From a virus, in the IMG/VR virus record IMGVR_UViG_3300022920_000024, positions 1-30,131 of that record: a DNA stretch of 30,131 nucleotides. One strand, 5' to 3'. The position numbers and the translations under genes are program-made. Under the pieces are notes generated by a model that saw nothing but the letters and a program-made list of their open reading frames with translations, did not search any database and was not told the DNA's origin. The first letter of the stretch is position 1, and every line of letters starts with the position of its first letter. Shown here piece after piece: positions 1-30,131 of the stretch.

Positions 1-40
1 TTAGCCCCTTAGCCCCTTAGCCCCTTAGCCCCTTAGCCCA
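1..40. repeat. Tandem 8-bp repeat (TTAGCCCC)x5
   Basis: Five head-to-tail copies of TTAGCCCC, the last ending in A, begin at the very first base, so the array may continue outside the window. It lies beyond the terminator that closes the leftward gene arm. Its role is unknown; it could be a protein-binding array, a slippage-generated microsatellite or part of a genome end. Confidence 0.9.
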
Positions 41-70
41 ATATAAGCATTGTACCTGATAAAAAAGCAA

Positions 71-107
71 AAAAAAGAGGCCAAAATGGCCTCTCTCTTT
101 TTTCACT
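71..107. terminator. Bidirectional intrinsic terminator
   Basis: An 8-bp stem (AGAGGCCA/TGGCCTCT, 76-83 and 87-94) with a 3-nt loop is flanked by an A-run on the left and a T-run on the right, so it can stop transcription in both directions. It lies about 28 bases past the stop of the last leftward gene and most likely ends the leftward arm. Confidence 0.85.
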
Positions 108-121
108 TTCTTGTTTAAAAG

Positions 122-889
122 CTAGGCTTTTCTCATTGCCTGACCAAAAGCAAGTAGATTGCTTAGGCCTGCAAGGATTTTGCCATTTGGATCATCCTTC
201 TTCAAAGTCTCTTCAATAAAGACAGCAAGGTCTTCATTTGTTGCATCTGGATTTTCAATCATCCAGTTCTGCGCACGAACTTTCATGCCGCCTTTTGGCT
301 TGGCAGGGGCTTTTGGAAGGCTGATTTCAAACTCACGGGCATAAGCCTTAACACAAGAAAAGGCTTGTGATGTTTCCGTATCGTTGACTTCTTTTGTCAA
401 TTTTTCAAGCATTTCTTCAAGCTCAGAGTAAGTCTCTGGATTGAACTCTTCTTCAACAAGAATTTTGCGGCACTCTTCTTTTCTTGCCTTGTTGGTTATT
501 CTGTAACCACCTTCTTGCATTGCTTGCGCAAATAATTTGCCAGCAGCTTTAAACTTTATGCCACTTTGTACAATTTGAATAAGCATTTCGTCATCTGACG
601 AGCCTGATTCAATACCAGCTGCAACAATTTCACCAACTTTTTGAGTATCTGTTTTTTCGCTCATTATAGAAATCTCCAGTGATTCTAGTTCTTCAGTTAA
701 GCTCAAAACAACCGCTTCTTTTTTATCCTTGGATACCTTTAATTTGTTCGCAGTAGCTATTTCCAGCATGGCCGCAACAGATATAACAGCATCATCAGTA
801 TCAAAAATAAATTCGCCAGCGTCCTCATTAGAGGTTACATACGCGCCTTTACGGATTGCCTTGAAGTTTTGGTTTATTAAATATTTCAT
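122..889 (-). CDS. Hypothetical phage protein, 255 aa, acidic and helical
   Basis: This is the last gene of the leftward arm, and I do not recognise its family. The sequence is rich in Glu, Lys and Ala and should be largely helical. It has no signal peptide, membrane segment or cysteine cluster. A Pro/Lys-rich linker (about residues 193-202) separates a long N-terminal part from a C-terminal domain of about 50 residues that contains NPDATNEDLAVFIEETL, which reads like a small helical module. The ATG is preceded by GGAGAA at good spacing, and a promoter lies just upstream (923-953). It is therefore probably transcribed on its own and closed by the terminator at 71-107. An abundant DNA- or protein-binding factor would fit, but nothing proves this. 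Confidence 0.8.
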   Translation of the reverse strand: MKYLINQNFKAIRKGAYVTSNEDAGEFIFDTDDAVISVAAMLEIATANKLKVSKDKKEAVVLSLTEELESLEISIMSEKTDTQKVGEIVAAGIESGSSDDEMLIQIVQSGIKFKAAGKLFAQAMQEGGYRITNKARKEECRKILVEEEFNPETYSELEEMLEKLTKEVNDTETSQAFSCVKAYAREFEISLPKAPAKPKGGMKVRAQNWMIENPDATNEDLAVFIEETLKKDDPNGKILAGLSNLLAFGQAMRKA

Positions 890-922
890 ATTATCTTCTC
901 CACGAAGTTATCTAGTTTTAAA

Positions 923-953
923 ATTATATACTACTTTTTACCAGAAGGGTAAA
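923..953 (-). promoter_or_regulatory. Leftward promoter with inverted repeat at -35
   Basis: On the minus strand, TTTACC (953-948) is followed after 17 bases by TATATAAT (930-923), about 35 bases before the gene's ATG. The -35 hexamer is one half of an inverted repeat, TTTACC-AGAAG-GGTAAA (937-953), which could be an operator. The match to sigma-70 consensus is by eye. Confidence 0.6.
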
Positions 954-1004
954 CTTTTTTCAAAAATAAATCCTCTACTATAAATAAAAACACAAGTAAA
1001 TAGA

Positions 1005-1094
1005 TTAATTTTCATAATCTTCATCAGTCAAAATCTCGTCAAAATCAAGATATTCAACTTCAGGTATTAAATCTGACAAATCAGGATATTCCAT
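1005..1094 (-). CDS. Small acidic protein, 29 aa
   Basis: A short ORF of 29 codons starts at ATG 1094 and stops at TAA 1005. A strong AGGTGAT ribosome binding site lies 3 bases before the ATG. Nearly half the residues are Asp or Glu, it has no Lys or Arg, and it begins MEYPDLSDLIPEVEY. Very acidic small phage proteins are sometimes DNA mimics or inhibitors of host enzymes, but no specific function can be assigned. It follows the 65-aa gene upstream by about 90 bases and is probably on the same leftward transcript. Confidence 0.6.
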   Translation of the reverse strand: MEYPDLSDLIPEVEYLDFDEILTDEDYEN

Positions 1095-1175
1095 AATATC
1101 ACCTAATAACGACAGCCTACAACATCAACTACTATGGCTGTTACTTTAATGGCAAGACTCTTCTTAGTGTTTTCT

Positions 1176-1198
1176 CCAGAGCACTAAAGTGACTCTGG
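1176..1198 (-). other. RNA hairpin overlapping a gene end
   Basis: CCAGAG-CACT-AA-AGTG-A-CTCTGG forms a 10-bp stem with one bulged base and a 2-nt loop. It overlaps the stop region of the 65-aa gene. No T-run follows on the minus strand, so it is more likely an mRNA-stabilising or processing hairpin than a terminator. Confidence 0.5.
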
Positions 1199-1381
1199 GG
1201 AAATAACGACTGTTCTGCCGTTGATGTTATTCTTTTTGAGAAAATTATCAGCTGATCTCTCAGTTTTAAACTTTTTGGCGTATTTTGGTGATTCTGCCAT
1301 TCTAGTATTTTTAAATTTATCCACACCAGCACAAAATGGGTGACTGCTCATTATTGGGTCATTGTATAGTATCGCGTACAT
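1184..1381 (-). CDS. Hypothetical small basic protein, 65 aa
   Basis: This gene starts at ATG 1381, preceded by AAAGGTAGTGAG. I do not recognise the product. It is basic, has no membrane segment, and its middle reads as a Lys-rich helix (AKKFKTERSADNFLKKNN). It is the first gene after the 9-bp repeat array and the promoter at 1459-1464, so it probably heads the last leftward transcript together with the 29-aa ORF. An overlapping ORF in another frame (1141-1332) lacks a convincing start and was not chosen. Confidence 0.6.
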   Translation of the reverse strand: MYAILYNDPIMSSHPFCAGVDKFKNTRMAESPKYAKKFKTERSADNFLKKNNINGRTVVISPESL

Positions 1382-1390
1382 CTCACTACC

Positions 1391-1433
1391 TTTAGTCTTT
1401 TTAGTCTTTTTAGTCTTTTTAGTCTTTTTAGTC
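1391..1433. repeat. 9-bp tandem repeat (TTTTTAGTC), about 4.8 copies
   Basis: One partial and four complete copies of TTTTTAGTC (GACTAAAAA on the transcribed strand) sit immediately upstream of the ribosome binding site of the 65-aa gene and downstream of the -10 at 1464-1459. They would therefore be in its 5' leader. One exact copy with degenerate neighbours lies in the same position before the RadC-like gene (18402-18410). Confidence 0.9.
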
Positions 1434-1458
1434 GCTTTTTCTCGACTTCTTACAAATG

Positions 1459-1464
1459 ATTATA
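1459..1464 (-). promoter_or_regulatory. Leftward -10 element (TATAAT)
   Basis: A perfect TATAAT on the minus strand in the context GCGTATAATC. The same 10-mer occurs at the promoter position before the 104-aa gene at 18.8 kb. No good -35 hexamer is visible at 17 bases, so activation or an extended element may be needed. Confidence 0.5.
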
Positions 1465-1511
1465 CGCTATTTTTTCCAAAAATCTAGCTTTTCTCACGTT
1501 TTTTCGCTTTT

Positions 1512-1523
1512 TTCAATATTGAA
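1512..1523. promoter_or_regulatory. Perfect palindrome TTCAATATTGAA, possible operator
   Basis: A 12-bp perfect palindrome 48 bases upstream of the leftward -10. An identical copy lies at 18966-18977, again upstream of a GCGTATAATC box. Two identical palindromes at matched positions suggest a dimeric regulator-binding site. Confidence 0.5.
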
Positions 1524-1741
1524 TAGTTATGAAAATAGTCGTTTTTATAACTTTTTCTACTAAAATGAGGATTTTGGGGTATATAAAAGAGGCATTCTTA
1601 TAACTTTTAGCTATAATAGCCCCTGAAACGCCCTGAATCGCTCTGTCAGCGCGTTTTAAAAAGGCTATATAATAAGGCTAGGGGATAGAAAAAAGCCCTC
1701 AGAATCGAATTACAAAGGACTTTTATAAGAGGAAGGGGCGG

Positions 1742-1766
1742 AAATAGGTTAAAAAATAACCTATTT
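1742..1766 (-). terminator. Hairpin after the helicase gene
   Basis: A perfect 10-bp stem (AAATAGGTTA/TAACCTATTT) with a 5-nt loop lies 11 bases past the helicase stop. On the minus strand no T-run follows, so it may end transcription weakly or protect the mRNA 3' end. Confidence 0.5.
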
Positions 1767-1777
1767 TGAAAAATAGC

Positions 1778-3436
1778 CTAAAAACGATAATCCAAGGCTT
1801 TATTGTATCTATCAAGCGGGTCTACCAATATTTGTATTGGCGTTTTTAACATTCTCGAATTTTGAACAAGCTCCAATGATGATATTGGCTTTTTATTTTT
1901 TGAGTTCCATCTGAATGCAACCCAGTGTTTTGCTTTGTAAAGAGCATATCCTTTGTCATCAAGAAAAACAAAATCTTTAAAATTTCTCATTCCACATCTA
2001 TACTTAACCAAAACACAATTTGGCTTATTGTATCTGTTCTTCAACTCATAGCTAACAGAGCTGACATCAAGCCACTGTTTCTCAGCTTTTTTCATCTTAT
2101 TTTCTTTTTTATCATTGCGCTCAATTATATCAGCAGTGCTTGCCTCAAGAGTTAATTTCTCCAAAAACTTAAATTCATGATTGCAATTAACACAATTTTT
2201 AGCAGCTCCGTGGTTTATGAAATCGCAATCAGGACAAACCTTAGTTACAGCCTCGCCCTTTCCATCTTTTGATTTTGTCTTGTCTCTTATCATTACATGA
2301 TTTATTGGACCAAGCCTTTTTGTGTTTCCTGCAAAATCAAGAACAAGACAGTGCGGTTTTGGGCCATCATCAAGAAGTTGCTTTCTTTCTTCATTTGAGC
2401 ACCCAAATGGGCTGCTTTTGTACAGAGGGCGCAACCCACGGCCTTTGCCTTGTATGTGTATTATCGGAGACTGTGTTGGGCGCAAATCAATTATGAAATC
2501 TATTGCTGGAAAATCAAAACCAGTAGTTAGCATATTCACATTGACAGCACACTTGTAAACGCCTTTCTTGTAATCCTCTATCTTCTTATCAACATCCTCA
2601 GCAGCAGAGTGTATTGATACAGCAGGAACCCCAGCCTCACAAAGCATTCTTGTTATATTATCACAGTGATTTATATCAATTGCAAAGCATAGCCAGTGTT
2701 TGTATTTCTTTCCATAATAAGTTGATTCAATTATAGCAGCTTGTGTTATTGATTCCCTATCAAATTTCTCAGACATTTCTTTATCAGAGAAGTCACCAGC
2801 AACTCTTTTCTTTAGCTCTTCTACATTTAATTTCAAAGCTGTGTTCTTTGAGTAAAGAGGGCAAAGAAAACCTTCATCTATTATTCTGTTGAATATTTCA
2901 GGGGATGACATGTCATATGATATGTGATTAAATAGTGCGTTTTCACCAGTGTGCAAGTATCCTTGGCCTGTTCTAAAATGCGTTGCTGTTAATCCTATGT
3001 ATCTTGCTTCTATTTTATCAAGAAATTTTCTGTACATCCCCTTCTCTTCATTGTTTATTTTGTGAGCCTCATCTATTATCACATAATTGAAATGAGAAAA
3101 TGGTTTAATTTTTCTATACATAGACTGTATTCCAGCCACAGTTATTTTGTTTATTTCTTTTCTATTCAATCCTGTTGAATAAAGACCAATCTCAATTCCC
3201 TCAAAATAATTTTCAAGAGACTCATGATTTTGCTCAAGTATCCTTTTATCATGTGATAAAATTAATATATTTGAGAGAACATCATGAGACAATATTCTAT
3301 CAATCAATTTTGACATTATGGCAGTCTTTCCAGTTCCTGTTGGAGCAACAATCAAAGGGTGACAATCTTGTTTTTCTATTAGATCATTGAAGCAAGCATC
3401 AACAGACTCTTCTTGGTACCAACGGTTCTCAAACAT
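1778..3436 (-). CDS. SF2 DEAD/DEAH-box helicase with zinc motif, 552 aa
   Basis: A superfamily 2 ATP-dependent helicase expected to remodel DNA in phage replication or recombination. Visible motifs are Walker A APTGTGKT (residues 31-38), DEAH (122-125), motif III TAT (150-152), motif V TTGFDFP (304-310) and motif VI QGKGRGLRP (329-337). A four-cysteine zinc motif follows (C401, C404, C415, C418). The C-terminal 130 residues have no recognised domain. The layout fits the RecG/UvsW-like phage helicases annotated as DEAD/DEAH family, but I cannot assign a closer relative. It starts 1 base after the stop of the upstream 164-aa gene, so the two are almost certainly co-transcribed with the tRNAs further upstream. 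Confidence 0.9.
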   Translation of the reverse strand: MFENRWYQEESVDACFNDLIEKQDCHPLIVAPTGTGKTAIMSKLIDRILSHDVLSNILILSHDKRILEQNHESLENYFEGIEIGLYSTGLNRKEINKITVAGIQSMYRKIKPFSHFNYVIIDEAHKINNEEKGMYRKFLDKIEARYIGLTATHFRTGQGYLHTGENALFNHISYDMSSPEIFNRIIDEGFLCPLYSKNTALKLNVEELKKRVAGDFSDKEMSEKFDRESITQAAIIESTYYGKKYKHWLCFAIDINHCDNITRMLCEAGVPAVSIHSAAEDVDKKIEDYKKGVYKCAVNVNMLTTGFDFPAIDFIIDLRPTQSPIIHIQGKGRGLRPLYKSSPFGCSNEERKQLLDDGPKPHCLVLDFAGNTKRLGPINHVMIRDKTKSKDGKGEAVTKVCPDCDFINHGAAKNCVNCNHEFKFLEKLTLEASTADIIERNDKKENKMKKAEKQWLDVSSVSYELKNRYNKPNCVLVKYRCGMRNFKDFVFLDDKGYALYKAKHWVAFRWNSKNKKPISSLELVQNSRMLKTPIQILVDPLDRYNKALDYRF

Positions 3437-3437
3437 A

Positions 3438-3932
3438 TTAAAAATTTACCCATTTTGGTTTATCACAACACCAAGAAACAGAAAGCCTTTTCTTGTCTGT
3501 TCTTGTTGTCCAGTTTTTGTATTTAAAATTCAAATATTTCTTGTAAGACTCTTGGACAGAATCAACTTTGAATTCATCTGGCATGCATCTTGGTGGCTCA
3601 GTCATTGGCACAATTTTAATATACAAAGGTGGTCTTTTTAGAATACCACACAAATGACTAAGGCCATGGCTTTTTCTTGTTTTTGAATGATAAATTGATA
3701 TTAGATTTACAAATAGATCATAGACATATTCATAATTGCCATCACTCTCCCTAAGCCAAACATTACAAGGATGATTTATGTGAGTTGGCTTAACACCAAT
3801 CATTTTATCATCAATTACAAAATGACACGTTGATAGCATTTGTGCATACTCTATTATCATTTTGTTTACATGAATGCCACAATGCTCTGAGGCACAAATT
3901 ATAGGATTTTCATTAGTGTAGAAAATATTCAT
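3438..3932 (-). CDS. Conserved phage protein of the MNIF/HC..HV..KM family, 164 aa
   Basis: I recognise the pattern of a widespread phage family of unknown function: an N-terminal MNIF start, CxxHVNKMIIEYAQMLSTCH (residues 18-37), THINHPCNVWLRES (50-63) with a short aromatic helix after it, and MPDEFKVDSVQESYKKY in the C-terminal third. Conserved His, Cys, Glu and Asp residues suggest a metal-using or DNA-acting enzyme, but no reaction is established. There is a second His-Gly-Leu-Ser-His stretch near the middle. No strong ribosome binding site is visible before the ATG. It lies 35 bases downstream of the tRNA pair and is followed by the helicase. Confidence 0.75.
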   Translation of the reverse strand: MNIFYTNENPIICASEHCGIHVNKMIIEYAQMLSTCHFVIDDKMIGVKPTHINHPCNVWLRESDGNYEYVYDLFVNLISIYHSKTRKSHGLSHLCGILKRPPLYIKIVPMTEPPRCMPDEFKVDSVQESYKKYLNFKYKNWTTRTDKKRLSVSWCCDKPKWVNF

Positions 3933-3967
3933 TATTTTTTTTTACTTTTTTGACTTTTTTTAATTTT

Positions 3968-4044
3968 TGGCGCATTCAGCAAGACTCGAACTTGCAACCC
4001 TTGGTTTAGAAAACCAATGCTCTATCCAATTGAGCTATGAATGC
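3968..4044 (-). tRNA. tRNA-Arg (TCT)
   Basis: A full cloverleaf can be folded: acceptor GCATTCA/TGAATGC, D stem GCTC/GAGC, anticodon stem TTGGT/ACCAA with loop TTTCTAA (anticodon TCT), T stem GCAAG/CTTGC with loop TTCGAGT, discriminator G and an encoded CCA. It reads AGA codons, which this AT-rich genome uses often. One base separates it from the next tRNA. Confidence 0.95.
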
Positions 4045-4045
4045 G

Positions 4046-4122
4046 TGGTGTGCCCTGACAGACTCGAACTGTCGACCTGCCGATTATGAGTCGGATGCTC
4101 TAACCAACTGAGCTAAGGGCAC
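4046..4122 (-). tRNA. tRNA with CAT anticodon (Ile2-like or Met)
   Basis: Cloverleaf with acceptor GTGCCCT/AGGGCAC, D stem GCTC/GAGC, anticodon loop CTCATAA, T stem GACAG/CTGTC, discriminator A and encoded CCA. The anticodon arm (CGA-loop-TCG, followed by GGTCG) resembles bacterial tRNA-Ile2, whose C34 is changed to lysidine to read AUA, more than elongator tRNA-Met. Anticodon pair 27-43 is T-C, unpaired. Ile2 would suit an ATA-rich genome, but Met cannot be excluded by eye. Confidence 0.9.
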
Positions 4123-4130
4123 AAAAATAC

Positions 4131-4136
4131 ATTATA
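4131..4136 (-). promoter_or_regulatory. Leftward -10 element before the tRNA pair
   Basis: AGTATAATGT on the minus strand lies about 9 bases before the first tRNA base, the distance expected for a transcription start close to the tRNA 5' end. The -35 match (TAGAAT at about 17-18 bases) is weak and overlaps the end of dUTPase. Confidence 0.45.
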
Positions 4137-4156
4137 CTATATTTTTATTTTGTATT

Positions 4157-4576
4157 CTACTTCCCAGTTGATCCAAAACCAGAAGATGATCTTCCTGAAT
4201 TTTCAATTTTGGATTCAAAAACAGAATCAGAAAAGTAAGGAACTATGTTCATTTGCGCAATTCTATCACCCTTTGATATAACAAAATTTTTTCTTCCGTT
4301 GTTTTGAAGGATGACCTTGACTTCTCCACAGTAATCTTCATCTATCAAGCCTCCAAGGACGGCAACTTGTTTCCTTAAAGCAATTCCTGATCTAGCCCAT
4401 ATCTGTCCACACCAACCTCTTGGTATCTGCCAAGAAAAGCCTGTTGGAATCATGCAGTGCGTTGAGGGCACAATTACAACATCCTCTGTTGATATCAAAT
4501 CATATCCAGCACTGCCTTCTGTTTGTCTTTTTGGTAAATCAAAATTGTGAACACCAAAACGCTCTACTTTCAACAT
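4157..4576 (-). CDS. dut: dUTPase (dUTP diphosphatase), 139 aa
   Basis: A trimeric-type dUTPase that hydrolyses dUTP to dUMP and pyrophosphate, keeping uracil out of phage DNA and feeding dTMP synthesis. All five family motifs are present: SAGYDL (22-27), ARSG (61-64), GLIDEDYCGEV (76-86), GDRIAQM (103-109) and GFGSTG (133-138). Length is typical. A longer frame opens at 4612, but that start lies inside the upstream nuclease gene. I prefer ATG 4576, which is 2 bases after the upstream stop and has GGGGG at good spacing. It is the last protein gene before the tRNA promoter. Confidence 0.95.
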   Translation of the reverse strand: MLKVERFGVHNFDLPKRQTEGSAGYDLISTEDVVIVPSTHCMIPTGFSWQIPRGWCGQIWARSGIALRKQVAVLGGLIDEDYCGEVKVILQNNGRKNFVISKGDRIAQMNIVPYFSDSVFESKIENSGRSSSGFGSTGK

Positions 4577-4578
4577 AA

Positions 4579-5439
4579 TTACATCCCCCATCCAGTTAAG
4601 TGATCTGAGCAACCTTCCAATTGTTTCTCTATGTCTAAATTAATATTGTGTTTTCCACAACTCCACACTCCGCCATCTTCAATATCAGAATGCTCACAAG
4701 TTCTACAATTTTTCTCTGGAGCTACTCTTGAATGACAAACTGCGTAATGATTGCAAAAATTACAGTTAAAATTATTTGACGAATATGCTCTCTCTGGAGG
4801 TTCATCACTAAGTATTATCACCTTCTCCTTTCTTTCAAGATCCTCTGCAAAAGAATAATCAATTTCAATTATTTCATCTGCATAATGGCAATCATTTTTA
4901 TTGATTGCTAAGAAATAACAATACTGAAGCCCCATCTTAAACATATATTTTTGAACTTGACCGTAATAAACAGGGTCACTTTTCTGAACACCCAAAGATA
5001 AAAATGTGTTGAATCTTTTGTCATTCATAGTCTTTAGCTCAAGAAGCATTTCAATATCAGGCATAAATGATATGCCTTTGATTCTTCCATCAGGGTGGCC
5101 TTTTGAGTGGCCAGCAAAGCCAACTATTTCCTCTTGCTCTTCACCAACCTCACCGGTCAGGGGTAGCTTTTTGCCATCAACAATTTTATAAACTTCACAG
5201 CCAATTTTTGTTAAATCATCTATTGCTATTTTTTCAAATAAATGACCCATTGCAAATATTCTTTTTGTTCTTTGAGAGAAATTCTTTTTAGTAGCAAAGT
5301 GCCATCCATACCAGATTTTTCTCCAGCACTCACCTCCAATGCCAGACATGCCAAGATAGCCACGAGTTTTTTCTTTTTTTTCATCAATGAAATTATCAAT
5401 TTCAACAACAGGACCAAATCTTTTTGGTATCTTAGCCAT
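4579..5439 (-). CDS. Cas4/RecB-like PD-(D/E)XK nuclease, probable iron-sulfur protein, 286 aa
   Basis: A DNA exonuclease-type PD-(D/E)XK protein, probably making recombination or replication intermediates beside Sak4 and DUF669. Key residues are GHPDG (114-118), the E-x-K of LELKT (134-136) and the QxxxY motif (Q161, Y165). C38, in GECWRK, plus C226-x2-C229-x5-C235 match the one-plus-three cysteine layout that holds a 4Fe-4S cluster in Cas4 and AddB. Beyond this, residues 245-277 hold another set (C245, C248, C261, C277) that the usual domain does not need, perhaps a zinc site. The ATG overlaps the upstream stop (TAATG) with AGAGGTT before it, so it is translationally coupled to the papain-like gene. 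Confidence 0.85.
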   Translation of the reverse strand: MAKIPKRFGPVVEIDNFIDEKKEKTRGYLGMSGIGGECWRKIWYGWHFATKKNFSQRTKRIFAMGHLFEKIAIDDLTKIGCEVYKIVDGKKLPLTGEVGEEQEEIVGFAGHSKGHPDGRIKGISFMPDIEMLLELKTMNDKRFNTFLSLGVQKSDPVYYGQVQKYMFKMGLQYCYFLAINKNDCHYADEIIEIDYSFAEDLERKEKVIILSDEPPERAYSSNNFNCNFCNHYAVCHSRVAPEKNCRTCEHSDIEDGGVWSCGKHNINLDIEKQLEGCSDHLTGWGM

Positions 5440-5861
5440 TACAACCTCTTTATTTTGTATGCTGATTTTAAAAATTTATTCTCGGCATGAGAGCCATCAA
5501 CTAGAAAACAGCTATGCTGGTCAACCATAAGCCCACTTATCAAAGTGAATATGTGGCCTCTGTATGACGCTATGACTGGCTCATAATTATCTTTGTTTCT
5601 ATTTGAAAAAGAAATTAGCCTTTCTCTTTTCACAAATACATCTTCAAAATAAAAACCATATTCTTTGGCCAATATTTTTAAGTTTCCAAAATTTGAACCT
5701 CCTTCCCACTTTTTATTTTTTGATTCAAATTTATTTTTGTAATCATAAAAGCATTTTTTCAAAGGAACTTCTGTTGCTTTTGATAAAGCAAAAATTCCAC
5801 AAAGACCAATGTCTGATACTATTTCATTATCAAGACAATAATCTAATAAAGCTGTATTCAT
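5439..5861 (-). CDS. Papain-fold-like Cys-His protein, 140 aa
   Basis: The N-terminal third has DIGLCGIFALSKAT, a Cys at the start of a helix (C21). Further on are WEGGSNFGNLKILAKEYG (52-69) and YRGHIFTLISGLMVDQH with H103, D114 and Q115. This order (Cys, WxGG(S/T) segment, Gly-His, Val-Asp-Gln) matches a phage family annotated as hypothetical that I recall, and it fits a small papain-like fold. Protease, transglutaminase or deamidase activity is possible; none is shown. SD AGGA precedes the ATG. The stop overlaps the start of the Cas4-like nuclease. A second, different Cys-His protein lies at 8675-9121. Confidence 0.6.
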   Translation of the reverse strand: MNTALLDYCLDNEIVSDIGLCGIFALSKATEVPLKKCFYDYKNKFESKNKKWEGGSNFGNLKILAKEYGFYFEDVFVKRERLISFSNRNKDNYEPVIASYRGHIFTLISGLMVDQHSCFLVDGSHAENKFLKSAYKIKRL

Positions 5862-6012
5862 TTTCTTTTCCTGTTATTTTGTAGAGTTTTTCAGAGCAAA
5901 AAAGCCCATGATAAGGTACAGTCCTTATTTTTTGACTTACAACAAATTGGTCAATTACTTAGATTTTGTTAAAGCAGACTAAGTGCGCAATGATAACTGC
6001 AAACAAAATCAA
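5862..6012 (-). other. Intergenic segment with shared motif and hairpin
   Basis: This 151-bp gap between DUF669 and the papain-like gene holds ATAAGG-TACAGT-CCTTAT (5911-5928), which is followed by a T-run on the plus strand. It also holds a 20-bp motif (5888-5907, TTTTCAGAGC followed by an A-run and GCCC) that recurs with one change at 18939-18958. A promoter for the genes below may lie here, but no convincing -35/-10 pair is visible. Confidence 0.4.
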
Positions 6013-6483
6013 TTAATCAAAGCTAACTTTCTTTTGTTTTTTTGGCTCAGATGCAAAACTAGAAGCAGATGGCTTTGCTAATCCTTCAACTTCAGAGTAA
6101 TTCTTGCATTCATTGCCAGCAGGATAATTAGCAGTTGCTGGCTTGATAACAACTTTTACATTGAGTTCTTTGCCGTGCAGCTCTTCAGAATCCTCGACGG
6201 TTATCTTGCCAGCAGCTCTACAAATCGCAGCAAATTCTTTCTCTGCTATCTCAACTGCTTGCTTGTTTGGATGGATTAAATTCATGTTAGTGAAAAGAAG
6301 CCTCCCTTTGTATTCACCTGAGGCGACCTCAAAGACCATTTTCAAAAAAGATCCTGTTTTTTGTGAGTTCTCAACAAGATCAGAGTCTTTGATCTTACAG
6401 TGATATACATCAGCAGGAATTGGCGTGTAATCATTCATTTCATCATGTTCATCAGCTCTAAACTGACTTGGTAGCTTAGCCAT
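6013..6483 (-). CDS. DUF669 family protein, probable ssDNA-binding partner, 156 aa
   Basis: The N-terminal start MAKLPSQFRADEHDEMNDY, the EYKGRLLFTNMNLIHPNKQAVEIA segment in the middle (in two parts: residues about 57-65 and 66-81) and FAAICRAAGKI are typical of DUF669. In phages this family is usually encoded next to the Sak4-type recombinase and is thought to act as a single-stranded DNA-binding protein. The tail (134-156) is Ser/Lys-rich and ends KKVSFD; an acidic-hydrophobic end like this could be a partner-binding tip as in SSB. SD GGAGA precedes the ATG. A 32-bp mirror repeat lies directly upstream. Confidence 0.85.
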   Translation of the reverse strand: MAKLPSQFRADEHDEMNDYTPIPADVYHCKIKDSDLVENSQKTGSFLKMVFEVASGEYKGRLLFTNMNLIHPNKQAVEIAEKEFAAICRAAGKITVEDSEELHGKELNVKVVIKPATANYPAGNECKNYSEVEGLAKPSASSFASEPKKQKKVSFD

Positions 6484-6498
6484 ATTTCTATGTCTCCA

Positions 6499-6530
6499 TT
6501 GGTTTGGTTGGGTTTTGGGTTGGTTTGGTT
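6499..6530. repeat. Perfect 32-bp mirror repeat, all G and T on the plus strand
   Basis: The plus strand reads TTGGTTTGGTTGGG-TT and then the same bases in reverse order, centred at 6514.5, with only G and T. It holds six G-tracts, so two-layer G-quadruplexes are possible in the plus strand. The mRNA carries the A/C strand. It occupies most of the gap between Sak4 and the DUF669 ribosome binding site. Confidence 0.9.
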
Positions 6531-6535
6531 GCTAT

Positions 6536-7510
6536 CTAAGAGTCTTCATCTGTGATGCTTTCTAGCTTTTTTGCATACTGCAATTTTGTCAACTCTGCAA
6601 CATCAGAATTGGACAAAAGTTCAGATATGTCATCACCTTTTTCAGTAATTAATAATTTTGATGATGGAACGTGCTCCCAATATTGTTTTCTATCAGAGAC
6701 AATAACATCTTCATCAGAAGCACCCTCAATTGAATCTGCTGGCTTCTCAACATCAACATGCTCTTCATTGCTTGGCACATCAACACTGCTAACCTCAGGA
6801 GCACTTTGTATCTTTTTCATTATATCAAAAAGGACAGCAGGTTCAAACATATCAAGCATACCAGAGCGGTCTTTTGCCTCATACTTACGGTCACGGTTTG
6901 TTTGCAGAGTTCGATATTCTTCGCCAGTCTCATCATCCTTTTCAACACGAAGAGCAAAAACTTCATCAAAAAGATATGGAATTGCACCAGCCAGTTTGCC
7001 ACCTGGCATAGATGGGCCATATGAAACCAAGTCAGTATCTTGATCAACTAATCTTTGTTGCTTGCATGACATAATCACATTGTATTTTGGCAAATCCCTA
7101 AACTTTCTCAGAATTGCATTCATTTCAGTTGATAGATTTCCGTATGCTTGGCGCGCATCTTTTGATTGAGTCTTTTCATATTCCAGAACAACTTCTGCTA
7201 TTTCTGAAATAGAATCAAGAGCAACCCAGTCATAAAGATGCTCGCCTTTTAGCATATCATACACATCCTTCAAATCTTCAAGATTTTTAATCTCAACAAC
7301 TTGAACAAGCTCAAGAACTTTTTCTGGAAGATGGCCATTTTGAACAGCACCTTTGATTGAAAGCAATCCTGACTCTGCGCTGATTATTAATGTTGGCTTG
7401 CCCGTTGTTGCGCACAACAAAGTTTTACCAGCTCCTGCAGGACCATGAACAAGAATCTTTATGCCATTGTCACCAACAGCTTCTGTTATTGATTGAATTT
7501 TTATTCCCAT
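6536..7510 (-). CDS. Sak4-like RecA-fold ATPase (AAA_24), phage recombinase, 324 aa
   Basis: A RecA/Rad51-like P-loop ATPase of the Sak4 group, which anneals or pairs single strands in phage recombination together with an SSB. Walker A is GPAGAGKT (23-30) and Walker B is DWVALDS (94-100, D99). The motif around MSCKQQR and the conserved P-G-G-K-L segment (SMPGGKLAGAIPYLFDEV) fit the family. The last 90 residues are acidic, low in complexity and probably flexible. The order Sak4 then DUF669 is the usual phage pairing. The stop of the upstream 243-aa gene is 9 bases away. No strong SD is visible, so translation may depend on the upstream gene. Confidence 0.9.
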   Translation of the reverse strand: MGIKIQSITEAVGDNGIKILVHGPAGAGKTLLCATTGKPTLIISAESGLLSIKGAVQNGHLPEKVLELVQVVEIKNLEDLKDVYDMLKGEHLYDWVALDSISEIAEVVLEYEKTQSKDARQAYGNLSTEMNAILRKFRDLPKYNVIMSCKQQRLVDQDTDLVSYGPSMPGGKLAGAIPYLFDEVFALRVEKDDETGEEYRTLQTNRDRKYEAKDRSGMLDMFEPAVLFDIMKKIQSAPEVSSVDVPSNEEHVDVEKPADSIEGASDEDVIVSDRKQYWEHVPSSKLLITEKGDDISELLSNSDVAELTKLQYAKKLESITDEDS

Positions 7511-7519
7511 AATATTTTA

Positions 7520-8251
7520 TTAACCTTTTGTTTTGTTGATGATATGACCAATTTGGTCAATTTTTTCTTCAGAGCCAACAATCTCCAAAACCTGAGCGCG
7601 CATTGCCGCAATCTTCCTTTCACGGATTGCATAAGACAGCTTGACTATTGCCTCATCCTCTCTTTTGTTGTTCTCAATAAAACCAGTATCGTCAATTTTT
7701 TGAACAACCCATTTATAGCGATGGTTTTTTTCAAGTGCTGATATGTCTGTTCCAACAACCTCAACAACTGTATACCCATCATGTGGTGAGTCAACAACAC
7801 ACTTATCGCCAATTTCAAAATCCTCAAGTGTTTTATATGTATATGTCGTTTGGCTATCATTAAAAATGACCTGAACACACTTTAAACCATCATAAAGCAT
7901 ATTTATCATTGAGTTTGTATTAATTGAATCGTTCATATCTTCTTCCTCTTCTCTGTTGTGATCCTCTTTCAAGGTATTTAAAATAATTTTTTTGTTAATT
8001 GAATAAATTGTTCCATAGTTGGAGTTGCGTATTTTCAATACATTTCTTTGGTAAAGATTGCTTGCAACTCCTGTATCAATTCTGTATTTTTTGAAATCAG
8101 ACCAAAATATATCTCCATGCTCAAAAAACTTACTAATCACTGGCCGATCTATGTGGTTTAATTCAAGAACAGCCATAGCTCTTTTCAAGTCCAGCATTGT
8201 AAGATCGCAAAAATGCTTCTTGATTGATTTATTCTTCTTTTGGCTATTCAT
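7520..8251 (-). CDS. Hypothetical phage protein with two domains, 243 aa
   Basis: I do not recognise a named family. Residues about 1-95 are basic and end in a helical or winged-helix-like stretch (DLKRAMAVLELNHIDRP). Then comes an acidic linker with EEEED. The C-terminal half has VQVIFNDSQTTYTYKTLEDF, GDKCVVDSPHDGYTVVEVVG and YKWVVQKID, a beta-rich pattern I associate with small phage proteins found alone. An in-frame ATG after the linker (MNDSINTN) follows GAGGAAGAAGAT, so a shorter second product from an internal start is possible. The frame opens at ATG 8260, but GGAGA sits directly against that ATG, whereas ATG 8251 is 9 bases away, so I chose 8251. It overlaps the upstream gene. Confidence 0.75.
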   Translation of the reverse strand: MNSQKKNKSIKKHFCDLTMLDLKRAMAVLELNHIDRPVISKFFEHGDIFWSDFKKYRIDTGVASNLYQRNVLKIRNSNYGTIYSINKKIILNTLKEDHNREEEEDMNDSINTNSMINMLYDGLKCVQVIFNDSQTTYTYKTLEDFEIGDKCVVDSPHDGYTVVEVVGTDISALEKNHRYKWVVQKIDDTGFIENNKREDEAIVKLSYAIRERKIAAMRAQVLEIVGSEEKIDQIGHIINKTKG

Positions 8252-8534
8252 CTTCGCCATTCTCCAAGTAGTCTATATATTCAGCTATCTCAATTTTATC
8301 TTTTATTGGCAGTGATTCAAAAAAAGCACTTGCTATTTTCTTGTGAGGCAATCTAGGTGGATCATTGAAATCACCTTTTGCATCAACATAATACATTAAA
8401 TTTACTTTTGTAAGCTCAAGCCCAGACCCAATTGGATCAAAAAATTTAACAGCCTTGAACATATCAGCAAAAGTAACACCAGAAGCAATTAAATTGCTGT
8501 AGGCTTCATCAGATAAACCATAATGACTTTGCAT
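8244..8534 (-). CDS. Hypothetical protein, 96 aa
   Basis: Begins MQSHYGLSDEAYSNL and ends YIDYLENGEDE. It is soluble, mixed helix and strand, with no recognised domain. The frame is open further upstream to a TTG at 8639. That extension reads as a hydrophobic segment only because it translates a pyrimidine-rich hairpin leader just after the promoter (8650-8677), and it has no SD. ATG 8534 has AAGG at 8 bases. A GTG at 8594 lies inside the hairpin arm and is a second option, which would let the hairpin mask the start. The 3' end overlaps the 243-aa gene by 8 bases. Confidence 0.65.
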   Translation of the reverse strand: MQSHYGLSDEAYSNLIASGVTFADMFKAVKFFDPIGSGLELTKVNLMYYVDAKGDFNDPPRLPHKKIASAFFESLPIKDKIEIAEYIDYLENGEDE

Positions 8535-8587
8535 TTCTTTTGCCTTTTTAATCTGCTTATTGCTTTTTAAAAACTTTTTTAAATAGC

Positions 8588-8638
8588 TGCTCACTGGGAC
8601 TAGACAACAGAGGAGAAGAACAAGAACCCCAGCGAGCA
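8588..8638 (-). promoter_or_regulatory. 5' leader hairpin, 11-bp stem with pyrimidine-rich loop
   Basis: Arms 8588-8598 and 8628-8638 pair over 11 bp. In the leftward RNA all pairs form, including one G-U; in the rightward strand the same position is A-C. This shows that the leftward RNA is the functional strand. The 29-nt loop is pyrimidine-rich and contains UUCUCCUC, which is complementary to Shine-Dalgarno sequences. It begins within about 12 bases of the predicted transcription start. Confidence 0.65.
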
Positions 8639-8649
8639 ACTAAGAATCT

Positions 8650-8677
8650 ATTATACTATACATAGATGTCATGTCTA
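8650..8677 (-). promoter_or_regulatory. Leftward sigma-70-like promoter
   Basis: On the minus strand TAGACA (8677-8672), a 16-base spacer and TATAAT (8655-8650). This is the best leftward promoter match in the window. It overlaps the stop of the papain-like gene and should drive the 96-aa gene, the 243-aa gene, Sak4 and DUF669. Confidence 0.7.
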
Positions 8678-9121
8678 TAGCTGAAAATCCAAGCTGTCAA
8701 AAAAATCAGCAGAATTATCTGAATTTGAATCACAATCAAAAACCAAAAAAGAAACAACTACATCAAGCCTCAAAAGATCGTCTATTGTTTTTATTTTGAA
8801 CATCCTTGATGGATCAAGAACTTCAAAAAAACCACTTTCATTCTTAACAACTACAGAATGATAGTAGCCATAATAATTTATTACGACAATACCACAATAA
8901 TCTTTTTTTACATCAAGAGAAAAAAAGCTATGGTTTATTTCCTCAGATCTTATTTTATTTTTTGTTAAAATTGATACAATATTTGAAACACTTATTGGAA
9001 CAGGAAAGCTATCTTTTCTGAGAGCACTTTGTTCTATTCCTGTTATCATTTCAATGCAAGCATAGCCACAATAATAATCTTCAATTTGGTCAACAACTTT
9101 AATGTCCTTGATGTCTTTCAT
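8675..9121 (-). CDS. C39/papain-like Cys-His-Asp protein, 148 aa
   Basis: The pattern is that of a C39-like peptidase core: VVDQIEDYYCGYACIEMITG with Q12 and C18 (oxyanion and nucleophile positions), YYGYYHSVVVK with H88, and GFFEVLDPS with D103. There is no transporter domain or signal peptide, so it would act in the cytoplasm. The C-terminus is acidic. Known relatives cut leader peptides or other proteins; a phage target cannot be named. The frame opens at TTG 9142, but ATG 9121 overlaps the stop of the small gene upstream (ATGA), and GGAGGT lies 14 bases before it. It is the last of three coupled genes. Confidence 0.65.
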   Translation of the reverse strand: MKDIKDIKVVDQIEDYYCGYACIEMITGIEQSALRKDSFPVPISVSNIVSILTKNKIRSEEINHSFFSLDVKKDYCGIVVINYYGYYHSVVVKNESGFFEVLDPSRMFKIKTIDDLLRLDVVVSFLVFDCDSNSDNSADFFDSLDFQL

Positions 9122-9340
9122 TTTATTTTTGCATACCTCCAAGAACCTACGAAGTTTTCCACAATTGTTGGCGAGTTGCTATGCAATTTTTTATCTGCCT
9201 TTATAAATTCTTGTCCATCCCAATACATATTTATTTCTGCATTAGTCTCTGCTATCACCCCAATTAAAAGCGCATTGATTCTTGGCTTGTCACCACGTCC
9301 GTATATGTCAATTAGGTTAATGCCTTTTGCTATTTGGCAT
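9118..9340 (-). CDS. Small gene interrupted by an apparent +1 frameshift, 73 aa
   Basis: ATG 9340 overlaps the stop of the ParB-like gene (TAATG), and TGA 9118-9120 overlaps the next ATG (ATGA). Read straight from the ATG, translation stops after seven codons (MPNSKRH). Moving one base forward at the A-run 9328-9325 (codons AAA AGG) gives MPNSKGINLIDIYGRGDKPR and an open frame to the ATGA overlap, ending WRYAKIK. The length, 222 bases plus one, fits exactly one extra base. It is either a programmed +1 shift on AAA with a rare AGG codon, a natural lesion, or a sequencing error in the A-run. The product is unrecognised. Confidence 0.6.
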
Positions 9341-9717
9341 TATTCATCTACCTTGCATGCAGGAGGGTTTGTATCAAATCTCACTGCTTTTATTGTTGTT
9401 TTGTTTTCAAACATGGCTTTCATTATTCTGTGTCTGCCATCCATCAACTCACCATCTTCATCGAGAATAATTGGGAATGAAAGATCAGCATCAAGTATTG
9501 CTCTCATATGCTCAACAAATTGTCTTAGTGTTAATTTTTCGTATGTTGAGTAAATATTCAAATGTCGCAGCGGAACGTCCATAACTTCAAAATCTTTTGA
9601 AAGATCAATCAATCTAGCAACGCTAAAATGACACTTTCCAAGATTGCACATCTGACCCGAATATTCTGGCCACTTATCAATATAAACGGGCTTATTTTGC
9701 TTTTTACTTCTTGGCAT
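9340..9717 (-). CDS. ParB-like nuclease-fold protein, 125 aa
   Basis: The segment from PLRHLNI (residue 49) through FPIILDEDGELMDGRHRIMKA (in the parts 81-90 and 91-101) is the ParB N-terminal fold, with GRHR at 94-97, the nucleotide-binding and catalytic loop of this superfamily (ParB, sulfiredoxin, phage nucleases). There is no HTH or dimer domain, so this is a stand-alone ParB domain and not a partition protein. It could be a nuclease or a CTP/ATP-using regulator. The N-terminus is basic. It is translationally coupled to the small frame-disrupted gene below. Confidence 0.75.
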   Translation of the reverse strand: MPRSKKQNKPVYIDKWPEYSGQMCNLGKCHFSVARLIDLSKDFEVMDVPLRHLNIYSTYEKLTLRQFVEHMRAILDADLSFPIILDEDGELMDGRHRIMKAMFENKTTIKAVRFDTNPPACKVDE

Positions 9718-9734
9718 GTCAAACTCCAGCTAAT

Positions 9735-10022
9735 TCAAATAGTGTTAACAAAATTATAAAATGCTTTTATTGCAAACTCAATATCTTCAAACAAACCCAT
9801 AGGGGCAGGTTGAATTGATTTCATCTCTATATCAAAATAACTAACTGCGAAAATCCAGCCACCAGACTCAAGGTCTCTTTCAAAAAGAACGTAGCCATGA
9901 TGCGGCAAAGACCTGAACTGAAACAGATGAGAGTCTTGTGAAGTCTTTATCAAATCTGTTTTTATTTCTGTTGAATAATTTGTAAATTCATTACCATTTA
10001 TGCTAAAAACATTATCACTCAC
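9735..10022 (-). CDS. Hypothetical protein, 95 aa
   Basis: Unrecognised. It reads as an alpha-beta protein with FQFRSLPHHGYVLFERD and GGWIFAVSYFD in the middle and a C-terminal helix. The frame is open to an ATG at 10082, which would add a hydrophobic segment resembling a signal anchor. That stretch lies over the zinc-motif codons of the upstream gene, so I take it as a frame shadow. GTG 10022 has GGGGA at 8 bases and overlaps the upstream stop, as is common in this arm. If the longer start were real the protein would be membrane-bound. Confidence 0.6.
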   Translation of the reverse strand: MSDNVFSINGNEFTNYSTEIKTDLIKTSQDSHLFQFRSLPHHGYVLFERDLESGGWIFAVSYFDIEMKSIQPAPMGLFEDIEFAIKAFYNFVNTI

Positions 10023-10293
10023 ACTCAAGATCCCCACATAAATAAAAATCAGGATTGAAAGTTTCAATATCAGCAACTTCACATTCTCTTCCGCACTTTT
10101 GGCATGGATATGTTACAGTCAAATGATCTATTAAATTCTTGTTAACTATTGCATAATTTGAAACAAGGTCTTCATGGGCTTTTGCTGCACAGTCTAGTTG
10201 TGATTGAAGGGTTTGTTTTTCCATGGAGTGAATCCTTTCCATCCTTCCAATTATTTTGTAAATTTCATTTACACAATCTCTATAATTATTCAT
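10015..10293 (-). CDS. Coiled-coil and zinc-ribbon small protein, 92 aa
   Basis: Residues 1-55 form a helix rich in charged residues, likely coiled coil. The C-terminus holds C64-x2-C67 and C86-x4-C91, a small zinc ribbon. No family name can be given. Such proteins often bind nucleic acid or a polymerase partner. It starts 3 bases after the stop of the primase-helicase gene, so the two are co-transcribed, and its end overlaps the next gene by 8 bases. The SD is weak. Confidence 0.7.
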   Translation of the reverse strand: MNNYRDCVNEIYKIIGRMERIHSMEKQTLQSQLDCAAKAHEDLVSNYAIVNKNLIDHLTVTYPCQKCGRECEVADIETFNPDFYLCGDLECE

Positions 10294-10296
10294 GAT

Positions 10297-12663
10297 CTAT
10301 TTGACCAGTCCTATGCATATTTTTGTCGATGACCCAATCTTTAAATGTGCTTCTTTTAATGTATTGCAAGAAACAAAAGTTTTGATTATTTGCTCAGCTC
10401 TAACAGTAGCATTTCTCTTATCACCGTCAGCAGTGAGTTTTCTTATCAATTTAGTATTGCTTTGCAATCTACGGATGACAACAGATTTTGGCACCATACT
10501 ATAGGTGCTTATTGCCTTTTTGTCATAAGCACTTTGGACTTTATACTTGCCAGCTATGCAATCCTTTATTATGTTCAATATTGATTCAGCAAGAGGATCA
10601 AATTCACTATTTATAAAGTGATCAATTGCATAAATTTTAGTATCAACCCAATATTCCAAAAGAGGCAATAGACAAGCCACATCAATCTCAGGCCTTGGAT
10701 CATCTGAATTTGTTATATCAAATATCTGGCAAATTCCAAGAACAGCAGTGTATAGTTGTTCAGCACTATTCCCAATCCTGCTTAATACTTTTTGGTATGC
10801 TTCTTCTTTTGCCATCTTTGGGCCAACATATTCTTTTGCCCAAGCATTCAGCAACTCTCTGCTTTTATTGGTTGGTTTTAATATCTTTTTTCCGCTGGAT
10901 AAATTTGACATATTAAAATGGGGGCTTGAATAAAAATCAAAAAAATCATCATCTATTTCTGATTCAACACCACCTCTTTCACTAAACATATCCATGCTAT
11001 CTATATCGAATTTTAGCGTTGGTACTATTGAAAGTAAAGAGCGTCCGAACAATCCTGAATCTACCATTGATTCATCTATATATTTTTCAATCGTTTCAGG
11101 CTGTGCATAGAAAAGCACTTGGCAATTTGGGTTTGCAATTGTTTTAACTTTCCCTGCTGCTTTTATTTTTCCTGTTATCTCGTGGCCGTCAACAACTTCA
11201 ATTAATTTATCTGAGAGCGCTGCCACTGCTGATACTGAGCCAGAATTTTTTATCTGTTGAAATATCCGTGTTGCTTCTGTGTTTATCCAAAATAATTCCT
11301 CACCCTCACTAAAGCTCTGGATGAATGTTGAATCAGCAGTGATGTTTGATTCTGTGTTTAATATTCCAGAGAATATGCTATTAACAACACCTCTATTTTT
11401 GAAAATAATATCCAAGTCACGGATTACATTCTTTGAATTAACATCCTTATTTCCTGTTGATGGGGTAAGGTTTAAAAAGAAAAAGTTTGGTCTTCTGTTG
11501 TAAACAGTTACAAAATTTGATCTCAAGAGATATGCATTTGTTGAAAGAATTGTTGGAACCAACAAAGCCTCTTCAACTTGTCTTGGTATTTTCTTGAAAT
11601 TTTCATAGATCATAGGCCATGGCGCTGGCCAACTTTCCAATAAATTTTCTGGAAATTGAGGTGTGTCATCTTCTTTCTTTTCCTCTATGTCAGAATCAGA
11701 AATCAACTCTGATTTTGCATAATCCATCTCCCACTTTATCTTGTCTATTGCATCATCAATATAAGCATAAACATTCTCAGCATTAAATTCTCTACTTTTT
11801 ACCTGTGATGCTTTGGACGCTATGATCGCAAAAACCGCCTCCCTATCAGCCTTCAACAGATTTACATAGTGAAAAGCCAGTGGCATAAAATATCTTCTAT
11901 AGACTTTGCCGCTCAAAACTTCTTCAGGGATATTTGGATCAGTAAGATCATACTGATCACCTATCTGGTAGCCGCTGTAATGCTTAACTTCCTCACTAGA
12001 TAGCTTGGGTATTTTGAACCTTCTTGTCTCGCCCTGTATAAAGCCCCAGCGCCTAGATATAGGGTCAACTCCCCCTTCTATTACTGGTGGCGCTGTATAT
12101 ATAGGCTGAGAGCAGGTATAGACTGATCCATCGGCCATTATTTCTGGCGACTGGCTCCATGCCTTTCTGACATCAAGAGGTTGTAATTTTGAGCACTCAA
12201 AGTACAATCTTATCCGTGCTTCTGGGGTATTTAATTTCTGGCCGCTGGTTATTTGGTAGGTAACATCGCAGTTTATTTCTTTCTCAGCAAGCCAATTTTT
12301 TATTCCTTTCTCTGGAGACAGAGCATCATATCCATCTATGATGTGGTCATCTATATCCAATACAATCTCAGTCCCAAGGCGATCTTTTATTGTTGGATCA
12401 CCTTTCTTTTTTCTTCTTGGGGCTGGTGTATTTGTCTCAGCCATGTCTCGACCAAGGGATGTTGGTGCGCCAAGAACCAAGAATGATGAAGATAGTTTTG
12501 ATATTTTTTCTAAGATTTCATGAAAACTATCATACTCAACTATTTCAAATATGAACTTGAATCCTGAATCAAAACTTTTTATTTTGTTTAAATCTTTATC
12601 AAGTATTTTTGTTGGTTTGTTTTTATCTTGATCTTGAGGTGATAATAAAAGCAATTCTTTCAT
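10297..12663 (-). CDS. Primase-helicase (AEP-like plus DUF3987-like), 788 aa
   Basis: The likely replication initiator and helicase. Residues 1-160 hold an acidic strand VLDIDD (101-106, D103 and D105) and a basic strand ARIRLYFE (149-156), matching an archaeo-eukaryotic primase-type core. The part from about 345 on resembles DUF3987 and prophage helicases. The P-loop reads TPSTGNKD (400-407), with Asp where Ser or Thr is usual, as in the GKE/GKD variants of this group, and ELFWINTEA (456-464) sits as Walker B or sensor. The C-terminal 150 residues are helical. This is the largest leftward gene. Upstream are a promoter-like box (12770-12775) and two leader hairpins. The exact primase family should be confirmed by profile search. 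Confidence 0.75.
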   Translation of the reverse strand: MKELLLLSPQDQDKNKPTKILDKDLNKIKSFDSGFKFIFEIVEYDSFHEILEKISKLSSSFLVLGAPTSLGRDMAETNTPAPRRKKKGDPTIKDRLGTEIVLDIDDHIIDGYDALSPEKGIKNWLAEKEINCDVTYQITSGQKLNTPEARIRLYFECSKLQPLDVRKAWSQSPEIMADGSVYTCSQPIYTAPPVIEGGVDPISRRWGFIQGETRRFKIPKLSSEEVKHYSGYQIGDQYDLTDPNIPEEVLSGKVYRRYFMPLAFHYVNLLKADREAVFAIIASKASQVKSREFNAENVYAYIDDAIDKIKWEMDYAKSELISDSDIEEKKEDDTPQFPENLLESWPAPWPMIYENFKKIPRQVEEALLVPTILSTNAYLLRSNFVTVYNRRPNFFFLNLTPSTGNKDVNSKNVIRDLDIIFKNRGVVNSIFSGILNTESNITADSTFIQSFSEGEELFWINTEATRIFQQIKNSGSVSAVAALSDKLIEVVDGHEITGKIKAAGKVKTIANPNCQVLFYAQPETIEKYIDESMVDSGLFGRSLLSIVPTLKFDIDSMDMFSERGGVESEIDDDFFDFYSSPHFNMSNLSSGKKILKPTNKSRELLNAWAKEYVGPKMAKEEAYQKVLSRIGNSAEQLYTAVLGICQIFDITNSDDPRPEIDVACLLPLLEYWVDTKIYAIDHFINSEFDPLAESILNIIKDCIAGKYKVQSAYDKKAISTYSMVPKSVVIRRLQSNTKLIRKLTADGDKRNATVRAEQIIKTFVSCNTLKEAHLKIGSSTKICIGLVK

Positions 12664-12704
12664 TTATTGCATCCACATTTTTCCACAATTTATTTTATAA
12701 AATA

Positions 12705-12734
12705 GTGCCCTTGGCCTGTGGGAGCCAAGGACAC
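12705..12734 (-). other. Leader hairpin before primase-helicase, 11-bp stem
   Basis: Arms 12705-12715 and 12724-12734 pair over 11 bp with an 8-nt loop. In leftward RNA one pair is G-U; in rightward RNA it would be C-A. The leftward RNA is therefore the structured one. AT-rich sequence follows but no clean T-run. Confidence 0.6.
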
Positions 12735-12759
12735 AAAAATTTCAGTAGCTAGCTGAAAT
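12735..12759 (-). terminator. Probable weak terminator or attenuator
   Basis: ATTTCAG-CTAGCTA-CTGAAAT on the minus strand (7-bp stem, 7-nt loop) runs into TTTTTG. It lies just past the 78-aa gene and before primase-helicase, so it could reduce read-through between them. Confidence 0.5.
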
Positions 12760-12769
12760 AGGGACAAGG

Positions 12770-12775
12770 ATTATA
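12770..12775 (-). promoter_or_regulatory. Leftward -10 element at a gene end
   Basis: AGTATATAATCC on the minus strand overlaps the stop of the 78-aa gene. It matches the box before the 255-aa gene (AGTATATAAT). No good -35 is visible. It would start the primase-helicase transcript with a leader of about 100 bases. Confidence 0.4.
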
Positions 12776-13007
12776 TACTATTTTGGGATGATAGTATATG
12801 GGTATTAAATTTAACTAGCTGTCTTTTCACATCATCAAGAGCATCTTCAAAAACAGAATCTTCATAATTCTTTTTTATTGTTTTGAAGAAATATTTTGAT
12901 TGATACAAGAACTCATTCTTTTTATAGTATGGTGGTAATCCATAATATATCTTCAGGTCCTGAATACAATTCTTGTAATTTGATGAAATGTTCTTTTTGT
13001 TTGACAA
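12771..13007 (-). CDS. Hypothetical basic protein, 78 aa, TTG start
   Basis: Unrecognised, Lys-, Tyr- and Asn-rich, mostly helical, with no cysteine cluster. The start is TTG 13007 with a strong AGGAGAG at 6 bases; the next in-frame ATG-type start would lose a large part of the protein. Tyr-rich IYYGLPPYYKKNEF lies in the first third. It is followed by a -10 box and hairpins, so it may be the last gene of the 18.4-12.8 kb unit. Confidence 0.6.
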   Translation of the reverse strand: MSNKKNISSNYKNCIQDLKIYYGLPPYYKKNEFLYQSKYFFKTIKKNYEDSVFEDALDDVKRQLVKFNTHILSSQNSI

Positions 13008-13092
13008 AAATACTCTCCTATTGCCAACGGCATAATTACTTTTGGCGCTTGATGCCCAGCTTCACTTGCAATTTACTGCAAGGTTATGAACC

Positions 13093-13260
13093 CTAGCCCT
13101 CAGTAATATCTTTGGTTGTCTCTTCAACCTCATCACGGATACTTTCAGCTGCATCAGCAACAGGCTTTGTAACAACTCGCGTTAGATCAACTGCAACTTC
13201 AATCGGTGCTGCCACAGCCTTTACTACATCTGTGCCTAAATCAATTAAACTTTTAAACAT
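13093..13260 (-). CDS. Small amphipathic phage protein, 55 aa
   Basis: Starts MFKSLIDLGTDVVKAV and ends TTKDITEG. The sequence is Val/Ala/Asp-rich with the repeated pattern P-V/I-E/A-V/D-A (residues about 19-39), giving an amphipathic helix that could lie on a membrane or bind a partner. I recall similar short phage proteins of unknown function. ATG 13260 has GGGA at 8-9 bases. It is downstream of the boundary element at 13281-13345. Confidence 0.65.
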   Translation of the reverse strand: MFKSLIDLGTDVVKAVAAPIEVAVDLTRVVTKPVADAAESIRDEVEETTKDITEG

Positions 13261-13280
13261 GACTCTATTCCCATCGGTTT

Positions 13281-13345
13281 TATAACAACGTAATTAATTT
13301 GAGCAACTACGCGTTGCTCCGTTTCCAAAATATTAATAGGTTATG
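13281..13345. repeat. Boundary element 1, imperfect palindrome with central hairpin
   Basis: Begins TATAACAACG and ends GGTTATG, so the ends are inverted. The centre holds a perfect 7-bp hairpin GAGCAAC-TACGC-GTTGCTC (13301-13319). ATTAAT occurs on both sides. It abuts the stop of the 104-aa zinc protein. A shorter element with the same ends lies on the other side of that gene (13678-13708). The layout recalls integron attC sites, but the core 7-mers do not match. Confidence 0.55.
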
Positions 13346-13655
13346 TGCTTCTTGTCCAATGGCGCATTGGTAATATAGGCCTGTCCCTACCACAACCCGC
13401 ACAGTTAGAGCTAATCGCTGTATGAAAACCTTGATCTAGCTTTTTATAACCAGCGCTAATCATGCAATTGTGACACATAACAACAGTCTCATCCAGCAGC
13501 ACTGCATTTGATTCATTGTTCTCAAATCTGCAACCACAGTCGGAAATTCTAAGTTTTGATTTTTTGTAGGCATCAACCCCACCGCACTGCATACACGTTG
13601 ATTTCATATCTCTTGCTACAACACCTACTGTCTTACAATTACAAAACTTTTCCAT
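13341..13655 (-). CDS. Small multi-zinc protein, 104 aa
   Basis: Ten cysteines in five pairs: C5/C7, C21/C24, C40/C42, C61/C64 and C85/C88. This is enough for two or more zinc sites with ribbon or treble-clef character. There is no recognised family or catalytic motif, and a nucleic-acid or protein-binding role is likely. AGGTGAG lies 3 bases before the ATG. Both flanks carry the boundary elements at 13281-13345 and 13678-13708, so the gene could have arrived as a unit. Confidence 0.7.
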   Translation of the reverse strand: MEKFCNCKTVGVVARDMKSTCMQCGGVDAYKKSKLRISDCGCRFENNESNAVLLDETVVMCHNCMISAGYKKLDQGFHTAISSNCAGCGRDRPILPMRHWTRST

Positions 13656-13677
13656 AGCTCACCTCATTTGTTCGGCG

Positions 13678-13708
13678 CATAACAACGCCATTAAAAATAG
13701 CCCTTATG
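13678..13708. repeat. Boundary element 2, short version
   Basis: Begins CATAACAACG and ends CCCTTATG, with ATTAA and AATAG between. It shares the ends of element 1 (13281-13345) but lacks the central hairpin. It lies directly after the stop of the 113-aa zinc protein and 22 bases before the next start. Confidence 0.5.
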
Positions 13709-14050
13709 TCAAGCAGAATAACCACGCTCTGCATTTTCCTCAAAATCATTTTGAAAAGGATTGTGCTTTTTGGGATTCATTGTTGATTCAATCTTAAACT
13801 CAGGATTGTGCTTACAATTGCTGTTATTTTTCCTGTGCACGTGAGGCAAACAATCTTCATAGCAAAGCTCACCAGAATCTTTTTCAGAGTTCTTTCTGTC
13901 CATTCTAAACCAATCAACATATAACTTGCCATCACAGGCAGGGTATCTAGGGCACATTGAATATTTTTTGACTTTATATTCATCAGGATGCTTTGCTCTG
14001 GTGACTCTTGCTTGACAAGAACGTTTGTTACATCGACACTTATATTTCAC
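13709..14050 (-). CDS. Conserved phage zinc-binding protein, 113 aa
   Basis: Starts with GTG and has KCRCNKRSCQARVTRAKHPDEY (C5, C7, C12, then H21), C33-x5-C39, C63-x3-C67, H70, H72, C79 and H81. I recognise the overall C-x-C-x4-C/ARVTRAKHP pattern from many phage hypothetical proteins. It probably has two zinc sites and a basic face. GAGAGG precedes the GTG, and its start overlaps the upstream stop by 4 bases, so it is translationally coupled to the 86-aa gene. Confidence 0.75.
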   Translation of the reverse strand: MKYKCRCNKRSCQARVTRAKHPDEYKVKKYSMCPRYPACDGKLYVDWFRMDRKNSEKDSGELCYEDCLPHVHRKNNSNCKHNPEFKIESTMNPKKHNPFQNDFEENAERGYSA

Positions 14051-14307
14051 CTCTCACCTCTGAGGTTTTCAATTGCTTCAATAATTGCTTCTTGTTTGCA
14101 TTCATGAAATATGCCAGTTACCATCCTGTGATTAACAAATACCATATAAGAATATTCCAATGGGAAGAATGTGCAACTTGCAGATGGTTCAATTTTACGC
14201 AATATTTTCATAAGCTTTGATTCGTGATCAATCTCATTTTTCATATCTGTACAAAGAGCACCATTGTAAACTCTACGGTCGCTTGCTTTGTATGTTTTCA
14301 AGGTCAT
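14047..14307 (-). CDS. Hypothetical protein, 86 aa
   Basis: Unrecognised. The N-terminal half is charged. The C-terminal half reads strand-strand-helix (FPLEYSYMVFVNHRMV, then an EAIIEAIENL helix), like a small alpha-beta domain. ATG 14307 overlaps the stop of the 181-aa gene (ATGA), and its own stop overlaps the next GTG. It is the middle gene of a tightly coupled set. Confidence 0.7.
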   Translation of the reverse strand: MTLKTYKASDRRVYNGALCTDMKNEIDHESKLMKILRKIEPSASCTFFPLEYSYMVFVNHRMVTGIFHECKQEAIIEAIENLRGER

Positions 14308-14849
14308 CGTGTTGCGCTCCCATCAATTTCAATATTTGGGTTAAACCTTCCCATAATATAATCAGGTCTACGCTGATCTGGTTGTGGACAAGCAGCGATA
14401 ATTCTCCACCCTGAATTCAAATAAGTCTGCAATTCATCTGTGCAAAGATCAGTTTGAATTGACACCTCATTGTACATAGATAGTGCTTGTCCTGGCATGT
14501 GAACTTCACACTTGTTGTTATAAGTATTTCCGCCATCTGCTGAAATCTTTATTGGTTTGTTTGCCCATTCTTGCAATTGCTCTGATATATCAACATCAAC
14601 GTCTATTTGACTTTTGATTGTGAATCTTATTTCAGCAAGATTAAGGAGAATGACATCATTTTTTGATAGAACAACCTCATCCTCAGAAACAAAAGTCTGG
14701 TAACTCTTTGATTCATCATATTGTTCTAGCTCAAGAAACTTCAATTTCTTGAATTTTGCTTGTTCTTTATTGAATTCATCAATAGAATCACAACCCCATG
14801 ATGTAACATCTGTTAGTTTTATATGGTAAAGCTCTGGTTTTATCTTCAC
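14304..14849 (-). CDS. Phage protein with C-terminal GWRIIAACPQPDQRRPDY domain, 181 aa
   Basis: Starts with GTG (AAGGAGAT at 6 bases). The last 45 residues contain ELQTYLNSGWRIIAACPQP followed by DQRRPDYIMGRFNP. This is a short conserved module I have seen at the ends of several phage proteins; its function is not established. The N-terminal 135 residues are unrecognised and include a long acidic stretch (SQIDVDVDISEQLQEW). The start overlaps the stop of the membrane/Cys protein (GTGA). Confidence 0.7.
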   Translation of the reverse strand: MKIKPELYHIKLTDVTSWGCDSIDEFNKEQAKFKKLKFLELEQYDESKSYQTFVSEDEVVLSKNDVILLNLAEIRFTIKSQIDVDVDISEQLQEWANKPIKISADGGNTYNNKCEVHMPGQALSMYNEVSIQTDLCTDELQTYLNSGWRIIAACPQPDQRRPDYIMGRFNPNIEIDGSATR

Positions 14850-15082
14850 AAGATATCTCCTTGGTCACTCTCACAACAAGCATTACATGTATTTGGAAAA
14901 TACGTTCTTTCATCTTCACCTATCTGCTTTGTAAAATTTTTACTGTACACGTAACATTTGCTGCATTTTCTTTCAAACAAAGGCTTTTCCCTAAAGCAAA
15001 AAGCGAGCATTGCCCAGAATATCAGAAACAAAACAACAAAAGCAATCATTAAATAAATAAAAATAATCATATTAACGGTCAT
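14846..15082 (-). CDS. Single-pass membrane protein with cytoplasmic-type Cys motif, 78 aa
   Basis: Residues 4-28 are a clear transmembrane helix, followed by basic residues. The C-terminal part has C40-x2-C43 and C66-x2-C69-C70, a likely zinc site. Positive residues after the helix suggest that the Cys part is in the cytoplasm. No family name. The 5' end overlaps the P-loop-like gene by 11 bases. Confidence 0.7.
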   Translation of the reverse strand: MTVNMIIFIYLMIAFVVLFLIFWAMLAFCFREKPLFERKCSKCYVYSKNFTKQIGEDERTYFPNTCNACCESDQGDIL

Positions 15083-15422
15083 CCCTCAATATTATTGGAT
15101 CTTTTATGCCACGAATGCACTCTTGTCTTCTGAGTGCCTCACTACTTATAAAACTAATGACACCGCCATTCTTGAATCTAAACAAAAAACCATTGGGTAC
15201 GTGCTTTGTGCTGACTTCCATGTGAATAACTGATATGAAAGCTTCTATATAATGCCTAGCAATAGGAGCTTCACCACGGTTATTATAAACATAAAACACC
15301 TTCCTGCCGTCAGATGCTTGCTTTACTGCTTCAAGACACAAACGGTATGTTTTGCCTGTTGGTTTTCTAGCAGAGAACTCTCCCAAGTATTCTTTCTTAA
15401 ACATTTCATATGAGCAGTTCAA
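15072..15422 (-). CDS. Short P-loop-like phage protein, 116 aa
   Basis: FSARKPTGKTYRLCLEAV has an A-x4-G-K-T P-loop (18-25) followed by a helix. The next strand is GRKVFYVYNN. The protein then holds only one more strand-helix unit and FRFKNGGVISFIS, so it is much shorter than a complete ATPase and lacks a clear Walker B. Similar short phage proteins exist. It may bind a nucleotide or have lost activity. The TTG start (15422) has AAGGA at 10 bases and is coupled to the upstream gene; ATG 15407 is the alternative. Confidence 0.65.
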   Translation of the reverse strand: MNCSYEMFKKEYLGEFSARKPTGKTYRLCLEAVKQASDGRKVFYVYNNRGEAPIARHYIEAFISVIHMEVSTKHVPNGFLFRFKNGGVISFISSEALRRQECIRGIKDPIILRDDR

Positions 15423-15733
15423 AGCGAAACATCCTTGGATTCTGATTTTTTAACAATTCTTGACGCTTCCAGCATGCCTTTGAAGAAATATTCATTATCT
15501 TCTCTTTTGACATCTGCATAAACAGTGTTTATTTTAAATATGTTCATGCGATCTATGTAGTAGTGTTTCATGAACGCCATGAATCCATCTTCCCAGTCTT
15601 TTCTGTTCTTTTTATGGATTCTTTTCTCAAGGAAAGATTCAAAATAACCACGAAATGGAATTGATATAATCCCACAAAACATCAAAATAAATAAAAAAGC
15701 AACCATAAATACCAAAAGAATAAAATGTTCCAT
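15419..15733 (-). CDS. Single-pass membrane protein, 104 aa
   Basis: Residues 4-26 form a hydrophobic helix, then a basic stretch (KKNRKDW) and a soluble, largely helical part. No family. AGGTGATATA before the ATG repeats the leader of the 29-aa gene at 1094. It overlaps the next gene by 4 bases. Confidence 0.7.
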   Translation of the reverse strand: MEHFILLVFMVAFLFILMFCGIISIPFRGYFESFLEKRIHKKNRKDWEDGFMAFMKHYYIDRMNIFKINTVYADVKREDNEYFFKGMLEASRIVKKSESKDVSL

Positions 15734-15741
15734 TATATCAC

Positions 15742-15936
15742 CTATAATAAAAGCTCTATGGAGCCAAGTATGAATGAAAGAAATATCATTGCAATTCCCA
15801 TGCCATACCAGCCATGGTCTTCTGCTCTAGGTTTTTGATTCTTTTGCGATAGAATCATCTTCATGTTGTAAAAGTGCCTTATCATTAAGACACCAATCAA
15901 AAAAGTTACTACGCAAAGTATTCCAAAAATTGTCAC
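15742..15936 (-). CDS. Two-pass small membrane protein, 64 aa
   Basis: Two hydrophobic helices (about 2-20 and 44-63) are joined by a basic, His-containing loop. The start is GTG 15936 with AAGGA at 7 bases, 3 bases after the lipoprotein stop. It belongs to a run of envelope genes (membrane protein, membrane protein, lipoprotein), so these may act together at the cell envelope, for example in superinfection exclusion. That is an inference from position only. Confidence 0.7.
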   Translation of the reverse strand: MTIFGILCVVTFLIGVLMIRHFYNMKMILSQKNQKPRAEDHGWYGMGIAMIFLSFILGSIELLL

Positions 15937-15939
15937 TAT

Positions 15940-16389
15940 CTAATCCTTTTTATCTGTAGATAGTGACTCAACCAACGCACTCTTTGATCCCTTGAAATCA
16001 ACATCAGGGATTATGCCTTGTGGCTTGAAGGTACGGCGATAATGATAAACATTTACTGGCAGAGCATCTAGCTGCTCAACGACAACCTCAGTTTGGCCTG
16101 ATGTTGATATCATGCTGTTTTTAACAATAGCATTTCCAGAACTGTCTTCACCAACTTTACAAATAACAGAAACGCGATGGCCGTATTCAATAGCGCAAAG
16201 CCCTTCAATTTTCTGAACTACTGTGTCAGTCCAAGTATTATAGAACAAAATGCGGCGATTTACTTCAAAATTATCCGCTGCCTTTGCAGCATTATTCTTT
16301 GCTATCACAGCATCATCTTCGCATCCTGTCACAAATAATGCTGTTGATAAAATTGCTGATATTAATAGTAGTTTTTTCATTTTCTTCAC
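15940..16389 (-). CDS. Beta-sandwich lipoprotein, 149 aa
   Basis: A Sec signal peptide with basic start KKMKK, hydrophobic core and lipobox FVTGC, with the lipidated Cys at residue 23. The mature part has KAADNFEVNRRILFYN, VEQLDALPVNVYHYRRTFKP and IIPDVDFKGS, the pattern of the beta-sandwich lipoprotein family found in many phages and prophages of Gram-negative bacteria. The next residue is Glu (C-E-D-D), and without Asp at +2 an outer-membrane location is expected. Family members are suspected exclusion or envelope-modifying factors; none is proven here. Confidence 0.85.
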   Translation of the reverse strand: MKKMKKLLLISAILSTALFVTGCEDDAVIAKNNAAKAADNFEVNRRILFYNTWTDTVVQKIEGLCAIEYGHRVSVICKVGEDSSGNAIVKNSMISTSGQTEVVVEQLDALPVNVYHYRRTFKPQGIIPDVDFKGSKSALVESLSTDKKD

Positions 16390-16400
16390 CTTTAGTTTAG

Positions 16401-16517
16401 TTAAATTACAATACAGCCAAAAATGGCATTTTCAAGATTGTTCTTTGTGATATCATCTAGTTCATCACAATCGCAAATTATAACAAAGTTTTTGTCATCA
16501 ATTTTGAAAAAAATCAA
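16401..16517 (-). CDS. Possible 38-aa acidic protein, TTG start
   Basis: An open frame from TTG 16517 to TAA 16401 fills the gap between the lipoprotein and the 54-aa gene. It reads FVIICDCDELDDI in its middle and is acidic with a hydrophobic end. The TTG overlaps the end of the upstream gene, but no good SD is visible. Protein-like composition is the main support. Confidence 0.4.
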   Translation of the reverse strand: MIFFKIDDKNFVIICDCDELDDITKNNLENAIFGCIVI

Positions 16518-16662
16518 TCACTTGAGGATAATCAATAAGCTCTTCTTCAACATCCTCATAAACAAAATTACCATCTTTGACATTGGCGTGATAGAATGAA
16601 GTCACTCTGGTTTTTATTGAGAGATCTTTTTCAAAAGACAAATTATTGTTTTGGTGTGTCAT
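16498..16662 (-). CDS. Hypothetical acidic protein, 54 aa
   Basis: Starts MTHQNNNLSFEKDL. The frame is open to an ATG at 16746, but that part overlaps the 64-aa gene by 77 bases. ATG 16662 has TAGG at 6 bases, and that SD overlaps the upstream stop. The C-terminus is acidic (YEDVEEELIDYPQVIDFF). No family. Confidence 0.6.
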   Translation of the reverse strand: MTHQNNNLSFEKDLSIKTRVTSFYHANVKDGNFVYEDVEEELIDYPQVIDFFQN

Positions 16663-16669
16663 ATCAAAC

Positions 16670-16864
16670 CTATCTATTGATGCTTCGACAAATATTACTT
16701 CTGACAACATCCCTAGCTTCTTTTGTGAATTCTGGATCAGGATCAAAAAACTCGCTCATGTACTTCATCTTTTCAACAACACTCCCAAACAAAGATAATT
16801 GTGCCTCCATAATACTCACCTGAGCTTCTTTTGTCATTACATTAATGTCTTCACGCTTGTTCAT
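16670..16864 (-). CDS. Hypothetical helical protein, 64 aa
   Basis: Starts MNKREDINVMTKEAQ with AAAGG at 5 bases. It is mostly one amphipathic helix, an acidic FFDPDPEF turn and a second helix. No family. Its leader carries the 16-bp motif shared with the 178-aa gene. Confidence 0.65.
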   Translation of the reverse strand: MNKREDINVMTKEAQVSIMEAQLSLFGSVVEKMKYMSEFFDPDPEFTKEARDVVRSNICRSINR

Positions 16865-16868
16865 AGCA

Positions 16869-16884
16869 ACCTTTCAATATTTTA
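16869..16884 (-). repeat. Repeated leader motif, copy 1
   Basis: ACCTTTCAATATTTTA (TAAAATATTGAAAGGT on the mRNA) occurs here and identically at 17435-17450, each time just before a start codon so that the AAAGG acts as ribosome binding site. The two genes are not similar, so the leader was duplicated or selected separately. Confidence 0.8.
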
Positions 16885-16892
16885 ATTAAATT

Positions 16893-17429
16893 TTAAATTC
16901 CTGCTGAACAGAAATGCCTGCATCTTTTGCAACAAGAACATGCAGATTCTTCTGGTGTTTTGTGATTCAATTCAATATCCCGCTGGCACGGCTCAAGATC
17001 ATTTGTCTCATCGCATTGACAAAAATCAGAAAATGAATTTATGACAACATACTTAATGCCATATGGCTTGTAATGAACAGTAGTTATGTTAATCTCATAA
17101 ACAGCGTGCAAAATTTTTAAAATAACAAGATTTAAAAAATCTTCATCACTATTTTCATGCCTACTTGGTATTGGGCCAAGGCCACCAGCATGGAAAATCA
17201 TCTGCAGAGACTTCAGGCCAAATTCAACAGCAGAACTGTTCCCGCCAGCAACAACAATATTATGAAACAAGAACTCACCTTTTCTACAGCCATTTAATAT
17301 TTCCATCTTAAAACAAAGATGCGCCATAGATGATGATTTGGGCTTGCGCAATTCCACTTCAACAATTTTAATTTTGTAATCACCATCTTCAAATGGTATT
17401 TGTTTGTCATAGCCAACAGAAGCACTCAT
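16893..17429 (-). CDS. Second DUF669-like protein with Cys-rich tail, 178 aa
   Basis: Residues 12-85 follow the DUF669 layout: IPFEDGDYKIKIVEVEL, then KMEILNGCRKGEFLFHNIVV, then SSAVEFGLKSLQMIFHAGGL. It aligns by eye with the gene at 6013-6483 (same growth of K-G-x-x-L/F-L-F, AVE and a late AAG/HAGG). A single-stranded DNA-binding role is therefore likely. After residue 136 the tail has eight cysteines (C137, C139, C148, C164, C166, C167, C170, C174) and could bind zinc; the first protein has none. ATG 17429 has AAAGGTGA. It is about 10 kb from Sak4, so it may serve another process. Confidence 0.65.
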   Translation of the reverse strand: MSASVGYDKQIPFEDGDYKIKIVEVELRKPKSSSMAHLCFKMEILNGCRKGEFLFHNIVVAGGNSSAVEFGLKSLQMIFHAGGLGPIPSRHENSDEDFLNLVILKILHAVYEINITTVHYKPYGIKYVVINSFSDFCQCDETNDLEPCQRDIELNHKTPEESACSCCKRCRHFCSAGI

Positions 17430-17434
17430 AAATC

Positions 17435-17450
17435 ACCTTTCAATATTTTA
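17435..17450 (-). repeat. Repeated leader motif, copy 2
   Basis: Identical 16-mer to 16869-16884. Its last three bases are the stop codon of the 133-aa gene upstream. Confidence 0.8.
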
Positions 17451-17849
17451 TTTAACAGAACATTTCAGTTTCCAAAACGGATCATCAAGACTAATGCTGA
17501 TCACCCAAACTCCCAAAGCATATTGAATTTCATGAGATTGCTCAGCCCTCAGTCCTTTTTTCATAAAATCTTCAATTAAAGAACCAGTTTGCAATTTCAA
17601 CTTTCTGTTGAATTCAACCCTTGAGTCTGGCGCACACTCATCCTCTTGCAGCAATATGCCTTGTTTTATTGGAATTTGCCTAGACTTCAAATAATATTCT
17701 AGGTTTTGGTAATCAATATCGCTTATGCCATTTTCCGTATGCAGTGTGAATTCTGTGAAGTCGTCATTAAATGAGTGGCCATGTTGTGAGTGCTTGTAAA
17801 TCGCGTCAAACTTCATGCCCTCATCAGCTTTTATTATTATGTTTTCCAT
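17448..17849 (-). CDS. Hypothetical protein, 133 aa
   Basis: Unrecognised. It is acidic at the N-terminus, with a mixed middle (DIDYQNLEYYLKSRQIPI) and a C-terminal strand region (YALGVWVISISLDDPFWKL). No Cys cluster, signal or membrane helix. It begins 4 bases after the RadC-like stop and is co-transcribed with it. Confidence 0.7.
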   Translation of the reverse strand: MENIIIKADEGMKFDAIYKHSQHGHSFNDDFTEFTLHTENGISDIDYQNLEYYLKSRQIPIKQGILLQEDECAPDSRVEFNRKLKLQTGSLIEDFMKKGLRAEQSHEIQYALGVWVISISLDDPFWKLKCSVK

Positions 17850-17853
17850 TGTA

Positions 17854-18384
17854 CTATCCCCAGTTTAGGCCATTGGCAGTAAAGCTGAATGATTTATCAC
17901 CAGCTATTATTATGTGGTCTAGCAAACGTATGTCAAATAAATTTAATGACTGTTTTATTTGATCAGTTATATTTTTGTCAGCATCGCTTGGTCTCTCTTC
18001 ACCACTAGGGTGATTGTGAGAGATAACAATCGCACCTGCATTCAACAATAATGCTTTTTTGGCTATCTCTCTTGGCCATACTGATGCTGCATTTATTGTA
18101 CCAGCGAACATTTCATCATATTCAATCAGATTATGCATTGTATCCAAAAACATAACAGCAAAAACTTCGCGCTCTTTTTGTTGTAATTTCAATCGCAAAA
18201 AATTAATTGAATCACTGGAGTCATTCACCTGAAAAGGTGCGCTTCTAAGTTGTAGATCCAATATTGAAATCGCAGCATCTATCACTTCTTTGTGATTGTC
18301 ATTTATCACCAGTGGGTTTTTGCCATTCTTATCTGTGTAGTACACGCCTTCATTATCAGAAAGCAATTTTTTCTTATCAATCAT
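17854..18384 (-). CDS. radC: RadC/JAB-domain (JAMM metalloprotease-fold) protein, 176 aa
   Basis: The RadC family domain covers residues about 40-176. The metal motif is HNHPSGEERPSDAD (123-136): H123, H125 and D136 bind zinc with S133, the H-x-H-x7-S-x2-D form. MFLDTMHNLI (78-87) and LDHIIIAGDKSFSF are further family marks. RadC proteins were once linked to repair; their biochemical role is unsettled. Some JAB proteins remove ubiquitin-like tags, so an anti-defence role is conceivable. It lacks the N-terminal helix-hairpin-helix of host RadC. SD AGGTGAT. It follows a promoter with operator-like symmetry (18432-18448). Confidence 0.85.
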   Translation of the reverse strand: MIDKKKLLSDNEGVYYTDKNGKNPLVINDNHKEVIDAAISILDLQLRSAPFQVNDSSDSINFLRLKLQQKEREVFAVMFLDTMHNLIEYDEMFAGTINAASVWPREIAKKALLLNAGAIVISHNHPSGEERPSDADKNITDQIKQSLNLFDIRLLDHIIIAGDKSFSFTANGLNWG

Positions 18385-18431
18385 AGATCACCTGTTTTGT
18401 CTTTTTAGTCTGTTTTGGTCTTTTTATAAGA

Positions 18432-18448
18432 TAGGTCTATTATACCTA
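18432..18448 (-). promoter_or_regulatory. Leftward promoter -10 inside an inverted repeat
   Basis: TATAAT (18444-18439, minus strand) lies between TAGGT (18432-18436) and ACCTA (18444-18448), a small inverted repeat that could bind a repressor over the -10. A weak -35 (TTTATT) lies 17 bases upstream. The leader contains a TTTTTAGTC copy (18402-18410). Confidence 0.5.
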
Positions 18449-18484
18449 GTTATTTTTTTCAAATAAAGGGGCAAAAAATCAAAT

Positions 18485-18799
18485 TTAAACTATTGAAACA
18501 GGACAGTCAAAATGCATAATTGCGCCATCAACAGATATTTTATTAATGCAGATCTTTTCAACTTTTACAGCAGTTATCTGAAATATTGTTTTTGTTGAAT
18601 CATCCAATTCTAATTTTATCCAAAATTTTTGTTTCTTGGGATTTTTCTTGACAAATTTATCAATATTGATCCATTCGTAAAAACCAGAATCAGAACCATA
18701 AACGCCACTCAGATCTGTTGTTCTTTTTACAGTATCAATAAGAGCCTTTAGAAAGCCAGAATCTACGCTGGCCAAGTCTTGTTCATTAATGTTGCTCAT
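18485..18799 (-). CDS. Hypothetical early-type protein, 104 aa
   Basis: First gene of the leftward arm. It starts MSNINEQDLASVDSG with a strong AGAGGA. The C-terminal part is strand-rich (FWIKLELDDSTKTIFQITAV, then AIMHFDCPVSIV), suggesting a small beta domain. No family. It has its own -10 box upstream and another promoter just downstream, so it may be made early and separately from the RadC unit. Confidence 0.7.
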   Translation of the reverse strand: MSNINEQDLASVDSGFLKALIDTVKRTTDLSGVYGSDSGFYEWINIDKFVKKNPKKQKFWIKLELDDSTKTIFQITAVKVEKICINKISVDGAIMHFDCPVSIV

Positions 18800-18842
18800 A
18801 ATCTTTTCCTCTATCTGTTTTGCCTATTTAATTTATAAATTG

Positions 18843-18848
18843 ATTATA
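18843..18848 (-). promoter_or_regulatory. Leftward -10 element (GCGTATAATC)
   Basis: Perfect TATAAT in the same ten-base context as at 1459-1464. The palindrome TTCAATATTGAA lies 118 bases upstream. It should start the first leftward transcript with a leader of about 40 bases. Confidence 0.55.
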
Positions 18849-18960
18849 CGCTTGTTAATTTTGAAAGAAAGGGCACAAAACTCACTTTTGGAAAACTAAT
18901 CAAAAACGCTAAAAAGTGAAAAAACAGGGAAAATTCACTTTTCAGAGCAAAAATGCCCTA

Positions 18961-18988
18961 CCCTATTCAATATTGAATGTAAATAGGG
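18961..18988. promoter_or_regulatory. Nested palindromes, possible operator
   Basis: CCCTATT (18961-18967) and AATAGGG (18982-18988) flank TTCAATATTGAA (18966-18977), which also occurs at 1512-1523. The outer arms are not present at the other site. Confidence 0.5.
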
Positions 18989-19104
18989 CGAAAATAAACC
19001 GAATAACCACTTTTGCAGTAGGGTTATCTGAAGTAAGTGGTTACTACGCCTGCAGCCCCTATTCCCTTGTTTTAGAAAAAGGCGTGAATATTATTTCTTG
19101 AAAA

Positions 19105-19389
19105 AATAATATCGCTGCAGCCCCCGTCATTCCTAGCGATATTATTCCAGTATTATTCAATAATATCGCTGTGTCCTTAGTGCTGCAAGGGATACAGCGT
19201 TTTTTCGGCCTAGAATATTATTTTCGACCCAAACGCGAAAATACGCCGCTTAAAAATAAAAGTAAATAAAGTTCTTTACATTTGGTCGAAAATATAGTAG
19301 CCACTATTTTACTTTTTTTAATATTTTAATATTATTATTATTATATATATACTAAACCTATATACAGCAAGGCTCACAGCGATATTATT
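19105..19389. repeat. Four copies of AGCGATATTATT in alternating orientation
   Basis: Exact 12-mers lie at 19105-19116 (minus), 19135-19146 (plus), 19159-19170 (minus) and 19378-19389 (plus). Neighbouring copies 1-2 and 2-3 are perfect inverted repeats with 18- and 12-base spacers, so alternative hairpins or cruciforms are possible. The related strings CCAGTATTATT and CCGATATTATA occur next to copies 2 and 4. The AT-rich stretch lies between copies 3 and 4. Confidence 0.85.
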
Positions 19390-19530
19390 CCGATATTATA
19401 CCAGTATTATTTAAACCGACCTCCAACGGCCATCCCAAGCCCCTAGCGAGCGATAGCCCAGCCCTATATATTCCCTCAACCTTCATCTATATGTCGCTGG
19501 TGATAGCTGAAACAAACCCCTATCCCTATA

Positions 19531-19559
19531 TAGACCGCGCCGCCCTAATCGCTTATAAT
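19531..19559 (+). promoter_or_regulatory. Rightward promoter for the structural arm
   Basis: TAGACC (19531-19536), a 17-base spacer and TATAAT (19554-19559), 30 bases before the first rightward ATG. Four of six -35 bases match consensus and all six -10 bases match. Confidence 0.65.
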
Positions 19560-19588
19560 ACTTTTATCAGAATTACTAGGCATTAAAA

Positions 19589-20002
19589 ATGATTTTTGAT
19601 CAAAAAACACTTCCAACAGTTTTTGCAAAAAGCATTGCAGAAAGTGTCGATCTTGTTGAAGAGTTGGAAACTGGAATGAACCATGTTGCCTACAACAAGA
19701 AAATGCAAAGATTGGTTGCTTTTCAGCAAATGGCAGTCACTTGCTCAATTGAAGATGCAAAAATAGCATTTCATGGATATGAGCTTTCTGAGCTTCAAAA
19801 TGAAGCACTTGAGGTTATTTACAAAAGCACGAAGCCATGGATGCTTGGTCATGTTGTTGGCATTCTTCTTGAGAAAATAAACAACAAGTCAACAATGAAC
19901 AAAGATTTTGCTGAGTCAGTTTCGACAATTGTTGAGCAGTTAACAAAAGCCGATGGGAAATCAACACAGAAAGTAAAACAAATGTTGGTCAAGCTCTGCT
20001 AA
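19589..20002 (+). CDS. Hypothetical helical protein, 137 aa
   Basis: First gene of the rightward arm, with AGG at 8 bases before the ATG. Mostly helical, with KPWMLGHVVGILLEKI in the second half and a basic C-terminus (KSTQKVKQMLVKLC). No recognised domain or HTH motif that I can name. A regulatory or packaging-linked role is possible from its position next to the control region, but this is not supported by sequence. Confidence 0.7.
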   Translation: MIFDQKTLPTVFAKSIAESVDLVEELETGMNHVAYNKKMQRLVAFQQMAVTCSIEDAKIAFHGYELSELQNEALEVIYKSTKPWMLGHVVGILLEKINNKSTMNKDFAESVSTIVEQLTKADGKSTQKVKQMLVKLC

Positions 20003-20021
20003 AAAACCACGGATTAAATCT

Positions 20022-20279
20022 ATGAATCAATTCACCCCCACCATTAATTTTGAATATGAGAAAGAAGCAAGAGTGATTGCTGCTCATGCAATTGTTAAAT
20101 ATCCTGATTTGCAGAAAGAAACAGTTTTGAAGAAAGTTCTTGTTCCTCTTATTTCAATTTACATTAATGGTTCTGAAGAAGAAAGACAAAGGTTGCTTTC
20201 TGGCACTTTTCCAAAAATAACAACTTTAAGCAAAACTGAATTTGAATACCAATGGGAGTTATCTGATGGATCTAGTTGA
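20022..20279 (+). CDS. Hypothetical protein, 85 aa
   Basis: Starts MNQFTPTINFEYEKEAR. It is helical in the middle, with a charged IYINGSEEERQRLL turn, and has no Cys or membrane segment. The SD is weak (GGAT). Its last 14 bases overlap the ACP-like gene, so the two are coupled. Unrecognised. Confidence 0.65.
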   Translation: MNQFTPTINFEYEKEARVIAAHAIVKYPDLQKETVLKKVLVPLISIYINGSEEERQRLLSGTFPKITTLSKTEFEYQWELSDGSS

Positions 20280-20484
20280 TATTATAAAATCAAATGCTAA
20301 TGTGCAATTTGAAGATGGCGCTTTGGACAGAAGCACAAAATTGTCTGATTTGAATTATGACGAACTATCTTTTGTTGAGTTGGCTATTGATGTGGAGTTG
20401 AAATATAGCATTGTTGTTTCAGATGCCTGCACAAAAACATGGGCAACAATTCAGGATGTTTTTGATACTGTTGGTGAGTCATGA
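20266..20484 (+). CDS. Acyl-carrier-protein-like small protein without the carrier serine, 72 aa
   Basis: LSDLNYDELSFVELAIDVE (26-44 in full) followed by KYSIVVSDA and TIQDVFDTV matches the ACP helix II-III layout, where bacterial ACP has D-S-L-x-x-V-E-L. Here D32-E33-L34 replaces Asp-Ser-Leu, so the Ser that carries phosphopantetheine is Glu. S35 is two residues later and not at the usual place. The protein would be a non-carrier ACP mimic unless S35 serves. ATG 20266 has GGGAG at 7 bases; a longer frame from 20242 has no SD. The stop overlaps the next start (ATGA). Confidence 0.6.
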   Translation: MDLVDIIKSNANVQFEDGALDRSTKLSDLNYDELSFVELAIDVELKYSIVVSDACTKTWATIQDVFDTVGES

Positions 20485-20768
20485 TTTATTTGATCGAATC
20501 AACAAAGAAAAGCTGGGGTAAGTCAAAATATTTTATGTTTTCTGATAGAACAGAAACTTCTGAATTGCATGATGCTGCTCAAAAAATAGAATCATCAAAA
20601 TATTACCACAGCAGAATTCCATATTATGAAATGATATTCAGCAAAGCAGATCAAGCATTGGCAAATGGTGCTGTTTTTGCCCCTCATGTTTTGATTGATG
20701 ATTTCACAAAAGCCAATAGAATGAAAAAAGATGATGTTGTTTATAGTGGGGCTGTTCATAATGGTTAA
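20481..20768 (+). CDS. Hypothetical protein, 95 aa
   Basis: Starts MIYLIESTKKSWGKSKYFMF and has a middle with SKYYHSRIPYYEMIF, then an acidic helix and a polar end. No family. It is coupled to the ACP-like gene by ATGA, and its end overlaps the nuclease start, so the products may be made in step. Confidence 0.65.
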   Translation: MIYLIESTKKSWGKSKYFMFSDRTETSELHDAAQKIESSKYYHSRIPYYEMIFSKADQALANGAVFAPHVLIDDFTKANRMKKDDVVYSGAVHNG

Positions 20769-21156
20769 TGGAATCAAAAAGGGCAAGGCTGGTGAAGTTG
20801 AATTTGAAAAATGGATTGAGAAAAATCTATTTGAAAAAGTTGAGCGCAATTACAATCAAGCAGAAGGTGGTTGTGATGTAATAACTTCAAAGTTTTATTT
20901 TGAAGTAAAGCGCAGAGAAACACTTGCTCTTGATGATTGGTGGTATCAAGTCAGAATGGCAGAAGAGCTTTATAATGGGCGAGATAAAAACAACACGGTC
21001 AGATTTGAAAAAGAAAAAGGTTTAATGCCAGTTGTTGCTTTCAGACAGAACAGAAAAAAGTGGGAGTTTTTGATTCCTGCTGTTCTTATTGGTTGTGATC
21101 GTGGTTACATTCGATTGAATGAAAAAACATTTATTGAGTTTGCTACTGGTGGATAA
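20761..21156 (+). CDS. PD-(D/E)XK nuclease, Holliday-junction-resolvase-like, 131 aa
   Basis: KGKAGEVEFEKWIEKNLF carries the first-helix Glu of PD-(D/E)XK resolvases, GGCDV (36-40) the Asp, and FYFEVKRRE (45-53) the E48-x-K50. DDWWYQVRMA and PVVAFRQNRKKW follow, as in the phage family of putative resolvases. It would trim branched DNA before packaging, which suits its place just before terminase. ATG 20761 is preceded by GGGG at about 9 bases. A frame from 20731 adds ten hydrophobic residues but lies in the upstream gene. Confidence 0.85.
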   Translation: MVNGIKKGKAGEVEFEKWIEKNLFEKVERNYNQAEGGCDVITSKFYFEVKRRETLALDDWWYQVRMAEELYNGRDKNNTVRFEKEKGLMPVVAFRQNRKKWEFLIPAVLIGCDRGYIRLNEKTFIEFATGG

Positions 21157-21160
21157 TTTA

Positions 21161-21289
21161 ATGAAATTAATTTGTTGTGTTTTGATTGTTGTTATTCTTG
21201 GAGTTATCTCATGGGATTATTATAATTGCGATGGTGTTTTTGTTAGAACTTTGATTTATTTTGAGTGTGTGGTGGATTTGAATGACTGA
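21161..21289 (+). CDS. Small membrane protein, 42 aa
   Basis: Starts MKLICCVLIVVILGVISWDY, a hydrophobic N-terminal helix, then NCDGVFVRTLIYFECV. Short phage proteins with N-C-D-G-x-x-V-R are common in my recollection and have no known role. GGTGGA precedes the ATG, and the end overlaps the next gene by 8 bases. Confidence 0.75.
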   Translation: MKLICCVLIVVILGVISWDYYNCDGVFVRTLIYFECVVDLND

Positions 21290-21476
21290 CAAAATATCAA
21301 AATTGCCAACACAACTTCTTGATTTAATTGAAATGCACGAAAAAGAATCACTCAATAAAATAATTTCTGTTGCTGATTTTGATGCCAAGCTAAGAAAGCA
21401 AATCATGTCTGTTTATGTTGAAAATGGCTTCACTGAAGAGCAAGCATTTGAATTGATGGTGAAGCAAATTGACTGA
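21282..21476 (+). CDS. Hypothetical 64-aa protein before terminase
   Basis: Helical, starts MTDKISKLPTQLLDLIEMHE and ends in a UBA-like helix (NGFTEEQAFELMVKQ). It lies where a small terminase subunit is often found, but it is shorter than known TerS proteins and shows no clear HTH. A role as terminase partner is possible only by position. It overlaps the terminase start by 8 bases. Confidence 0.7.
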   Translation: MTDKISKLPTQLLDLIEMHEKESLNKIISVADFDAKLRKQIMSVYVENGFTEEQAFELMVKQID

Positions 21477-22860
21477 TTTTCTTCAGCCAGAAAAGATAAT
21501 GACAAAGCCACAATCTGATTTTTTGAGAATGGATTGCAAGTTTCCGTTGTTTGTTGCTGGTTTTGGTTCTGGAAAATCAGTTACAATGGCAACTTCAATA
21601 TTCAATGATCTTTCAGTAATGACTTATGTGCCAATAAAAATTGGTGCTTATGCGCCAACTTATGATCTTTTGAATTTGATAACAATTCCATATCTATCAG
21701 AATTTATGGAAGAGGCTGGTATTGGATTCTCATTGAATAAATCAAGCATGATCTTCACTCTTGAGACTGATGATCAAATAATACTTAGATCTATGAACAA
21801 TCCAGCAAGAATTGTTGGCTATCAAACATTTCGTGGGCACATTGATGAAGCAGACACACTAAAAGAAAAACAAGCACGGGATGCTTGGAACAAAATCATA
21901 GCTCGAAACAGACAGAGTGTTCCGTTGGTTGATGTCAATGGCAATCTGATTAGACATGAAGAAGATTTTTATTATGGCCCACCGCCAGAAGAAACAGATG
22001 GCTATGATACAAGAGTTAAAATTGCTGACGCTGGTGACCCAGTTCTTCATATGAACAGAGTTTCTGCATACACAACCCCAGAAGGTTTTGGCTTTGCCTA
22101 TAACACTTGGGAGAAAGAGCCAGCCTATGGTTACAAATTTGTAAGAGCTTCAACAAGATCAAACCCTCACAATCCACCAGACTACATACCGCAGTTGATG
22201 GCAACTTATCCAGAAGGATTGATCGAGGCATACATTGAAGGAAAATTTGTAAACCTTGAAGGCAAATCTGTGTATCCAAAATTCTCCAGAGAGGATCACG
22301 ATTCAAATCTTGAAGCAAAAGAAACTGACACGCTGGAAATTGGAATGGATTTCAACGTAGTCCACGGTGCTTCTGTTGCTCACATACTTGACGCAAGGGG
22401 CAATCCAGTTGCTGTTGATGAAGTTCATGATGCTTATGATACTGATGATCAAATAGCTGCTTGGAGACAAAAATATCCAAAAAACAGAATTCATATTTAT
22501 CCTGATGCAACTGGCGAGCGCAGGACTTCAAGCAATACAACTGAATCTGATATTGCAAAATTGCAGAATGCTGGGTTTAAAGTTTTTCATAATCACGTAA
22601 ACCCGCCAATAAAAGATAGAGTTATGAGCTTCAATGCTATGATTATGAATGGTGCGGGTGATATAAGATACAGAGTTAATGTTGATAAGTGCCCAAATCT
22701 GACTAACTCATTGGAAAAACAAATATGGGGCAAGAATGGATTGCCTGATAAATCAGCAGGCTTGGATCATATTGTTGATGGTGCAGGTTATTATGTTGCT
22801 TACAGGCATGGAATATCAAAACCAAAATTCTCAACTCAAACAAATTTAATGAGCTATTGA
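21469..22860 (+). CDS. terL: Terminase large subunit (TerL), 463 aa
   Basis: The ATP-driven packaging motor and DNA-cutting nuclease. Walker A is AGFGSGKS (30-37), Walker B HIDEAD (124-129), and a nuclease domain carries D294 in GMDFN, D346 in IYPDATG and D433/D437 in LDHIVDG. The order and length fit. The TTG start (21469) has GGTGA at 6 bases and overlaps the upstream gene; ATG 21499 is the alternative. The packaging type cannot be read by eye, though the portal and coat neighbours suit a headful or cos siphovirus or podovirus. Confidence 0.95.
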   Translation: MTDFLQPEKIMTKPQSDFLRMDCKFPLFVAGFGSGKSVTMATSIFNDLSVMTYVPIKIGAYAPTYDLLNLITIPYLSEFMEEAGIGFSLNKSSMIFTLETDDQIILRSMNNPARIVGYQTFRGHIDEADTLKEKQARDAWNKIIARNRQSVPLVDVNGNLIRHEEDFYYGPPPEETDGYDTRVKIADAGDPVLHMNRVSAYTTPEGFGFAYNTWEKEPAYGYKFVRASTRSNPHNPPDYIPQLMATYPEGLIEAYIEGKFVNLEGKSVYPKFSREDHDSNLEAKETDTLEIGMDFNVVHGASVAHILDARGNPVAVDEVHDAYDTDDQIAAWRQKYPKNRIHIYPDATGERRTSSNTTESDIAKLQNAGFKVFHNHVNPPIKDRVMSFNAMIMNGAGDIRYRVNVDKCPNLTNSLEKQIWGKNGLPDKSAGLDHIVDGAGYYVAYRHGISKPKFSTQTNLMSY

Positions 22861-22878
22861 TAAAATATTGGAGCTAAG

Positions 22879-24306
22879 ATGAAAACAAATTCAATTTACA
22901 CAAATGATATTTATACAAAATTACAGTTTCCAAGAAAGCAAGTTCGTGACTCAATAGAAGGCAGCAATGCTGTAAAGCGTGGGAACGAAATTTACCTGCC
23001 AATGACAGCAGCCATGAGAAGTGTTGATCAAGACACAGAAGTTGGTGTAATTACAAAAAATTCTGACTCTCAAGTTGATGTGAGGAACACTCCTTGGTGG
23101 CATCCAAACCCAGCCTATAGAGCATATCTCCAAAGAGCAAGATTTCCTGATATCACAGGAGCAATATTGAGAGGATTGATTGGAACTTGTGAAAAAGGAG
23201 AAACAGAAGTTGATGTTCCAGGTAGAATAAAATACCTAATTGATAATGCATCCACTGACGGAATGACACTTGATGAAATAGCAGGTCAGGCGATAAGTGA
23301 GACTCTCCAAACATCAAAGTTTTGTTTAATTCTTGAGCCACAAACAGATAACACTCTGAAGATTGTCAAGAAGGAGGCTGAGGCAAATACTGATTTTGAT
23401 TTTTCTTTTTCTGATGGCGTTGAGTCTTTGCAATCAGCAACATTTTTTGAAGCTGATTCAGATGAGGGAGCTCACACAATAGAATATAAGATTGTTGATG
23501 GCAAAGCAGTTTACCAAAGGTTTATTGATGATGTTGAAGATGGTGTTGAAACAGAAATAACACTTCAAGGAAAAACAATACCATTTTTGCCAATTGTATT
23601 TATTGGTTCTGTTGAGAATACACCAAGATCAAAAATAATTCCTTTGCTTGGTGTTAGTGATATTGCCATTTCAATATATCAAAAGGATGCGGACCTGACA
23701 CAAGCAGAGTTTATGACATGCAACCCAACTTTGTTCATGTTTGGTGTTCAGCAAGATGAAAAGCCAAAATGGATTGGGTCTGCTGTTTGTGTTACAACAA
23801 CAAACCCAGATGCAAGGGCAGAATATCCTGCCACTGATACCAGCGCTCTTGATCATATGATGAATAGGATTGATTCATTAAAACAAGAAGCAGTTGATCT
23901 TGCTGGTCAAATTTTGACTGGAAAAAGAGGGGCAGAGGCAGCAGAGGCTCTGTCAATAAGACAGGCTAGCTCTGGTGCAAATTTGCTGAAGATAGTAAAT
24001 AACACATCCAAAGGCATCCGTGATATTTTGAATATGGCTGCCAAGTGGACAGGAGAAGAAGGTGGTTGTGTTTTCAAGCTATCAACTGATTTTGCAAACA
24101 AAGACCTTAGCCCTGCTGGAATGAGAGCATATGTTGAATCATGGCTTGACGGAGCAATTTCTCACGACACTGTTTTAAATAAATTTCGTGATGCTGATAT
24201 TCTTGGTGGTAATGTAACTAATGAACAGGAAAAGTTGAAGATTTTGATGGATGAAGAGCTCAAGATTGGCTTTGAACCCAAAAAAACTGACGAGACTGAA
24301 AAATAA
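22879..24306 (+). CDS. Portal protein, DUF4055 type, 475 aa
   Basis: Forms the ring through which DNA enters the head. The first part has TPWWHPNPAYRAYLQRARF followed by ITGAILRGLIG, the mark of DUF4055 phage portals. The C-terminal half has a long helix around DHMMNRIDSLKQEA and KRGAEAAEALSIRQAS, which fits the portal crown and stem. Length matches. GGAG lies 6 bases before the ATG. The stop overlaps the next start (TAATG). It sits in the standard order terminase, portal, head morphogenesis. Confidence 0.85.
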   Translation: MKTNSIYTNDIYTKLQFPRKQVRDSIEGSNAVKRGNEIYLPMTAAMRSVDQDTEVGVITKNSDSQVDVRNTPWWHPNPAYRAYLQRARFPDITGAILRGLIGTCEKGETEVDVPGRIKYLIDNASTDGMTLDEIAGQAISETLQTSKFCLILEPQTDNTLKIVKKEAEANTDFDFSFSDGVESLQSATFFEADSDEGAHTIEYKIVDGKAVYQRFIDDVEDGVETEITLQGKTIPFLPIVFIGSVENTPRSKIIPLLGVSDIAISIYQKDADLTQAEFMTCNPTLFMFGVQQDEKPKWIGSAVCVTTTNPDARAEYPATDTSALDHMMNRIDSLKQEAVDLAGQILTGKRGAEAAEALSIRQASSGANLLKIVNNTSKGIRDILNMAAKWTGEEGGCVFKLSTDFANKDLSPAGMRAYVESWLDGAISHDTVLNKFRDADILGGNVTNEQEKLKILMDEELKIGFEPKKTDETEK

Positions 24307-25385
24307 TGAGTTATGCTGATGAGTTTGTAAAGCGTGTGCTTAGGCTTGAGCGCCTTTCTAATGGGGAGGCTCGAAAGATAGCGCCCAAGATAAAGAGCCT
24401 CAAGCAGACGATAACCGACGAGCTGGAGCGTCTGGAAAGGCTAGGGGCTACGCCTAAGCGAAAGGCAGCGGCTCACAAGGTAATAGCGAGAGAGCTGGGT
24501 GAGCTTTTATCACAGAATTACAATGATGTGATGGAATCAACAAAAATATTGATAGAAAAAGAAATTGCATTTAATTCTGATATGTTTTCTCTTTATTCTG
24601 GCAAGGAGTTTTTGTCAATAAACAAAGATATTGCTTTTCAAAAAATACTCAGCAGAAAAATTGAAGGCAGGACTTTTTCAGATTGGTATGACAGATCATC
24701 AAGAGGATCATCAAAAAAGTTAAAAAACATAATAAATAATGGCTTTGCTAAAGGCGAGACTGTATCAGAGATATCAAAGAAAGCAAGGAGAGTTGCTGAT
24801 GGAACCTCAAAAGAAATAAGAACTTTGGTTAGATCGAGTTTTGTTTCTGCAGCAAATGAAGTCAGAAATATGCAAGTCATGGAGAATTCAGAATTATTTG
24901 AATTCAAAATGTGGGTATCAATTCTTGACATAAGAACAACTCCGCATATTTGTGGTATCAGAGATGGGCTGAAGTACACGCTTTCAGATGATCCCATAGA
25001 TCACGGAGAGCCATGGGAAACAGGACCAGGATCAATTCACTTCAATTGCAGAAGTGCATGGATTCCAAAAATAAAAAATGTTTCGTTGAAAGCAGAAAGG
25101 CCAGCAATTAATGCTGGGGAGAATTACCAAAGAGGGGACAGAACAACAAACACAGGACGTGTAAGAAAGCCGACAAGAGCTAGCATAGATAGGGGCATTT
25201 TTGAAGTTACAAGTGGGAAAAACTTCAGAGGCAAATATGAAGGATGGCTGAGATCTCAACCTACTGATTATGTTGCAGATGCATTAAGAAGCAGAGAAAG
25301 GGCATTGCGCTTCAAAAAAGGTGAGTCACTTTCCTCAATAACATCCTCACCATTTGGTGAGCCATTAAATATAAATCAACTATAG
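24306..25385 (+). CDS. SPP1 gp7-like head morphogenesis protein, 359 aa
   Basis: Residues about 150-255 hold the gp7/Mu F domain: VRSSFVSAANEVRNM, then ILDIRTTPHICGIRDGLKY, then GPGSIHFNCRSAWIP. These proteins sit in the procapsid and are linked to DNA release or portal interaction. The first 60 residues are very charged and helical, and they are encoded by a GC-rich patch (about 24330-24515) that differs sharply from the rest of the window, so this N-terminus may have been exchanged recently. ATG 24306 overlaps the portal stop. Confidence 0.85.
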   Translation: MSYADEFVKRVLRLERLSNGEARKIAPKIKSLKQTITDELERLERLGATPKRKAAAHKVIARELGELLSQNYNDVMESTKILIEKEIAFNSDMFSLYSGKEFLSINKDIAFQKILSRKIEGRTFSDWYDRSSRGSSKKLKNIINNGFAKGETVSEISKKARRVADGTSKEIRTLVRSSFVSAANEVRNMQVMENSELFEFKMWVSILDIRTTPHICGIRDGLKYTLSDDPIDHGEPWETGPGSIHFNCRSAWIPKIKNVSLKAERPAINAGENYQRGDRTTNTGRVRKPTRASIDRGIFEVTSGKNFRGKYEGWLRSQPTDYVADALRSRERALRFKKGESLSSITSSPFGEPLNINQL

Positions 25386-25393
25386 GTATTAAA

Positions 25394-26197
25394 ATGAAAA
25401 ACACACAATTCAAATTAAGCAAATTAACTTCCTCAATCCGTGTTGGTGATGATGGTGCTGATGCCGATGACGCACCACAAGACACATTCACAAAAGAACA
25501 GCTTGAAGCAGAGATTGCAAAAAGAAGTGCTGAGGTTGTTTCTGAGGTTGAGTCCAGACTCAACAAAAAGAACAAGGAGTTGGTTGGTGAGTTGAAATCA
25601 GCAAAAGAAGTTATGAAAAAATTTGAGGGCATTGATGTTGAAAAAGTGAGAGCTATGAATCTTGCTATGGAAAATGACCAAGACCTCAAAGATATTTCAG
25701 AAGGTCGCCATGAAGAAGTCATACAGCGCAGAATGGAGCGAGAGCGTGTTAAGTATGAATCAGAAGTCAATAACTTCAAAACTGAAAACGAAACATTAAA
25801 AGAAAAAGCAGATCGTCTTGAGGGAAAAGTAACAAACCTCATGATTGATAATAATGTTGTTTCTGATTTTGTTAAAGAGAAGGGCTTTGAGTCTGCTATT
25901 GAGGATGTTAAGCTGAGAGCAAGATCAATATGGAAAGTTGAAGGTGAAGAAACAATTGCACGTGACGCAAAGGGTGATATAATTACTGGAGCAAATGGCC
26001 CACTAACAATAACCGAATGGGTCAACGGGCTGAAAGAAACAGCGCCTCATCTTTTCCCTTCATCAAATGGATCTGGCGCTCAGAATTCAACAGGTGAGCA
26101 ATTGACAGGAATTGAAGCAAAAATCCAGAAAGCAATTCAATCTGGTGATCAAGATGAGTACAGAAGATTGCGCAAAATGCAAAAAGAAAATAAATAA
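25394..26197 (+). CDS. Scaffolding-like protein, 267 aa
   Basis: It lies just before the coat gene, is rich in Glu and Lys, and has a predicted coiled coil over residues about 35-155, the usual look of a phage scaffold. An acidic N-terminus (GDDGADADDAPQDTF) and a C-terminal part with GANGPLTITEWVNGLK, then a basic end (RRLRKMQKENK) that could bind coat. AGGT precedes the ATG. It is followed by the coat promoter region. Confidence 0.8.
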   Translation: MKNTQFKLSKLTSSIRVGDDGADADDAPQDTFTKEQLEAEIAKRSAEVVSEVESRLNKKNKELVGELKSAKEVMKKFEGIDVEKVRAMNLAMENDQDLKDISEGRHEEVIQRRMERERVKYESEVNNFKTENETLKEKADRLEGKVTNLMIDNNVVSDFVKEKGFESAIEDVKLRARSIWKVEGEETIARDAKGDIITGANGPLTITEWVNGLKETAPHLFPSSNGSGAQNSTGEQLTGIEAKIQKAIQSGDQDEYRRLRKMQKENK

Positions 26198-26227
26198 TTT
26201 TTTTTTACTGAAAACAAACCTATGCCC

Positions 26228-26256
26228 TTTACATTTGTATTTGTTTAGGGTATAGT
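26228..26256 (+). promoter_or_regulatory. Rightward promoter of the coat gene
   Basis: TTTACA (26228-26233), a 17-base spacer and TATAGT (26251-26256), a strong sigma-70 match. The leader to the coat ATG is about 180 bases and contains the hairpin at 26277-26307. Confidence 0.75.
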
Positions 26257-26276
26257 CTATTTTTATCTATTTCCTC

Positions 26277-26307
26277 GCGGCAGTGCCGCAGTAGTGCTTT
26301 TTTCTAC
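26277..26307 (+). other. Leader hairpin with T-run, possible attenuator
   Basis: GCGGC-AGT-GCCGC (26277-26289) is followed after eight bases by a T6 run, which itself lies in GTAG...CTAC. It may end some transcripts from upstream or stabilise the coat mRNA. Confidence 0.4.
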
Positions 26308-26440
26308 AGTATTGTCAATTTTTGGTAGTGCCTCAAATTGAAGTGTTTATGTGAAAAAGTGGAACAGAATGAATTCTAATCAAATTCTCACCTGTTTCAT
26401 TTGATTCTTGGTGAGGCAAAAAACTTACTGGAGAATGAAC

Positions 26441-27601
26441 ATGGCAAATGCTTGGGAACAAGTTGATCAAATCGCATCAGAAGCCCTGATGCACCTCGAA
26501 GATAACTTAGTTATCACCGCTTTAACAACTCGTGATAAAACTGCTGATTTCAACAGAACACCAGATGGCTATGCTGTTGGTGATGCAGTTCGAATCAAAA
26601 CTCGTCCTGATTTTGAAGCAAAAGAGTTTACATCAGAAATTGAAACTCAAGAAATTCGTGAATCAAAGCGGTCAATGACCATCGAGAAGCACTTTGATGT
26701 CTCAGTGAACATGACGGCAAAAGAAAAATCATTGAATCTTGAAGACCTTGTCGCTCAAGTTATTATGCCAGCAACATATAGGCTTGCTGAAAAAGCAGAT
26801 GCCTATGTTGGTACTAAAATTCTTGAAGGCGCTGGTCTTCACGCTTCTGATGATGTTTTTGCTAATGCTCAAGATATGGCAAAAGCTCGTGAAGTTGCCC
26901 ATATTCAACAGCTTGATCCTGCTTCAAGATATTGCTTGATGAATACTGGTCTTGAAACCAAACTTATTGGTGCTGATTGGTTTGGCACCTACAATGAGCG
27001 CGGTGACACTGGCGTTTCTATTAGAAATGAAGGCAACCTTGGTAAAACAATGGGCATGAATTTCTTTTCTTCTTTGCAATTTCCTGAAAACATACACGCT
27101 GCTGCTGGCACTGGCACATCAACAACTGATAATGGCACTGCTGTTTCTGGTGTGTATCCAAACAACAAAGTTGGTGATATGTCATTAACAATTGATTCTT
27201 TGACCAATGGTTTTGAAGCCAATGATAGAATTAAAATTGCTGGCGTTCGTCGTCCTTTGATTGTCGCTTCTGCCACCGCTGCTACGGCAACATCAGTTCC
27301 TTTAGTTGATCCCATTACTGAGATCATTCCTGACGGTGCTGCTATTACTGTTGTTGCTGCTGGCCAAACAAACATCAACACTGTTGGCGCTATTTTTGAT
27401 GGCCAGTCAATTGCTGTTGCAATGCCAGTTCTTGATAGCCCAAGTGATAAACCAAGTTTTGTTGTAAGCAACAACGGTTATTCATTGAGAGTTGTTCAAG
27501 GTTATGACATGAAATTGAAAACTGAAACTCTTTCAATTGATATGCTTGTTGGCGCCAAGTCTTATGATCCTAGAAGAATCACTCTTCTTGGTGAGTATTA
27601 A
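26441..27601 (+). CDS. Major capsid protein, P22 coat-like, 386 aa
   Basis: The head shell protein. MANAWEQVDQIASEALMHLE and DNLVITALTTRD at the start, KHFDVSVNMTAKEKSL, and the C-terminal DMKLKTETLSIDMLVGAK are typical of the P22-type HK97-fold coat family. The part around 225-330 is Ala/Thr/Val-rich and fits an inserted beta domain. ATG 26441 has GGAG at 7 bases; a frame from 26408 adds 11 residues with no SD. It has its own strong promoter and a strong terminator, so it can be made in great excess over neighbours. Confidence 0.9.
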   Translation: MANAWEQVDQIASEALMHLEDNLVITALTTRDKTADFNRTPDGYAVGDAVRIKTRPDFEAKEFTSEIETQEIRESKRSMTIEKHFDVSVNMTAKEKSLNLEDLVAQVIMPATYRLAEKADAYVGTKILEGAGLHASDDVFANAQDMAKAREVAHIQQLDPASRYCLMNTGLETKLIGADWFGTYNERGDTGVSIRNEGNLGKTMGMNFFSSLQFPENIHAAAGTGTSTTDNGTAVSGVYPNNKVGDMSLTIDSLTNGFEANDRIKIAGVRRPLIVASATAATATSVPLVDPITEIIPDGAAITVVAAGQTNINTVGAIFDGQSIAVAMPVLDSPSDKPSFVVSNNGYSLRVVQGYDMKLKTETLSIDMLVGAKSYDPRRITLLGEY

Positions 27602-27613
27602 TACCTAGCCATT

Positions 27614-27642
27614 CCCCCTGTGTTAATCACAGGGGGCTTTTT
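27614..27642 (+). terminator. Strong intrinsic terminator after the coat gene
   Basis: CCCCCTGTG-TTAAT-CACAGGGGG (9-bp stem, 5-nt loop) is followed by CTTTTT. It closes the coat transcript. Confidence 0.95.
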
Positions 27643-27667
27643 CATTTTTAGTTAGAGGATTTTCAAA

Positions 27668-27835
27668 ATGCCAGTTACAATATACAGAAAGAAAGACAAC
27701 AAGGTTTGCCAGTGTGATGTTGCACAATTGGATATGATGACATCAGACAAAGATGCCAAATATTCAAAGACTCCAGTTGAGCTGAAGGGAGATCCTTCAA
27801 AAGATGACAAGGCTAACATAACAAAGAAAGCATAA
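27668..27835 (+). CDS. Small hydrophilic protein after the coat gene, 55 aa
   Basis: Starts MPVTIYRKKDNKVCQCDVAQ and ends NITKKA. It is highly charged, with one Cys-x-Cys pair. AGAGGA precedes the ATG. A head-linked or decoration role is possible from its place, but no family is recognised. Confidence 0.75.
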   Translation: MPVTIYRKKDNKVCQCDVAQLDMMTSDKDAKYSKTPVELKGDPSKDDKANITKKA

Positions 27836-27847
27836 GGCTGCTTAATA

Positions 27848-28198
27848 ATGTTGAAAAATATAGCTCTTTTGTTTCTTGCGATAATTGGTTTGTTTTTTCT
27901 ATCAATACCAGTTCTTGTTCGTCAGATTTTTTATTTCTTGATAAGAAAAGAAATGAAAGAGCTTTCTGAATTCTTTTTCTCCCTTGCTCACACTCTTGAT
28001 TATCTTGGGGGAACGCTTTTGTATAGAACAAAAGCAAAAACGATAAGCGCAGTCACTGGGCTTAAAGCACATAATGAGAGAGAGAAAGGAATTGAATTTT
28101 CTTATGTGTATCCTTTTGAAAATTTTATAAATAATATTTTTAGTGATGATAGTCATTGTGTTGATGCAGCAATGAAAGAGTTTCCAGAGGATTTTTAA
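27848..28198 (+). CDS. Membrane protein, 116 aa
   Basis: Residues 4-32 are a long hydrophobic segment, perhaps one or two helices, followed by basic RKEMKEL and a soluble part with KTISAVTGLKAHN. I recall similar phage proteins near lysis or head genes, without known function. It is followed directly by another membrane gene and the holin, so a lysis or membrane role is plausible. Confidence 0.7.
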   Translation: MLKNIALLFLAIIGLFFLSIPVLVRQIFYFLIRKEMKELSEFFFSLAHTLDYLGGTLLYRTKAKTISAVTGLKAHNEREKGIEFSYVYPFENFINNIFSDDSHCVDAAMKEFPEDF

Positions 28199-28501
28199 AT
28201 GCTTCTTTGTGTTTTGCTATTTGGATGTTTGTGTCTTGCGCTTTCTATTTCAATATCAATAAGATTTTATATTGTGAAACATGAGCTTGCTTTATATCTT
28301 GCATTTTTTACAATTGCAGAATCAATAGGTCTTTTTGTTGCAATATCTTTTTCATATTTAACATTTGTTGGTTTGTACGATTATTTGACAGAGCTTGAGG
28401 CAACAATTATGCGGTATATGATTTTTGTTCCATCAATAACATCAACTATATTATTGCATTTTAAATTTAATCAAATAATCAATAGAAGGGCAGATCAATG
28501 A
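28199..28501 (+). CDS. Multi-pass membrane protein, 100 aa
   Basis: Three hydrophobic helices (about 2-22, 29-55, 70-88) and a short basic end. AGAGGA precedes the ATG. Its stop overlaps the holin ATG (ATGA). It could be a second holin or antiholin by size and place, but this is an inference. Confidence 0.7.
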   Translation: MLLCVLLFGCLCLALSISISIRFYIVKHELALYLAFFTIAESIGLFVAISFSYLTFVGLYDYLTELEATIMRYMIFVPSITSTILLHFKFNQIINRRADQ

Positions 28502-29043
28502 TTTTAACTACTTTGTTTACAGTGTTAACTAGCGGTGCTGGTGGCGGTATATTTGGTGGGATACTTGGCTTATTTAAAAGCAGCCAAGAAAACAAAAAGG
28601 AAATTTCTCTTGCTGAAATAGAGATGAAGCGTGATGTAGCAGAGTATGCAAATGCAACAGAGCAAAGAAAACATGATCTTTTGGTTATTGAAAAAACAGG
28701 CCAGCTAAAACTCGACGGTATTGAAACTGAAGCTGAAATGGAAATTGAAGTTGCCCACCAATCTACTTTGGGCAAAGCAACCATTGCTGAGTTCAGAAAT
28801 TTAAACACAAGCACATGGATGGATAATTTGCGTGCTTCTGTTCGCCCAGTTGCTGCTTATTGGTTCAGCATTTTGTTTAGCTACATGTTGATATGGGCTT
28901 TTTGGAAATATGCTGACTCAATAACACCAGCTGAAGGCAAGCAGATTCTTATGGGGCTTTTTGGCACTTTGACTTTTGCTGTTACTAGCATATTGAGCTT
29001 TTATTTTGTCGCTCGATCAAACAGAAGAATGGCAGCAAGCTAA
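28498..29043 (+). CDS. Holin-like protein, GTA_holin_3TM type, 181 aa
   Basis: A Gly-rich hydrophobic N-terminus (GAGGGIFGGILGLF), a charged helical middle of about 75 residues, then LRASVRPVAAYWF and two more hydrophobic helices (about 117-135 and 149-172), as in the three-helix holins linked to gene transfer agents and many phages. It should make pores in the inner membrane at the end of infection. It overlaps both neighbours (ATGA and TAATG), and the DUF5675 gene follows, as in a lysis cassette. Confidence 0.8.
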   Translation: MILTTLFTVLTSGAGGGIFGGILGLFKSSQENKKEISLAEIEMKRDVAEYANATEQRKHDLLVIEKTGQLKLDGIETEAEMEIEVAHQSTLGKATIAEFRNLNTSTWMDNLRASVRPVAAYWFSILFSYMLIWAFWKYADSITPAEGKQILMGLFGTLTFAVTSILSFYFVARSNRRMAAS

Positions 29044-29453
29044 TGTATCCTCTTGTAACACTTCACAGAGAGTACAAGAAGAGTGCAACACTAGGCACAC
29101 TTGTTTTGCCAAGCGGTAGAGAGTTGAAGACAATTGAGCGCCCTTGGTTGAATAATGCAAGACGTGTTTCATGCTACCCAGAAGGAGCTTATATTGTGAA
29201 ATATTTGCCTAGGTCTGGCAGCGGTAAATACAAAAGGGTATGGCATGTGCAAAATGTACCAAACAGAAGTGGGATACTTTTTCATGGAGGGAATTTTGTA
29301 AGACATAGCCTAGGTTGCACAATAGTTGGATCAAGACATGGATGGTTAAGCAAAACTCTAGCTGTTCTAGGATCAAAAATTGGTCTTGATGTGATGAGAG
29401 AAGAGCTTGAGGGCAAGGATTTTATATTAATTGTAACAAGTAAAGGTCAATAG
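29043..29453 (+). CDS. DUF5675 protein, probable wall-active enzyme, 136 aa
   Basis: TLGTLVLPSGRELKTIERPW, VPNRSGILFHGGNF (H81) and HSLGCTIVGS (C92) are the marks of DUF5675. The H-...-L-G-C order is a short form of the YkuD L,D-transpeptidase signature, so a peptidoglycan role is likely. It is placed directly after the holin with a TAATG overlap. No signal peptide is present, so export would depend on the holin. No other lysin is in the window, so this could be the endolysin, or that gene may lie further right. Confidence 0.8.
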   Translation: MYPLVTLHREYKKSATLGTLVLPSGRELKTIERPWLNNARRVSCYPEGAYIVKYLPRSGSGKYKRVWHVQNVPNRSGILFHGGNFVRHSLGCTIVGSRHGWLSKTLAVLGSKIGLDVMREELEGKDFILIVTSKGQ

Positions 29454-29458
29454 ATAAT

Positions 29459-29584
29459 GTCAAGATCACCAAAAAAACCAAGAACGCCTTTGTCAACTGA
29501 AACAAAGACAAGATCTTCAAAAGATAGTGATGACGAAAAAGTCATTGCCAGAAAAGCTAAGAGGGCAAGTAACCAATCAAATAA
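29459..29584 (+). CDS. Small basic protein, 41 aa
   Basis: Starts MSRSPKKPRTPLSTETKTRS and ends KLRGQVTNQ. It is very basic at the N-terminus, with AAAGG about 10 bases before the ATG. No family. It could be a nucleic-acid-binding peptide or a decayed end of a larger gene. Confidence 0.5.
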
Positions 29585-29614
29585 TTACTCAAACTACAAA
29601 CAAAAGAGAAAGTA

Positions 29615-30131
29615 GTGATTGATTTTATTTTTAATGATCTTTGGTATGTTCTGATATTTGCTTGTATTTTTGTTGCGCTTATATACCCAACAATTGAAGG
29701 CAAAATTTGCGCTCTTTTGTTTTGCTTGATTGCATATTCCCCTGAGTGGACTGGTGCAGAGGAAATGCTATACTGTGCTGTGTGTGCGATATTTGCATCA
29801 ACAGGGATTGTATTATTGCAATTTATGCAACCATATTCAAAATATTCATTCAAAATATCATGCATGTTATTAGTTGAGATTTTAATGAATATGATAGGGA
29901 TTGTTATTTGGTTTTTTGAGGTATCAAGAAATATTAGCCAAGCAATGTACGATTTTTATGGCTATGAGATAAGCCCTTTGTTTATATATGAGATATCATT
30001 TTTAATCTTTTATTTCGTTGCTATCTTTATTCTTTTTGATCGCAGAGGCAGAAAAAATGCCGTTGGTTCTGGAGTTTTTCAGTTTGTTGGTGATTACATC
30101 CTTTCTCCTTTTATTCGCTTCAAAGGCAGTT
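29615..30131 (+). CDS. Membrane protein, partial at the window end, at least 172 aa
   Basis: An open frame from GTG 29615 (AGAGAAAG before it) runs off the window. It has at least four hydrophobic segments: FIFNDLWYVLIFACIFVALI, then CALLFCLIAY, then around IVLLQF and SCMLLVEILMNMIGIVIWFF, then FLIFYFVAIFILF before DRRGRKN. No family is recognised. Its end and full size cannot be judged. Confidence 0.6.
   Translation, partial: MIDFIFNDLWYVLIFACIFVALIYPTIEGKICALLFCLIAYSPEWTGAEEMLYCAVCAIFASTGIVLLQFMQPYSKYSFKISCMLLVEILMNMIGIVIWFFEVSRNISQAMYDFYGYEISPLFIYEISFLIFYFVAIFILFDRRGRKNAVGSGVFQFVGDYILSPFIRFKGS

Follow-up and report, generated by a model that had tools for sequence, protein, structure and literature searches.

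Iteron-type theta origins, such as those of lambda, P1 and the Rep_3 plasmids, are marked by short repeats next to an AT-rich stretch in non-coding DNA. The oriV of RSF1010 combines iterons and an AT-rich region with a pair of single-strand initiation sites, one on each strand. Primosome assembly and DnaG sites, including those of phiX174, G4, pAMbeta1 (ssiA) and pWV01 (ssoW), form a further class, in which the host primes on folded single-stranded DNA. RNA-polymerase-independent priming at the pWV01 sso and the PriA dependence of ssiA have been described (PMC4595007, PMC5703833). Origins are known for few uncultured phages.

Here, we describe a candidate replication region in a viral record of 30,131 bp that is apparently a fragment (the whole of this stretch is called the window below). 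The gap between its divergent gene arms can be read as a theta-type origin of the iteron type that carries, in addition, an initiation signal read by the host; we put the probability of this reading at roughly 70%. The case for an origin as such is fairly strong, and the mechanism of the initiation signal is what we infer. The analysis thereby provides a 740-bp candidate region and an architecture of 11-bp arrays that is common to related phages.

The locus resembles iteron-type origins in its short repeats, which lie beside an AT-rich stretch in non-coding DNA. It differs from them in its 11-bp spacing, in its short arrays of opposite orientation, in having no initiator gene alongside within the window and in an extra element. 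Iterons together with a strand-specific element are also found in RSF1010 oriV, a likeness of arrangement. With the primosome assembly and DnaG sites, the locus would share host priming on folded single-stranded DNA.

Repeats at the strand switch

A preliminary description of this DNA had reported four exact 12-mers at the strand switch, neighbouring copies of which form inverted repeats, as well as an AT-rich stretch between copies 3 and 4, three copies of CCTATATA and divergent gene arms. All of these features were recovered (Table 1). The 12-mer AGCGATATTATT occurs exactly four times, always in the gap (18800–19588) and nowhere else in the window, whereas about 0.012 exact matches are expected in 30 kb from base composition. 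Copies 1 and 2 as well as copies 2 and 3 are perfect inverted repeats with spacers of 18 and 12 nt, respectively, and copies 3 and 4 are inverted over 15 nt. The motif CCTATATA is found three times in the gap and once elsewhere, compared with 2.3 expected for the whole window, and is thus locally clustered. Three phages have similar sites close to where the right arm begins (the window, L002:84–92 and about L110:3183–3192); these sites are possibly a promoter element. A search of IMG/VR for exact pairs of the 12-mer returned none.

Closer inspection of the spacing showed that the 12-mers are the heads of arrays of degenerate units with a period of 11 bp. The best lag-11 self-match in the window is 17/20, a value reached by none of 300 dinucleotide shuffles. 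Alternating orientation of the 12-mers is not supported as the design principle, the unit being a tandem array with an 11-bp period.

Table 1. Features of the candidate origin and its flanking genes (positions in the window)
Feature	Position	Strand	Basis or remark
Candidate replication origin, gap between divergent arms	18850–19588		Repeats, gene directions, skew minimum 19617
First gene of left (replication and recombination) arm	18485–18799	−	Open reading frame
12-mer copy 1	19105–19116	−	Exact-match scan
12-mer copy 2	19135–19146	+	Exact-match scan
12-mer copy 2 and array, two 11-bp units AGCGATATTAT TCCAGTATTAT	19135–19156	+	Lag-11 self-match
Conserved origin-associated element	19158–19205	+	Weight matrix 49.6 bits, window excluded from training
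12-mer copy 3	19159–19170	−	Overlaps 5′ part of conserved element
Element hairpin	Arms 19167–19178, 19187–19199; loop 19179–19186	+	Pairing
Element core CTTAGTGCTGCAAGGGATACAGCG	19176–19199	+	Part of conserved element
AT-rich stretch, candidate unwinding region	19301–19360		88% AT, between 12-mer copies 3 and 4
Possible second element copy, degenerate, weak	19351–19387	+	Score 5.3; 9/2000 region shuffles reach it; overlaps 12-mer copy 4
CCTATATA, three copies	19357, 19463, 19525 (19357–19532)	+	Perhaps part of right-arm promoter
12-mer copy 4	19378–19389	+	Exact-match scan
12-mer copy 4 and array, three 11-bp units AGCGATATTAT TCCGATATTAT ACCAGTATTAT	19378–19410	+	Lag-11 self-match
First gene of right arm, all-helical protein, 137 aa	19589–20002	+	Beside repeats in L002, L109, L110; also present in L100

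Conservation of the arrays in related phages

The phage contig L002 is syntenic with the window over seven genes, which share 36–65% identity. Its orthologue of the 19589 gene is preceded by AGCGATATTAAAGCGGTATTAAAGCGGTATTATT (0/300 shuffles), with the three 11-bp units AGCGATATTAA AGCGGTATTAA AGCGGTATTAT. Orthologues of this gene were also identified in three more terminase-related contigs, L109, L110 and L100, with a RepB_primase-domain gene upstream in L109 and L100. L109 and L110 are more distant relatives than L002, and the sequences of their arrays differ from those of the window. In L109, TACCTAC units with an 11-bp period form two arrays of 32 nt, directly 3′ of the RepB_primase-domain gene, that are 94% complementary and 266 nt apart; 11 of the 15 TACCTAC sites in this 52-kb record fall inside 350 bp. 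Units of TTTTGTAATGC form inverted 11-bp arrays of the same style at the same place in L110, and L100 has no clear 11-bp array. The repeats are thus kept at the same genes in relatives, with the same units in L002 and with the same architecture in another sequence in L109 and L110. An array that retains its position and spacing while its sequence changes would be predicted if the sites coevolve with a binding protein specific to each phage.

Repeats in direct orientation every 11 bp are characteristic of some winged-helix regulators, for example PhoB. The repeats could be operators for a regulator acting at divergent early and late promoters, in which case the gap would be a control region and not an origin. 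The divergent arms and the position of the CCTATATA copies on the right-arm side agree with this, as do promoter-like sites on both strands, although these do not exceed the level in shuffles. We nevertheless consider operators alone quite unlikely, as they leave unexplained an element that the gap shares with plasmid and phage replication regions (see below), and the arrays of L109 follow a primase-helicase gene instead of lying between divergent genes. Operator and origin functions are compatible and do not exclude each other.

Cumulative GC skew had been proposed as a check on the origin. In the 30-kb window, the cumulative G−C minimum is at 19617. In the full L109 record, it is located at 49092, about 2.4 kb from the arrays (46278–46706), and the skew of L109 appears to reflect the direction of the genes and not the position of the repeats. 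This displacement rules out cumulative GC skew as proof of an origin, and we do not count it as independent evidence.

Genes around the candidate origin

The left arm (− strand) encodes a RadD-like helicase, a Cas4-type exonuclease, a dUTPase, a Sak4-like annealing ATPase, SSB-like proteins, a primase-helicase and a RadC-like protein. A RusA/PDDEXK-like gene, the terminase and then head genes common to L002 follow on the right arm (+ strand). The RadC-like protein (17854–18384) contains a JAB domain (PF04002, 2e-40) and is encoded near the origin. SSB-like proteins (phrog_2300) are present as two paralogues (6013–6483 and 16893–17429), the second of which is placed towards the origin within the left arm. 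Two small proteins (5439–5861 and 8675–9142) resemble, by eye, cysteine peptidases of the C39 type, and the latter has a homologue in L101.

The product of the first right-arm gene (19589–20002) is a candidate for an array-binding protein or a small terminase. Were it the latter, the 11-bp arrays might constitute a packaging (pac) site. Differing arrays are found directly before the 19589 orthologues in four phages, near the terminase, and the protein is small and helical, as this explanation would have it. However, searches of Pfam, NCBIfam, PHROGs and the PDB matched it to no known family, terminase families included, and to no solved fold, and the element that overlaps the arrays is found in plasmids too, although plasmids are not packaged. 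A pac site is thus very unlikely.

As at iteron origins, the repeats are clustered and specific, adjoin an AT-rich region and hold a conserved place in relatives. A neighbouring initiator gene is common at such origins and not required; no recognisable Rep or primase gene lies beside the repeats of the window. The primase-helicase (10297–12663), which was proposed earlier as one of several possible readers of the 12-mer, is encoded about 6.5 kb away. By hhalign, it does not detectably resemble the primases beside the origin in L109 and L100, and no relatives were found in phages or viral contigs and no match in the PDB; its single-sequence AlphaFold model was uninformative (pLDDT 33). The other proteins put forward for this role gave no informative matches either. 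Among them, the ParB-like protein (9340–9717) was set aside: it matched neither Pfam nor NCBIfam, and the 12-mer lacks the palindromic symmetry of parS sites.

A conserved element overlapping the repeats

A second motif, CTTAGTGCTGCAAGGGATACAGCGTTT, which is absent from the preliminary description and is more informative than the 12-mer, overlaps 12-mer copy 3 and is unrelated to it. In a scan with a weight matrix trained without the window, the best non-overlapping site scored 3.2 bits, compared with 49.6 bits for the element itself. When the whole region was searched with blastn, the short element alone was informative, with a single short match to intergenic DNA between divergent genes next to the DUF5906 primase-helicase gene of Enterococcus phage IME-EFm1. 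The 12-nt arm CGCTGTGTCCTT and the 13-nt arm AAGGGATACAGCG are identical in the two phages, whereas the 8-nt loops differ.

The core pattern CTTASNNNNNCAAGGGATACAGMG matches 46 viral contigs; additional conserved bases, intergenic placement and repeat enrichment stand in for a chance estimate of this count. The bases after the core are NTT in 45 of the 46 contigs and the M position is C in 44, although the pattern required neither. A wider pattern was found in 28 contigs in 257 Gb of genomes, where our own estimate, which allows for both strands, 7 gap lengths and 20 fixed bases, gives about 3. Besides Bacilli and Acinetobacter plasmids, the matches extend to a Sansalvadorimonas prophage; a few look like chance (e.g. 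L080, L088 and L095).

Reduction to less than 62% identity left 30 distinct element contexts. Most of them retain the inner CTT/AAG pairing, the outer stem is fully paired only in a minority, and GATACAGCG is fixed although the outer stem cannot pair in most. Partial pairing combined with fixed sequence suggests that the sequence matters, probably together with the fold. The same data bear on whether the hairpin is a mere intrinsic transcription terminator. In the window and in IME-EFm1, a stem of 11–12 pairs is indeed followed by T bases. A terminator scan did not report 19158–19205, however, and a fixed GATACAGCG beside an unpaired outer stem points to sequence recognition, so that a terminator is hardly a credible explanation.

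The element was absent from all 80 terminase-related loci, including the 13-kb fragment of L002, and is therefore not tied to this phage lineage. E. coli genomes contained no match, and matches in Rfam 15 were at chance level. The phiX174 primosome assembly site, the G4 origin and pAMbeta1 ssiA all had best scores below 0, compared with 46.6 for the window. This lack of a sequence match sets the element apart from those site types; it does not reject a priming function, as the known sites themselves differ in sequence class. A search for its sequence in the running text of open-access papers returned only unrelated hits and no published description of the element, and the published account of the pTE15 minimal replicon does not describe it either.

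Occurrence in replication regions of plasmids and phages

The element sites are predominantly non-coding, with 28 of 30 outside open reading frames of at least 120 aa, compared with 44% of random positions. They are also surrounded by repeats: in 620-nt windows around the element, repeats within 300 nt had a median z of 6.4, compared with 0.44 in 291 control windows (p = 1e-10). The contexts showed no shared AT-rich side. In small E. faecium plasmids, the element is located upstream of Rep_3 genes, and it also occurs in Acinetobacter RepM (Rep_3) plasmids. Rolling-circle plasmids, including those of Lactococcus, carry it with Rep_OBD proteins nearby. It further adjoins the primase gene of a Streptococcus satellite and genes for D5-type helicases. 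As would be expected of a single-strand initiation site, the element thus lies in non-coding replication regions, those of rolling-circle plasmids included.

At seven of the 30 origins, the element is accompanied within 400 nt by another copy that scores above the 99th percentile of controls. The second copy is on the opposite strand in L008, L074 and L010, which is reminiscent of the paired sites of RSF1010. A further parallel is the RepB_primase domain encoded by L109 and L100, relatives of the phage studied here. Unlike RSF1010, the window has a possible second copy that is weak and on the same strand. In the 6.3-kb E. faecium plasmids, inverted copies at L008:3012 (+) and L008:3255 (−) flank rep-proximal repeats.

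Very small plasmids recorded from Staphylococcus xylosus and Sphingobacterium share near-identical element contexts, and a sequence of the Acinetobacter plasmid type was found inside a Nakamurella assembly (L014, L015, L091). These records reflect either true wide transfer or sample contamination, and some may be cross-contaminated.

A proposed initiation mechanism

The arguments for an origin in the gap, already suggested in the preliminary description, are the repeats conserved before the same gene in L002, the inverted 11-bp arrays that L109 and L110 have at the corresponding position and, above all, an element common to plasmid and phage replication regions; alternation and GC skew do not contribute. 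In the model that we propose, a phage-encoded initiator would bind the 11-bp-spaced units, which form oppositely oriented arrays and would share one helical face, and would open the AT-rich stretch at about 19300–19360. The + strand could then expose the element at 19158–19205, where a putative host priming factor would recognise it and start a strand. Such a factor might act by primosome assembly, by direct primase binding or by RNA-polymerase priming from folded single-stranded DNA.

The element is probably read by a host factor, because the neighbouring initiators are unrelated. A single-strand initiation site is our preferred interpretation, as synthesis in rolling-circle plasmids must start from a site on single-stranded DNA, which theta origins likewise expose once opened. 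We tentatively propose, at slightly less than even odds, that the element, approximately CTNNAGCCTTASAGCCNCAAGGGATACAGCGWTT, is a hitherto undescribed cis signal through which mobile replicons with unrelated initiators all recruit a single host priming factor to single-stranded DNA. These replicons comprise Rep_3 theta plasmids of Firmicutes and Acinetobacter, rolling-circle plasmids, satellites, SPbeta, primase-encoding phages and the phage described here. Alternatively, the element could be a site for a protein that binds double-stranded DNA, for example a widespread host regulator or a recombination system, and be merely common near origins. The strong sequence conservation of the core, together with its only partial pairing, would suit such a site. 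We regard this as unlikely, since rolling-circle, theta and primase-encoding replicons carry the element alike, which a shared need for priming fits better. Should the element be a shared priming signal, it would point to a host factor on which many mobile elements depend and would locate origins in those phages and plasmids for which none is assigned.

SPbeta is a case in point. Its replication has been reported as uninvestigated (PMC8270828). The SPbeta copy of the element (L065:2997–3043) lies between yonO and yonN and coincides with an annotated, unexplained stem-loop of SPBc2, which in itself provides no functional information. Counterparts of this copy exist in phi3T, SPR and the Goe phages, and it may mark the unmapped origin of SPbeta.
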